A stretch of DNA of 64,000 nucleotides, from positions 1 through 64,000 of the forward strand of contig JADCJE010000137.1 of NCBI GenBank assembly GCA_020247305.1. Direction: 5' to 3'. The translations under genes were made by a program, and so were the position numbers. The notes under the pieces were generated by a model. That model searched no databases. It was not told the origin of the DNA and saw only the letters and a list, made by a program, of their open reading frames with translations. This document shows positions 1 through 64,000 of this stretch, in pieces (positions within the stretch are counted from its first letter, which is position 1; every line of letters starts with the position of its first letter). Source of the stretch: Phycisphaerales bacterium (lineage in GTDB: Bacteria; Planctomycetota; UBA1135; UBA2386).

Positions 1-8600: not shown

Positions 8601-9326
8601 ATGGCCGCGCCCGAGGAGACGCCGCCCCCCGTGCTCTCCCTGCGCGGGGTCGGCAAGACCTATCCTTCGCCCGGCGGCGACGTGCACGCACTGCGCGCGG
8701 TCGACCTCGACCTGTTCGCCGGCGAACTCGTCGTCATGCTCGGGCCGTCGGGCAGCGGCAAGTCGACGCTGCTGCACGTGCTCGGCGGACTCGACGCGCC
8801 AAGCCGCGGCATCGTGCGCTTCCGCGGCCGCGAGCTGTCGTTCGCCGACGCCGGGCGCATCACCGCGTACCGCCGCACGCAGGTCGGCTTCGTCTTCCAG
8901 TTCTACCACCTGATCCCGAGCCTCACGGCGCGCGAGAACGTCGCGCTCGCCGCCGACGTCGCCAAAGCGCCGATGGCCGCCGACGAAGCGCTCGCGCTCG
9001 TCGGCCTGACGCCGCGGGCCGACCACTTCCCGGCGCAGCTGTCCGGCGGCGAACAGCAGCGCGTCGCGATCGCGCGCGCGATCGTCAAGCGCCCCGCCGT
9101 TCTGCTGTGCGACGAGCCGACCGGCGCGCTCGACGCCGCGACCGGGCGCACCGTGCTGCAGGCGCTGCAACGCATCCACCGGCAGCTCGGCATCGTCACC
9201 GTGCTGATCACGCACAACGCCGCGATCGGCGCGATGGCCGACCGCGTGCTGCACCTGCACGACGGCGCGATCGCGCGCGAGCTGCGCAACACGACGCCGG
9301 CCGACCCGGCGACGATCGGCTGGTGA
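8601..9326 (+). CDS. ABC transporter ATPase, MacB/LolD type
   Basis: 241 residues. Walker A is GPSGSGKS (48-55), Q-loop Gln100 ([14 protein letters not shown]), signature LSGGEQQR (147-154), Walker [13 protein letters not shown], and the switch histidine in LITHN. The [16 protein letters not shown] segment is typical of MacB/LolD ATPases that energise FtsX-type permeases. It is followed by the permease gene with start and stop touching, and then an adaptor, so the three form one exporter operon. The stop overlaps a possible GTG start of the permease. Confidence 0.94.
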
Positions 9327-9328
9327 GC

Positions 9329-11698
9329 ATGCGCGCGCTCGCGACCAAGCTGCGACGCGACCTGCGCCAGGGCTGGCTGCAGTACCTGAGCATCGCGCTG
9401 CTGCTGGCGCTCGGCATCGCGCTGCAGGTCGGCATGCACAGCACGATGGCGACGCTTGCCGACGCGCAGGCGCGCTACTACGCGGCGACGCGCTTTGCCG
9501 ACGCGTGGTGCAGCCTCGTGCGTGCGCCGCTGCCGGTGGCCGACCGCCTGCGCGCGGTCGACGGCGTCGCGCACGTGGCCACGCGCCTCGTCGACCTCGC
9601 GCGGCTCGACCTGCCCGGCGTCGCCGAAGCGGTGCAGGCGCGCCTCGTGTCGCTGCCGCAGCACGGCCGCCCGGCGATCGACGACCTGCGGCTGGTGCGC
9701 GGCCGCTGGCCCGACCCCGAACACGACGACGAAGCGCTGCTGCTCGACACCTTCGCGGCGGCGCGCGCCCTCGCACTCGGCGACGTCGTGCGCATGATCG
9801 TGCGCGGCCGCGCCTGTGCGGTAACCGTCGTCGGCCTCGCGCGTTCGCCCGAGTACGTGTACGTCGCCGCGCCCGGCGGCCTGTTCCCCGACGACCGGCG
9901 CTTTGGCGTCGCGTGGCTGCGCGAGCGCGCGCTGGCGGCGTGGACCGGACGCACCGGCGCCTTCGACGACGTCGCGCTGCGCTTCTCGCCCGGCGCCGAC
10001 GAACGCGCCGTGCTCGCCGCGGTCGACACCGTGCTCGCGCCATACGGCGGCATGGGCAGCTACGCGCGCAAGGACCACCCGTCGCACTTCTTCGTCGCCA
10101 ACGAGCTGCTGCAGCTGCGCACGTTCGCGACCTTCGTGCCGCTGGCGTTCCTGCTGGCCGCCGCGTTCCTCGTGCACGTCGTGCTCGGCCGGCTCGTGCT
10201 GACGCAGCGCGGCGCGATCGCCGTGCTGAAGGCGCTCGGCTACCGCGACGGCGAGATCGCGCGGCACTACCTCGCACTCGCCGGCCTCGTCGCGTTGTCC
10301 GGCGCCGTGCTCGGGCTGCTCGGCGGCGCGTGGCTCGGCGACGCGCTGACCGGCGCCTACGCGCCGTACTACCGCTTTCCCGACCTCGCGTGGAGCCCGG
10401 CGGCCGGACCGACGGCGCTGGCCGTCGCCGTCGCCACCGCCGCCGCGCTGCTCGGCGCGCTCGGGCCGGTGCGCAGCGTGCTGCGCCTGCCGCCGGCCGA
10501 GGCGCTGCGCCCGCCTGCCCCGCCGTCGTTCCGCGACAGCCTGCTCGACCGCAGCGGCCTCGTGCGGCTGCTGCCGACGCGCGCGCGCACCGTCGCCCGC
10601 GAACTCGCCCGCCGGCCGCTGCGCACCGGCGGCACGGTGCTCGGCGCGGCGTTCGCGGTCGCGCTCGTCGTGTTCGGCTCGTTCGCCTACGACGCGGTGA
10701 TGCACCTGCTGCACGTGCAGTTCAGCCTGTCGTACCGGGCCGACGCGCAGTTGCGCTTCGTCGAGGCGCGCGGCGACGAGGCGTTGGGCAGCGTGCGGGC
10801 GCTGCCCGGCGTCCAGGCGGCGACCCCGCTGCAGGCAGCAGCCGTACGGCTCGTCGCCGGGCCGCGCAGCCGGCGCACCGCGATCCTCGCCGTGCCGATG
10901 GGCAGCGACATGCTGGTCGCGCGCGACGCCGACCTGCGGCCGATTGCCGTTCCGGCCGAAGGCCTGCTGCTCGCCCGGTCGCTGGCCGACGCGCTCGGCG
11001 TGCGGGCCGGCGACGAAGTGCGCGTCGAGGACCTCGGCGGCGCCCGCCGGACCGGCGTCGCGACCGTCGCGCGCATCGCCACGACCTACGTCGGCGCGAG
11101 CGCGTGGATGGCGCCGGACGCGCTGCGACGGCTGCTCGGGCGGCCGGCCGCCGCCGAGGGCGCGCTGCTGACGCTCGACGACGACGCCGCGCGCACGCTG
11201 CCAGGCGCCTGCCGCGACGCGCCGCAGGTCGCCGCCGTCGACGTCGCCGGCAGCTCGCTGCGCACGCTGCGCGACCACGTGCAGAGCAACCTGTTCCGCT
11301 CGCTCGCGTTCACCGTCGGCTTCGCGCTCGCGCTCGCACTCGGCGTGCTGTTCAACGTCGTGCGCATCGCGGTGGCCGAACGGCTGCGCGACTTCGCCAC
11401 GCTGCGCATGCTCGGCTGCCGTGACGGCGAAGTGCGCGCGCTGCTGGTCGGCGAGGTCGCGTTCACGGCGCTGCTCGGCGCCCCGCTCGGGCTGTGGCTC
11501 GGCCAGCGGTCTGCCGCCCTGCTGACGTCGTCGCGGGGCTTCGCCAACGAGCAGTTCCGTCTGCCGCTGCTGGTGACACCGCGCACCCAGGCGCTGGCGC
11601 TGCTGGCGCTCGCCGTCGCCACGCTGCTGGCGACGTGGGCCGGCTGGCGGCGCTGCCGCCGCCTCGATCCACTGGCCGTGTTGAAGGCCCAGGACTGA
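9329..11698 (+). CDS. ABC transporter permease with two FtsX domains
   Basis: 789 residues. An N-terminal helix (QYLSIALLLALGIALQVG) leads to a periplasmic domain, then a three-helix FtsX block with RGAIAVLKALGYRDGEI. A second unit follows from about residue 430: helix, periplasmic domain, and a last three-helix FtsX block with ERLRDFATLRMLGCRDGEV. The duplicated layout, about eight helices in one chain, is that of long FtsX-like exporters, so one chain may supply both halves of a pump or pair with a copy of itself. A GTG at 9323 overlapping the ATPase stop is an alternative start. Substrate unknown. Confidence 0.9.
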   Translation: MRALATKLRRDLRQGWLQYLSIALLLALGIALQVGMHSTMATLADAQARYYAATRFADAWCSLVRAPLPVADRLRAVDGVAHVATRLVDLARLDLPGVAEAVQARLVSLPQHGRPAIDDLRLVRGRWPDPEHDDEALLLDTFAAARALALGDVVRMIVRGRACAVTVVGLARSPEYVYVAAPGGLFPDDRRFGVAWLRERALAAWTGRTGAFDDVALRFSPGADERAVLAAVDTVLAPYGGMGSYARKDHPSHFFVANELLQLRTFATFVPLAFLLAAAFLVHVVLGRLVLTQRGAIAVLKALGYRDGEIARHYLALAGLVALSGAVLGLLGGAWLGDALTGAYAPYYRFPDLAWSPAAGPTALAVAVATAAALLGALGPVRSVLRLPPAEALRPPAPPSFRDSLLDRSGLVRLLPTRARTVARELARRPLRTGGTVLGAAFAVALVVFGSFAYDAVMHLLHVQFSLSYRADAQLRFVEARGDEALGSVRALPGVQAATPLQAAAVRLVAGPRSRRTAILAVPMGSDMLVARDADLRPIAVPAEGLLLARSLADALGVRAGDEVRVEDLGGARRTGVATVARIATTYVGASAWMAPDALRRLLGRPAAAEGALLTLDDDAARTLPGACRDAPQVAAVDVAGSSLRTLRDHVQSNLFRSLAFTVGFALALALGVLFNVVRIAVAERLRDFATLRMLGCRDGEVRALLVGEVAFTALLGAPLGLWLGQRSAALLTSSRGFANEQFRLPLLVTPRTQALALLALAVATLLATWAGWRRCRRLDPLAVLKAQD

Positions 11699-11702
11699 AC
11701 CC

Positions 11703-12962
11703 ATGGACGATCCGCTCGCCCCGCCCCGGTCCCGCCCCGCCGCACGCCTGCTGCTGGCGGCACTCGCCGCCGCCGCCGGCTACGGCCTCTACGCGATGTG
11801 GCAGCCGCGGCCGCTGCCGGTCGACGTCGCGGTCGTCGCGTGCGGCGATCTTCTGCAGACCGTCGACGAGGTCGGCCACACGCGCGTGCGCGACCGCTAC
11901 ACGATCAGCGCACCGCTCGACGGCCGCCTGCTGCGCACGCCGCTGCGCGCCGGCGACCGCGTCGTCGCCGGCCAGACCGTCGTCGCGGAGTTCGCCGCGC
12001 GGCCGGCCCCGCTGCTGGACGCGCGCACGCAGGCCGAGCGCGACGCCGCGATCCGGCGCGCCGACGCCGCCGTTGCCGCTGCCGAGGCGCGGCAGGAACA
12101 GGCGCAGGCCGAAGCCGGGGCCGCCGCCAGCGAGGCGCAACGCGTGCGCACCCTGGCCGCCGAGGGCGCCGCCAGCGAAGCGCAGCGCGAACATGCGGAA
12201 CGCGACGACCGCGTCGCCGCCGAGGGCCTGCGGGCGGCGGCGTTCGCCGTCCTGGTCGCCGAACACGAACGCGAGGTCGCGCGCGCCAGCCGCGTGCCGT
12301 CGTCGCTGGCCGACGAGACGCCGCAGGCCGAGCCCGCGCCGCCGCCCGCCCCCTTGGCGCTGCGTTCCCCGGCCGACGGCGTCGTGCTGCGCGTGCACGA
12401 GGAGAGCGCGCGGGCGCTGGCCGCCGGCGCGCCGATCGTCGACGTCGGCGACCTGCGGCAGCTGGAGCTGGTGGCCGACTTCCTGACGCAGGACGCAGTG
12501 CGCGTGCGCCCCGGCATGCCGGTCGCCGTCGAGCGCTTCGGCGCGCTCGATGCGCAGGGCCGCCCACAGCGGCTGCAGGCGGTCGTGCAGCGCGTCGAGC
12601 CCGGCGGCTTCACCAAGGTCAGTGCGCTCGGCGTCGAGGAGCAGCGCGTCGCCGTCGTCGCGACGCTGACCGGGCCCGCCGCGGACTGGCAGGCGCTCGG
12701 CGACGGCTACCGCGTCGAGCTGCGCATCGCCGTCGCCGAGACGAAGGACGTGCTGCGTTTGCCAGTCGGCGCACTGTTCCGCCGCGGCGAAGCATGGGCG
12801 GCGTTCGTGGTCCGCGACGGCCGCGCGCGCGAGGTCGCGGTCGACGTCGGTCGCATGACGCCGAGCCTCGCCGAAGCCCGCGCCGGACTGTCCGCCGGCG
12901 ACGTCGTCGTGCTCTACCCGAGCGAACTGATGGTCGACGGCGCAGCGGTGCGGCCGCAGTGA
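11703..12962 (+). CDS. HlyD/MacA-type periplasmic adaptor
   Basis: 419 residues. One N-terminal membrane anchor (LLLAALAAAAGYGLYAMW), a split lipoyl half (TISAPLDGRLLRTPLRAGDRVVAG), an Ala/Glu/Arg-rich coiled-coil hairpin at about residues 100-200, the second lipoyl half (RSPADGVVLRVHEESARALAAG) and beta-barrel domains to the end. This is a membrane-fusion protein linking the inner-membrane ABC exporter encoded just upstream (four bases after the permease stop) to an outer-membrane channel. No TolC gene is next to it, so it would use one encoded elsewhere, for example the one at 53775. Confidence 0.9.
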   Translation: MDDPLAPPRSRPAARLLLAALAAAAGYGLYAMWQPRPLPVDVAVVACGDLLQTVDEVGHTRVRDRYTISAPLDGRLLRTPLRAGDRVVAGQTVVAEFAARPAPLLDARTQAERDAAIRRADAAVAAAEARQEQAQAEAGAAASEAQRVRTLAAEGAASEAQREHAERDDRVAAEGLRAAAFAVLVAEHEREVARASRVPSSLADETPQAEPAPPPAPLALRSPADGVVLRVHEESARALAAGAPIVDVGDLRQLELVADFLTQDAVRVRPGMPVAVERFGALDAQGRPQRLQAVVQRVEPGGFTKVSALGVEEQRVAVVATLTGPAADWQALGDGYRVELRIAVAETKDVLRLPVGALFRRGEAWAAFVVRDGRAREVAVDVGRMTPSLAEARAGLSAGDVVVLYPSELMVDGAAVRPQ

Positions 12963-13091
12963 CGGCGGGTCCCGCCAGCCGACACGGCGAGGGCTGGTTC
13001 CGCGTCGGGGACGGCACGCGTTGCGATTCGCTCGCGATGCACGACGTTCCCAACCGCGCGCTGCCGCGGGCCCGGCGCCGTGGCGCGCGAA

Positions 13092-14501
13092 TCAGCGCGG
13101 TCGCAGCAGGAACCCGGCGAGGCCCTCGCGCTCGGTCCGCTCCCGCCCGATGCGCTGTTCGACGAACGACTGCCACAACCAGGTGAGCCGCGGCTCCATG
13201 CTGCCGGCGAGCCGCTGCGCGGCCGCATCGGTCACCAGCAGCGGCACGCCGTTCGCGGCGAACAGGGTCACGCTGGCCTCGAACCAGCTGCCGAGTTCCT
13301 CGTTCGACAGGCGCCGACCGGCCTCGAACGCCGCGATGCTGCGCAGCACCTCGACGCCGACCACCTCGTCGAGCTCGATGCGCACCGCCTCGAGTTCGCG
13401 TTCGTCGACGAGCAGCGTGAACCCGCGTGCCGCCCGCAGCTGCCGCACGCCGTCGACGAACGCCGGGGTGTAGAGCGGCTGCCAGCGCGGCCACAGCGTG
13501 CCGAGCGTCAGCACGATCCCGCCGGCGAACGCGAGCGCGAACGCGCGTGGCGGACACAGCACCGCGCTCGCCAGCACGGCCGGCAACGCCAACGGCAGCA
13601 GGTACGCGCCGCGTTCGAGCACCGGCGGATCCCGGCCCAGCAGCCACAGCGCCACCGGCAGGTGCACGAGGAGCATCGCCAGCGCAGCGAGCGCCCATGG
13701 CCGCGCGCGGCGTACGAACAGGGCGACGATCGCCAGCGCCGACCACGGCGCAAACGGCAACCACCATTCGTGCAGCAGCACCTGCACGATGCTGCCGGGA
13801 GCGAGATGCAGGCCCCACTCGCCTAGCCACTGCACCGCGCCCTGCATGGGATCAGCCGCGCGGAAACCGGTCGCCATCGCGGCAGCGACCAACACGGTCG
13901 CGGCAGCGAGGCCGCCGCCGACGAGCAGCTGCAGGCGCTGCGCACGGGAGCCCGCACCGATGGCCGATGCCACCAGCACGAAGCCGGCCGGCAGCAGCGC
14001 GCCGATCGCGTGCAGCGCGGTCGCGAGGCCGCACACGCCGCCGACGAACAGCGCCGAGCCGAAGCCTGGCGCGCGGCTCCAGCGGGCGAACGCCCACCAC
14101 GACAGCCCGAGGCCACCGAAGTACATGCCGTGCAGCTCGGCAGCGGTGCCGTAGTAGGCGACCGCCGGCGCACAGGCGACGGCGACGGCGACGCACGTCG
14201 GTCCGACCGCACGCGGCGGCGTCGTGCATCCGGCGAGCAACCAGACCACGGCGCGATGGGTCGCGAAGGCGCCGATCGCGACGCCGAGCGCCGACAGGAT
14301 CTGCAGCGACGCGAACGCGCCGACGCCGAACGGCTGCAGGAGCCCGAAAAGCCCGGCGGCGAGCGGCATGAACAGCACGTGCCGGCGATACTGCGACAGG
14401 TCGCCGCTCTGCAGATGCAGCACGAGGTAGTCGGAGTCGATGCCGTGCAGCCGCGCCTGCCGCCCGAGGATCAGCACGAACGAAACCACGATCGCCACCA
14501 T
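13092..14501 (-). CDS. polytopic membrane protein, possibly GT-C-like
   Basis: 469 residues from the chosen ATG. About ten hydrophobic helices fill residues 1-330, and a soluble C-terminal part (GFTLLVDERELEAVRIELDEV onward) of about 130 residues follows. The first loop has HGIDSDYLVLHLQSGDLSQYRRHV, which resembles the acidic first loop of GT-C sugar transferases, but no family motif is certain. The ATG overlaps the stop of a small upstream frame as TGATG; a GTG at 14573 would add 24 residues. Function not assigned. Confidence 0.7.
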   Translation of the reverse strand: MVAIVVSFVLILGRQARLHGIDSDYLVLHLQSGDLSQYRRHVLFMPLAAGLFGLLQPFGVGAFASLQILSALGVAIGAFATHRAVVWLLAGCTTPPRAVGPTCVAVAVACAPAVAYYGTAAELHGMYFGGLGLSWWAFARWSRAPGFGSALFVGGVCGLATALHAIGALLPAGFVLVASAIGAGSRAQRLQLLVGGGLAAATVLVAAAMATGFRAADPMQGAVQWLGEWGLHLAPGSIVQVLLHEWWLPFAPWSALAIVALFVRRARPWALAALAMLLVHLPVALWLLGRDPPVLERGAYLLPLALPAVLASAVLCPPRAFALAFAGGIVLTLGTLWPRWQPLYTPAFVDGVRQLRAARGFTLLVDERELEAVRIELDEVVGVEVLRSIAAFEAGRRLSNEELGSWFEASVTLFAANGVPLLVTDAAAQRLAGSMEPRLTWLWQSFVEQRIGRERTEREGLAGFLLRPR

Positions 14502-14755
14502 CACCGCAGGGGCGACTCCTTGCCGCGCCGACGAAATGGCGCTGGCGGCGGCGCTCTCACCTTCTCCATCCACACCGACACGCTACCGTCCGGCCTGTCG
14601 ATTCCGAGATCCTCGACCGGAATCCCCCCTGGGAAATGCGGGATTGCGCAGCACGGACACCGAAGCAATCGCGAGCCGGACGCGGCGCATGGCGTGCCCG
14701 CAATCGGCTGCCGCCGGCGGACCTTAAACCGCAGTGGACCGGCCGCGAGCCGCAC
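14501..14755 (-). CDS. small hypothetical protein with a CPCC motif
   Basis: A frame of 84 residues starting at GTG. It contains RCPCCAIPHFPGG and then a strand-like stretch GIDRPDGSVSVWMEKV. A Cys-Pro-Cys-Cys cluster could bind zinc, but only one more cysteine is upstream. Its stop overlaps the ATG of the following membrane-protein gene (TGATG), which supports translation. Third-position GC is somewhat lower than in neighbours, and no family is recognised. It could be chance coding next to an insertion-sequence scar. Confidence 0.38.
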   Translation of the reverse strand: MRLAAGPLRFKVRRRQPIAGTPCAASGSRLLRCPCCAIPHFPGGIPVEDLGIDRPDGSVSVWMEKVRAPPPAPFRRRGKESPLR

Positions 14756-14855
14756 GCGCTTGCCGGACTCCGCCAGGTCCTCGAAGGCTGCTGATACGCC
14801 GCACGCAGCTACTCATGACGAACGAACACCACGGCCCGCTGCACCGGACCGGCAC

Positions 14856-14875
14856 GTGTCAACGCGAATGAGACA
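14856..14875. mobile_element. probable right end of an IS3-family element
   Basis: GTGTCAACGCGAATGAGACA lies about 15 bases past the stop of the transposase remnant. It resembles the terminal sequence that follows the orfB stop in IS3-family elements. The matching left end was not found, consistent with a truncated element. Confidence 0.4.
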
Positions 14876-14889
14876 CCGACATGGAGAGA

Positions 14890-15255
14890 TTAGGGGGCCC
14901 CGACCAGCGCCGGCGCTCTCCCGGGATCAGCGTCGGCATTGGCCAGCGGCGGGTTGATCCATGCGGCTTCCGGCGGCCTTGCGGCACACGGCGCCCCGTG
15001 GACGAAGCGGTGGGGATTGGCCGCAAAGGCAGCCCGTAGCGCCTCGTCGCGTACGGCAATGCGTTCAGCCACGCAGCCGTGATGCACGTCTGCCGGCGTG
15101 AGCAGGACCAGGCTCGAGTGATGGTGTTGGTTGTTGTGCCAACCGAGCAGAGCAGCGGACTGGGACCTGGCGTCCGCAATGAACCCGAAGCGCTCCGCGT
15201 ACTCCAGGCAGCACTTCAAGGCCTTGAAGTGCGCCTCGGAACATGGGCTGTCGTT
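14890..15255 (-). pseudogene. IS3-family transposase (orfB) 3' fragment
   Basis: The frame reads NDSPCSEAHFKALKCC, then DARSQSAALLGWHNNQHHHS and LTPADVHHG, closing near WINPP. This is the end of the DDE integrase core of IS3-type transposases (NDxPxSE..FKTLK, W.N..H.HS.L...TP). Only about 120 C-terminal residues remain; the first two catalytic Asp residues and orfA are missing. The fragment begins directly at the 3' end of lemA, so an insertion or deletion has joined the two. It has no start codon of its own and should be inactive. Confidence 0.85.
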
Positions 15256-15262
15256 CGATGCG

Positions 15263-15835
15263 TCAACGCGCGCCGAGGTCGACGCGCGGCACCACGCGCT
15301 CGTTCTTGTCTTCGAGCTCGAAGAACGAGGCTTCTGCCGCCGACAGTTGGCCGACGACGAGGCTGGTCGGGAACTGCTGCGACAGGTTGCGCAACTCGCG
15401 GACGTTGCCGTTGTAGAAGCGTCGCGCGGCGGCGATGCGGTCCTCGGTCAGCGCGAGCTCCTCTTGCAGGGCGCGGAAGTTGGCGTCGCTCTTGAGCTGC
15501 GGGTAGCCCTCGGCGACGACGAACAGCGAACGCATGCCGACGAGCAGCGCGTTCTCGTCCTTGGCGAGGCTCTCGGCGCTGCCGTGCTTCTGCATCGCGG
15601 CGTTGCGCAGCACGACGACGCGCTCCAGCGTCTCGCGCTCGTGTTTGGCGTGGCCCTTCACCGTCTCGACGAGATTGGGGATCAGGTCGTAGCGGCGCTT
15701 CAGCTCGACGTCGATGTCCGCCCAGCTCTCCTTGACCGCCTGCCTGAGGCGCACGGCGCGGTTGTGCACCGCCACGAACCAGACGATCGGCAGCAGGACG
15801 ACGAGCGCGACGACGACGAAGGGGATTGCTTCCAT
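15263..15835 (-). CDS. lemA: LemA family protein
   Basis: 190 residues: an N-terminal membrane helix (AIPFVVVALVVLLPIVWFVA), then the all-helical LemA domain with SWADIDVELKRRYDLIPNLV (the conserved family signature) and FYNGNVRELRNLSQQFPTS. LemA proteins have the N-terminus outside and a cytoplasmic or periplasmic helical bundle; function is poorly defined. The normal family ending (P-x-VD) is reached just before the stop, so the IS remnant touches only the last residues. The ATG overlaps the stop of the upstream gene (TGATG), showing coupling. Confidence 0.93.
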   Translation of the reverse strand: MEAIPFVVVALVVLLPIVWFVAVHNRAVRLRQAVKESWADIDVELKRRYDLIPNLVETVKGHAKHERETLERVVVLRNAAMQKHGSAESLAKDENALLVGMRSLFVVAEGYPQLKSDANFRALQEELALTEDRIAAARRFYNGNVRELRNLSQQFPTSLVVGQLSAAEASFFELEDKNERVVPRVDLGAR

Positions 15836-16542
15836 CACTTGGCGAGGTCGGCGAGGAGGTGGCGCGGCCAGAGTTCGCAGAACTTCGCGACGAAGTCGAG
15901 CTGCGAGCGGAACGAGGAGGGTTCCCAGCGGCTGCTGCCGTCGGCGACGCAGATCGCGCCGCCTTCGAGGTCGATCGCGCTGTCGAGCTCCCGCAACAGG
16001 AACTCCATCATCCGCGGGTGCAGCACGTCGTAGGCGAAGCGTTTGTCGCTGCTCTGCACCCAGAAACGCCGGCTGAACTCCTCCGACTCGAAGTCGATGT
16101 CGTCGAAGCCGAAGGCGCCCTTGACCTTGTCGAAGAGGCCTTCGCGGCGCACGAGCAACGTCGGCGACGGCCACGGCGGACGGACGATCAGGTAGCTGAA
16201 CAGGTAGGTCGTCGTCTGCCGGTTCTTGCCGGTTCCGGTCGTGACCTTGTAGCGGAAGTCGCCGGCGCAGACTTCGCACGACGCGCCGAACAGGTCGATG
16301 CGGCCGCGCATCGTGTACTTGGCCGTGCGCGAGTGGCCGCGGCGGAAGATCTCGAACTGCGCATACTCGTCGTCGTGCGCGTCGTTGTCGTCGTGCTCGA
16401 AGCGGAAGCCGAGCGAGGCCGCGAGTTGCCCCAGTGCCGCCTTGCGCGCCTGCTCCTGCTTCCAGCCGAAGTAGGCGAAGACAGCGACCAGGACGAGCCC
16501 GATCGCGAAGAGCAGGAAGGTTGGCTCCACCCGGTCAAACAT
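15835..16542 (-). CDS. membrane-anchored protein paired with LemA
   Basis: 235 residues: one N-terminal helix (TFLLFAIGLVLVAVFAYFGW), then a soluble domain with TAKYTMRGRIDLFG, YKVTTGTGKNRQTTTYLFSYL and a C-terminal FCELWPRHLLADLAK. The arrangement resembles DUF3137-like partners that often sit beside lemA, but the match is by layout and the strand-rich middle only. The stop overlaps the lemA start, so the two are expressed together and probably act at the inner membrane. Confidence 0.8.
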   Translation of the reverse strand: MFDRVEPTFLLFAIGLVLVAVFAYFGWKQEQARKAALGQLAASLGFRFEHDDNDAHDDEYAQFEIFRRGHSRTAKYTMRGRIDLFGASCEVCAGDFRYKVTTGTGKNRQTTTYLFSYLIVRPPWPSPTLLVRREGLFDKVKGAFGFDDIDFESEEFSRRFWVQSSDKRFAYDVLHPRMMEFLLRELDSAIDLEGGAICVADGSSRWEPSSFRSQLDFVAKFCELWPRHLLADLAK

Positions 16543-16661
16543 ACCGCGACGCCGGCGTCGCCAGACCTCCGGCCCGAGCGGAGGACGGGATCCGGTGTTG
16601 CCCGGACGCCGGCCAGCCGGGCGTCGTCACCAAGGCCGGCTCGCTCGGGGCCCGCGATCGC

Positions 16662-19600
16662 TCACTTCACGTGCGGCACGGCGAGGCGCAGGGCGAGGTC
16701 GTTGAACGCCGCCAGCTGCACCGTCTTGGTGGTCGCATAGACGTCGAGCTGCGCGCGGATCGCCGCCGACAGCTCGGCGGCGACGTCGCGCTGGCCCTGC
16801 GTCGGGCCGAACTCGGCGCCTTCGACCGCCGACAGCACGCCGAGCAGCTTGTCGGTCAGCTGGATCGGGTAGTTCAGCGGGTCCTGGCTGCTCTTCGACT
16901 TCGTCTGGTAGAGCGCCTCCTCGATCGGCGTCAGCGCCGCGTCGAGCGCCTTGCGCGCCTCGACGAGCTGCGCCTTGGCGTCGCCCTCGGCGCGGTCGAC
17001 GACGGCTTGCGTCTGCGTGCGCAGCGAGCGGATGGCTGCGATCGCGTCGTGCGCCTCGGTCACCAACGCGTTGCCGTCGCGCACCAGCCGGAAACGCGCC
17101 TGCAGTTCGGCGGCCGTCGCCGGCGAGCGCGGGTCGGGCAGCAGCGTGCCGACGACGGTGCGCGACGCGTCGCCGCAGGTGACGGTGATCGGATGGTCGC
17201 CGGGCGCAGGCTTCGGCGCGCGGCTGCGGCCGTTCCACAGGATCATGCCGTCGAGCACCTTGGCGTCGTCCGTCGTCCAGGCGATGCGCACGGCGTTCAT
17301 GCCGCGCTTCACGGTCAGCTTCTCGTCGTCCTTCTGCGCGTCGGTCGCGCGCGACCAGACCACCTTGCCGTCGAAGTCCTTGCATTCGATGGCGACGCGC
17401 TCGGCGACCGGCTGGTCGGCGGGACCGCCGATCCAGAAGCGCACGACGAGGTCCTTGCACGGATTGCGGCCGAGCCCGTCCTTCGGCTCGTCGTCGCCGC
17501 CGCCGCGCACGACCGGAATCGGCTCGAAGGCGACGAACGGCCGCGACGCGAGGTCGGGCGCCAGCTGGCGCAGGTGCGACAGGCCGTCGAACGACCAGAA
17601 CGAGCGCCCCTGCGTCGCGGCGATCAGGCTGTCGTCCTTCACGACGAGGTCGGTGATCGGCACGAGCGGCAGGCCGTTGGCGAGCTTCTGCCAGCGCCGG
17701 CCGTCGTCGAAGCTGCACCACACCGTCCGCTCCGTGCCGCAGTACAGCATGCCCGGCACGACGGGATCAGGCCGGATGCAGCGCGTGAACCACGCGGCAT
17801 CCAGGCCGCCGTTGAGTTCGCGCCACGTCGCGCCGAAGTCGTCGGTGGCGAACAGGTACGGCCGGAAGTCGTCGAGCTTGTAGCGCGTCGCCGCGAGGTA
17901 GCAGCCGCCGTCGCGGTGCGGGTCGCCGGCGATGCAGTTGATCTGCGCCCACTCGGGCAGGCCCTTTGGCGTCACGTCCTGCCACGTCGCGCCGCCGTCG
18001 CGCGTCACGTGCACGCGGCCGTCGTCGCTGCCGGTCCAGACCACGCCGCGCTGCCGGCCCTCGTCGAGCGTGAAGATCGTGCCGTAGTACTCGACGCTCG
18101 TGTTGTCCTTGGTGATCGGGCCGCCGGACGGCCCCATCTTGGTCTGGTCGTCGCGCGTCAAGTCGCCGCTGATCGGCTGCCAGCTGGCGCCGTCGTCGCG
18201 GCTGGCGAACAGCGTCTCGGCGGCCGTATAGAGCAGCCCCGGCTCGTGCCGGCTCCACTGGATCGGGAAGTTCCACTGGAAGCGGTGCTTGAGGCCGGCG
18301 GCACCCGCGCCCATCGGGTTGTCCGGCCAGACGTCGACGCGCCGGCGCAGTCCGGTCAGGTGGTCCTGGCGCACGAGGTAGCCGTCGTAGCTGCCGCCGA
18401 ACACGATGTGCGGCTCGCCGGGCTTCGGCGCGAGCCAGCCGCTCTCGCCGCCAGCCGTGTCCTCCCAGTCGCCGCGGCCGATGCCCGGCCCGCGGCTGCG
18501 GTGGCGGATGCGCACGGTGCTGTTGTCCTGCTGGCCGCCGTAGATGCGCCACGGCGCGTCGTCGTCGACCGCGACGCGGTAGAACTGCGCCGTCGGCTGG
18601 TTGTCGATCGACGACCAGCTCTTGCCGCCGTCATACGTCACGCACGCGCCGCCGTCGTTGCCCTCGACCATGCGCTGCGGATCCTGCGGGTCGATCCACA
18701 GGTCGTGGTTGTCGCCGTGCGGCACGCCGATCGTCGCGAACGTCTTGCCGCCGTCGGTCGACTTGTGGAACTCGACGTTGAGCACGTAGACGGTGTCGCG
18801 CGCCTTCGGATCGGCGACGAGCCGAGTGTAGTACCACGCGCGCTGCCGCAGGCTGCGGTCCTCGTTGGCGCGCTTCCAGGTGGCGCCGGCGTCGTCGCTG
18901 ACGAACAGGCCGCCTTCCTCGGCCTCGATCTGCGCGTACAGGCGCTTCGGGTCGGCCGGTGAGGCGCTGATCCCGCTGATGCCGAGCACACCCTTGGGCA
19001 TGCCGGGCTTGTCGTGCAGGGGCTGCCAGCTGTCGCCGCCGTCGGTCGACTTCCACAGGCCGCTGCCGTCGCCGCCCGACTCGAAGGTCCACGGCAGTCG
19101 CACGGCGCGCCACGTCGTCGCGTACAGCGTGCGCGGCTCGTCCGGCGCGAAGCACAGGTCGACGGCGCCGGCGTGCTCGTTGGCGAACAGCACGCGCTGC
19201 CACGACGCGCCGCCGTCGGTCGTGCGGTAGACGCCGCGCTCGGCGTTCGGCCCCGACACGTGGCCCATCACCGCGGCGAACACGGTGTTCGGATCGGTCG
19301 GGTGGACGCGCAGGCGGCTTATGTGCCGCGAGTCGGGCAGGCCGGCGAACGCCCACGTCGCGCCGGCGTCGGTCGACTTCCACACGCCGTCGCCGCTGCT
19401 GACGTTGCCGCGCCACGTCTTCTCGCCGCCGCCGACGTAGACGACGCGCGCGTCGCTCGGCGCCACGGCGACGGCGCCGATCGAGCCGCCGAACGTGCCG
19501 TCGCTGACGTTGCGCCACGACTTGCCGGCGTCGGTGGTCTTCCACACGCCGCCGCCGCACGCGCCCATGTAGTAGGTGTCGCGGTCGCCGACCACGCCGG

Positions 19601-19796
19601 TGACGGCGGCGACGCGCCCGCCGCGGAACGGGCCGACGAGGCGCCACTCCAGCGTCGCGAGCAGGTCGTTGGGCGCCGGGCCGCGCGGCTCCTGCGCTGG
19701 CAGGCACGACAGCGCGGCCAGGACCGCGAGCGCCGCGAACGGCGCGCCAGCGACGATGCGAGAGCAGGACGACGCGGCGCGCAGGCGACGAGACAT
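16662..19796 (-). CDS. secreted VPS10/BNR-repeat propeller protein
   Basis: 1044 residues with a signal peptide (to about residue 35). The bulk is a ten-bladed sortilin/VPS10-type propeller, with many Asp-box turns such as SxDxGxTW: WKTTDAGKSWRN, WKSTDAGATW, YRTTDGGASWQ, FVSDDAGATWKR, HVTRDGGATWQD and FATDDFGATWRE. The C-terminal ~250 residues form a separate part with VAIECKDFDGKVVWSR and a helical end, as in the planctomycete and Bacteroidetes proteins often labelled glycosyl hydrolase. No catalytic residues for hydrolysis can be named, so binding or a structural role is equally likely. ATG start at the signal peptide. Confidence 0.87.
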   Translation of the reverse strand: MSRRLRAASSCSRIVAGAPFAALAVLAALSCLPAQEPRGPAPNDLLATLEWRLVGPFRGGRVAAVTGVVGDRDTYYMGACGGGVWKTTDAGKSWRNVSDGTFGGSIGAVAVAPSDARVVYVGGGEKTWRGNVSSGDGVWKSTDAGATWAFAGLPDSRHISRLRVHPTDPNTVFAAVMGHVSGPNAERGVYRTTDGGASWQRVLFANEHAGAVDLCFAPDEPRTLYATTWRAVRLPWTFESGGDGSGLWKSTDGGDSWQPLHDKPGMPKGVLGISGISASPADPKRLYAQIEAEEGGLFVSDDAGATWKRANEDRSLRQRAWYYTRLVADPKARDTVYVLNVEFHKSTDGGKTFATIGVPHGDNHDLWIDPQDPQRMVEGNDGGACVTYDGGKSWSSIDNQPTAQFYRVAVDDDAPWRIYGGQQDNSTVRIRHRSRGPGIGRGDWEDTAGGESGWLAPKPGEPHIVFGGSYDGYLVRQDHLTGLRRRVDVWPDNPMGAGAAGLKHRFQWNFPIQWSRHEPGLLYTAAETLFASRDDGASWQPISGDLTRDDQTKMGPSGGPITKDNTSVEYYGTIFTLDEGRQRGVVWTGSDDGRVHVTRDGGATWQDVTPKGLPEWAQINCIAGDPHRDGGCYLAATRYKLDDFRPYLFATDDFGATWRELNGGLDAAWFTRCIRPDPVVPGMLYCGTERTVWCSFDDGRRWQKLANGLPLVPITDLVVKDDSLIAATQGRSFWSFDGLSHLRQLAPDLASRPFVAFEPIPVVRGGGDDEPKDGLGRNPCKDLVVRFWIGGPADQPVAERVAIECKDFDGKVVWSRATDAQKDDEKLTVKRGMNAVRIAWTTDDAKVLDGMILWNGRSRAPKPAPGDHPITVTCGDASRTVVGTLLPDPRSPATAAELQARFRLVRDGNALVTEAHDAIAAIRSLRTQTQAVVDRAEGDAKAQLVEARKALDAALTPIEEALYQTKSKSSQDPLNYPIQLTDKLLGVLSAVEGAEFGPTQGQRDVAAELSAAIRAQLDVYATTKTVQLAAFNDLALRLAVPHVK

Positions 19797-19966
19797 GGGC
19801 GAGGATGCTAGTGAGCCCGCACATAGGAATGGAGGCGCGGTGCGACGCCGGCAGGCTGACACCGCGGGCAGCGCTGGACCCAGCCCGGCACTCGCCCCCA
19901 GCGCGATCCCAAGCCGTTGCTGCGATCATGCTTGTGGCCGCCTTCAGCAATCGCAACGAAGCCTGG

Positions 19967-20008
19967 TTGACTTCCATGCACTCTGCATATATACTATGTG
20001 CATGGAAG
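19967..20008 (+). promoter_or_regulatory. sigma70-type promoter inside an 11-bp inverted-repeat operator
   Basis: TTGACT at 19967-19972, a 17-base spacer and TATACT at 19990-19995 make a near-consensus promoter. CTTCCATGCAC (19971-19981) and GTGCATGGAAG (19998-20008) are perfect inverted repeats, 16 bases apart, that bracket the -10 box. The expected transcription start, about 7 bases after the -10, falls on the A of the ATG at 20002, so the mRNA would be leaderless. The AT-rich core stands out from the GC-rich surroundings. A repressor bound here, most likely the product of the gene itself, would block RNA polymerase. Confidence 0.75.
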
Positions 20009-20733
20009 TGGATCCCGAGCTGCTGCGCCACCGACCGCCCGCCTTGGCGATCGACGTCGCCCTGCTGACCCTGGTGCACGGCCGCTTGTGCGTCGTCGTG
20101 ATGCAGCGCGCTGCCGCGCCGTTCGCCGGGCACTGGGTCCTGCCCGGCGGCTTCGTGCACCTCGACGAAACGCTCGACGCCACGGTGGCCCGCGTGCTGA
20201 AGCAGAAGATCGGCCTCGAAGGCGTATTCGTCGAACAGCTGTTCACCTTCGGCGATCTGGGCCGGGATCCGCGCGGCCGCGTCGTCACCGTCGCCTACTA
20301 CGCGCTCGTGCCGGCCGAACGGCTCATCGCGTTGCCGGGCGGCACGGGGCGGCTCGCCGAGGTGAACGCACCGTGGTCGGGACTCGCCGGCGGCGACGTC
20401 GAGCTGCGTGACGAGCACGGCAAGGCGCTGCGCGTCGGCTTCGACCACGCCAGCATCCTCGGCACGGCGCTGCTGCGGCTGCGCGGCAAGATCGACTACG
20501 CCCCCATCGGCTTCGAGCTGCTGCCCGACCAGTTCACGCTGCTCGAGCTGCAGGTGGTGCACGAAGCCGTGCTCGGCACGCCACAGAACAAGGACTCGTT
20601 CCGTCGCCGCATGCTCGCCTCCGGGCATCTGCAGGCGACCGGCCGCCGTCGCGCCGACGTCGGCCACCGGCCGCCCCGCCTCTTCCGCTTCAAGGGCGCC
20701 AAGCCCGCAAACCGTCCGAACAAGGAGTCTTGA
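20002..20733 (+). CDS. NrtR-like transcriptional regulator with inactive Nudix domain
   Basis: 243 residues: an N-terminal Nudix fold and a C-terminal winged helix (QFTLLELQVVHEAVLG, then NKDSFRRRMLASGHL), the NrtR architecture. The Nudix box reads GGFVHLDETLDATVARVLKQ: it keeps Gly50, Glu56 and Arg64 but REUxEE has become RVLKQK, so the three catalytic glutamates are gone and hydrolysis is not expected. NrtR proteins are repressors of NAD salvage or sugar genes that sense ADP-ribose-type ligands. The start at 20002 is chosen because a strong promoter places the transcript start there; ATG at 19996 would add two residues. It heads a cluster with SPFH and NAD-kinase-like genes. Confidence 0.88.
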   Translation: MEVDPELLRHRPPALAIDVALLTLVHGRLCVVVMQRAAAPFAGHWVLPGGFVHLDETLDATVARVLKQKIGLEGVFVEQLFTFGDLGRDPRGRVVTVAYYALVPAERLIALPGGTGRLAEVNAPWSGLAGGDVELRDEHGKALRVGFDHASILGTALLRLRGKIDYAPIGFELLPDQFTLLELQVVHEAVLGTPQNKDSFRRRMLASGHLQATGRRRADVGHRPPRLFRFKGAKPANRPNKES

Positions 20734-20737
20734 CCCC

Positions 20738-21799
20738 ATGGCCGACATCCGTCGTTTCCCCCTCTTCCGCCACCTGCGCGCCGAGCCCTCCGTGTGGCTG
20801 CTGCACTGGCACAAGGGCAAGCTCACGCAGAGCGGCCGCGGCCTGTGCTTCTGGTACCGACCGCTCGTGACCGGCCTCGCCGAGATCCCGCTCGACGACC
20901 GCGAGCAGGCCTACCTGTTCGCCGGGCGCACGCTCGACTTCCAGGAGGCGAACGTGCAGGGCGCCGTGACCTTCCGCGTCAAGGAACCCGAGCTGCTCGC
21001 GCAGCGGCTCGACTTCTCGATCGACGTCGAGACCGGCAAGTGGCTGCAGGAGCCGCTCGCGCAACTCGCCGCGATCGTGACGCAGCTCGCGCAGCAGGCG
21101 GCGACCGACTACCTCGCGCACACGCCGCTGCGCGCCGTGCTGCAGGAAGGCGTGCAGGCGCTGCGCGAGCGCATCGACACGTTCCTGCGCGACGGCGGGG
21201 AACTGTCCGGCATGGGCATCGAGCTGGTGTCGGTGCGCATCGGCAAGATCACGCCGACGAGCGAGCTGGAGAAGGCCCTGCAGGCGCCGACCCGCGAGCA
21301 GCTGCAGCAGTCCGCCGACGAGGCGACCTTCGCCCGCCGCGCGCTCGCCGTCGAGAAGGAGCGCGCCATCGCCGAGAACGAGCTGCAGAACAAGATCGAG
21401 CTCGCGCGGCGCGCGCAGAACCTCATCCAGCAGGAAGGCCAGAACGCGCGGCGGCGGAGCGAGGAGGCCGCTGCGGCCAAGCGCATCGACGTCGAGGCGC
21501 TCGCGGCGGCGCGGCGCGTCGAGGCCGAGGCCGAGGCCGGCATCGTCAAGCAGCGCGCCGACGCCGATGCGCACGCCGTCGAACTGGTCGAGTCCGCGCG
21601 CAACCGCGCCGAGGCGGCGAAGCTGGAAGCCTGGGGACGCCTGCCGGCCGGGGCGCTGAACGCGCTCGCCCTGCGCGAGGTGGCGCAGCGTCTGCGCCGC
21701 ATCGACCGCGTCAGCCTCGGCAGCGACGCGCTCGGCAGCCTGCTGGGCGACCTCGCGCACGCCGGCGCCCGGCGGCTGCAGGAGGCGCCGAAGCCGTGA
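20738..21799 (+). CDS. SPFH/band 7 domain protein
   Basis: 353 residues. An SPFH-type domain covers residues about 15-190 (FWYRPLVTGLAEIPLDDREQ, VQGAVTFRVKEPELLAQRLD, MGIELVSVRIGKITP). A long Ala/Glu/Arg coiled coil follows (about 195-300), as in flotillin-like proteins that form large oligomeric rings. No clear membrane helix is seen, unlike most flotillins. AGGAG lies about 10 bases before the ATG, within 4 bases of the regulator stop. The stop overlaps the next start (GTGA), so the protein is made together with the NAD-kinase-like protein. Confidence 0.88.
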   Translation: MADIRRFPLFRHLRAEPSVWLLHWHKGKLTQSGRGLCFWYRPLVTGLAEIPLDDREQAYLFAGRTLDFQEANVQGAVTFRVKEPELLAQRLDFSIDVETGKWLQEPLAQLAAIVTQLAQQAATDYLAHTPLRAVLQEGVQALRERIDTFLRDGGELSGMGIELVSVRIGKITPTSELEKALQAPTREQLQQSADEATFARRALAVEKERAIAENELQNKIELARRAQNLIQQEGQNARRRSEEAAAAKRIDVEALAAARRVEAEAEAGIVKQRADADAHAVELVESARNRAEAAKLEAWGRLPAGALNALALREVAQRLRRIDRVSLGSDALGSLLGDLAHAGARRLQEAPKP

Positions 21800-22800
21800 G
21801 CGCGCCGCGCCTCGTCATCGCGACGCGCACGACGGCGTTCGAGCGCGTGCTCGCCCGCCACGGCACGATCGGGCAGGCCCGCTTCTTCCTGCAGCAGCGC
21901 GAGCAGTCGCTCGACGACCTGCAGCGGCGGCACGAGGAGCAGGAGTCGGCGGTCGCCTTCGTCGACAACACGGCGCCGCGCGACTGGCGGCGGGCGCGCG
22001 TCCGCCGCGAGGAGTTCGACCGCTTCCTGTTCCAACCCGACGACGTCGTCGTCGCCGTCGGCCAGGACGGGCTCGTGGCGAACCTCGCGAAGTACCTCGA
22101 CGGCCAGCCGGTGGTCGGAGTCAACCCGAGCCCGGACTGGTTCGACGGCATCCTGGCGCCGAACCCGGTCGCGGCCGCACCCGACCTCGTGCGGCAGGCC
22201 GCCGCCGGCCGGGCGCCGATCGAGGCGCGGACCATGATCGCCGCCCGGCTCGACGACGGGCAGGAACTGCTGGCCCTCAACGAGGTCTTCGTCGGCCACT
22301 GCACGCACCAGTCGGCGCGCTACCGCATCGAGCTGGCCCGCACGAGCGAGCGCCAGTCGTCCTCCGGCGTGATCGTGGCGAGCGGCACGGGATCGACCGG
22401 CTGGGCGCGCTCGGTGCACGGTTCCCGCCGCTCGCTGCTCGACCTGCCGGCGCCGACCGACCGTGCGTTGGCGTTCTTCGTCCGCGAGGCCTTTCCGTCG
22501 AAGGCGACGGGCACGACCATCCAGGAGGGCACGCTGCACGACGACGACCGTCTGCGGCTGGCGAGCGAGATGGACGAGGGCGGCTGCGTCTTCGGCGACG
22601 GCATCGAATCCGACCGGTTGGGCTTCCCCTACGGCACGCGACTGGAGATCAGCTGCGCCGGCCGCGTGCTCAGGCTCGTCGGGACCGCGAGCGCCGGCCC
22701 GAGCGGCGCCCGCACCGTCGCCGTCGATGCCACCGTCGCGTCGGTGCGCTCCCACGTCGACGCCGCACCCCACCGCGTGCGACATTCCCCGCCGCCATGA
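21796..22800 (+). CDS. NAD kinase-like protein
   Basis: 334 residues with the ATP-NAD kinase fold. The family motifs are present in altered form: GQDG (89-92) for GGDG, LALNEVFVGH with Asn-Glu at 162-163, and SGVIVASGTGSTGWA for the glycine-rich TPTGSTAY loop. A C-terminal sheet (RLRLASEMDEGGCVFGDGIE) is as expected. The altered first motif leaves the Asp, so activity is possible, but the substrate may differ from NAD. It is longer at the N-terminus than a standard NadK. The GTG start overlaps the SPFH stop, and its stop overlaps the start of the GH29 gene (ATGA). Confidence 0.83.
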   Translation: MSAPRLVIATRTTAFERVLARHGTIGQARFFLQQREQSLDDLQRRHEEQESAVAFVDNTAPRDWRRARVRREEFDRFLFQPDDVVVAVGQDGLVANLAKYLDGQPVVGVNPSPDWFDGILAPNPVAAAPDLVRQAAAGRAPIEARTMIAARLDDGQELLALNEVFVGHCTHQSARYRIELARTSERQSSSGVIVASGTGSTGWARSVHGSRRSLLDLPAPTDRALAFFVREAFPSKATGTTIQEGTLHDDDRLRLASEMDEGGCVFGDGIESDRLGFPYGTRLEISCAGRVLRLVGTASAGPSGARTVAVDATVASVRSHVDAAPHRVRHSPPP

Positions 22801-24860
22801 CCGCGCTCCGCCTGCTCGCGTTCGCCGCCGCTGCCGTCGTCCTCGCCGCCTGCGCCGCGCCGCCGCCGCCGCCGGCCGCGCCCGACCCCCGGCGCGCGCC
22901 CGCGTCGCAGGACGAACGCATGGCGTGGTGGCGCGACGCGCGCTTCGGCCTGTTCCTGCACTGGGGGCTCTACGCGATCCCCGCCGGCAAGTGGCGCGAC
23001 CACGACGGCTACGGCGAGTGGATCCGCGACAGCGCGCGCATCCCGCGCGAGGTCTACGCCGAGTACCAGCCGAACTGGAACCCGACCGCGTTCGACGCCG
23101 ACGCGTGGGCGCGCATGGCCAAGGCCGCGGGCATGCGCTACGTCGTGATCACCAGCAAGCACCACGACGGCTTCTGCCTGTGGGACAGCGAGCAGACCGA
23201 CTGGGACGTCGGCCGCACGCCGCACGGCCGCGACGTGCTCGCCGAACTCGCCGCCGCCTGCCGCAAGCACGGACTGGCGTTCGGCACGTACCACTCGATC
23301 ATGGACTGGCACCACCCGGACTACCTGCCGCGCCGGCCGTGGGAGACCGAGCGGCCGACGCAGGGCGCCGACTTCGCCCGCTACGAGCGCTACCTGCACG
23401 CGCAGGTGGCCGAACTCGTGCAGCGGCACCAGCCGGCGATCATGTGGTTCGACGGCGAGTGGGAGTCGACCTGGAACCACGAGCGCGGCGTGCGCTTGTT
23501 CGCGCACTGCCGCGAGCTCGCGCCCGCGATGCTGGTCAACAACCGCGTCGACGTGCACCGCGGCGGCATGGCCGGCTTCTCGACCGCCACCGACGCCGTC
23601 GGCGACTTCGCCACGCCCGAGCAGGAGATCCCGGCGACCGGGCTGCCCGGCGTCGACTGGGAGTCGTGCATGACGATGAACGCGCACTGGGGCTGGAACG
23701 CCGCCGACCGCGACTGGAAGTCGACGAAGGACCTGCTGCGCAACCTGATCGACATCGCCAGCAAGGGCGGCAACTACCTGCTCAACGTCGGCCCGCGCGC
23801 CGACGGCACGTTCCCGCCCGAGGCCGTCGAGCGGCTGGCGCAGATCGGCGCGTGGATGGCGAGCAACGGCGAGGCGATCCACGGCACGACCGCGAGCCCG
23901 TTCGACGCGCTGCCGTGGGGCCGCTGCACGACGAAGCGCGCCGGCGACCGCACGACGCTCTACCTGCACGTGTTCGACTGGCCCAAGGACGGCGTGCTGC
24001 GCGTGCCGGGGCTCGGCAGCGCGCCGCGCCGCGCCTTGCTCGTCGGCGACCCGGGCCAGCGCCTGCGCGCGACCGCCAGCGACGACGGCGTCGCGATCGC
24101 CGTGCCGGCGGCGGCGATCGACGCGATCGCGACGGTCGTGGCGCTCGAGGTCGACGGCGCGCCGCTGGTGTTCCGAGCGCCGACGATCACCGCCGAGTCG
24201 GCGTCGTTCGTGCGCGCGCTCGACGTCGAGGTCCGAGGCGACGATCCGCGGGTCGAGGTCCGCTGCACGACCGACGGCCGCGACCCAGAGGTCGGCGACC
24301 CGCTGGTCCGCGGACCGGTGCGGATCACGGCCTCCTGCACGGTGAGGGCGGCGACGTTCTGGCAGGGCAGACGCCGCGGTCCGGTCGCCGCGCGCGCCTT
24401 CACCAAGGCGACGCCGCTGCCGCCGGTGAAGGCCGTGGCGAAGCGCGAAGGCCTCGTCGTCGAGCGTCATGCCGTCGACTGGCGATCGATCCCCGACGAC
24501 CGCGGCGGCCTGCCGGTCACCGCCCGCGACGTCGTCGCCACCGTCGGCCCGCTGCGCGATCCCGGCGAGCGCGTCGCGTTCGTCTACCGCGGCTTCCTGC
24601 TCGCGCCGCGCGACGATGTGTATCGCTTCGCGCTGGCCAGCGACGACGGCAGCAAGCTGTGGCTCGACGGGCAGGTGGTCGTCGACCACGACGGCCTGCA
24701 CGGGCCGACGGAGAAGCGCGGCGAGGTCGCGCTCGCGGCCGGGCTGCACGCGATCGAGGTCGTCTGGTTCAACGCCAGCGGCGGCGCGACGCTCGACCTG
24801 CAGTGGGCGGCGCCGGGCGCCCCGTTCGCGCCGTTCGACGCCGCCTGCCTGCGCCACTGA
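22797..24860 (+). CDS. lipoprotein alpha-L-fucosidase (GH29) with PA14-like C-terminus
   Basis: 687 residues. The signal peptide ends in a lipobox LAAC (Cys19), so it should be lipid-anchored. Residues about 40-400 are a GH29 barrel: RFGLFLHWGLYAIPAG, YVVITSKHHDGFCLWDS, and IMWFDGEWEST holding the likely nucleophile Asp. Then GNYLLNVGPRADGTFPP, the classic end of the catalytic domain. Residues about 460-550 look like a chitobiase-type C-terminal fold (VRCTTDGRDPEV), and the last ~110 are PA14-like (DDVYRFALASDDGSKLWLDG). It probably removes fucose from algal or other glycans. Coupled to the NAD-kinase-like gene by an ATGA overlap, though the functional link is unclear. Confidence 0.92.
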   Translation: MTALRLLAFAAAAVVLAACAAPPPPPAAPDPRRAPASQDERMAWWRDARFGLFLHWGLYAIPAGKWRDHDGYGEWIRDSARIPREVYAEYQPNWNPTAFDADAWARMAKAAGMRYVVITSKHHDGFCLWDSEQTDWDVGRTPHGRDVLAELAAACRKHGLAFGTYHSIMDWHHPDYLPRRPWETERPTQGADFARYERYLHAQVAELVQRHQPAIMWFDGEWESTWNHERGVRLFAHCRELAPAMLVNNRVDVHRGGMAGFSTATDAVGDFATPEQEIPATGLPGVDWESCMTMNAHWGWNAADRDWKSTKDLLRNLIDIASKGGNYLLNVGPRADGTFPPEAVERLAQIGAWMASNGEAIHGTTASPFDALPWGRCTTKRAGDRTTLYLHVFDWPKDGVLRVPGLGSAPRRALLVGDPGQRLRATASDDGVAIAVPAAAIDAIATVVALEVDGAPLVFRAPTITAESASFVRALDVEVRGDDPRVEVRCTTDGRDPEVGDPLVRGPVRITASCTVRAATFWQGRRRGPVAARAFTKATPLPPVKAVAKREGLVVERHAVDWRSIPDDRGGLPVTARDVVATVGPLRDPGERVAFVYRGFLLAPRDDVYRFALASDDGSKLWLDGQVVVDHDGLHGPTEKRGEVALAAGLHAIEVVWFNASGGATLDLQWAAPGAPFAPFDAACLRH

Positions 24861-24901
24861 GGTCGGCCGCGGCAGGCGCCAGGGGCCGTCGTCACGGAAC
24901 G

Positions 24902-24918
24902 CGCGCCGATCCGGCGCG
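24902..24918. terminator. GC hairpin between convergent GH29 and cation-transporter genes
   Basis: CGCGCCG, loop ATC, CGGCGCG gives a perfect 7-bp stem that extends by a G-T and a C-G pair. It sits in the 105-bp spacer after both stop codons. No T-tract on either side. Confidence 0.45.
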
Positions 24919-24965
24919 TGGCTTGGCGGCGTGGCCCTTCGTCGCCCAGACGCCCCGGCGCCGGG

Positions 24966-25976
24966 TCAGCCCAGCGGGCCGTGCGACGCCGGATCCGGCG
25001 CGACCGCCTCTTCGACGGTCAGCGGCTTGCGGCCGGCGAACGGCTGCGCGCGCACCGAGCAGGCGTCGAGGTCGCAGGTCGCGCACCACATGCGCTCGCA
25101 CGGGTCGGTGTGGAAGTCGATGTCGCCTTCGCCCTCGAACTCGGCGAGCACGCGCGCGGCCAGCGCCTCGGCGGCGTCGTGCGCGCGCTGCACCGACCAG
25201 AACTCGGGCACGACGAGGTGCGCGCTGATGTGGTGGAACGGGCCCGAGCGCAGCGCGCGCAGCTGGTGGATGCGGATGAGCCCGCCGTGGACGTGCGGCT
25301 GCAGCATCGCCACGAGCTTGCCGACGAACGCCGGATCTTCCTCGTCCAGCAGCGCGCCGACGGCTCGCCGAACCAGCCGCCAGCCGGTGCGCACGAGCAT
25401 CAGGCCCATGGCGAGGGCGACCGCCGGATCGAGCCACCACACGCCGGTGAACTTGACCGCCAACAGGCCGCCGACGACACCGGCGCTGGTGACGAAGTCG
25501 GACAGCACGTGGTGGCCGTCGGCCTCGATCGCGGCCGAGTGGTGCGCGCGGCCGTAGCGGATCAGGTAGAGACCGAGCGCGCCGTTGGCGAGGCCGGCGC
25601 CGACGGTCAGCAGCAGGCCGACGTCGAGTTGCTGCGGCTGCGTCCGGTCGATCAGCGCATCGGTCGCCTGCCACAGGATCGCGAGCGCGGCGGCGACGAC
25701 GAGTCCGCCTTCGAACGCGGCGGAGAAGTACTCCATCTTGCCGTGGCCGAACGGATGCTCGCGGTCCGCCGGCTGGCCCGCCCAAGCCAGCACGCGGAAC
25801 GCAAACGCGGCGGCGACGACGTTGACGATCGACTCCGCGGCGTCGCTGAAGATCGCCTGCGAGCCGGTCAGCACCCACGCGTACGACTTGACGGCCAGCA
25901 GGACGACCGCGACCGCGAGCGAGAGCGCGGCGACGCGGGTGTGGGTCACGACGGGCGTCGGGTCGGCATGGGGCAC
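24966..25976 (-). CDS. cation diffusion facilitator (CDF) metal exporter
   Basis: 336 residues. Six N-terminal membrane helices include the metal-site motifs FSDAAESIVNV in helix 2 and ADGHHVLSDFVTS in helix 5, with HPFGHGKMEYFSA between helices 2 and 3. A cytoplasmic domain follows, with HVHGGLIRIHQLRAL. The family exports Zn2+, Fe2+, Mn2+ or Co2+ in exchange for protons. The C-terminal tail has a cysteine group (CERMWCATCDLDAC) that may bind metal; it is longer than in typical CDF proteins. GTG start, because the only nearby ATG is out of frame. Gene is convergent with the GH29 gene. Confidence 0.92.
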   Translation of the reverse strand: MPHADPTPVVTHTRVAALSLAVAVVLLAVKSYAWVLTGSQAIFSDAAESIVNVVAAAFAFRVLAWAGQPADREHPFGHGKMEYFSAAFEGGLVVAAALAILWQATDALIDRTQPQQLDVGLLLTVGAGLANGALGLYLIRYGRAHHSAAIEADGHHVLSDFVTSAGVVGGLLAVKFTGVWWLDPAVALAMGLMLVRTGWRLVRRAVGALLDEEDPAFVGKLVAMLQPHVHGGLIRIHQLRALRSGPFHHISAHLVVPEFWSVQRAHDAAEALAARVLAEFEGEGDIDFHTDPCERMWCATCDLDACSVRAQPFAGRKPLTVEEAVAPDPASHGPLG

Positions 25977-26034
25977 GCCGCCATCATGCCGACGGCGGCC
26001 GCAGCGCGCACGCCCGGCCGCCGCGGCGCCGGCG

Positions 26035-28803
26035 TCAGCGGCCGGCGGTCCCCAGCACGGCGTTGAGCAGGAACAGGTTGAGGCCGTCGGCGAAGCCGCG
26101 CACGTTCGGGTCCTCGGCGAAGGCGACGACGTGGCCGCGGCCGTGCGGCTGGTGCACCAGCCACGCCTTGCGCGGCAACTGCTTGCGGCTCTCCTGCCAC
26201 ACGAAGCCCGCCTGCACCAGCCGCTCGGGCGCCTCGTAGATCGCCACGTTGGCGCCGCGGTCGAGCTTCAGCGGCGTGAAGATGTGCGAGCTGTCGTGCA
26301 CGACCGACGCCGCGCCGTCGTAGCCGAAACCGAGCCAGTGCTCGCGGTCGACGGCGACGGCGAGGATCGCGCCCGGCGTGTTCGGCGGCGGCTCCTTGTC
26401 GGGGCGGATCGCGGCGTCGTAGTCGAACGGTTTGTCGGCGGCGGCCGGCTTGTCGGCGGGCTTTTCCGCGGGCTTGTCGTTCGGCTTGTCCGCCGGCTTC
26501 GCGGCGTCCGCGTCGCCCGGCGCGTCGGCGTCCTTCGCCGCGGCCTCGCCCTTCGGTTTCTGCCGCGGCTCGGCCTCGCTCGCCAGCAACGCGACGTCCT
26601 TCTCCATCAGCCAGCGCGACGCCGAGCCGAGCGCGACCAGCACGCCGCCGCGCTGCACGAAGTCCTTGATGGCGGCAGCGCCGCCGCTGCCGAGGCCCTG
26701 CTGGTAGCCGCTGCCCTCCGGCATCACCAGCACGGTGAAGCGCTCCAGTTCGGCGCGGCCGACGTCGTGCGTGCGGATCGGCGACACCGGCACGCCGTAG
26801 CGCTGCTCCAGCAGGTGACGCACCCAACCGGTCGAGTTGGCGTTGGTCGGGCGATCCCACAGCAGCGCGACGCGCGGCACCTTGGGCGCGTGGCCTTCGT
26901 TGCTGCCGAAGTTGGGGCCGTCGTCGACCCATGACGCGTCGGCGCAGGCCGGCGTGACGCCGTGCGCCGCGGCGAGGTCGCGCACGCGGGCGTGCAGGTC
27001 GGCGGGCTGGTCGTGCACCTTCACCACGAACGAACCGGCCGGGTAGCGCACGCCGTCGTGCGTGAACGGATCGTCGAGGATGCGCGCCTTGACGCCATGG
27101 CGCAGCAGCTCGGCGAGCAGCGCGGCGGCGCCGTTCTGCCCCCACGCCACGACGTAGGCGACCTTCGGCGGCTCGGCGCGCAGCGTCGGCGCGCCGCTGG
27201 TCGCCGCACCGGCGGCCACCGCGGCGAGCCCGGCGGGCGCTGGCGCGCCGGCGCGCCAGCACTCGACGCCGAACAGCAGCGGCAGCGCCCACGCCGTCAG
27301 GTCGTAGAACTCGGTGTCGCGGCGCTTCTGCTCGCGGCGCACCTGCTCGGCCAGGAACGCGTCGTCGAGCCGCGCGTGCGGCTCGAGCAGCACCGTCGCC
27401 AGCGTGCTGGCCGGCTGCGCCGCCGACACCACGAACGTGCCGGCCGGGAACTCGCGCGCCGCCGGCTCGCCGCCGGCGAGCGGCGTGGCCGCCGCGCACG
27501 ACCACGGCGCCGTCGTGCGCGCGACCTCGATGCCCTGCTCGGCGAGCAGGTTCATCAGCCGCGCGAGCCGCGTGCGGTCGCCGACCGGCGGGAACACCCA
27601 GGCCTTGGTCGCGCCATCGCCGCGCGCGACGCCGGCGCGTCGGTGCGCGAGGAAGGCCCGCAGCGCGTCCTTGGCGCCGCCGGCCAGCGTCTCGACCGTC
27701 GCCAGCGAGGCGACGAAGTGGCGGCGGATGCAGTCGCGGTAGTGCAGCAGTTTCTCGTCCTTGCGGCGGAACACGAGGCCGCGCGAACTCGCCATCTCGT
27801 AGGTCATGCCGACGCTGCCGTGGAACGTCGGCCAGCCTTCGCCGTAGCCGGGATAGAAGCTGTCGAACGACTCGCGCGTGAAGTAGTCGAAGCCGAAGCG
27901 GTCGAACCAGCGCGCGTTGTTGCGCCCGTACCGGTCGAGCCACTGCCGCTGCGTCGCCGTGATCTCGTCGTGCAGCGGCGCCGCCGGCGGCGCGAAGTAG
28001 TACGTCGAGTTGCCGCCCATCTCGTGCAGGTCGGCGTACACCAGCGGCCACCACTGCTGGAAGGCGCGCACGCGCGCGCGCGTCTCCGGCTGCGTCAGCG
28101 CGAACCAGTCGCGGTTCATGTCGAACAGCGCGTGGTTGGGCCGGCCGCCGGGCCACGGCTGGCTGTGCTCGGCGCCGACCGGTGTCGCGTCGGCCCAGCG
28201 GCCGCGCGCGGCGCGCGTGCCGTGCACGAAGCGGTCGCGGCCGTCGGGGTTCTGCAGCGGGTCGACCAGCACGATGCACTCGCGCAGCACGGCGTCGGCG
28301 ACCGCTTCGCCGCGCGCGGCGAGCAGGTGGTGCAGCACGAACAGCGCCGCGTCGGTGCCCGACGGCTCGTCGCCGTGCACGCCGTTGGCGAGCATCGCCA
28401 CCGCCGGCAGATCGGCGATCAGCCGGTCGGCTTCGGCGTCGGCGAGGCCGCGCGGATCGGCCAGCCGCTGCATGCCCGCCTGGACGGCGTCGAGCCGCCG
28501 CAGGTTCGCCGGCGAGCCGACCACGGCGTAGTACAGCGTGCGGCCTTCGAGGCTGCTGCCGTAGGGCACGAGGCGCAGCCGGTCGGGCGCTGCGGCGGCG
28601 AGCGCCTGCAGGTACCGCTCGATGTCGGCGTGCAGGGTGACTTCGTCGCCCCAGGAGAAGCCGAAGAAGCGATCTGGCGTCGGGATCGCGGGGTCGTAGA
28701 CGACGTCAGGCAGCAGCGGCCCGGCGGCCGGCGCGAATCCGGGATCGGGAACCTGGGCGATCGCTGTGGCGACGACCGCCATGACGGCAAGCACGGTGCG
28801 CAT
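26035..28803 (-). CDS. secreted M14-family metallocarboxypeptidase-like protein
   Basis: 922 residues, signal peptide at residues 1-16 (MRTVLAVMAVVATAIAQ). The N-terminal ~350 residues are an M14 zinc carboxypeptidase domain: NGVHGDEPSG supplies the HxxE zinc ligands, DMNRDWFALTQPET and VYADLHEMGGNSTYYF supply the third-ligand region. A long C-terminal half has a ThuA/DJ-1-like look (VALLWDRPTNANSTGW, FTVLVMPEGSGYQQG, FVQRGGVLVALGSASRW). A low-complexity run of KPADKP-type repeats (about residues 775-795) interrupts it. The large size and two-part layout match uncharacterised M14 proteins in planctomycetes and Bacteroidetes. Role probably peptide scavenging outside the cell. Confidence 0.88.
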   Translation of the reverse strand: MRTVLAVMAVVATAIAQVPDPGFAPAAGPLLPDVVYDPAIPTPDRFFGFSWGDEVTLHADIERYLQALAAAAPDRLRLVPYGSSLEGRTLYYAVVGSPANLRRLDAVQAGMQRLADPRGLADAEADRLIADLPAVAMLANGVHGDEPSGTDAALFVLHHLLAARGEAVADAVLRECIVLVDPLQNPDGRDRFVHGTRAARGRWADATPVGAEHSQPWPGGRPNHALFDMNRDWFALTQPETRARVRAFQQWWPLVYADLHEMGGNSTYYFAPPAAPLHDEITATQRQWLDRYGRNNARWFDRFGFDYFTRESFDSFYPGYGEGWPTFHGSVGMTYEMASSRGLVFRRKDEKLLHYRDCIRRHFVASLATVETLAGGAKDALRAFLAHRRAGVARGDGATKAWVFPPVGDRTRLARLMNLLAEQGIEVARTTAPWSCAAATPLAGGEPAAREFPAGTFVVSAAQPASTLATVLLEPHARLDDAFLAEQVRREQKRRDTEFYDLTAWALPLLFGVECWRAGAPAPAGLAAVAAGAATSGAPTLRAEPPKVAYVVAWGQNGAAALLAELLRHGVKARILDDPFTHDGVRYPAGSFVVKVHDQPADLHARVRDLAAAHGVTPACADASWVDDGPNFGSNEGHAPKVPRVALLWDRPTNANSTGWVRHLLEQRYGVPVSPIRTHDVGRAELERFTVLVMPEGSGYQQGLGSGGAAAIKDFVQRGGVLVALGSASRWLMEKDVALLASEAEPRQKPKGEAAAKDADAPGDADAAKPADKPNDKPAEKPADKPAAADKPFDYDAAIRPDKEPPPNTPGAILAVAVDREHWLGFGYDGAASVVHDSSHIFTPLKLDRGANVAIYEAPERLVQAGFVWQESRKQLPRKAWLVHQPHGRGHVVAFAEDPNVRGFADGLNLFLLNAVLGTAGR

Positions 28804-28942
28804 GGCGGCGACAGTACGTGCCGGTTCCGGCACGGGCGAGCACGCGCCGCGCAGGCGGCCTGCAAACGGCAACGGGGCTGGCGACGCCTGCGCGCCGCCC
28901 GCCCCGTCGCTTGGTCGCGCCGCGCGGGCGCGCCCTACGGCC

Positions 28943-30943
28943 TCACTGGCCGACCAGCAGCACCGCCGCGTCGGACAGGCCGAAGCCGAACGCATTCAGC
29001 GTCGGATCCAGGCTCAGCGCCTGCGTGAAGAACTGCGAGCCGACCAGGGCCGGCGTCGACGGCACGCCGAAGGCGAGGCTCGCGCTCGTGCCCGCACCGG
29101 CCAGCGTCAGCGTGGCCTCGAAGGAGACGCGCAGCGGGCAGCCGGGCATGCCGATCAGGGCGAGGTCCACCGGCAACGGACCGATGCCGGACACCGTGCG
29201 GCTGACGCCGACCGCCAGCACGCCGATGCCGAACGGCAGCTTGTCGACGCTGATCGTCGCCGCGCCGCCGAGCGTCGGCTGCGTCGTCGCGACGTTGCCG
29301 GGCACGCCGAGCGTGCCGACGCAGCCGGCGCCGATGTAGCCGTAGCCGGCGGCGCCATTGCTCTGGGTCGTGCCGTAGTAGAAGGCGCCGTTCCACACGC
29401 GCGGCGAGAACTGCGTCGACGTCGCCGCTGGGCCGAACGTCGGCGTCAGCTGCACGAGGCCGGTCGTGATCGTCAGGTCGGCGTTGCCGTACGTCGTCGG
29501 GGCGCCGAGGTTGGAGTAGTACGGCGAGCCGCCGATCATCTCGACGACGATGCCGTTCAGGCCGGCCGCCAGGTGCACCGGCGACGCCAGCGGCGCGAAG
29601 GTGCGCTGGCCGAGGCCGCGCGACGTGCCGACCGACGTGCCGACGAGGCGCCACTGCGTCGCGTCGACGACCGCTCCGACGTAGGTCCCCGCCTTCTGCC
29701 AGACGTTGATCGTCACCGGACTGCCGACGACGACGCTGCTGTGCACGTGCATGCCGCAGATCGTCACGCCATTCGGGTTCAGCACGTTGACGTCCATGAA
29801 GCTCGCGCCGCCCGCCGCGGTCGCGTTGATGAACGTGCCGCCCGTGAACACCGTCTCCAGCGTGCTGGCCACCGCGATGCGCTTGCTCAGCGTGATGATC
29901 GGCTGGCAGGCGCGCTGCGCGCGCAGCGTCACGTTCACCTCGCCGCAACCGCTCGGGTAGACGAAGGTCGGGTTCTGCGCCGTCGAGTCGGTGAGGCCGT
30001 CGCCGTCGAGGTCCCAGTCCCACGCGGTCGGCGCCGGCGACGACGTGTCGGTGAACTGCACGGTCAGGGGCGCGATCAGCTGGTTGGTGAACGACGGCAC
30101 CACGACGTCGGTCTGCACGTACGCGGCCTTGGTCGCGGTGTAGGCGCCGAGGCTGTCGATGATCGTCAGCGAGACGGTGTAGTTGCCGCAGTTGACGTAC
30201 GTGAAGCTCGGGTTGGGCAGCGTCGAGTCGACGACGCCGTCGCCGTCGAAGTCCCAGGCGTAGGCGACGATGCCGCCGGGGTTGGCCGAAGCCGCGAACG
30301 ACGTGAACGTCGTCGTCAGCGGCGAGACGCCGCGGATCGGCGCGCCGGCGAAGTCGACGAAGGTCGCGCCGCTGACGTAGTACAGCGCGACGTTCGGGTG
30401 GCGCAGGTTGCCGAGGCCCGTGGCGCCGAAGGGGCTCGCGACCGTCGACGTGCGCACGCGCGCCGACACCATGTTCAGCGTGCCCTGCGCGTTGCTGTAC
30501 GCGCTCGGCAGCGGCGGGGTCTGCGTCGTCGGGTTGGTGTAGACCGGGTTGGCGCCGACGTGGTGCAGGGCCACGCCGTAGTTGCCCGGCGCGAGGTAGA
30601 ACGGCGTCGGCAGCGTCCAGGTCGTGCGACCGCCGGTGTGCGTGCGCGTCGCAGTCGCGACGTTGGTCCAGGCCGCGGCGTTCAGCTCGTTGCCGACGAG
30701 CGTGCCGCCGACGTTGGTGATCCACACGCCGAGCGTGCCGTTGGTGCCCGAGTTCGTGTTGATGTTGGTGTCGATGCGCTGGATCGTCAGGCCGGCCGGG
30801 TCGGTGACCGCGAGGTCGAACAGAGCCGTGGCGGCGGCGGGACCAGGGTTCGAGATCGTCAGGCCGCCGACGAAGGTCGACTGCAGCGGGGACTGTGCGG
30901 CGAGGCCCGCCGCGAGCAGGAAGAAGGTCGAGAGTCGGAGCAT
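28943..30943 (-). CDS. secreted two-PKD protein with duplicated outer domain and C-terminal module
   Basis: 666 residues; signal peptide MLRLSTFFLLAAGLAAQ. A ~140-residue beta domain (TFVGGLTISNPGPAAA through GNYGVALHHVG) is followed by two PKD domains (each with WDFDGDG or WDLDGDG), then a second copy of the first domain (VFTGGTFINATAAGG through GLNGIVVEMIGGSPYYSN), and last a C-terminal module ending near ALVGSQFFTQALSLDP. No catalytic motif is seen, so adhesion or surface display is likely. ATG chosen at the signal peptide. It is divergent from the RluA gene. Confidence 0.82.
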   Translation of the reverse strand: MLRLSTFFLLAAGLAAQSPLQSTFVGGLTISNPGPAAATALFDLAVTDPAGLTIQRIDTNINTNSGTNGTLGVWITNVGGTLVGNELNAAAWTNVATATRTHTGGRTTWTLPTPFYLAPGNYGVALHHVGANPVYTNPTTQTPPLPSAYSNAQGTLNMVSARVRTSTVASPFGATGLGNLRHPNVALYYVSGATFVDFAGAPIRGVSPLTTTFTSFAASANPGGIVAYAWDFDGDGVVDSTLPNPSFTYVNCGNYTVSLTIIDSLGAYTATKAAYVQTDVVVPSFTNQLIAPLTVQFTDTSSPAPTAWDWDLDGDGLTDSTAQNPTFVYPSGCGEVNVTLRAQRACQPIITLSKRIAVASTLETVFTGGTFINATAAGGASFMDVNVLNPNGVTICGMHVHSSVVVGSPVTINVWQKAGTYVGAVVDATQWRLVGTSVGTSRGLGQRTFAPLASPVHLAAGLNGIVVEMIGGSPYYSNLGAPTTYGNADLTITTGLVQLTPTFGPAATSTQFSPRVWNGAFYYGTTQSNGAAGYGYIGAGCVGTLGVPGNVATTQPTLGGAATISVDKLPFGIGVLAVGVSRTVSGIGPLPVDLALIGMPGCPLRVSFEATLTLAGAGTSASLAFGVPSTPALVGSQFFTQALSLDPTLNAFGFGLSDAAVLLVGQ

Positions 30944-31021
30944 GGGTTGGGGATGGAGTTGCGGGCTCGGCACTATGCTTCGGCGCAGCGCCGCTTTCGC
31001 CCCCCCCACCTGACCGCCCTG

Positions 31022-32002
31022 ATGGCCGCTCGCCTGCAGTCCCGCGTGCCCGCCGCCGACGCCGGGCTCTGTCTGTTGGACTGGCTGGCGCGTCGCTTCG
31101 CCTACTTCGACGCCGACCGTTGGCGCGCGGCAATCGCGAGCGGCACGGTGCAGCGCAACGGCGCCGTCGCCGCGACCGGCGACGAGATCGCGGCCGGCGA
31201 CCTCGTGGCCTACACCCCGCGCGCGGACGCGGCTGCCGAACCGGACGTTCCCGTGCTGCACGCCGACGACGACCTCGTCGTCGTCGACAAGCCGGCTGGC
31301 ATGGTCGTGCAGCACGCGAGCGGCGCGCCGATGCGCACCTTCCTCGCACGCCTCGCCCAGCGCCACCCGCCGACCGGCGGGGCCCGACGGCTGGAGTCGA
31401 TCCATCGCCTCGACCGCGACACCAGCGGTGTCCTGCTCGTCGGGCGCTCGCCGGCAGGCTTGCGGGCATGGAGCGACCACTTCGCCAGCGGAGCCATTGC
31501 GAAGGAGTACCTCGCCATCGTCGCCGGCGAACCGGCGGCGGACGCCTACGCGCTGGCCGCGCCGATCGGCCCAGCCCCGCACGCCGCCGTGCGCAGCCGG
31601 CAGGCGGTCCTGCCGCCCGGCGCCCAGGGCGCGCGCACGGCGCGCACGGACGTCGTCGTCGTCGCGCGCTGGCCAGGCCACGCGCTGTTGCGCCTGCGAC
31701 CACACACCGGCCGCACACACCAACTGCGCGTCCATCTCGCCGACGCCGGGTGGCCGATCGTGCACGACCCCCTCTACGGCCAGAGCGACGCGAGCTACCT
31801 GCGCTGGGTCGCCGACCGGAAGGCCGCCGATCCGAACGGCGAGAACCCCGCGCCGACACGGCACTTGCTGCACGCAGCCAAGGTTGCGCTCAAAGCGAGC
31901 GGGCCCGCACCCGAACGGTCGTGGACCGCCCCGCTGCCGGCCGATTTCACCGCGCTGCTTGCCGCATCTGGCGCGCCGCAATGCGCCAACCTGCCGCTGT
32001 GA
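31022..32002 (+). CDS. RluA-family 23S rRNA or tRNA pseudouridine synthase
   Basis: 326 residues. An S4-like N-terminal part (RWRAAIASGTVQRNGAV), then the catalytic core with the RluA motif SIHRLDRDTSGVLLVGRSP, in which the Asp of RLDRD is the conserved catalytic residue. VVDKPAGMVVQHASG and RLRPHTGRTHQLRVHLADAG complete the fold. It isomerises a specific uridine in rRNA or tRNA to pseudouridine; which site cannot be told from sequence. ATG at 31022 chosen at the first well-conserved residues; no clear ribosome site. Gene stands alone, divergent from the PKD protein. Confidence 0.92.
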   Translation: MAARLQSRVPAADAGLCLLDWLARRFAYFDADRWRAAIASGTVQRNGAVAATGDEIAAGDLVAYTPRADAAAEPDVPVLHADDDLVVVDKPAGMVVQHASGAPMRTFLARLAQRHPPTGGARRLESIHRLDRDTSGVLLVGRSPAGLRAWSDHFASGAIAKEYLAIVAGEPAADAYALAAPIGPAPHAAVRSRQAVLPPGAQGARTARTDVVVVARWPGHALLRLRPHTGRTHQLRVHLADAGWPIVHDPLYGQSDASYLRWVADRKAADPNGENPAPTRHLLHAAKVALKASGPAPERSWTAPLPADFTALLAASGAPQCANLPL

Positions 32003-32067
32003 TGGCGGCATGGCCGCGGCGCCGACGCGCGCGTCGCCTCGGAAGTTGTCCCGTTGGCGTGGGCGCG

Positions 32068-32095
32068 TTGACCAACGCCGCGTAGGCACCATAAT
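32068..32095 (+). promoter_or_regulatory. sigma70-like promoter for the metallopeptidase gene
   Basis: TTGACC (32068-32073), 16 bases, CATAAT (32090-32095): five of six matches in each box. It lies about 95 bases before the ATG at 32194, in the only spacer between the RluA gene and the metallopeptidase gene. Confidence 0.5.
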
Positions 32096-32193
32096 CCCCC
32101 CACGCGACCCCGAGTGCCGCAACCGCTTTGGCGGCGGCAGCTCGGACACCTCACCACGGTGCACGTGTCGCGCCACCCCGAGATCCCCTGTCC

Positions 32194-35169
32194 ATGCGAG
32201 TCCTCGCGATCGGCGCAGCCATTGCTGCGTTCTCGTCCCTCCAAGCTCCGGCACAGGAGCCCACCCAGCCGCCGAAGGCGGTGTTCCAGCAGTTTCAAGC
32301 CCGCCAAGGCGGCAAGTGGATCGCGCAATGGCACGCCGCCACCGGCACGCCGAGCGCCATCTACGGCACCGGCCTGGCGATCCCCGGCTGGGGCGAGAAC
32401 TCGCTGGCGGGCGCGCGCGCGCACGCCAACGGGCTGCTGCGCGAGCACGGCGAACTGCTCGGACTTGGCGTCAGCGAGTTCCGCGAGTCGATCGGCGGCC
32501 GCATGGGCCGCGCGTGGACGTTCACGTTCGACCAGTACTTCCGCGGCCTGCCGGTGATCGACGGCCGCGCCGACGTGCGCATCAACATGTCCGGCGTCGT
32601 CGCCATGCTGGGCAGCACGGCGTGGCCGATCCCCGCCGACTTCGACGTCGCGCCCGCGATCGGCAGCGACGTCGCGACCGGCATCGCCTGGGCCGCGCTC
32701 GGCGAGCGCCCGTCCGAGGCGCCGCAGCCGGCCCGCACGAAGCAACCGCGCCTCGTGATCTGGGGCGACACCCACGCCGCCGACCTCGCGCCGGTCCACC
32801 TCGCGTGGGAAGTGAGCCTCAGCAACGTCGATGCGCAGGGCAACGGCAAGATCGGCCGCTTCTACGTCGACGCCAAGACGGGCGCCGTGCTGACGTTCGT
32901 CAGCGACAAGCACGAGTGCGGCTTCGTCGGCTGCAACGCCGGCGCGGCGACGGCGCCTGCCGCCGCAGCGGCGACGACCGCGGCGCTGCCGCCGGTGCCG
33001 ACGACGGTGACGGTGACCGGCTGGACGCGCACCGGCATCGACGCCTTCGCCGCCTTGGTGAACGTCCCGATGCCGGGCCTCGTCGTCGCGGTGCCGGGCC
33101 AGGGCAGCTTCACGACCGACCTCAACGGCCAGTTCACGATCGACATCAATTCGCCGGTGACGATCTCGATCACCAGCCTCGACGGCCGCCACCACAACCC
33201 GATCACCGGCGCCAACGCGCCGACCGCGAGCGTCACGGTCAATCCGGGCGTGCCGGCGGCGATCGACCTGCTGACCGCCGCGGCGTCGCCCAACGAGGCG
33301 GCGCACACGACGGCCAGCTACTTCGTCGACCAGACGAACGAGTGGTGCCGCGCGATCCTCGGCAACAGCTCGCAGTTGGTCACCGCGAGCGGCATGGCGG
33401 TCGCGGTCAACATCGCGTCGACGTGCAACGCCTACTACACGGGCAACACGATCAACTTCTACCAGGCCGGCGGCGGCTGCGCGAACACGGCCTTCTCGAC
33501 CGTCGTCTCGCACGAATGGGGCCACGGCATCGACGAACGCTACGGCGGCATCAGCAACACCAACGCCGAAGGCATGAGCGAGGGCTGGGGCGACATCATC
33601 GGCCTCTACCTGATGGACACGCCCCTGCTCGGCAGCGGCTTCCAGTCGGCCGGCGTGGCGCTGCGCCGCGGCGACAACACGTTCCTGTACCCCTACTCGG
33701 GCACGTCGCCGCACGCCGCCGGCCAGGTCTGGATGGGCTTTGCGTGGCGCCTGCGCGAGCGCCTGCGCGCCGCGTTCGGCACGCCGCAGGCGATCGCGAT
33801 CTCGAACGACATCGTCATCACGACGCTGCTGGCCAATCGCAGCAACCGGCCTGACGCGGTGCGCGAAGTCTTCATCGCCGACGACAACGACGGCAACCTG
33901 CTCAACGGCACGCCGAACTACGACCACCTCGCCGGCGCCGCCACCGACAAGGCGATCCCGTTCCCGGCGAAGCAGGACGTCGCGATCACGCACACGGCGC
34001 TCGGCAACACGACCAACGTGCTGCAGCCGCGCCGCGTCGACGTGACCGCCACGGCGATCTCGCCCGGCCCGATCAGCCAGGTGCGCCTGCACTTCAACAC
34101 CGGCAGCGGCCCGCAGATCCGCACGATGGTCCCGAACGGCGGCGCCAACGGCTTCGTCGGCATGCTGCCCGGCCGGCAGTCGGGCTCTACCGAGTACCAC
34201 ATCGAGGTCCTGCACAGCAACAGCAGCACGACGCGCCTGCCGCTGACCGGCGAGTTCGCGTACACGACCACGACTGCGACGTCGGGGCCGGTGGTGCCGT
34301 TCTACACCGAGACCTTCAACTCCGGCGCCAACGGCTGGACCACGGGCATCCTGACGGGCACGTCGCAGGACTGGCAGTTCGGCACGCCCAACGGCAAGTC
34401 GGGCACCAGCAGCGGCGTCGCGTGGAGCGATCCGTCCGCAGCCAGCTCCAACGGCGGCATCGTCGGCACCGACCTCGGCGCCGGCTTTGCGAACGGCGCC
34501 TACCTTGCCAACCGCAGTTACTGGCTGCGCAGCCCGACGATCAACTGCACGGGCCGCACCGGCTGCGTCCTGCAGTTCCGCCGCTGGCTGACGGTCGAGG
34601 ACGCCACCTACGACCGCGCGCAGATCTTCGTCAATGGCACGCAGATCTTCGTCAATCCGACCGGCGTCAACTTCGTCGAGACCGCGTGGACGACCGTGTC
34701 CTACCCGATCCCGATGGCGGACAACCAGTCCGCGGTGACGATCGAGTTCCGGATCACGACGGATGGCTCGCTCAGCCTCGGCGGTTGGAACGTCGACGAC
34801 CTCGTCGTCGGCACGCAGACCCTGGTGCAGCTGCCCGCCGAGTTGCGCCTGCTGCCCGAGCAGGCGCAGCAGGGCGCGACGATCAACCTGAGCGTCGCCA
34901 CTCCGGGCAACTCGCGGCCGTTCGTGCTGATCCTGGGCGACGCGCCCGGCCCGACGATCGTGCCGGACTTCCCGACGTTCCAGGTCGGCGGCAACATCGG
35001 CCTCTTCACGGGCACGACCGACGCCGCTGGCAACTTCGCGACGACGTTCGCTGCGCCGGCGGTGCCGTCGGCGGTCGGCGTGCTGTACTACAGCCAGGTG
35101 CTGACCTTCGACGCCAACTTCACCGGCTGGGCCGTCTCGAACGCGCACATCAACCTGTTCACCCAGTGA
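32194..35169 (+). CDS. secreted zinc metallopeptidase with C-terminal module
   Basis: 991 residues; signal peptide to about residue 21. Residues about 30-240 look like an FTP/PepSY-type propeptide (GLPVIDGRADVRINMSG). An inserted beta domain (about 265-360) precedes the protease core, with SHEWGHGIDERYGG giving HEWGH at 440-444 and a downstream EGWGDIIG holding the third ligand Glu463: the gluzincin pattern of the M4/M36 clan. A PPC-like/MAM-like beta domain with FNSGANGWTTG follows at about 690-890. The end carries the window's recurring C-terminal module (VGVLYYSQVLTFD). Likely a secreted protein-degrading enzyme. Confidence 0.9.
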   Translation: MRVLAIGAAIAAFSSLQAPAQEPTQPPKAVFQQFQARQGGKWIAQWHAATGTPSAIYGTGLAIPGWGENSLAGARAHANGLLREHGELLGLGVSEFRESIGGRMGRAWTFTFDQYFRGLPVIDGRADVRINMSGVVAMLGSTAWPIPADFDVAPAIGSDVATGIAWAALGERPSEAPQPARTKQPRLVIWGDTHAADLAPVHLAWEVSLSNVDAQGNGKIGRFYVDAKTGAVLTFVSDKHECGFVGCNAGAATAPAAAAATTAALPPVPTTVTVTGWTRTGIDAFAALVNVPMPGLVVAVPGQGSFTTDLNGQFTIDINSPVTISITSLDGRHHNPITGANAPTASVTVNPGVPAAIDLLTAAASPNEAAHTTASYFVDQTNEWCRAILGNSSQLVTASGMAVAVNIASTCNAYYTGNTINFYQAGGGCANTAFSTVVSHEWGHGIDERYGGISNTNAEGMSEGWGDIIGLYLMDTPLLGSGFQSAGVALRRGDNTFLYPYSGTSPHAAGQVWMGFAWRLRERLRAAFGTPQAIAISNDIVITTLLANRSNRPDAVREVFIADDNDGNLLNGTPNYDHLAGAATDKAIPFPAKQDVAITHTALGNTTNVLQPRRVDVTATAISPGPISQVRLHFNTGSGPQIRTMVPNGGANGFVGMLPGRQSGSTEYHIEVLHSNSSTTRLPLTGEFAYTTTTATSGPVVPFYTETFNSGANGWTTGILTGTSQDWQFGTPNGKSGTSSGVAWSDPSAASSNGGIVGTDLGAGFANGAYLANRSYWLRSPTINCTGRTGCVLQFRRWLTVEDATYDRAQIFVNGTQIFVNPTGVNFVETAWTTVSYPIPMADNQSAVTIEFRITTDGSLSLGGWNVDDLVVGTQTLVQLPAELRLLPEQAQQGATINLSVATPGNSRPFVLILGDAPGPTIVPDFPTFQVGGNIGLFTGTTDAAGNFATTFAAPAVPSAVGVLYYSQVLTFDANFTGWAVSNAHINLFTQ

Positions 35170-35190
35170 GCAGCGGACGGACCGGACGGT

Positions 35191-35215
35191 CGCCGCGCGG
35201 CGAGGTCGCGCGGCG
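35191..35215. terminator. perfect 9-bp hairpin between metallopeptidase and SDR genes
   Basis: CGCCGCGCG, loop GCGAGGT, CGCGCGGCG: a perfect 9-bp stem in the 52-bp convergent spacer, with no T-tract. Serves, if anything, both strands. Confidence 0.5.
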
Positions 35216-35221
35216 CGCCGG

Positions 35222-35998
35222 TCACCACATGACCTGGCCGCCGCAGTGGCTGATGCCCTGGCCGGTCATGCCGCGCGCGCCGTCGGAGCAGAGCCACGCG
35301 ACGGTGGCGCCGATCTCGGCCGGCTCCAGCAGCCGGCCGAGCGGCACGGCGGCCATGGCCTGCGCCTTGGCCTTGGCGAACGACGTCTTCAGGCCGTCCG
35401 CCAGCAACTGCAGGCCGGCGGTCGCCATCTCGGTGTCGACCCAGCCCGGACAGATGGCGTTGACGGTGATGCGACGGGGCGCGAGTTCGAGCGCGAGCGC
35501 CTTCACGAAGCCGAGCACGCCGTGCTTGCTGGCGCAGTACGCGGTGTAGCCGGGCACGCCAAACCGGCCGAGCACGGAGCTGATGGCGACGACGCGGCCG
35601 CCATCGGCGAGCAGGGGCAACGCGGCTTCGACGGTGTGGTAGAGGCCATCGAGGTTGGTGCGCACGATGGCGTCCCACCGATCGGGTCCGGGGACGGCGC
35701 AGCGGTTGGGCCCGCCGACGCCCGCATTGGCGACCACGATGTCGAGGCCGCCGAAGGCCTTGCGCACGCTCGCGCAGGCGCGCGCCATCGACTGCGGCCG
35801 GGTGACGTCGCCGGCCACCGCAAGCATGCCAGCCTTGGCGCCGCCGAGCGAGGCCACGACGCCGGCGAGCGGGGCCTTGCGGCGGCCGAGCACGGCGACC
35901 CGCGCGCCTTGCCCGGCGAGCGCCTGCGCAATGCCGGCGCCGATGCCGGTGCCGCCGCCGGTGACGAGGCAGCGCCGTCCTTGCAGCAGGAGGCTCAT
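35222..35998 (-). CDS. short-chain dehydrogenase/reductase (SDR)
   Basis: 258 residues, classical SDR. Cofactor motif TGGGTGIG at 13-20, NNAG equivalent VANAGVGG, catalytic Ser about 140-141, Tyr154 and Lys158 (YCASK). Arg-rich residues after the second strand (GRRKAP) suggest NADP(H). The end GISHCGGQVMW is the family's usual C-terminus, with a cysteine in place of the usual V/D. Substrate unknown; members of this subfamily reduce 3-oxoacyl or sugar-derived ketones. The ATG overlaps the stop of the elbB-like gene upstream (ATGA), so these are co-expressed. Confidence 0.9.
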   Translation of the reverse strand: MSLLLQGRRCLVTGGGTGIGAGIAQALAGQGARVAVLGRRKAPLAGVVASLGGAKAGMLAVAGDVTRPQSMARACASVRKAFGGLDIVVANAGVGGPNRCAVPGPDRWDAIVRTNLDGLYHTVEAALPLLADGGRVVAISSVLGRFGVPGYTAYCASKHGVLGFVKALALELAPRRITVNAICPGWVDTEMATAGLQLLADGLKTSFAKAKAQAMAAVPLGRLLEPAEIGATVAWLCSDGARGMTGQGISHCGGQVMW

Positions 35999-36675
35999 TG
36001 CGCGTCTCCTGCGCTGGCCAGTGCCACGACCTCTGCGCACATGCGGCGGATGCCGGCGCAGACGTCCTTGGGGCGCGCGTCGTACATGTAGGCCGGCGTG
36101 GTCACGATGCGCTGCGCGCGGTCGACGACGCACTGATCGACGGCGCAGCGCTCGTGCCGCGCCCCCATCGCCGTCAGGGCCTGCGCGGTCGGCGCGTCGT
36201 CGCCGATGGTGAGCACGGGATGCGCCTGCCGGCCGAGCACCGCCGCCACGACCGCGGGGGCGATGCAAGCGGCGCCGATCGGCTTGCGGGCGGCGTGCGC
36301 CTCGCGCAGCAGGCGCGCGACCTCCGGGTGCGCCGTCGCCTGCGCGCCCTCGGTTGCGAAGTCGCAGAGGTTCTTGGCCGCGCCGAAGCCGCCGGGCAGC
36401 ACGAGGCCGTCGAGGTCGGTCGCCCGGACGGTGGCCAGCGCGCGCACGCGCCCGCGGGCGATGCGCGCCGACTCGCGCAGCATGTCGCGACGTTCGCCGG
36501 CCGCCGGCGCGTGCGCGGCGTGGTCGACGACCTCGCGCTGCGGGCCGGCAGGCGCGATGCAGACGACCTCGCAGCCGAGTTCGTCGAGGCAGAGCAGGGT
36601 GAACACGGCTTCCTGGATCTCCGATCCGTCGAGGAAGCCGCATCCCGAGAGCAGGACGCCGATCGTTGGTTTCAT
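35995..36675 (-). CDS. elbB: ElbB-like glyoxalase / DJ-1-PfpI family
   Basis: 226 residues of the DJ-1/PfpI superfamily, in the ElbB branch: KPTIGVLLSGCGFLDGSEIQEAVF at the N-terminus, DGLVLPGGFGAAKNLCDFA, and PIGAACIAPAVVA with the nucleophile Cys in GAACIAP. ElbB was linked to isoprenoid synthesis by genetics and has a weak glyoxalase activity; its in-vivo role is not settled. The start at 36675 is chosen because MKPTIG is where the family begins; upstream residues are not conserved. Coupled by overlap to the SDR gene. Confidence 0.9.
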   Translation of the reverse strand: MKPTIGVLLSGCGFLDGSEIQEAVFTLLCLDELGCEVVCIAPAGPQREVVDHAAHAPAAGERRDMLRESARIARGRVRALATVRATDLDGLVLPGGFGAAKNLCDFATEGAQATAHPEVARLLREAHAARKPIGAACIAPAVVAAVLGRQAHPVLTIGDDAPTAQALTAMGARHERCAVDQCVVDRAQRIVTTPAYMYDARPKDVCAGIRRMCAEVVALASAGDAQ

Positions 36676-36747
36676 GGCGGGCGGTTGCGCCGCCATCATG
36701 CCGCTGCCGCCGCGCCACGCCATGCGCCGGCGGGACCGCGCCGATCG

Positions 36748-38178
36748 TCAGGGCCCGACCGGCGCCCGCCGCGCCTCGATCCGGCCGACAGCGTCGAGCG
36801 CCGCGACGCGGTAGGCCTCGGCCATCGTCGGGAAGTTGAAGACGCGCTCGACGAACGTGTCGACCTCGGCCTCCGCCGCCATCGCCATCTGCGCGACATG
36901 GACCAGCTCGGTGGCGCCTTCGCCGACGACCTGGCAGCCGGCGATGCGACGCGTCGCGGCGTCCACGACGAGCTTCAGCAGGCCGTCCTCGTTGCCGTTG
37001 ATGTGGCCGCGCGCGATCTCCGCGAAGTTGGCGCGGCCGACGACCACGTCCAGGCCGGCCGCGATCGCAGCCTGCTCGTCGAGGCCGATGCTGCCGATCT
37101 CGGGCAGGGCGTAGACGCCGGTCGGGATCAGGTCGCCGCCCGCCGGCCGCGGCAGTTCCAGCGCCGCCCGCACGGCCCGGCGCCCCTGCTCCATCGCCGC
37201 CGAGGCGAGGGACGGCTGACCGACGACGTCGCCGACTGCGAAGATGTGCGGCACGGCGGTGCGACCGTCCTTGTCGACGGGCAGGTGCCCGGAGCGGTTG
37301 ACGGCGAGTCCGGCGCGCTCGATGGCGAGGCCCTCGACGTTGGCGACGCGGCCGAGCGCGCACAGGACCTTCTCGCTCGCGACCGTCCAGCCGTTGGCGA
37401 GCCGGGTCACGACCTTGTCGACGCCGTTCCACGCGACGGAGGCGACCTTGGCCTCGCGCACGAACGTGCAGCCCTCGTGGCGCTCGAACGCCGCCAGCAG
37501 GCGATCCGTCATCTCGCGGTCGAGGAACGCCAGCGGGCGCACGGCGCGGTCGATCATCGTGACCTCGACGCCGAGCGCGGCGAAGATGGTCGCGTACTCC
37601 GTGGCGATGACGCCGCTGCCGAGCACCGTCAGCGACTCGGGCAGGTACGACATGCTCAGGATCGAGTCGCTGTCGTAGACGTGTTCATGGTCGACCGGCA
37701 CGTCGTCCGGGCAACGCGGGCGCGATCCGGGCGCCAGCATGACGATGTCGCCGCGGACAATCCGCGTTTCGCGGCGCGTCGTCGTCACCTCGAAGGCGTG
37801 CGGATCGAGGAAGCGGGCACGGCCGTGGATGCGGGTCACGCCGTTGCGCAGCAGCTGCCGCGACTGGTACTCGACGTGCGCCTTCACGACGCCGTCCATG
37901 CGCTCCATCAGGCTGGCGAGCTGCAGATCGCGCGGCACCTCGAAGCGCAGGTGCCGGCCGAGCCGTCGGCGCAGCTCCGACAGGTGACGGGCCGTCTCGC
38001 GCAGCGTCTTGCTGGGGATCGTGCCGCGATGCACGCAGGCGCCGCCGACGTCGGCTTCCTGCTCGACGATGCAGACGCTCCTGCCCGCCTTGGCGGACTG
38101 GATGGAAGCCTTCTGGCCGGCAGGTCCGCTGCCGACGACGACCACGTCGAAATGGAGCGCTTCGTCCGAGCCGGTCAC
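36748..38178 (-). CDS. sthA: soluble pyridine nucleotide transhydrogenase (SthA-like)
   Basis: 476-residue FAD-dependent enzyme of the dihydrolipoamide dehydrogenase superfamily. FAD motif GSGPAG (16-21); a second Rossmann motif GSGVIATEYA; NAD-domain GRVANVEGL; C-terminal dimer domain with GEGATELVHVAQMAM. The disulfide motif is GGACVHRGTIPSK: the second redox cysteine is absent, as in SthA. It reversibly transfers hydride between NADH and NADPH. GTG start overlaps the HDOD stop (GTGA). Confidence 0.92.
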   Translation of the reverse strand: MTGSDEALHFDVVVVGSGPAGQKASIQSAKAGRSVCIVEQEADVGGACVHRGTIPSKTLRETARHLSELRRRLGRHLRFEVPRDLQLASLMERMDGVVKAHVEYQSRQLLRNGVTRIHGRARFLDPHAFEVTTTRRETRIVRGDIVMLAPGSRPRCPDDVPVDHEHVYDSDSILSMSYLPESLTVLGSGVIATEYATIFAALGVEVTMIDRAVRPLAFLDREMTDRLLAAFERHEGCTFVREAKVASVAWNGVDKVVTRLANGWTVASEKVLCALGRVANVEGLAIERAGLAVNRSGHLPVDKDGRTAVPHIFAVGDVVGQPSLASAAMEQGRRAVRAALELPRPAGGDLIPTGVYALPEIGSIGLDEQAAIAAGLDVVVGRANFAEIARGHINGNEDGLLKLVVDAATRRIAGCQVVGEGATELVHVAQMAMAAEAEVDTFVERVFNFPTMAEAYRVAALDAVGRIEARRAPVGP

Positions 38179-39023
38179 TGCATCACCTCGGCGGTCTGCA
38201 TCGCCTTGTCGCGCTTGGCCAGCAGGCCATCCAGCTCGTCCGGGTAGACGTTGAGCGCGACGACCGCTTCGTCGGCGTGCAGTTCGTCCAGTGTCGGCGC
38301 CGCCGACAACGGCTCGGGGCGGATCGAGTACGCGATGCGGTCGGCCAGTCGCACCATGCAGGCGAGGTCGGGATAACGGCTCGACAAGGTGACGTCGTGG
38401 TGACCGGCGATCGACTCGGCGACCTGCTCCGGCAGCTTCCACTCGGCCGCGAGCAGCGCTCCCGCGGCCATGTGCTGCTCGCGCAGCGCGGTGACGAGGG
38501 CGGCAAGGTCCGGCTCGGCCGACGCGTCGTCGAGGACGCGGTCGATGGCGTTGAGCATGACGGCCTTGCCGACGTCGTGCAGCAGGCCGCACACGAAGGC
38601 GATCTCGACGTTGCGCCGACGCAGGCGCGCGATCTCCTTGGCGAAGAAGCCGGTCAGCACGGAGTGCTGCCAGAGATCGCCGAGCAGTTCGGTGCAGCGT
38701 GGGTTCAAGAAGAGGCGGCCGCGCACGGCGACGGCCATCGCGATCTCCGTCACGTGCCGGAGGCCTAGCCGGCTGATCGCCTGCTGCAGCACGCGGCACT
38801 GCACCTGGCCGACGTAGGCGGCAGAGTTCGCCACGCGCAGGATGCTGGCCGCCAGGGATGGGTCGCGGTGGATGATGGCGGAAAGGCGCGCCGCGTCGAT
38901 CGTGTCCGTCTGGCACGACGACAGGACTTCCGCGACCGTCGCCGGCAGCGGCGGCAGTTCGAGGTCACCCGACGCGATCGCCCGCGCGAACACGGCGGAG
39001 ACTTGGTTCGTGGCGGTCGCCAT
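38175..39023 (-). CDS. HDOD-domain signalling protein
   Basis: 282 residues. The HDOD domain spans about residues 15-215, with LPPLPATVAEVLSSC at its start, FVCGLLHDVGKAVML (the HD pair in the second half) and SIAGHHDVTL. HDOD proteins have lost phosphodiesterase activity in most cases and act as scaffolds in signalling. The ATG at 39023 is used; 39059 would add twelve unconserved residues. The stop overlaps the sthA start, so it is translationally coupled to a redox enzyme. Divergent from the secreted repeat protein at 39173. Confidence 0.88.
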   Translation of the reverse strand: MATATNQVSAVFARAIASGDLELPPLPATVAEVLSSCQTDTIDAARLSAIIHRDPSLAASILRVANSAAYVGQVQCRVLQQAISRLGLRHVTEIAMAVAVRGRLFLNPRCTELLGDLWQHSVLTGFFAKEIARLRRRNVEIAFVCGLLHDVGKAVMLNAIDRVLDDASAEPDLAALVTALREQHMAAGALLAAEWKLPEQVAESIAGHHDVTLSSRYPDLACMVRLADRIAYSIRPEPLSAAPTLDELHADEAVVALNVYPDELDGLLAKRDKAMQTAEVMQ

Positions 39024-39172
39024 CCCGGCGGGATGATCGGACGTCGCGCCGGCCGCCATGAGCACGGATCGACGCGCCCGTCCCATCGGGGGATTGCGCC
39101 GCGCGCAAGGAACTCGTCCCGGACCTTGCCGCGCCACGGCACGCGGGCCGGCCGCTACCATCTGCCCTCAGC

Positions 39173-41041
39173 ATGGATGCCTTCGTGCGCGCTGCCGCCG
39201 CCGCCCTGCTGTTCGCCCTCGGAGGCGCGCAGGCCCAGGCGCCATCGCCCTGGGCGACCTTGGTGGTCCCCACCGGCGTGCAGCCGACGCAGGCAACGTC
39301 GATCGGGAAGCTCGTCGCCTACTGCGACGGCGGCACGCTGTACGCGTGGTCGGCGGTCACGCGCGAATGGGCCTCCCACCCGGTCCGATCGCAGGCGACA
39401 CTGCGCCTCAACAACGACTGCCTGATCGCGCAGCAGCCCGGCTCGTGGATCGCGTTCTCGGCGTTCACCGGCACGTTCGCCGTGCGGACGGCGTCCGCCG
39501 GCGCGGTGCTGCACAATCCAGTCGGGGCGCAGAACGACGCGATGCTGGCGTTCACCGACCAGGGGCAAGTGCACGTCTACTGCGCGACCGACGGCCAGTG
39601 GCGCGCGCGCGCAGTCCAATCGAACGCCCTCGTCGCCCTGCAGCGCAACGTGCTCGTGCTGCAACAGGGCACGCTGCTGTCGGCGATGGACGCGGCGACC
39701 GGCCAATGGCACGACCGGCAGGCCGCGGTGGCGCCGACGGCCCTGAGCGCCGACGGCAGTCTCGGGCTCGCGTGGAGCGGGGCGAGCGCGCACGCGTTCT
39801 CGGCGCTGCACCGGACCTGGACGGACGCGACGATCCCCGGCGGCGCGACGTTCGTCCGCGCCGACGACTGGGCGGTGTTCGCCGGCGCCGATCGGACGAT
39901 CGCCTGCAGTGCCATCACCGGCGGCTTCGCGGCGATCGCCGTCGGCGGGCTGCAGCCGGCCGCGACCAGCGACCTCGTCGGCCTGTTCGACGACGGCGCG
40001 TCGCTACGCGCATTCTCGGCGGTCCGCGGCGGCTGGAGCGACGCCCTGTCGCCACGCAGCGCACTCGCGACCGTGCGCGGGCCGACGGCGCTGCTGGTCG
40101 GGCCGGCGGCAGCGGTCGGCTACAGCGCCTTGACGAACACCGCCGAAGCGGTCGCCGGTCCGGTCGTCAGCAGCGGCGCCGCCGACACCGTCGCGTGGGC
40201 GCGCACGGCCAACGGCGGCGGGCCGTCGCTCTTCAGCGCCTTCACCGCGAGCTGGGTCGATGCGCCGGCGGGCTGGACGGCCGATCCGCAACTGGCGACG
40301 ACGGCGGCGGCGGCGGTGACCGGCGCCGGTTGCGTCGCCTTCTCGCCGCGCACCGGTCGCTTCGTGCCGCTCGCGTGCGCCGGCGCGCAGCTCTTCGGCA
40401 ACCCGAGCAGCGCGCTGCTGCTGGCGGTGACGCCGACCGACGCCCATGCCTTCGACGCCCGCCGGGAACGGTGGGTCTCGACCCCGCGCAACGGCGTTGG
40501 CGCCGTCGCCGCGCAGATCTGGCGCACCGCCGGCGTGGTGATCGCTGGCGTCGAAGCGCTCGCGTTCGGCGCGCAGTCCGGCGCGTGGTCGCGCACAACC
40601 CTGCCGGGTCCGGCGACCAGCCTGCGGACGAACAGCGAGTGCGTGCGCGTCACCACCGCGTTCGGCGTCCACGCCGCGACGGCGCTGCCCCAGGCCGGGT
40701 GGTTTGCGCAGTTCCCCGAGTTCCGTCGCGTGCAACCGGCAGGCGCGACCGCCTCTTGGTGGACCGGCGCGCCGCCAGGAGGTGGCATCGTCGTCGCCGC
40801 CGTGGGCCTTCCTGTCGCGACACCATGGACGGTGCCGGGACTGGGTCCGTGCTGGCTGGATCCGGCGGACGCCCTGATCGGGCCGTTGCACGTGCTCGCC
40901 GCCGGCAGTGGCGCCTTCGGCCAACTGCCGACGCCATCGACGTGGCCCTGCCAAGGCGTCGAAATCGCGCTGCAGTCCGTCTGCCTGCCGGCCGCCGGCG
41001 CGCCCTACCTCGGCGACCCGGCCACGCTGCGGCCGCAGTGA
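39173..41041 (+). CDS. secreted protein of about twelve short propeller-like repeats
   Basis: 622 residues; signal peptide to about residue 22. From residue 40 to about 500 a loosely repeated unit of 35-45 residues recurs, centred on x-A-F-S-A-x-T-G-x-W: LYAWSAVTREW, WIAFSAFTGTF, AHAFSALHRTW, TIACSAITGGF, LRAFSAVRGGW, LFSAFTASW, CVAFSPRTGRF, AHAFDARRERW and ALAFGAQSGAW are the clearest. The pattern of two short strands with a small turn suggests a beta-propeller or solenoid. The last ~100 residues resemble the C-terminal module of other secreted proteins here. No catalytic residues and no known family recognised. Confidence 0.78.
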   Translation: MDAFVRAAAAALLFALGGAQAQAPSPWATLVVPTGVQPTQATSIGKLVAYCDGGTLYAWSAVTREWASHPVRSQATLRLNNDCLIAQQPGSWIAFSAFTGTFAVRTASAGAVLHNPVGAQNDAMLAFTDQGQVHVYCATDGQWRARAVQSNALVALQRNVLVLQQGTLLSAMDAATGQWHDRQAAVAPTALSADGSLGLAWSGASAHAFSALHRTWTDATIPGGATFVRADDWAVFAGADRTIACSAITGGFAAIAVGGLQPAATSDLVGLFDDGASLRAFSAVRGGWSDALSPRSALATVRGPTALLVGPAAAVGYSALTNTAEAVAGPVVSSGAADTVAWARTANGGGPSLFSAFTASWVDAPAGWTADPQLATTAAAAVTGAGCVAFSPRTGRFVPLACAGAQLFGNPSSALLLAVTPTDAHAFDARRERWVSTPRNGVGAVAAQIWRTAGVVIAGVEALAFGAQSGAWSRTTLPGPATSLRTNSECVRVTTAFGVHAATALPQAGWFAQFPEFRRVQPAGATASWWTGAPPGGGIVVAAVGLPVATPWTVPGLGPCWLDPADALIGPLHVLAAGSGAFGQLPTPSTWPCQGVEIALQSVCLPAAGAPYLGDPATLRPQ

Positions 41042-41092
41042 AGCCGACCGATCGGCGACAGCCGCGCCCGCCCGTCCGCCGATGAGACGGCC

Positions 41093-42382
41093 GTGGGCCG
41101 GCTCCGCATCCGCACGCTCGACAAGAACATGACGGCCGTCGTGCAGGCCACGGCGGGGCCGCCGGCTGCCGCTGCAGCGGTGCGCGAGGCCCTGACGGCG
41201 GCGAAGATCGGCAACGGCATCGACGACGCCGCGATCGAGGCCCTCGGCAGCAAGCTCGCCGACACGGCCTTCGCCGGCGAAGCCGTCGTCGCGCGCGGCA
41301 AGCCGCCGGTCCAGGGCGAGGACGGTCGCGTCGACGGCATGATCCCGCCGACGAAGGTCGCCGGCACGCCGCGCGAGGACGGCAGCATCGACTACCGCGA
41401 ACGCATGTTCCTTATCGGCGTGAGCGCCGGCATAGAGATCGGGCGCATCGTCGCGCCGACCGTGGGCGTCGCCGGCAAGGACGTGTTCGGCGCCGGCGTT
41501 CCGGCCGTGCCGGGCAAGCCGACGACGGTGAAGCCGGGCCCCGGCGCTAAGCTGCTGGGCGATGTCGTGCTGGCCAGGCACGACGGCGTGCTGCTGCGCA
41601 ACGCCAAGGTCATCGACGTCGTGCCGCTGTTCGCGCACGGCGGCGACGTCGACTACCGCTGCGGCAACCTGCACACCGCCGGCTCGCTGAGCATCGAGGG
41701 CGACGTGCGCGACGGCTTCTCGGCGACCGCCAGCGGCGACGTGCAGATCAATGGCGCCGTCGCCAACGGGCTGGTGTTCGCCGGCGGCAGCGTCAACGTG
41801 ACCCAAGGCGTGCTCGGCCGCAACGCCAAGGTCATCGCCGGCCACGACGCCTACTTTCGCCACGCGACGAGCGCGACGATCGAGGCCGACGGCGCCGTCG
41901 AGATCGCCGACCAGGCCACCCACTGTCGCATCCGTGCGACCACGATCGAGGCCAAGGAAGGCAAGGGCGTCGTGCTCGGCGGCGAACTGCGGGCCCGCAG
42001 CCGCATCACGGTGCGGGTCGCCGGATCGGCCGCCGCCACCGCGACGACCCTCGTCGTCGGCGACGTGCTGCAGGACGTCGCAGCGAGCGTTCGCGCGATC
42101 GGCGGCAGCGCCAAGCTGGATGTCACCACGCGACCGCGCGGCATCGCCATGAGCCGGACGTCCCTGCGCGACGTCGACGCAGCCGTCGAAGAACGCCTGC
42201 GCCTGCTGAAGCGCAAGCGGGAGCTGCTGGTGGGCGCCATGGTCGAGTTCCTCGACGTCGTTCACCCCGGCGTCGTCGTCGTGTTCGGCGACAAGACCTG
42301 GACCTGCGACGCACCGGTGCACGCGGTGCGGCTGCGCTGGTCCGAAACGGACGATTCGATCCACGAAGAACCACTCCGATGA
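41093..42382 (+). CDS. FapA/DUF342-family polymer-like protein
   Basis: 429 residues. Residues about 85-330 show the FapA-like beta-helix (DUF342): GKPPVQGEDGRVDG, then turns like DYRCGNLHTAGSLSIEGDVRDGFSATASGDVQINGAV, followed by a helical region (RSRITVRVAGSAAATATTLVV) and a C-terminal coiled region with ERLRLLKRKREL. DUF342 proteins are widespread; functions include motility or signalling roles in a few bacteria. The start is GTG; an internal ATG at 41129 is an alternative. The stop overlaps the next ATG (ATGA), coupling it to the CBS protein. Confidence 0.85.
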   Translation: MGRLRIRTLDKNMTAVVQATAGPPAAAAAVREALTAAKIGNGIDDAAIEALGSKLADTAFAGEAVVARGKPPVQGEDGRVDGMIPPTKVAGTPREDGSIDYRERMFLIGVSAGIEIGRIVAPTVGVAGKDVFGAGVPAVPGKPTTVKPGPGAKLLGDVVLARHDGVLLRNAKVIDVVPLFAHGGDVDYRCGNLHTAGSLSIEGDVRDGFSATASGDVQINGAVANGLVFAGGSVNVTQGVLGRNAKVIAGHDAYFRHATSATIEADGAVEIADQATHCRIRATTIEAKEGKGVVLGGELRARSRITVRVAGSAAATATTLVVGDVLQDVAASVRAIGGSAKLDVTTRPRGIAMSRTSLRDVDAAVEERLRLLKRKRELLVGAMVEFLDVVHPGVVVVFGDKTWTCDAPVHAVRLRWSETDDSIHEEPLR

Positions 42383-42786
42383 CCAGAACCCTCCACGATC
42401 TGCGCGCGCGCGACATCATGGCGACAGACGTCCAATGGACGACCCCCGGCGACAACCTGCTGGCGGCGGGCCGCCGCATGGCCGAACACGGCCTGCGCTC
42501 CCTGCTGGTGCGCGGCGACGACCCGACCGACCTGCCTGGCATCGTCACCAGCAAGGACATCGTCAACCTGCTCGGCACGCACGAACCCGAGCTGCTCGCC
42601 GAGCTGCGGGTCGGCGACGTGATGACGCGGCCTGCCATCTGCGTGCCGGCGCAGACGAACCTGCGCGACTGCATCAACCTGATGCGCATGAGCAGCGTCC
42701 GTCGCCTGCCCGTGCTGGACGGCACCACGGTGATCGGCGTGCTGAGCAGCACCGACATCTTCCGCCGCGCGCTTGCCGAGGCCTGA
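42379..42786 (+). CDS. CBS-domain pair protein
   Basis: 135 residues made of two CBS domains: DIMATDVQWTTPGDNLLAAG through LPGIVTSKDIVNL, then VGDVMTRPAICVPAQTNLRDCI through GVLSSTDIFRRAL. A CBS pair binds adenine nucleotides or related ligands and is usually a sensor. Coupled by a 4-base overlap to the DUF342 gene, so it may gate or report for that protein. ATG start. Confidence 0.92.
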   Translation: MTRTLHDLRARDIMATDVQWTTPGDNLLAAGRRMAEHGLRSLLVRGDDPTDLPGIVTSKDIVNLLGTHEPELLAELRVGDVMTRPAICVPAQTNLRDCINLMRMSSVRRLPVLDGTTVIGVLSSTDIFRRALAEA

Positions 42787-42822
42787 AGGCTCGCGTCGCG
42801 GGCGTCGCGCGGAGACCACGCC

Positions 42823-43434
42823 TCAGCCCGTGCCGCCGCCGCGCGGATCGACCGGCGGCTGCTGCCACGGCTGATCGATCGCCAGCAGTTCCACCGCCTC
42901 CTCGGGCGTCGTCGCCACGCGCCAGAGACCGCGAAAACGCTCCTGGATGAATCCCTCGGCGAGGCAGCGTTCGAGCATGTCGAGCAGCGGCCGCCAGAAG
43001 CCGAAGGCGTCGAGCACGACGATCGGCTTGTCGTGGAAGCCGAGCTGCTTGAACGACATCACCTCCAGCAGCTCCTCGAGCGTGCCCAGCCCGCCGGGCA
43101 GCGCCACGAAGGCGTCGCCGCTCTCGTCGAGCCCGCGCTTGCGGCTGCGCATGTCGTCGAGCGCCTCCATGGCGTGCGCGTCCGGACACGCGACGTTCTT
43201 GTCGATGAAGCGCCGCAGGATCACGCCGAAGGTCCTGCCGCCGGCGCTGCGCGCGCCGCGCGAGACGGCGCCCATCAGGCCGAACCGGCTGCCGCCCCAG
43301 ACGAGGTCCCAACCGCGGCTCGCGATGCAGGCGCCGAGGCGTTCGGCGACCGGCGCCCACTTCGGGTCGATGCGCTCGCTGGACGAGGCGTAGACCGTGA
43401 CGCGGAACGGTCGCTCGCGCTGCGGGACGCTCAC
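42823..43434 (-). CDS. LOG-family phosphoribohydrolase-like protein
   Basis: 203 residues. The LOG motif PGGLGTLEELLEVMSF is intact, with the supporting GGSRFGLMGAVSRGA; MRSRKRG matches the conserved Arg block. The family includes cytokinin-riboside 5'-monophosphate phosphoribohydrolases and other nucleoside 5'-monophosphate hydrolases. GTG start overlapping the Nudix stop (GTGA). It ends the long coaB-to-LOG run. Confidence 0.92.
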   Translation of the reverse strand: MSVPQRERPFRVTVYASSSERIDPKWAPVAERLGACIASRGWDLVWGGSRFGLMGAVSRGARSAGGRTFGVILRRFIDKNVACPDAHAMEALDDMRSRKRGLDESGDAFVALPGGLGTLEELLEVMSFKQLGFHDKPIVVLDAFGFWRPLLDMLERCLAEGFIQERFRGLWRVATTPEEAVELLAIDQPWQQPPVDPRGGGTG

Positions 43435-43976
43435 GACCGGCCCCGGGCGGCCAGCCACCGGTCGAGCAGCAGCAGCCCAGCCATCGACTGGCCGTCGCCG
43501 ACTTCCTGGTCGACCACGAGTTCGCGCGCCGCGGCGAGCGGCAGGCGATGGGCCGTGATGCGCTCGCTCGGTTCGAGGCGCTGCGGCACGACCGTCAGCC
43601 CGCGCGCGACGAAGAACCAGCAGCGCTCGTTCGACACGCCCTTGTACGGCGCGAAGCTCCCCAGCGGCTCCCAGTCGCTCGCGACGAGACCAGCCTCCTC
43701 GGCCAGCTCCTTGCGCGCGACGTCGAGCGCCGGCTCGCCGGGCTTCATGCCGCCGATCGGGAACTCCCAGAGGTCGCGGCCGAGCAGGTAGCGGTGGACG
43801 CGCACGACGACGGTCGTGCCGTCGTCGAACAGCGGGATCGCCGCGGCGCTGCCGGGCATGTCGACGTAGTAGTACTCGCCGATCGTGCCGTCGGTCTGCA
43901 CGTAGCGGTCGCGCCGGTACCGGTGCCACGGATTGTCGACGAGGACCTCCGTCGCCACGCGGTCGAACGGCTTCAT
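43431..43976 (-). CDS. Nudix hydrolase (ADP-ribose pyrophosphatase-like)
   Basis: 181 residues with an intact Nudix box, GGMKPGEPALDVARKELAEE: Gly75, Glu81 and the ELAEE glutamates at 90, 93, 94 are all present. This contrasts with the inactive Nudix regulator at 20002. The N-terminal YVQTDGTIGEYYYVDMPGSA and PIGGMKPG region is typical of ADP-ribose/ADP-sugar hydrolases. Sits between bamA and the LOG gene with overlaps on both sides, which pairs a nucleotide-sugar hydrolase with a nucleotide base-releasing enzyme. Confidence 0.92.
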   Translation of the reverse strand: MKPFDRVATEVLVDNPWHRYRRDRYVQTDGTIGEYYYVDMPGSAAAIPLFDDGTTVVVRVHRYLLGRDLWEFPIGGMKPGEPALDVARKELAEEAGLVASDWEPLGSFAPYKGVSNERCWFFVARGLTVVPQRLEPSERITAHRLPLAAARELVVDQEVGDGQSMAGLLLLDRWLAARGRS

Positions 43977-46708
43977 CGCTGCCCCATCGAGAACCAGAGC
44001 TGGCGGCGGTCGTCGGACTGCTCGTACTGCCAGGGCCAGCCGAGGTCGATCGCGATCGGGATCTGGAAGAACGGCAGTTCGATGCGGAAACCGAAGCCCG
44101 ACGAGAGGCGCACCTCGCCGAAGGTCGGGTCGTCGAGGTCGAGTCCGAGCATGCCCACGTCCGTGAAGACGAGCCAACGCAGGACCTCGCGGTCGCGCAC
44201 CTCGCCGGGCATTCGCGTCGCCACCAGCGGGAAGATGACCTCCGCGGTGCCGGTGACGATGGCTTCACCGCCGTACGGGCGATCGAACTGCTTCGGGCCG
44301 GCGCGGCGGAAGTCGAAGCCGCGCAGGTTGTAGCCGCCCATGTAGAAGCGCTCGGTCAGGAACACGTCGTCGCTGCCGCCGAAGGCCTGGGCGACGCCGA
44401 ACAGGCCGTCAAGGTGCAGCACGGTCGGGTGCCCGGCCTCGTTCTCGCGCAGGCGCACGTAGACGTTCGTGCTCTGCGTGAACTTCACCAGGCTCTCCTC
44501 GCCGCCGAGCGGTCCGCCGACCATCTCGACGTTCGCCGTGGACTCGAAGCCCGACGTCGGCCGCATGACGTCGTCGTAGTCGCGATAGCGGCCGAACACG
44601 CGGACGGCCCGCAGTTCGGTCTGGCCTTCGGCGTCGAACGCGAGCTCGGTCGCGTCGACCGCCAGCGACTCGACGGTCACGGCGTCCTGGCGGACGCCGA
44701 AGCCGGCGTTGAGCTCGTCGCTGAAGTTGTGCGAGAGGGCGACGTCGGCGCCGAGCGTGTCCGACGTGTAGCCGTCCGGCAGGCGCTGGATGCGCTTGCG
44801 GCCGGCGAGGCGCAGCTCCCACGTGTCGAGGTGCTGCACGAAGATGTCCGGCTCCGTCCAGGCCAGCGTGTAGGTGCTGAAGCGGGTGCCGGGCGACGCG
44901 ATCATCTCCAGGCGCTGGCCGCCGCCGTGGAAGGCCTCGTTGCGGAAGATCTCCGAGAAGCCGGTGATCGGGTTGAGCGACGAGGGCGGCTTCCAGAGGT
45001 CGAAGTTGTTCTTGGTGAACTCGATGCGGCCGATGACGCCCTGGCCCGTGCTGATGCCGACGCCCCAGTTGAAGCTGCCGGTGTTGCCGTCCTTGACGTC
45101 GACGGCGACGTCCACCGCCGCCGGGTCGCCCGCCACCGGCTCCAGCTGCAGACGAGGTCCCTGCTGCGAGATCGGGTCGTTGAAGTAGCCGGTCTGCTCG
45201 ACGAGCCGCTGCGAGCGCTTGACCTCGCCCATGTCGATGCGCTCGCCCGGCTGGACGCGGAAGCGCCGACGGACGACGCGATCGCGGGTGAAGCGGTTGC
45301 CGCGCACGATCACGTCGCGCAGGTTCTTCGGCACGCCTTCGCTGACGCGGAGGACGATGTCGACCTCGTTCGCGACCGTGTAGGTCTCCGCCGGCGGCAG
45401 CACACGGCAGCCGCCCTGGACCCGGTCCATGCCGGGGAAGCTCTGCGGCGGGTGGCCGCGCTTGCCGTAGTAGTCGAGGATCGCCTGGATGTCGCGCTGC
45501 AGCTTGTCGCCGTCGTAGAACTCGCCGGCAGCGACCTTGGTCAGGGCCTGCAGTTCGGCGACCGGGTAGAGCGGCGGCGTCGCCAGCGGCGCGCCGACGC
45601 CGTCGACGTGCTCGATGCGCAGCGAGCGCACGCGGTAGCGCGGCCCCTCGACCACGACGTAGGTGAGGTCCACCATCGAACGGTCCTCGGTGAACACGGC
45701 GTCGAGCAGGTCGACGGTGGCGTCGAGGAAGCCGCGCTGGCGGTAGAAGACCCGCAGCCGGTCGATGTCCTCCTCGACGACTTCGCGGCTGAAGGCGTCG
45801 CCCGAGAGCAGGCCGCGCGCCGGCTTGGCCTCGATGGAACTGTCGCGCAGCAGGTAGTCGTCGGCGCCGAGGAAGCCGAACACCGGATCCGCGGCGAAGC
45901 TGGCGTTGCCGAGGAAGCGCACGGAACCGATGGTGACCTTCGGCCCTTCGTCGACGCGGAACCGCAGCCGTCCCGGCGGCCTGCCGGCGGCGTCAGGGCG
46001 CGCCGGTGCATCGTCGTCGGCGGCGCCCGGCAGCTCCTCGATCACCACCTCGGCGTGCGCGTAGCCTTCGCGCCGGTAGCGCGCGAGCAGCACCTTGCGC
46101 ATCGCCTCGGCCTCCGGACGCGTGATCTGGATGCCGGCGTGCACGCCGAGCAGCGCGTCGACCGTGGCGCGGTCGAGGTGGTCGAGGCCGATGTAGTCGA
46201 GGCCGACGAACACCGACTGCTCCAGCAGCACGACGTACGTCACCGCCACGCCGTCGCCCTCGGGCGCGACGAAACCGGCGACGATCGCGCGGCGATTGCG
46301 CCACAGTTCGGCGCAGTCCTCGGAGACCATGCGCGGCTCGAACGACTGCCCGACCCGCGCCGCGAGGCCGCGCACGTACGCGGCGGCTGCCTCCGGGGTC
46401 ATGCGCTCCAGGTCGCCGCCCGCGATGCGGTCGATGCGCGTCTCGCCGCGGCTGCGGGCGAAGGCGACGGACACGATCGGGCGGCCGGCGAGACGCACCA
46501 CCGCCTGGTCGTAGACGACCTCCTCGTCGCCCTGGCGGGCGCCCGGCTGCACCGGCACGCCGGGTCCCTGCGGCGTCTGCGCCAGCGCGCACGGCATCGC
46601 CACCGCGTGCGCGACGGCGAAGGCCAGCAAGGTCGTCCACCGCCCGCCGGAACGGCGGCGCGGCGGCCGATCACTGCATCGGCTCGGCCCTGCGGGTGTA
46701 GTTCTCAA
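43973..46708 (-). CDS. bamA: BamA/Omp85 outer-membrane assembly protein
   Basis: 911 residues. N-terminal signal peptide (TTLLAFAVAHAVAMPCALAQ), then a series of POTRA domains (for example VTIGSVRFLGNASF and LRDVIVRGNRFTRDRVVRRRF) and a C-terminal Omp85 barrel beginning near GVIGRIEFTKNNFDLW, with the barrel motif RFYMGGYNLRGFDFRRAG. Inserts beta-barrel proteins in the outer membrane. The first ~20 residues before the signal peptide come from a TTG start at 46708 that overlaps dnaB by 38 bases; the true start may be a few codons later. Its stop overlaps the Nudix ATG. Confidence 0.9.
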   Translation of the reverse strand: MRTTPAGPSRCSDRPPRRRSGGRWTTLLAFAVAHAVAMPCALAQTPQGPGVPVQPGARQGDEEVVYDQAVVRLAGRPIVSVAFARSRGETRIDRIAGGDLERMTPEAAAAYVRGLAARVGQSFEPRMVSEDCAELWRNRRAIVAGFVAPEGDGVAVTYVVLLEQSVFVGLDYIGLDHLDRATVDALLGVHAGIQITRPEAEAMRKVLLARYRREGYAHAEVVIEELPGAADDDAPARPDAAGRPPGRLRFRVDEGPKVTIGSVRFLGNASFAADPVFGFLGADDYLLRDSSIEAKPARGLLSGDAFSREVVEEDIDRLRVFYRQRGFLDATVDLLDAVFTEDRSMVDLTYVVVEGPRYRVRSLRIEHVDGVGAPLATPPLYPVAELQALTKVAAGEFYDGDKLQRDIQAILDYYGKRGHPPQSFPGMDRVQGGCRVLPPAETYTVANEVDIVLRVSEGVPKNLRDVIVRGNRFTRDRVVRRRFRVQPGERIDMGEVKRSQRLVEQTGYFNDPISQQGPRLQLEPVAGDPAAVDVAVDVKDGNTGSFNWGVGISTGQGVIGRIEFTKNNFDLWKPPSSLNPITGFSEIFRNEAFHGGGQRLEMIASPGTRFSTYTLAWTEPDIFVQHLDTWELRLAGRKRIQRLPDGYTSDTLGADVALSHNFSDELNAGFGVRQDAVTVESLAVDATELAFDAEGQTELRAVRVFGRYRDYDDVMRPTSGFESTANVEMVGGPLGGEESLVKFTQSTNVYVRLRENEAGHPTVLHLDGLFGVAQAFGGSDDVFLTERFYMGGYNLRGFDFRRAGPKQFDRPYGGEAIVTGTAEVIFPLVATRMPGEVRDREVLRWLVFTDVGMLGLDLDDPTFGEVRLSSGFGFRIELPFFQIPIAIDLGWPWQYEQSDDRRQLWFSMGQR

Positions 46709-48020
46709 AACGCATGTACTCGCGGAAGAACCGCAGGACGACCTCGCCGGTCGGGCCGTTGCGCTGCTTGGCGATGATGATCTGCGCCAGGCCGGCGTTC
46801 TGCTCGGTGGGTTTGTAGTAGTCGTCGCGGTGCAGAAGGATGATGACGTCGGCGTCCTGTTCGATGGCGCCCGACTCGCGCAGGTCGCTCATGCGCGGGC
46901 GATGGTCGTCGCGGTTCTCGACGTCGCGATTGAGCTGCGACAGCGCGATCACCGGCACCGACAGTTCGCGGGCGATGCTCTTCAGGCCGCGCGAGATCGC
47001 CGAGATCTCCTGCTGCCGGCTCTCGAAGCGACCGCCGCCGGACATCAGCTGCAGGTAGTCGACCACCACCATGCTGATGCCGTGCTTCTGCTTCAGCCGG
47101 CGGCACTTGGCGCGCAGCTGCGTGATCGAGATGCCGGGCGTGTCGTCGACGTAGATCGGCGTCTCGTACAGCTTGGCCGCCTCTTCCTGCAGGCGCTTGT
47201 ACTGCTGGTCGGTGATCCGGCCCTTGCGCATCGCCGCGCCGTCGATCTGCGACCGGCAGCAGAGCATGTTCTGGATGACCTGCTGGTTCGACATCTCCAG
47301 CGAGAAGAACGCGATGCCGGCGCCGAGGTTGGCGACGCGCTCGGTCAGGTTGAGCGCGAAGGTCGTCTTGCCCATCGACGGACGCGCCGCGATGATGATC
47401 AGCTCGCCGGGCTGCAGGCCGCCCGTCATGTCGTCGAAGTCGTAGTAGTCCGTGCCGAGCCCGGTCAGCCGGCCCTCGCGTTCGCGCAGCTTGTCGATGC
47501 GCTCGAAGGTGCTCTGCAGCACGTCGGCGATGCTCACGGCGTCGCCGTTCTTGTCCTGACGCGCGATCTCGAAGATCTGCCGCTCGGCCTCGTCGAGCAG
47601 GTCGCGAGCGTCGAGTTCGTTGTCGTAGGCCTTGCGGGCGACGTCGAGGCATGTCTCCAGCAGCCGTCGCTGGATCGACTTCTCGCGCACGATCTCGGCG
47701 TGGTAGACGACGCCAGCGGCGGTCACCACGCTCTCGACGAGGTCGAGCAGGTGCTCGTGGCCGCCCGCTTCCTGCAACCGGCCCTGCCGCGACAGGTCCT
47801 CGCCGACGACGATCGGGTCGGTCGCGTGCCGCTCGTTGTAGGCGTTGACGATCGACTGGAAGACCAGTTGATGCCGCGGCAGGTAGAAGTCCTCCGGCTT
47901 GAGGAAGGCGACGTCCACCACGGCGTCGGCGTGCAGCAGCAGCGCGCCGAGAACGGAGCGCTCGGCTTCCAGGTTCTGCGGCACACCGCGCCCGTCGAAG
48001 GTCTGCTTGAAGTCCGCCAT
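46671..48020 (-). CDS. dnaB: replicative DNA helicase
   Basis: 449 residues. N-terminal DnaB domain (VPQNLEAERSVLGALLLH), a linker, then the RecA-like motor: Walker A ARPSMGKT (212-219), Walker B MVVVDYLQLMSG, and SDLRESGAIEQDADVIILL. It unwinds DNA at the replication fork. Length and order are standard. ATG start. It lies between the motor-less FtsK-like gene and bamA in a minus-strand run; a DnaA-box-like 9-mer is in the upstream spacer but stands alone. Confidence 0.96.
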   Translation of the reverse strand: MADFKQTFDGRGVPQNLEAERSVLGALLLHADAVVDVAFLKPEDFYLPRHQLVFQSIVNAYNERHATDPIVVGEDLSRQGRLQEAGGHEHLLDLVESVVTAAGVVYHAEIVREKSIQRRLLETCLDVARKAYDNELDARDLLDEAERQIFEIARQDKNGDAVSIADVLQSTFERIDKLREREGRLTGLGTDYYDFDDMTGGLQPGELIIIAARPSMGKTTFALNLTERVANLGAGIAFFSLEMSNQQVIQNMLCCRSQIDGAAMRKGRITDQQYKRLQEEAAKLYETPIYVDDTPGISITQLRAKCRRLKQKHGISMVVVDYLQLMSGGGRFESRQQEISAISRGLKSIARELSVPVIALSQLNRDVENRDDHRPRMSDLRESGAIEQDADVIILLHRDDYYKPTEQNAGLAQIIIAKQRNGPTGEVVLRFFREYMRFENYTRRAEPMQ

Positions 48021-48160
48021 GGCACCAGGGCGCTCTCCCTTAGCCGCCGCCGGCGGCGGCGCAAGCCAACGCTATGTGGACAACTTTCACGACGACGTGG
48101 AATGAGCGGCCGGCGCCGAGGCTGCGCCGGCCGCGAACGGCCAGCGAGCCCGGTGTGCAT

Positions 48161-49951
48161 TCACACCAGGATCCGGCCGTGCGTCGCCTCGGCGTCGAGC
48201 GCAACGATGCCGCGCGCGGCCAATTCGACGAGCACCGCCGCGGCGAGGTCGTAGTCGATCCGCAGCTTGCGCTGCAGGAAGACCGCATTCGCCCGGCGCG
48301 TGGCGAGGACGAGTTCGACGGCTTCGCGCATCAGGACTTCGTCGGGCGCGCCGGGCCGCGACGCGATCGCCGGCTCGGGACGCGGAATCGTCACGATCGG
48401 ATCCTCCGTGTCGGCAGGCGCCACCAGCGACACGGTTGCTGGTGGCGTCGACGCCTCGGCGTCGTGGCGGATCGGTTCCTCGGCCGGAGCCGCTGCAGCC
48501 GTGCCCGCTGCAGGGCCCATGCCGATCGCGTCCGAGCCGGAGCGCGCCGTCTCGGCGTCCGGCCACGGTTCCGTACGGGTCGGCATGCCGTCTGCCGCCG
48601 CTTCGGCGTCATTGCCGCCAGCGGGCCACCGCGCATCGTCGTTCGCCAGCGCAGGAACTTCGGCGTCCGCCGCAGTCGTCGCGTCGGTCACCCCAGCCGT
48701 GCTCTCGGCGCCGATCGCCGCATCGGCATCCCCTGCGGCTGGCGCATCCGTCACCTCGTCGCGCCACGGCGAGCCGTCGAAGCGCACCGCCGCGGCCAAC
48801 GACGGCGGCACGGCCTCGGTCGCGTCGACCGCGTCGACCGCATGCGGTCCGGGATGCAGTTCCGGCCCGACCTCTTCCGCCGCCGACGCGCCAAGCGCCG
48901 CCGCCGCGGACCACTCGACCGCGGCGTCGAAGCCCGTGGCGCGCGGCGGTTCGGTCGCGTCCGGGAACACGATCGGGGCGCGCGCCGGCGCGGCATCGCT
49001 CGCAGCGGCGGACGCGGCATCGTCGCCGCGATCGAGGGCCTCTGCCTCCTCGGCGTCGACGGCGGCAGCGTCCTTGCGTTCCGCGGCGTCGATCGCCGCG
49101 ACGACACGGGCGGCGCTGAGCGCATCGTCCTGCGCCGCTGCAGGCGCGCCCGACGCTGCATCCGCGGCGTCGATCGCCGCCGCCGCGTCGGCTGTCGACG
49201 CCGATCCGGCCGCGCTGCCCGGCTCGCTCCAGCGCGCCGACGAGGCGACGCGCTCGGCGCGACGTTCGTAGTAGCTGCGCCGACGCCATGCCGGCGCGTC
49301 GTCGGCCGGCGGCGTGCCGCCTTCGGAAGCGGGCTCGGACGGGTTGGACTCAGCCGCTGGAGCCGGCGCGAGCGACGGCGCTCCCGCCGCGGCAGTCGCG
49401 ATCGTCGGCGCCGAGGCGCGCTCGACCGGGCCGCCGACGAACATGCGTTCGAAACTCTCGTGGAAGAAGAAGTCCGTCGCGAGCAGCAACGACGCGAACG
49501 TGAAGCCCCAGATCACGACCAGCGTCGGCCAGTACCCGACCGCCGCGACCATCGCGCCGGCGAGCCACGCGCCGAGCGCGCCCTTGTGCAGCGCCGGCGC
49601 GACGCCGCCCTCGCCGAGGTTGAGCAGCACGCCGAGCAGGACCGCCATCGCGGCGAGTCGACCGAGGCGCTGCAGCGGTCGATCGAGGCGGCCGTGCACC
49701 AGCCAGATCGTGCTCCAAAGCACCACGAGACCGAAGAACATCACCGCCGGCGCGAAGCCGAACGTCCGGTAGAGCGCCGCATACGCGTGCTGGAGCGCCG
49801 AGCGCACCTCGAAGCCTTCGTGGCGCAGGTGGTAGAAGACGAGGGCCGACAGCGAGAAGGCGGCGACGGCCATCGGCGCGAAGGGCCACAGCCAACCGGG
49901 GCTGCGAGTGGACGGATCTGGCGGCGCGTTGCCGAAGGTGTTCGAGGTCAT
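48161..49951 (-). CDS. motor-less FtsK-like membrane protein with gamma-type winged helix
   Basis: 596 residues. Residues about 18-165 form four membrane helices in a layout like the FtsK N-terminal 4TM domain (LWPFAPMAVAAFSLSALVFY; APAVMFFGLVVLWSTIWLV; AAMAVLLGVLLNLG; PTLVVIWGFTFASLLLATDF). Residues about 170-535 are a long linker rich in Ala, Asp, Glu and Thr. Residues 537-596 match the FtsK gamma winged helix, ending GRILV, and align without gaps to residues 811-870 of the FtsK encoded next to it, about 19 of 60 identical. There is no Walker A/B motor. The recognition helix that in FtsK reads YTRATRLLEMM is YDLAAAVLVEL here, so DNA contacts used for KOPS reading are lost. 121 bases after ftsK, likely same operon. 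Confidence 0.8.
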   Translation of the reverse strand: MTSNTFGNAPPDPSTRSPGWLWPFAPMAVAAFSLSALVFYHLRHEGFEVRSALQHAYAALYRTFGFAPAVMFFGLVVLWSTIWLVHGRLDRPLQRLGRLAAMAVLLGVLLNLGEGGVAPALHKGALGAWLAGAMVAAVGYWPTLVVIWGFTFASLLLATDFFFHESFERMFVGGPVERASAPTIATAAAGAPSLAPAPAAESNPSEPASEGGTPPADDAPAWRRRSYYERRAERVASSARWSEPGSAAGSASTADAAAAIDAADAASGAPAAAQDDALSAARVVAAIDAAERKDAAAVDAEEAEALDRGDDAASAAASDAAPARAPIVFPDATEPPRATGFDAAVEWSAAAALGASAAEEVGPELHPGPHAVDAVDATEAVPPSLAAAVRFDGSPWRDEVTDAPAAGDADAAIGAESTAGVTDATTAADAEVPALANDDARWPAGGNDAEAAADGMPTRTEPWPDAETARSGSDAIGMGPAAGTAAAAPAEEPIRHDAEASTPPATVSLVAPADTEDPIVTIPRPEPAIASRPGAPDEVLMREAVELVLATRRANAVFLQRKLRIDYDLAAAVLVELAARGIVALDAEATHGRILV

Positions 49952-50072
49952 GCGCCCCTCCCGGGCGGTTCCGCTGGCCGCACTTCGGCGCCACCGGATG
50001 GTCGCAACGCAATCTACTGTCGCCCCATCGCCACCTCAAGCAATGGGGTCACGGCACGCAACCGCGCGGCGG

Positions 50073-52973
50073 TCACTCTGCCGTCGGTCGCGCGTCGGGA
50101 GCGAAGGGCGGAGCGCCGCCGAGGGCGGCGTCCGGCGCGTCGTCGTCGTCGTCGTCGGCAGCGGCAGCGGCAGTCGCCGCCCCCACTGGGACCGCACCCA
50201 CCCCGGCGTCGTCGCGCTCGCCGTCCGTCGCCTCGGCGACGCCGTCGGCCAACGCACCGGTCGACAGCGCATCGCCTTCGGCCGGTTCCCCGTCGTCCAC
50301 TTCGCCCGTCGCGTCCTCGGCGCCCTCGGCCGAATCCTCGCGCGCGAGGTAGTCGTCCCAGGTCATCAGCACGTCGCGCGACTTGCTGCCGACGAACGGT
50401 CCGACGAGACCGTCCTCCTCCATCATCTCGAGCAGGCGCGTGGCGCGCGTGTAGCCGACGGCCAGCGCCCGCTGCAGCAGGGTCGCCGAGCCGCGCTGCG
50501 ACTGCAGCACCACCTCCGCCGCCTTGCGGTAGAGGTCGTCGCGATCGGCGACCTTCGGGCGCGAACTGGACTGGGTCTGCACCAGTTCCGGCGTGAAGTG
50601 CGGCTGCTGCCCGCGCTCCTCCAGGAACGCGATGACCTTGTCCTTCTCGTCGTCGGTGACGAACGTGCCCTGCGCGCGCAGCAGCGCGCCGCCGCCCGGC
50701 GGCATGTACAGCATGTCGCCATGGCCGAGCAGCTTCTCGGCGCCGTTGACGTCGAGCACGATGCGCGAGTCGAGCTTGCGACTTACGCGGAAGCAGATCT
50801 GCGTCGGCAGGTTCGACTTGATGATGCCGGTGATGACCTCGCTGCTCGGCCGCTGCGTCGCCAGGATCACGTGCATGCCGACGGCGCGCGACTTCTGCGC
50901 CAGGCGCTGGATGTGCTCCTCGACCTCGTTCTGCGCGACGGCCATGAGGTCGGCGAACTCGTCGATGACGATGACGACGTACGGCAGCTTGACGCGGTCG
51001 GGCTCGGGCTCGCGCTGCAGACGCTTCTGCAGCTCCTGCTGGCCCAGGCGGTTGTAGTTGCGGATGTGGTTGACGCCCACGGCGGCGAGCAGCGCGTAGC
51101 GGTTCTCCATCTCGTCGACGGCCCACTGCAGCACGCCCGCGGCCTTCTTCATGTTGGTCACGACGTCGCAGCAGAGGTGCGGCACCCGCTTGTACGACTG
51201 CAGTTCGACCATCTTCGGGTCGACCAGGATGAGCTTCACCTGCTCGGGCGTGCGCGTCATCAGGATCGACAGCAGGATGGTGTTGATGCACACCGACTTG
51301 CCGGAACCAGTCGTGCCGGCGATCAGCAGGTGCGGCATCTTCGCCAGGTCCTCGACAATCGCGTTGCCGGCGACGTCCTTGCCCAGGTACAGCGGGATGG
51401 CGCTGTCCTCGGAGCGACCGAACGTGTCGAGGAGCTCGCGCATGAACACCTTCTGGCGCTCGGCGTTTGGCACCTCGATGCCGACCGTGTCCTTGCCAGG
51501 GATCGGCGCGACAACGCGCACCGACACGGCGCGCAACGCCGCGGCGAGGTCGCTCTCGAAGCTGGTGATCTTGTTGACGCGGATGTCGGCGCCCAGGCGC
51601 AGCTCGTACTGCGTCACCGCGGGGCCCACCGACGCGGCGACGACCTCCGCCTGGATCTCGAAGTGCGCCAGCTTGTCGATGATCGCCTGGCTGTTGCGCT
51701 GCAGGGACTCCTCGGTGACGGCTGCGTCCTGGTAACCCGGCTCCTGGAACAGGTCGACCGGCGGGAACGGATACTCCTCGAACGGCAGCGCCTGCGCCGC
51801 CGGCTTGGGCTTCGGCTTGGGCTTGGGCTTGGGCTTCGGCTGCAGCACGACCATCGGCTTCGCCGGCGTCAGGACGACCGGTTCGGCGACCGGTGCGGCC
51901 TTGGGCGCATCGGCGGCCGGTTGGGCGACGGCTGGCGGCGCCGCCGCGGCGCCTGTCGCCGGTGCGCCGCCTGCATCGCCGTCGTCGTCGGCGTCCTCGT
52001 CCGCCGCGCGGCGGCGGCGACGGCGCGACGGCTTGGCGGCGCCGTCGCCGGTTTCGTCGCCATCGCCGCTGCCGGCGACGTGATCGGCAGCGCCCGCTTC
52101 GACCTCGTCGTCCGCACGATCGTCGTCTTCGTCGTCGTGACCACCACCCGAGCGCGCGTCGCCCTTCGCGACCGCGACGGACCTGCTGCCGCGACCGCGC
52201 GACGGCGCGACGGCGACGCCGTCGTCTGCCTCGTCGTCCGCCGCCTCACCGTCGCCCGCCGCGGCCGGCGTCGCCGCCTTGCGGCGCGCGCGCGGCGTCG
52301 GCGCGTCTTCGTCGTCGCGCAGACCGCCGAGACCGGCGAGCGCCGCGGCCGGACGCTTCCACGCGCGCCGGACGAACCCGTCGAGGGCGGCGACGACGCG
52401 CGCGACGAGCTGCGAGAACAACCACTCGGTCGCGATCATCAGGCCCATGACCGCGCCGAACAGCACGATCAGGACGCGCCCCGTGCTGCCGAAGCCGGCT
52501 TCGAGCCGCGGCGAGATGACGCCGCCGAAGACGCCGCCGGCGCCGTACGGCGTGGCGGCCGTGCGGCCGGCGTGGCCATCGCCGCCGGCGAACAGGATCG
52601 CCAGCATCGCGGCGAACACCACGGCGCCGAGCGCCTTGATCGTCGGCCGCGCCATCGGCTTGCCGACGAACACCCCGATCGCGCCGGCGAGCAGCATCGC
52701 GAACGGCACCCAGCCGGCGAGGCCGAGCGAGCGGGCGAAGCCGTGCGCGAGGTGGTAGCCGACCGCGCCGCCGAGGTTGGTCATGCTGCCGGAGGGGATC
52801 GGGCCGTCGAGGTCGGCGAGGCGGAACGTCGCCAAGCTCAACATCGCGAACAGCGCGAAGCCGGCCAGCGCCAGCGCCACCACCTCGCGCGCCCGCTGCG
52901 ACAGCGGCCCGCGGCCGCCTGCGCTCGGGGCCCGCTTCTTCTTCGCCGTCTCCACGGTGTCGTTCTTGCTCAC
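50073..52973 (-). CDS. ftsK: DNA translocase FtsK
   Basis: 966 residues. Four membrane helices at about 31-190, a long linker with KPKPKPKP repeats (380-391), then the alpha/beta motor: Walker A GTTGSGKS (553-560), Walker B VVIVIDEFADLM (666-677), ATQRPSSEVITG. The gamma winged helix is at 811-870, and a strongly acidic tail follows to residue 966. FtsK pumps DNA at the division site and directs XerCD dimer resolution. The start is GTG with GAGAGGG upstream; it overlaps the coaB stop (GTGA). Confidence 0.95.
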   Translation of the reverse strand: MSKNDTVETAKKKRAPSAGGRGPLSQRAREVVALALAGFALFAMLSLATFRLADLDGPIPSGSMTNLGGAVGYHLAHGFARSLGLAGWVPFAMLLAGAIGVFVGKPMARPTIKALGAVVFAAMLAILFAGGDGHAGRTAATPYGAGGVFGGVISPRLEAGFGSTGRVLIVLFGAVMGLMIATEWLFSQLVARVVAALDGFVRRAWKRPAAALAGLGGLRDDEDAPTPRARRKAATPAAAGDGEAADDEADDGVAVAPSRGRGSRSVAVAKGDARSGGGHDDEDDDRADDEVEAGAADHVAGSGDGDETGDGAAKPSRRRRRRAADEDADDDGDAGGAPATGAAAAPPAVAQPAADAPKAAPVAEPVVLTPAKPMVVLQPKPKPKPKPKPKPAAQALPFEEYPFPPVDLFQEPGYQDAAVTEESLQRNSQAIIDKLAHFEIQAEVVAASVGPAVTQYELRLGADIRVNKITSFESDLAAALRAVSVRVVAPIPGKDTVGIEVPNAERQKVFMRELLDTFGRSEDSAIPLYLGKDVAGNAIVEDLAKMPHLLIAGTTGSGKSVCINTILLSILMTRTPEQVKLILVDPKMVELQSYKRVPHLCCDVVTNMKKAAGVLQWAVDEMENRYALLAAVGVNHIRNYNRLGQQELQKRLQREPEPDRVKLPYVVIVIDEFADLMAVAQNEVEEHIQRLAQKSRAVGMHVILATQRPSSEVITGIIKSNLPTQICFRVSRKLDSRIVLDVNGAEKLLGHGDMLYMPPGGGALLRAQGTFVTDDEKDKVIAFLEERGQQPHFTPELVQTQSSSRPKVADRDDLYRKAAEVVLQSQRGSATLLQRALAVGYTRATRLLEMMEEDGLVGPFVGSKSRDVLMTWDDYLAREDSAEGAEDATGEVDDGEPAEGDALSTGALADGVAEATDGERDDAGVGAVPVGAATAAAAADDDDDDAPDAALGGAPPFAPDARPTAE

Positions 52974-53626
52974 GTCGTTGCCCTCTCCCGCCACAGTTGC
53001 ACGGCAGCGGCGACGATCCGCGTCGCCGCCGCATCCTTGCCGCCGCGAGGCAAGGCCTCGTCGCGGCCGTCCGCATGACACAACACGAAGTCCGCCTGCT
53101 CGCTGCCGATCGCGTCGTGCAGGTTGACGACGACCAGGTCGAGGCCCTTGGCGACGAGCTTGCGCCGCCCGCGCGCGATCGCCGCCGGCATGCCTGCGGC
53201 CGCCGATTCGAGGCCGAAGCCCGCGACGACGCGGCGGCCCTTCTTCGCGGCGAGGCCAGCGACGATGTCGGGGTTGGCGACCAGCTCGAGCGACTGGCCG
53301 CCGCTGGCCGGCTTCGGTGGCTTGCCGGGCGCGCGGCGCGCCGGCCGCCAGTCGCTCACCGCGGCGGCGGCGATCACCACGTCGGCCGCGGCGAAGGCGC
53401 GCTCGGCGGCGGCCTGCATCTCCAGGGCCGACACCACGCGCACCACCGCCGCGCCCGCCGGCGGCGAAAGTTCGGTGGGACCGAGCACGAGGGTCGGCTG
53501 GTGGCCGGCGGCGAGCGCCGCGACCGCGAGGGCAAAGCCCATGCGGCCCGAGCTGCCATTGCTCAGGTAGCGCACGTCGTCGAGGTACTCGCGGGTCGGG
53601 CCCGCGGTGATGAGGATCGCAACCAT
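52970..53626 (-). CDS. coaB: phosphopantothenate-cysteine ligase (CoaB domain only)
   Basis: 218 residues: AILITAGPTREYLDDVRYLSN at the N-terminus (CoaB nucleotide motif), IAAAAVSDWRPARR, LELVANPDIVAGL and VAGFGLES, all CoaB motifs. It joins phosphopantothenate and cysteine in CoA synthesis. Only the CoaB half is here; the CoaC decarboxylase usually fused in bacteria must be a separate gene. ATG at 53626. Its stop overlaps ftsK's start. Confidence 0.93.
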   Translation of the reverse strand: MVAILITAGPTREYLDDVRYLSNGSSGRMGFALAVAALAAGHQPTLVLGPTELSPPAGAAVVRVVSALEMQAAAERAFAAADVVIAAAAVSDWRPARRAPGKPPKPASGGQSLELVANPDIVAGLAAKKGRRVVAGFGLESAAAGMPAAIARGRRKLVAKGLDLVVVNLHDAIGSEQADFVLCHADGRDEALPRGGKDAAATRIVAAAVQLWRERATT

Positions 53627-53774
53627 GCCCCCGGTGCATCCCGGTCCAGACCGACCGGAACCGCCAGTTGGGCATCGTAGTAACAGTCTTTCCACAGTGG
53701 AGAAAAAAGACCCCCGCATCCATAACGGCGGGCAGATTGGTGACCTTGGACCCGTGCGCCGCGAGCCTCATCCC

Positions 53775-55382
53775 GTGACCCGCCATCTCCTGCCGTTCGT
53801 CGGCCTGCTGCTGGGCGGGTGCCTCTACCAACCGGAACCGAACAAGCAGTCGGCCGACGAGGACGTCTACGGGATCCTCGGCGAGACGACCAAGAAGCTG
53901 ACCGGCGCCGAGCGGCCGTTCGCCGTCGAGCGGCCGGTCGACACCCTGCGCAAGCAGCTGCAGGCCAGCGCCGTACCTGTCACGCTGACCTTGGCCCAGG
54001 CGCTCGACGTCGCCGCCGAGAACAACCGCGACTACCAGACGCAGAAGGAGCGGCTGTACATCGCCGCGCTCAACCTGACGCGCAGCCAGAACGACTTCGC
54101 CTGGCGCTGGGCGGGCGGCGGCTCGGCCTCGCTCGACGGCGAAGCCGAGCTCGCCGACACGGCGCGCCTGTCCGACGACCTCGGCGGCAGCGCCAACAGC
54201 GTGTATGGCACGCGCGTCGTCGGCAGCTTCGTGCAGACGTTCCTGCGCTCGGTGCTCTCCGGCGGCAGCTTCGACGGCGGCTCGATCCTCGACCTGACGA
54301 TCACGCAGCCGCTGCTGCGGACCGCCGGTCGCCGCGTCGCGCGCGAACCGCTGACGCAGGCCGAGCGCAACGTCGTCTACGCGCTGCGCGACTACGAACG
54401 CTTCCGGTCGCAGTTCGTCGTCGCGCTGGCGAGCGACTACTGGAACATCACCCGGCAGATGCGCGACCTCGTCAACGTCGAGGCCAACTACGTGCGCCTG
54501 CGCGACCTGCGCACCCAGGTGCAGGCGCTGTTCGACGCCGGCCGCCGCACCGTCACCGACCTCGGCCGCGCGCAGCAGGACGTGCTGACCGCCGACGCGC
54601 AGCGCGTCAGCGCGGGGATCCGGCTGCAGGCCGCGCTCGACCGCTACAAGCTGTCGCTCGGCCTGCCGACCGCGGCGCAGCTGCAGCTCGACGTGGGCGA
54701 ACTGGACACCCTCGTCGCGCAGGGCGTCAGCCCGATCGACCTGCCCGAGGAGCGCGCCATCGAGCTGTCGCTGACGCGCCGGTACGACCACCTGACGACG
54801 ATCGACGAGGTCGCCGACGCCGGCCGCCGGGTGTTCGTCGCCGAGGACGCGCTCAACCTGCAGCTCGACCTGACGACGAACGTGCAGGTGCCGTCCGAGT
54901 CGGGCAAGGGCCTCGACCTCGACTGGTCGCGGGTGAACTGGCGCGCCGGCTTCGACCTCGACCTCGCGCTCAACCGCGTGCCCTCGCGCAACGTGTACCG
55001 CGCCGCCCTGATCACCTTCGACCAGGCGATCAGCGAGCGCGAGCAGAGCGAGGACCAGCTGACCGTCAACGTGCGCAACTCGCTGCGCAACATCCAGGCG
55101 GCGCTGCAGACCTTCCGCATCCAGACGACCGCCGTCGACGTGGCCGACAGCCGCGTCCAGGCGACGACCGACCTCTACGACGCCGGCCGCATCCAGGTGC
55201 TGGAGAAGCTCGACGCGCAGCGCTCGCTGCTCAACGCCCAGCTCGCCCGCAACGCCGCGATCGTCGACTTCTCCATCGCCCGCCTGCAGTTGATGAACGA
55301 TCTCGAGGCGATCCGCCTCGAGCCGCAGGGTTTCCGCTTCGACACCAGCCTGCCGATGCCGCAGGCGAAGACCGCCGAATGA
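53775..55382 (+). CDS. TolC-family outer-membrane efflux lipoprotein
   Basis: 535 residues. GTG start; the short signal ends LLLGGC, so Cys16 should be lipidated. Two helical TolC repeats with paired coiled coils follow (for example TLAQALDVAAENNRDYQTQK, DGGSILDLTITQPLL, VNVRNSLRNIQAALQTFRIQ). The second GTG 21 bases upstream (53754) is an alternative. The ATGA overlap with the adaptor gene, and the ABC genes after it, make it the outer-membrane channel of a tripartite pump. Divergent from coaB. Confidence 0.9.
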   Translation: MTRHLLPFVGLLLGGCLYQPEPNKQSADEDVYGILGETTKKLTGAERPFAVERPVDTLRKQLQASAVPVTLTLAQALDVAAENNRDYQTQKERLYIAALNLTRSQNDFAWRWAGGGSASLDGEAELADTARLSDDLGGSANSVYGTRVVGSFVQTFLRSVLSGGSFDGGSILDLTITQPLLRTAGRRVAREPLTQAERNVVYALRDYERFRSQFVVALASDYWNITRQMRDLVNVEANYVRLRDLRTQVQALFDAGRRTVTDLGRAQQDVLTADAQRVSAGIRLQAALDRYKLSLGLPTAAQLQLDVGELDTLVAQGVSPIDLPEERAIELSLTRRYDHLTTIDEVADAGRRVFVAEDALNLQLDLTTNVQVPSESGKGLDLDWSRVNWRAGFDLDLALNRVPSRNVYRAALITFDQAISEREQSEDQLTVNVRNSLRNIQAALQTFRIQTTAVDVADSRVQATTDLYDAGRIQVLEKLDAQRSLLNAQLARNAAIVDFSIARLQLMNDLEAIRLEPQGFRFDTSLPMPQAKTAE

Positions 55383-57547
55383 CCTCGATGAACGCCGCCC
55401 AAGCCCGACTCCGCCTGCTCGCCCTCGCCGCCCTGTTCGCCGCGTGCGAGGAGGACGCCGCGGGCTCCCCGACGCAGGACCCCGACCAGTTCACGGTGAA
55501 GAAGGACGACCTGCCGATCACCGTGCGCGAGAACGCCGAACTGCAGGCGCTGCGCGAGACGATCGTGCGCTCGGAGGTCGAGGGCCAGTCGACCGTGATC
55601 TTCATCGTGCCAGAGGGCACGCAGGTGAAGCAGGGCGAGAAGCTCGTCGAACTCGACGTCAGCGAGCTGGTGGAGAAGCGCGCCAACCAGGGCATCGCCG
55701 TCGGCAAGGCGGAAGCCGCCCTCGTGCAGGCGCGCAAGGAGCAGGAGATCCTGCAGAAGCAGCTCACGACCAACCTCAACACGGCGGCGTCCAACCTGCG
55801 CATCGCCGAGCTGGACCTGGAGAAGCTGCTGGGCCGCAGGTCGGACGGCGGCGGGGGCAAGAACGGCGACATGATCGCCCGCCTGCTGTCGCTGGTGAAC
55901 CCGCCCGCCGCCGAGCCCGCCGACGCCGTGGCAACCAGCGCCAACGGCGGCGACATCCCGCCGATCCCGCCGCAGATCGCGGCAACACAGGTCGACCCGC
56001 GCAAGTACGCCGGCCTCGTCGACAAGGTCTACGACCTGCTCGCCGTCGACGGCGACCGCGGCGCCGCGGCGGCGCGCGACATGGGCGAGATCGCCAACAA
56101 GATCCTGGCGCAGACCGACGCGATCCGCGTCGCCATGTCCGAGCTGAAGGTCAAGGAGGACACGTACGGCTACAGCCGCCGCCTCGCCGCCCGCCAGTTC
56201 ATCACGCGCACGCAACTCGACTCCGACCAGCTGTCGTACCAGTCGCAGATGAGCAAGGTGTCGCTGGCGTGGAACGACCTCGACCTGCTGGTCAACTACA
56301 CGCTCGCCAAGGACCGCATCAAGCTGACGCAGGACCGCGACAACGCCGCCCTGGAGCTCGAACGCGTCAAGGGCGCGAACGCCGCCGCCGAGATCAAGTC
56401 GACCAGCGACCTGGAGTCCAAGCGGCTGGAGTTCGACCTCGCGAAGGAACGCCTCGACACCCTCGACCGTCAGATCAAGAGCGCGGTCGTCTACGCGCCG
56501 ACGCCCGGCACCGTCGTCTACGCCCGCATCGACCGCAACCGCGGCGGCGGCGAGGCGGTGCGCGAGGGCGTGCAGGTGCGCGAGCGCCAGGAGCTGATCA
56601 TCCTGCCGGACACGACCAAGATGCGCTGCCTGATCAAGGTGCAGGAGGCGCAGGTCGACAAGGTCATGCGCGGCCAGGCGGCGGTGGTCACCGTCGAGGC
56701 CTTCCAGGGCGAGCAGTTCGCCGGCCGCGTCACCACCGTCGCGCCGGTCGCCGACAGCAACAGCGGCTGGATGACCAGCGACCGCAAGGTCTACACCACG
56801 ATCGTCGACCTCGACGCGGACAACCCCGACGGCCGCCTGCGTTCGCGCATGGCCGCGAACGTCACCATCATGGTCGAAGTGGTGAAGGACACGCTGCCGG
56901 TGCCGCTGCAGGCCGTCTACCGCGACCGCGCGGTCAACTACGTCTGGAAGTCGGGCGCCAACGGCCCGGTCGCGACGCCCGTCAAGTGCGGCCGCCAGAA
57001 CAGCGAGCGCGTCGAGATCCTCGACGGCGTCGCAGCCGGCGACGCGCTGCGGCTCAAGCCGCCCGCGGGCGTGCCGACGCCGAAGTTCGAGCAGCCGGTG
57101 GCGCCCGAGGCGGCGACGATGAAGGCGACCGACAAGCCGCCGGCGGGCGGCGCGGCGCCCGCCGGCAGCGGCGACGGCAACGCGGCGACCGGCGGCGGCC
57201 AGCGCGGCAACCGCGGCGGCGGCATGGGCGCGCGCAAGAAGTTCGCCGACATGACGCCGGAGGAACTCCAGCAGGCCAAGGAGCGCCTCGACGGCATGCC
57301 GGCCATGCTCGACCGCTTCCGCGACCGCATGGAGGAAGCCAAGCTGAAGGAGCTCGAAGGCGCCATCAGCGCGGTGCGCAAGGCGCTCGACGCGAACGAC
57401 CTCGCCGCGGCGCAGACGCACCAGGACAAGATCACGGCGGCGATGGCCGGCATGATGCGCGGCGGCCGCCCGGGCGGCGGTGGTCCAGGCGGCGGTGGTC
57501 CCGGTGGCGGTGGTCCCGGCGGCGGCCGGCCTGACGGTGGCAACTGA
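55379..57547 (+). CDS. MacA/HlyD-like adaptor with extended C-terminus
   Basis: 722 residues, longer than MacA (about 370). Probable lipoprotein: the signal ends LFAAC (Cys23). A lipoyl half, VPEGTQVKQGEKLVELDVSE, then a very long coiled-coil region (about 85-370), the matching lipoyl half YAPTPGTVVYARIDRN, barrel domains, and MPP-like strands to about residue 585. The tail (about 620-722) is helical and Met/Glu/Lys-rich (RKKFADMTPEELQQAKERL), ending in GGGGPGG repeats; it may bind metal or partner proteins. Overlaps the TolC stop and is followed 10 bases later by the ATPase. Confidence 0.87.
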   Translation: MTSMNAAQARLRLLALAALFAACEEDAAGSPTQDPDQFTVKKDDLPITVRENAELQALRETIVRSEVEGQSTVIFIVPEGTQVKQGEKLVELDVSELVEKRANQGIAVGKAEAALVQARKEQEILQKQLTTNLNTAASNLRIAELDLEKLLGRRSDGGGGKNGDMIARLLSLVNPPAAEPADAVATSANGGDIPPIPPQIAATQVDPRKYAGLVDKVYDLLAVDGDRGAAAARDMGEIANKILAQTDAIRVAMSELKVKEDTYGYSRRLAARQFITRTQLDSDQLSYQSQMSKVSLAWNDLDLLVNYTLAKDRIKLTQDRDNAALELERVKGANAAAEIKSTSDLESKRLEFDLAKERLDTLDRQIKSAVVYAPTPGTVVYARIDRNRGGGEAVREGVQVRERQELIILPDTTKMRCLIKVQEAQVDKVMRGQAAVVTVEAFQGEQFAGRVTTVAPVADSNSGWMTSDRKVYTTIVDLDADNPDGRLRSRMAANVTIMVEVVKDTLPVPLQAVYRDRAVNYVWKSGANGPVATPVKCGRQNSERVEILDGVAAGDALRLKPPAGVPTPKFEQPVAPEAATMKATDKPPAGGAAPAGSGDGNAATGGGQRGNRGGGMGARKKFADMTPEELQQAKERLDGMPAMLDRFRDRMEEAKLKELEGAISAVRKALDANDLAAAQTHQDKITAAMAGMMRGGRPGGGGPGGGGPGGGGPGGGRPDGGN

Positions 57548-57557
57548 GGATCCGCGC

Positions 57558-58295
57558 GTGACCGCCGCCACCGACCGTCCGATCATCGCCGAGTTCGTCG
57601 ACGTCCACCGCCACTACGTGATGGGCAAGGACAACGTCGTGCGCGCCCTCAACGGCGTGTCGATGCAGGTCCGCAAGGGCGACTACCTCGCCATCATGGG
57701 CCGCTCGGGCTCGGGCAAGAGCACGATGCTCAACATCCTCGGCGGCCTCGACCGCCCCACCACCGGCGAGTACCGCGTCGGCGGCCGCGACGTCGGCAAG
57801 CTCGACGACGACGCGCTGTCCGACGTGCGCGGCCGAGAGATCGGCTTCATCTTCCAGTCCTTCAACCTGATCCCGCAGTTGACGGTGCTGGAGAACCTGG
57901 AGGTGCCGCTGTTCTACCAGGGCCGCGTCGGCCCCGAGTCGCGCGCGAAGGCCCAGTACCTCGCCGACCGGGTCGGCCTGGGCAAGCGCCTGGAACACAA
58001 GCCGATGGAACTGTCCGGCGGCCAGCAGCAGCGCGTCGCCATCGCGCGGGCGCTGATGAACGACCCGCTGTTCCTGCTCGCCGACGAGGCGACCGGCAAC
58101 CTCGACAGCAACACCGAACGCGAGATCCTCGACCTGTTCGACGACCTCCGCAAGGACGGCGTCACCATCGTGATCGTCACGCACAACCCCAAGGTCGCCG
58201 AGCGCGCCGACCTCACGCTCTGGCTCAAGGACGGTCAGGTCGAGAAGCTGGTCGACAACCGCGCCGCTGCGCCGGCGGCCGGAGGCGCGCCGTGA
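57558..58295 (+). CDS. ABC transporter ATPase, MacB/LolD type
   Basis: 245 residues. Walker A GRSGSGKS, Q-loop in FIFQSFNLIPQLTVLENL, signature [15 protein letters not shown], Walker B FLLADEATGNLDS (an A in place of the usual P of DEPTG), H-loop IVTHN. GTG start 10 bases after the adaptor stop; the stop overlaps the permease GTG. Together with the neighbours it forms the MacB half of a tripartite pump. Confidence 0.95.
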   Translation: MTAATDRPIIAEFVDVHRHYVMGKDNVVRALNGVSMQVRKGDYLAIMGRSGSGKSTMLNILGGLDRPTTGEYRVGGRDVGKLDDDALSDVRGREIGFIFQSFNLIPQLTVLENLEVPLFYQGRVGPESRAKAQYLADRVGLGKRLEHKPMELSGGQQQRVAIARALMNDPLFLLADEATGNLDSNTEREILDLFDDLRKDGVTIVIVTHNPKVAERADLTLWLKDGQVEKLVDNRAAAPAAGGAP

Positions 58296-59557
58296 TCGGG
58301 GACACCATGCGCATCGTGCGGCTCGGCCTGAAGAGCCTGCTGCTGCACAAGCTCCGCAGTTCGCTGACGACCGCCGGCATCCTGTTCGGCGTCGCCTCGG
58401 TCATCGCCATGCTCGCCGTCGGCGAGGGCGCGTCGAAGGAGACGCTGCAGCAGTACCGCGACATGGGCGTCACCAACGTCCTGGTCCGCAGCAAGAAGCC
58501 CGAGGAGACGCAGCAGTCGACGAACGCGTCCAGCATGTGGAACGTGCTCGGCTACGGCCTGCTGTACCAGGAGGCGGACCGGGTGCAGAACCTGCTGCCG
58601 CAGGGCATCGTCGTGCGCTCGCGCGAGTTCCAGCGCGGCGTCGTGCACGGAGAGCACTGGGCCAGCACGATGATCGTCGGCACCGAGCCGCCGTTCCTCG
58701 AGGTCACCAACATGAAGGTGCGCGAGGGCCGGTGGATCACCGAACTCGACATGCAGCGGCAGACCAACTGCGTCGTGCTCGGCGAGAGCCTCGCGCGCCA
58801 GCTGTTCCCGCTGGAGGACCCGATCGGGCAGACGGTCCTGATCGGCGTCGAGGACCGCTTCGAGATCGTCGGCGTGCTGGAGTACCAGGGCCGCGCCGCC
58901 TCCCCAAACGGCACGACGCTCGACGAGTGCGCCTTCATCCCGCTGACGAGCAGCCGGCGGCGCTTCGGCGACACGATCCGCAACCCGTCGACCAACCGCT
59001 GGGAGAACATCGAGCTGCACGAGATCAAGGTGAAGATGCCCGGCCCCGAGTGGGTCGAGTCGGCCGCCGGCGTCGTCGACCTGATGCTGAAGCCGGCCCA
59101 CGGCGCCAAGAAGGACACCGAGATCACGGTGCCGCTCGAGCTGCTGCGCAAGGAGGAGCGCGCCGAGCGCATGTTCAGCCTCGTGCTCGCGGTCATCGCC
59201 TCGATCAGCCTGCTGGTCGGCGGCATCGGCATCATGAACGTCATGCTGGCGACGGTGACCGAGCGCACGCGCGAGATCGGCATCCGGCGCGCGCTCGGCG
59301 CCAAGAAGAAGCACATCGTGCAGCAGTTCCTCGTCGAGGCCGGCGTCATGTCGACGCTCGGCGGCCTCGTCGGCGTGGGCCTCGGCCTGCTGGTGCCGCT
59401 CGGCATCGAGAAGTACTTCGAGCAGCCTACCGAGGTGAAGACGCAGCACGTGCTGATGGCCTTCGGCATCTCGGCGCTGGTCGGCGTCGTGTTCGGGCTC
59501 TACCCCGCGTGGCGCGCGGCCAACATGGACCCGGTCGAGGCGCTGCGCCACGAGTGA
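58292..59557 (+). CDS. MacB-type FtsX-family permease
   Basis: 421 residues: helix 1 (LRSSLTTAGILFGVASVIAM), a large periplasmic MacB_PCD domain (about 45-270), then three helices with MFSLVLAVIASISLLVGGIG and the FtsX motif TREIGIRRALGAKKKHIV. GTG start, in 4-base overlap with the ATPase. Unlike MacB, motor and permease are on separate chains. Substrate may be a peptide, lipid or metabolite. Confidence 0.94.
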   Translation: MIGDTMRIVRLGLKSLLLHKLRSSLTTAGILFGVASVIAMLAVGEGASKETLQQYRDMGVTNVLVRSKKPEETQQSTNASSMWNVLGYGLLYQEADRVQNLLPQGIVVRSREFQRGVVHGEHWASTMIVGTEPPFLEVTNMKVREGRWITELDMQRQTNCVVLGESLARQLFPLEDPIGQTVLIGVEDRFEIVGVLEYQGRAASPNGTTLDECAFIPLTSSRRRFGDTIRNPSTNRWENIELHEIKVKMPGPEWVESAAGVVDLMLKPAHGAKKDTEITVPLELLRKEERAERMFSLVLAVIASISLLVGGIGIMNVMLATVTERTREIGIRRALGAKKKHIVQQFLVEAGVMSTLGGLVGVGLGLLVPLGIEKYFEQPTEVKTQHVLMAFGISALVGVVFGLYPAWRAANMDPVEALRHE

Positions 59558-59563
59558 GCCGGC

Positions 59564-59587
59564 CGGCGCGCCCACGCGGGCGCGCCG
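59564..59587. terminator. perfect 10-bp hairpin between permease and response regulator
   Basis: CGGCGCGCCC, loop ACGC, GGGCGCGCCG: a perfect 10-bp stem filling most of the 40-bp convergent spacer. No T-tract. Confidence 0.5.
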
Positions 59588-59597
59588 CAGCGGCGGC

Positions 59598-59975
59598 TCA
59601 GCTCGCCGAATCGCCGGCGTACTTGCCGACCAGCTCGACGAGTTCGTCGGGCTCGAACGGCTTGCGGAAGTAGTCGACCGCGCCGAGGTCGGCGCTGCGC
59701 TGGTGGCCGCGGGCATGCTCGCGCGCGGTGAACACGATCACGGGGATGCGCGACGTGGCCGGGTCGCGCTTGAGCCGGGTGAGCGTCTCCCACCCGTCGA
59801 TGCCTGGCATCATGATGTCGAGCAGGATCAGGTCGGGCGTCGCCGCGCGCGCCTTGGCGAGGCCATCCTCGCCATTGTTGGCCGACTCGACGCGGAAACC
59901 CGCCGCCTCGAGCACCATCTGCGTGGAGACGACGATGAGCTTCTCGTCCTCGATGATCAGTACGGTACGTGTCAT
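59598..59975 (-). CDS. single-domain response regulator
   Basis: 125 residues, receiver domain only. Phosphoacceptor Asp53 (LLDIMMPGIDGWE), acidic pair Glu9/Asp10 (IIEDEK), Thr83 (VFTAREH) and Lys105 (YFRKPFEP). No output domain, so it acts through binding a partner. ATGA overlap with the kinase gene, its likely donor. Confidence 0.95.
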   Translation of the reverse strand: MTRTVLIIEDEKLIVVSTQMVLEAAGFRVESANNGEDGLAKARAATPDLILLDIMMPGIDGWETLTRLKRDPATSRIPVIVFTAREHARGHQRSADLGAVDYFRKPFEPDELVELVGKYAGDSAS

Positions 59976-61060
59976 GGTTTGTCTCCGTCGGGCGCGACGG
60001 CGCGGTCGTCCGCCTCCGGTGTTCGCTTCGCCAGCATCGGCAGGTCGAAGGCGAAACTTGCGCCCTGGCCGAGGCGGCTCTCGACCTCGATGCGACTGCC
60101 GTGCGCCTCGACGATCCCCTTGGCGACGAACAGTCCGAGTCCGGCGCCGCCGTGGTGGCGCGTCAGCGGATCCTCGACCTGGAAGAACTTCTCGAAGATG
60201 CGCCGGTGGTAGCGCGGATCGACGCCGATGCCGTCGTCGTCGACGCGGAACCGCAGGCCGTCGCCGTGCCGCTCGATGGCGACCGCGACCTTGCCGCCGT
60301 CGCGGCCGAACTTCACCGCGTTCTCGATCAAGGCCTGGCAGGCCCGTCGCAGGTCGTCCCGGTCGGCGTGCAGCAACGCCTCGCCGCCCTCGACGGCCAG
60401 CGTGAGCGCGATGCGACGATCGCGGGCCGGCTGCTCGAACGGAGCCAACATGCCGTTCGCGAGGTCCTTCGCGGCGAAGGCCTCCTTCTGCTGGCCGTAC
60501 GCGGCGACGTCGAGCGAGCCCAGGTTGATCAGCTTGTCGATCTGGTGCTCCAGCCGGAGCGCCTGCTCGCGGATCGAGTCGCAGGCGCGCTGCTGCCGCT
60601 CGACCAGCGCGCCGAGCGCGCCCTTCGCCATCATCGTGGCGAAGGTTTTGATGCCGGTCAGCGGCGTGCGCAGCTCGTGCGCGACGATGGACAGGAACTG
60701 GTTGCGGAGCTGGTCGGTCTTGAAGTCGTCGGTGACGTCGCGCAGCACCGTCATCGCGCCAGCCGGCCGGCCGCAGTGGTCGTGCACGCGGCTCGTCGTG
60801 CACCTGACGTAGATCAGGTCCTTGAGCTGGTGGTGCACCTCGACGGTGCGCGTCGTCTCGCGCTCCTCCGCCATGCGCCCGAGGTCCGCGCCGATCGCCT
60901 GCAGCAGCTCCGGGCGGCCAGCGAGGTCGCGCAGGGGCTTGCCGACGGCCACCAGCGAGCGCGCGCCGACGAGTTCTTCCGCGACCGCGTTCATCAACGC
61001 GACGTTGCCGGCAGGGTCGGTGTAGACGACCCCGTCCATGAGGCTGGCGATGGCGGTCAT
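59972..61060 (-). CDS. PAS-domain sensor histidine kinase
   Basis: 362 residues. An N-terminal PAS domain (DGVVYTDPAGNVALMN onward, about 1-110), HisKA with FLSIVAHELRTPLTG (phospho-His128), then HATPase with IENAVKFGRDGG, DDDGIGVDPRYHRRIFEKFFQ and GGAGLGLFVAKGIVEAHG. No membrane helix, so it is cytosolic. Its stop overlaps the regulator start. Confidence 0.95.
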   Translation of the reverse strand: MTAIASLMDGVVYTDPAGNVALMNAVAEELVGARSLVAVGKPLRDLAGRPELLQAIGADLGRMAEERETTRTVEVHHQLKDLIYVRCTTSRVHDHCGRPAGAMTVLRDVTDDFKTDQLRNQFLSIVAHELRTPLTGIKTFATMMAKGALGALVERQQRACDSIREQALRLEHQIDKLINLGSLDVAAYGQQKEAFAAKDLANGMLAPFEQPARDRRIALTLAVEGGEALLHADRDDLRRACQALIENAVKFGRDGGKVAVAIERHGDGLRFRVDDDGIGVDPRYHRRIFEKFFQVEDPLTRHHGGAGLGLFVAKGIVEAHGSRIEVESRLGQGASFAFDLPMLAKRTPEADDRAVAPDGDKP

Positions 61061-61267
61061 GGGGTCGCTCCGGAGGCCGGCTCACGGCGCTCGGCTGAGG
61101 CATCGCGCGAGAACCGGGAGACCACGGGCGCGCCGGCGCGGGGAACCGCCGCGTCGGCATGGATGCAGGCCTGCCCGCGCTCCGACGCGGCGCCGGGCGC
61201 ATGCGCGCGGCGCTTCGCCGCTACGGGCGGCTGCACGGCAGGAGCGGGCATCGGCCCTGCCCGCAGG

Positions 61268-61657
61268 TCACTTGGCGGCCTTGATGGCCTGCAGGGCGTC
61301 GTCTTCGCGCTCGAAGATCGCGAGGTGCTTCGAGATGCGCATGATCTCGAAGATCTTCACGATGAACGGCTTGATGTTGCTCAGGTAGAGCTTGCAGCTG
61401 CGCGACGACGTCACGTTGTTCGCGACGATCACGAGCCCGACTCCGCACGAGTCGATGATCTTGACGTTGTCGAGGTTCAGCACGAAGTGCTGGTAGCCCT
61501 CCTCGATCTTGCCGTTGATCGTCTCCTTCAACGATTCCTTCAGCGAGTCCGTCACATAGAAGTTCAAGCTGCGGTCGTTGAACGTGATGATGACGGTCTT
61601 GTCGTCCTTCAGCGCCGTGACCGACAGGCCCTGGCTCTTCTTGCCCACGATTTCCAT
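61268..61657 (-). CDS. STAS-domain anti-sigma-factor antagonist-like protein
   Basis: 129 residues, one STAS domain. The motif IIDSCGVGLV is the place where anti-sigma antagonists are phosphorylated (Ser70). The N-terminal extension (GKKSQGLSVTALKDDK) is short. A GAGG site lies before the ATG. It is 208 bases upstream of the kinase gene, with no clear promoter between, so shared control is possible but unproven. Confidence 0.92.
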   Translation of the reverse strand: MEIVGKKSQGLSVTALKDDKTVIITFNDRSLNFYVTDSLKESLKETINGKIEEGYQHFVLNLDNVKIIDSCGVGLVIVANNVTSSRSCKLYLSNIKPFIVKIFEIMRISKHLAIFEREDDALQAIKAAK

Positions 61658-61786
61658 GGTTTGCCTCGATGTGCGTGGCCCCGACGGTTCCGCGGGATGC
61701 CGTGAGGCGACCATCGTCCTGCAGTCCCTCCCAGGTTGAGTCTTGTCGCCGGAATCGCGGCCGCCCGCGCCGAACCGGGGTGCGAT

Positions 61787-62596
61787 TCAGCCGCCCGAGG
61801 CCGCTTCGGCGGCGTCGCCGTGGCGCGCAGGCGCCGACGGCACCGGCGTCACCGCCGCGCCGTCGGCGGGCCAGTGATCGGCGGGCCAGTAGCGGCGCGA
61901 GACGTTCGCGCGGCCGATCGCGGCCAACACGGCGCCGTCCTTGTGCAGCCCCAGCTGGTTGGCCTTGTTGGCAACACTCGTGACGGTCCGGCCGAGCGCC
62001 TGCGCCACCGCGAGGTTGTCGAGCGTCGGGTATAGCTCGCGCAGGCGCGCGACCTCCGTCGCCGCCCAGCGCGGCATGCGCGTGCGGGCGGCGGCGGCAG
62101 ACGGCGCGGGACCGACCGTTCGTGCGGCGGCGGCGGCGTGGCGCTTGTCCTTGGCGAGGCAGAGGCCGCGCGCCATGGCCGTCAGGTCGGCGACGCGGCG
62201 CAGCATGCAGACCTCCAGGTCGGCGTCGCTGCGCGTGCCGTACAGCCGCTTGAGGCGCAGGCGCTCCTTCGACGTCCAGGGGCCGGACTGCGGCCGCGCG
62301 CGCAGCTCCGTGGCGCGCGCGCGCACCTCCGCAGGCGTGCGGCCCAGCATCACGCCCAGCAGGCGCGCGTCGACGGCGCCCCACGCGTCGCGCAGCAGCT
62401 GGTCGTCGGCGCCGGCGAAGGGGCCGCGCCGCGCGGGCGCGCGCAGCAGTTCGACCGCCTTGCGCTCGACGCTCTCCGGCGACCGGCGCAACAGCGCCGC
62501 CGTCGCCGCCACGCCGCGCCAGGGCAGCAATTGGCGCAGCCGCGCCATCTCCTGCACCGACCAATTGCCGCGCCGCAGCGGCCTCGGGCTCGTCAT
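61787..62596 (-). CDS. four-repeat Myb/SANT-like DNA-binding protein
   Basis: 269 residues. Four helical repeats of ~45 residues are spaced along it: WSVQEMARLRQLLPWRG (start 12), FAGADDQLLRDAWGAVD, WTSKERLRLKRLYGTRSD and WAATEVARLRELYPTLDN; each ends in a turn and a third helix such as TVTSVANKANQLGL. The tryptophan-helix-helix-RxxA pattern resembles SANT/Myb or homeobox-like helix-turn-helix repeats. The Ala-rich stretch at about 165-185 separates repeats three and four. Likely a DNA-binding regulator. ATG overlaps the ptsI stop (ATGA). Confidence 0.78.
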   Translation of the reverse strand: MTSPRPLRRGNWSVQEMARLRQLLPWRGVAATAALLRRSPESVERKAVELLRAPARRGPFAGADDQLLRDAWGAVDARLLGVMLGRTPAEVRARATELRARPQSGPWTSKERLRLKRLYGTRSDADLEVCMLRRVADLTAMARGLCLAKDKRHAAAAARTVGPAPSAAAARTRMPRWAATEVARLRELYPTLDNLAVAQALGRTVTSVANKANQLGLHKDGAVLAAIGRANVSRRYWPADHWPADGAAVTPVPSAPARHGDAAEAASGG

Positions 62597-64000
62597 CGCT
62601 GCGGCTCCTCGCCGCCGAGCTGCGCGAGCCAGCGCGGCTGCAACTCGTCGAGCACGAGCTTGCGTACCGCGGAGGTCGAGTGCATCGCCAGCGCGCGGCC
62701 GGCGAGGTCTTCGCACTCGGCCACGGTCATGCTGCGCAGCATCAGCTTGACGCGCGGCAGGAACACCGGCGCCATCGACAGCTCGCGGAAGCCGAGCCCG
62801 ACCAGCAGCGGCGTGAACCACTGGTCGCCGGCGATCTCGCCGCAGACCGAAGCCGGCTTGCCCGCGTGCCGCGACGCCTGCGCGATCTGCTGCAGCACGC
62901 GCAGCACGCCGGGGTGGAACGGGTCGTACATCTTGGCCACCCGCTGGTTGTCGCGGTCGACGGCCAGGAGGTACTGCACGAGGTCGTTGGTGCCCACCGA
63001 GACGAAGTCGGCCAACGGCAGGACCTCGGGCAGCACGGGCACCAGCACCGGCACCTCGACCATCACGCCCAGTTCGACGCGCGGGTCGTACGCCACGCCG
63101 GTCGCGCGCAGGTCGGCGACGAGCTGGTCGACGACGTCGCGGCAGCGCGCGACCTCGGAACGCGAGCTGACCATCGGCAGCAGGATGCGCGCGTGGCCGA
63201 GCGCGCTCGCCCGCAGGATCGCGCGCAACTGCGAGTAGAGGATGTCCGGCCAGTCGAGGCACAACCGGATGCCGCGCCAACCGAGCACCGGATTGCGCTC
63301 GTCCGGCATGCGGAAGTAGCCGAGCGGCTTGTCACCGCCGACGTCGAGGGTGCGGAACGTGACCGGCCGGCCCTTGGCGCCGTCCATCGCCCGCCGGTAC
63401 ATCGCGACCTGCTCGTCCTCGGTCGGGAACTGGCGGCGTTCCATGAAGGCGAACTCGGTGCGGAACAGGCCGATGCCCGCCGTCGCCTCGATCTCCAGGC
63501 TGTCGAGGTCGCGCACGCCTTCGACGTTGGCGTAGAGCTGCACGGCGACGCCGTCGCGCGTGACCGACGGCTGGAAGCGCACCTCGGCGATGCGGCGGTC
63601 GACGGCGCGCTGCTCGCGGGCGCGGCGCTCGTACTCGCGCATCTCCTCGGCGGTCGGGTCCAGCAGCACCACGCCGGCGTCGCCGTCGATGATCGCCATC
63701 GTGCCGGTGTTCGACTCCAGCATGACCTGGTCGACGCCGACGACGGCCGGGATGCCGAGCGAGCGCGCCAGGATCGCGCCGTGCGAGTACTTGCCGCCGT
63801 GCGCGGTGACGATGCCACGGATGTGCGCCCGGTCGAGCAGGCCGGCGTCGCTGGGCAGGAACTCCTCGGCGGCGAACAGGTAGTCGGCGCCGTTGGCCGT
63901 GTACTTCTGGCGCGCCTGCGCCATCAGGGCGCCGACGAGCTGGCGGCCGATGTCGCGCAGGTCCGCGGCGCGCTCGCGCATCGCCGGGTTCTCCATCGCC
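62593..64000 (-). CDS. ptsI: phosphoenolpyruvate-protein phosphotransferase (EI), 5' end beyond the window
   Basis: 469 codons of the C-terminal part are seen; the family is about 575. The phospho-histidine loop GGKYSHGAILARSLGIPAV is present, then the PEP-binding barrel with FRTEFAFMERRQFPTEDEQ, TFRTLDVGGDKPLGYFRMPDE, and ASVCGEIAGD with the catalytic Cys. EI passes phosphate from PEP to HPr. No HPr or EII gene is next to it within the window. The stop overlaps the SANT-like gene's start. Confidence 0.96.
   Translation of the reverse strand, partial: AMENPAMRERAADLRDIGRQLVGALMAQARQKYTANGADYLFAAEEFLPSDAGLLDRAHIRGIVTAHGGKYSHGAILARSLGIPAVVGVDQVMLESNTGTMAIIDGDAGVVLLDPTAEEMREYERRAREQRAVDRRIAEVRFQPSVTRDGVAVQLYANVEGVRDLDSLEIEATAGIGLFRTEFAFMERRQFPTEDEQVAMYRRAMDGAKGRPVTFRTLDVGGDKPLGYFRMPDERNPVLGWRGIRLCLDWPDILYSQLRAILRASALGHARILLPMVSSRSEVARCRDVVDQLVADLRATGVAYDPRVELGVMVEVPVLVPVLPEVLPLADFVSVGTNDLVQYLLAVDRDNQRVAKMYDPFHPGVLRVLQQIAQASRHAGKPASVCGEIAGDQWFTPLLVGLGFRELSMAPVFLPRVKLMLRSMTVAECEDLAGRALAMHSTSAVRKLVLDELQPRWLAQLGGEEPQR

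Follow-up and report, generated by a model that had tools for sequence, protein, structure and literature searches.

FtsK is a DNA pump, and FtsZ is the usual division protein. The FtsK/SpoIIIE translocases combine a membrane domain (4TM), an alpha domain, a Walker motor and a C-terminal gamma domain (PF13491, PF17854, PF01580 and PF09397). In the E. coli gamma domain (2J5P), residues Q1288, R1289, R1292 and N1296 touch XerD, and all four belong to the larger set of residues that contact DNA (PMC5052618, Table 1). The E. coli substitutions R1300A and E1303A impair KOPS reading and support Xer recombination (PMC2680272), and this gamma domain can activate recombination independently of the motor when it is fused to XerC or XerD (PMC5052618). 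A gamma-KOPS complex has been determined for P. aeruginosa (2VE8/2VE9). Gamma domains without an FtsK motor have been described in phages, both as single FtsK_gamma ORFs and in the small terminase of Sam46/Sam112 (PMC8190038). Separately, QxxLF is a published general sliding-clamp binding motif found in DnaE, PolC and other proteins (PMC12309361).

The 64,000-nucleotide stretch of DNA analyzed here (the window) encodes, beside its ftsK, a second protein of FtsK descent, here named T. Sequence comparison shows T to be a motorless FtsK paralog that is conserved and arose once. T shares homologous 4TM and gamma domains with the FtsK/SpoIIIE translocases and its gene adjoins ftsK, but it has no alpha, beta or Walker A/B, its KOPS residues are lost in the window's order, and it forms a clade apart from all FtsK. 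Its gamma domain has the same winged-helix fold as the E. coli and P. aeruginosa domains (about 32% identity over 57-63 columns); however, it carries D, L, A and V at E. coli positions N1296, R1297, R1300 and E1303, and it is attached to a motorless membrane protein. The phage proteins likewise hold a gamma without an FtsK motor, but their genes are not beside ftsK, no 4TM is reported for them, and the Sam46 gamma keeps its DNA-binding sites (PMC8190038). Six PHROGs families, made up of phage proteins whose function is mostly unknown, match the gamma of window T (48164-48343); thus motor-free gamma proteins exist in phages too. Many T proteins resemble the known clamp binders in carrying QxxLF within a disordered stretch, whereas the papers searched included no clamp binder derived from FtsK, and window T is without the motif. 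The open-access literature searched yielded no description of a motorless FtsK paralog, in line with the preliminary description, which knew of no system of this type.

The window's ftsK, T and dnaB genes all lie on the minus strand, with 121 nt between the ftsK stop and T and 140 nt between T and dnaB. A gamma model run against genomic DNA gave only two matches in the whole genome, T at 37.3 bits and the true ftsK at 84.5. The DFP (coaB-like) gene before ftsK forms with it a pair that is widely conserved among relatives, and in family f1, which includes the window genome and its sister, dnaB and bamA follow T throughout, wherever the contig extends that far. The separate ORF, the same layout in dozens of genomes and purifying selection rule out a misassembly, a pseudogene or read-through from ftsK.

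Table 1 Features of the T locus (window coordinates unless a contig handle is given)
Feature	Position	Strand	Description or basis
Motorless FtsK paralog T	48161..49951	(-)	596 aa, ATG start
FtsK-type 4TM membrane domain of T, residues 24-172	49436..49882	(-)	hhalign, PF13491 in relatives, pLDDT
Long disordered acidic/Ala-rich linker of T, residues 173-536	48344..49435	(-)	pLDDT, composition
Linker motif ending I-P-R-P, residues 516-525	48377..48406	(-)	Alignment of relatives
FtsK gamma winged helix of T, residues 537-596	48164..48343	(-)	PF09397, PDB sequence matches, Foldseek
Recognition helix of T, residues 567-579, YDLAAAVLVELAA	48215..48253	(-)	Alignment to E. coli FtsK gamma
True ftsK	50073..52973	(-)	4TM, alpha, Walker motor, gamma (PF13491, PF17854, PF01580, PF09397)
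coaB-like gene, upstream of ftsK	52973..53719	(-)	PF04127 DFP
dnaB replicative helicase, next downstream of T	46671..48020	(-)	PF03796, PF00772
bamA-like outer membrane assembly gene, after dnaB	43973..46708	(-)	PF01103 and four POTRA stretches
Small ORFs of f18, weak gamma-like C-terminal domains	L202:3490-3921, L202:4027-4455

FtsK_gamma was the sole Pfam domain matched in window T (residues 538-588; 32.5 bits, the cut-off being 30.6). PF13491 gave no match to window T alone, its N-terminal domain being too diverged; the same family matches 11 of 41 T relatives, and PF09397 matches 40 of them. Homology of the membrane domains was established by a profile-profile comparison (hhalign) of the 4TM regions of 41 T and 42 FtsK proteins, which returned a probability of 99.4 and an E-value of 2.4e-20 across 165 columns; a reversed control gave 0.4. 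In an AlphaFold2 model of T, run with the 41 relatives, the membrane helices span residues 24-43, 66-86, 92-113 and 140-172 with pLDDT mostly above 90, and the bundle exceeds 90 in most blocks from residue 21 to 150. The gamma winged helix reaches about 95, while the linker stays mostly below 50. The composition of this linker, about 350-360 aa long, is 32% Ala, 17% D+E and 6% K+R. The PRP of its tabulated motif is invariant in 17 relatives of the family; QxxLF follows it in most relatives and is absent in window T.

The last 60 residues of window T align without gaps to the gamma domain of the neighboring FtsK with 18 identities, compared with a mean of 5.3 and a maximum of 14 in 20,000 shuffles. 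A PDB sequence search with T gamma returned 2ve8, 2j5o and 5dcf. In the PDB, the best eleven Foldseek matches to T were all chains of FtsK gamma, among them 2VE9, a complex with KOPS; TM scores (on target) were 0.70-0.84, rmsd 1.9-3.0 Å and identities 31-34%, with probability 1.00 for 2j5p, 2ve8 and 2ve9. Their E-values are weak (0.01-0.5) because gamma is a small part of the query. No Walker A was present in window T, and neither PF01580 nor PF17854 matched it. An FtsK motor profile, run with filters off against every T, found no match in any copy, which rules out a hidden or degenerate motor in the longer T proteins (up to 1364 aa). T is without alpha, beta and Walker A/B and is therefore without translocation; since no motor was found, it falls outside the translocase family, though it is built from FtsK parts. 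The preliminary description had already placed beside ftsK a protein with four membrane helices, a long acidic and Ala-rich linker, a C-terminal FtsK gamma alignable without gaps and no Walker motif. Gene order, the model, the profile comparison, composition, the alignment and the motor search support each of these points, and its proposed fold check on the last 60 residues returned the FtsK gamma fold.

To evaluate the distribution of T, genomes were surveyed for a second gamma. Among 60 relatives, a second gamma match occurred in families f1-f4 and f6-f8 and was absent in all eight sampled f5 genomes, and a wider sample of the class agrees with this division. Within the order, most of the families sampled have T immediately after ftsK. 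Outside the order, 42 genomes among 197 of the phylum had at least two gamma matches, and a sample of 80 families revealed a T-type ORF, in every case without motor trace, in about 14 further families (f11, f14, f25, f31, f33, f39, f41, f51, f59, f60, f66, f68 and f70, with f18 differing). T directly follows ftsK in 69 of 87 cases, the remainder being mostly contig-end cuts; in f7 and a few others it has been relocated away from ftsK. Within the contig L056 of genome G020, which is unbroken over this stretch, about 6 kb separate ftsK from T (L056:5740-12018). In f18, two gamma-only ORFs of about 143 aa stand in tandem after ftsK and are not full T. An over-diverged T gamma in the single-gamma lineages f5, G087 and G104 was ruled out, as other genes follow ftsK there: a radical-SAM/TRAM protein gene takes the place of T in f5 and a LeuA-type synthase gene in G104. 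The named relatives are Planctomycetota MAGs. In one scan of named genomes, full T occurred only in planctomycete MAGs, apart from an unclassified bacterium and a mislabelled-looking Singulisphaera, both identical to genomes already among the relatives; the remaining loci were true FtsK or cut contigs. The 96 genomes surveyed from the phylum of a Verrucomicrobia bacterium contained no tandem second gamma. The neighborhood survey thus answers the preliminary description's question of whether the gene is confined to one strain: it is conserved across the order and the phylum.

A tree of 4TM plus gamma placed 57 T proteins on one side of one branch with an SH-aLRT of 86, which is moderate support from a quick search. 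At this level of support, the single T clade disfavors several independent motor losses. Branching within T largely mirrors that of FtsK (window and sister, then other f1, then f6, with other families apart), and this agreement points to long co-inheritance. The absence of a motor from every copy, together with one clade that follows FtsK, indicates one ancient duplication. These patterns fit a history in which ftsK was duplicated once, close to the root of a large part of the phylum, and T was then inherited vertically and lost several times. Comparison of window T with that of the sister genome gave dN/dS values of about 0.32 for 4TM, 0.34 for gamma and 0.49 for the linker, which indicates that T is under purifying selection. 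It is extremely unlikely that T is a decaying duplicate without function. Fast linker drift (42% identity to the sister) and an internal stop in the T match of G019 would suit decay, but T is kept beside ftsK across about 20 families and dN/dS is close to 0.3 in both domains.

Gamma residues with assigned roles in E. coli were then compared between T and FtsK. In window T, Q1288, R1289 and R1292 are kept as Q560, R561 and R564, just upstream of the recognition helix; the preliminary description had reported that helix as altered, and the four replacements given above agree with it. The FtsK proteins of the order hold Q1288, R1289, R1297 and R1300 invariant (51/51). The T proteins of the order keep Q1288 in 45/53 and R1289 in 48/53, but R1297 in only 3/53 and R1300 in 5/53, with E or D frequent instead; the E1303 position is still E or D in 18/53. 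With R1297 and R1300 lost, T gamma in the order is therefore KOPS-blind by residue criteria. Outside the order, R1297 is kept in 12/32 T proteins and R or K stands at 1300 in 18/32, which leaves DNA binding as a possible older role. T may alternatively act as a membrane DNA tether: its gamma would still bind DNA, with a changed sequence preference or none, and would hold part of the chromosome close to the division site with no pumping. The winged-helix fold is intact, R1297, R/K1300 and E/D1303 are often kept outside the order, and Q1288/R1289 belong to the DNA-contacting surface of FtsK gamma (PMC5052618). However, both recognition-helix arginines are lost in the window's order, often with a gain of acidic residues, gamma net charge is -2 in window T versus 0 in its FtsK, and the linker is acidic. 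We consider a tether of this kind fairly unlikely.

Because Q1288 and R1289 also contact DNA, their conservation singles out no protein partner. A motor-free activator or brake of Xer recombination was evaluated, in which T gamma would bind and switch an Xer recombinase at the septum without KOPS-guided pumping. XerC/D-type recombinases occur in 61/61 relatives, the XerD-contacting Q1288 and R1289 are kept, R1292 is present in f1 T, and the E. coli fusions cited above activate recombination with no motor present. On the recombinase side, counterparts of E. coli XerD E184 and Y187 were absent in both XerC/D-like recombinases aligned from the window genome; XerD binding is therefore not readable from sequence. 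The f5 genomes have XerC/D without T, and T is therefore dispensable for Xer in general. Together, these points leave an Xer switch an unlikely role.

Just before gamma, many T proteins carry a QxxLF motif, typically RQQxLFG or similar. An exact QxxLF lies no more than 45 residues before gamma, mostly 8-14 away, in 42/85 T proteins against 0.23 expected from shuffling, and in 0/81 FtsK at the same place; elsewhere in T linkers it is rare. By family, it occurs in 28/31 of f1, 7/7 of f6 and 4/4 of f14, and f6 and f14 count as independent cases because the motif was first noticed in f1. Most other families are without the exact form. The replicative DnaE encoded in these genomes shows this form of the motif at its usual place (RGQKMLF in the window genome; RGQNLLFGG and SGQNSLFGG in others). 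The motif is absent in window T, its sister and one more f1 member, having been lost from window T and its sister. This makes clamp binding a lead at the level of the family rather than for window T. That T serves above all to tether the DnaN clamp to the membrane, with gamma as a secondary contact, would accord with the enrichment, the DnaE-like form of the motif and the adjoining dnaB in f1. Gamma, however, is kept everywhere, whereas QxxLF is missing from those three f1 proteins and from most other families, which makes a clamp tether above all very improbable.

The best explanation, in which our confidence is evenly balanced, is that T belongs to the FtsK complex as an accessory subunit that is anchored in the membrane and does not translocate. 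Its gamma would dock a partner and, in many lineages, the clamp as well. The preliminary description had proposed a dominant regulator or anchor of FtsK complexes that may bind XerD; the single ancient origin, the range across the phylum, the losses in some families and the QxxLF motif had escaped it. T would have originated a single time, early in the history of Planctomycetota, when ftsK was duplicated in tandem and one copy shed the alpha-beta motor together with its Walker sites. The FtsK-type 4TM would anchor T in the inner membrane, most probably next to FtsK where the division site closes; the 4TM may also serve localization alone, with no joining of FtsK. The long acidic linker would give gamma a far reach into the cytoplasm. 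In the window's order, gamma would have moved past KOPS reading to dock a protein partner, with an Xer recombinase and FtsK itself as candidates. In most family members, the QxxLF peptide by gamma may also hold the sliding clamp, which would connect the FtsK complex with replication or with newly made DNA. That f5 and other families live without T counts against the accessory-subunit reading.

The lineage had been described as one that often divides without FtsZ, and this stands as far as the relatives go: FtsZ was found in 0/61, while the same search was positive in 13/14 controls. In Planctopirus limnophila, ftsK is essential (PMC10632474). A more specific, and rather doubtful, proposal is that mixed complexes of T and FtsK couple the replication clamp to the division site in FtsZ-less Planctomycetota, a link that would have evolved once and, in certain branches including the window's, disappeared or been rewired. 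If true, this would be a replication-to-division link made of FtsK parts. As a second protein derived from FtsK and passed on together with ftsK in much of the phylum, T is a concrete new candidate component of the machinery in these bacteria. T also separates naturally the membrane domain and gamma from the pump, which is hard to do in E. coli. It further suggests that gamma is convertible into a docking module and that a clamp motif can be added beside it.

Two further variants were observed. In G145 (f16), one contig holds two FtsK C-terminal pieces, one of them gamma-truncated (L196:3028-6548), and the pair looks like a broken ftsK duplicate. In a subgroup of f1 (L059, L074 and L077), T gamma is without its last wing and the proteins end in ...RGLMGTDS or ...RGLVSDDHDRS.
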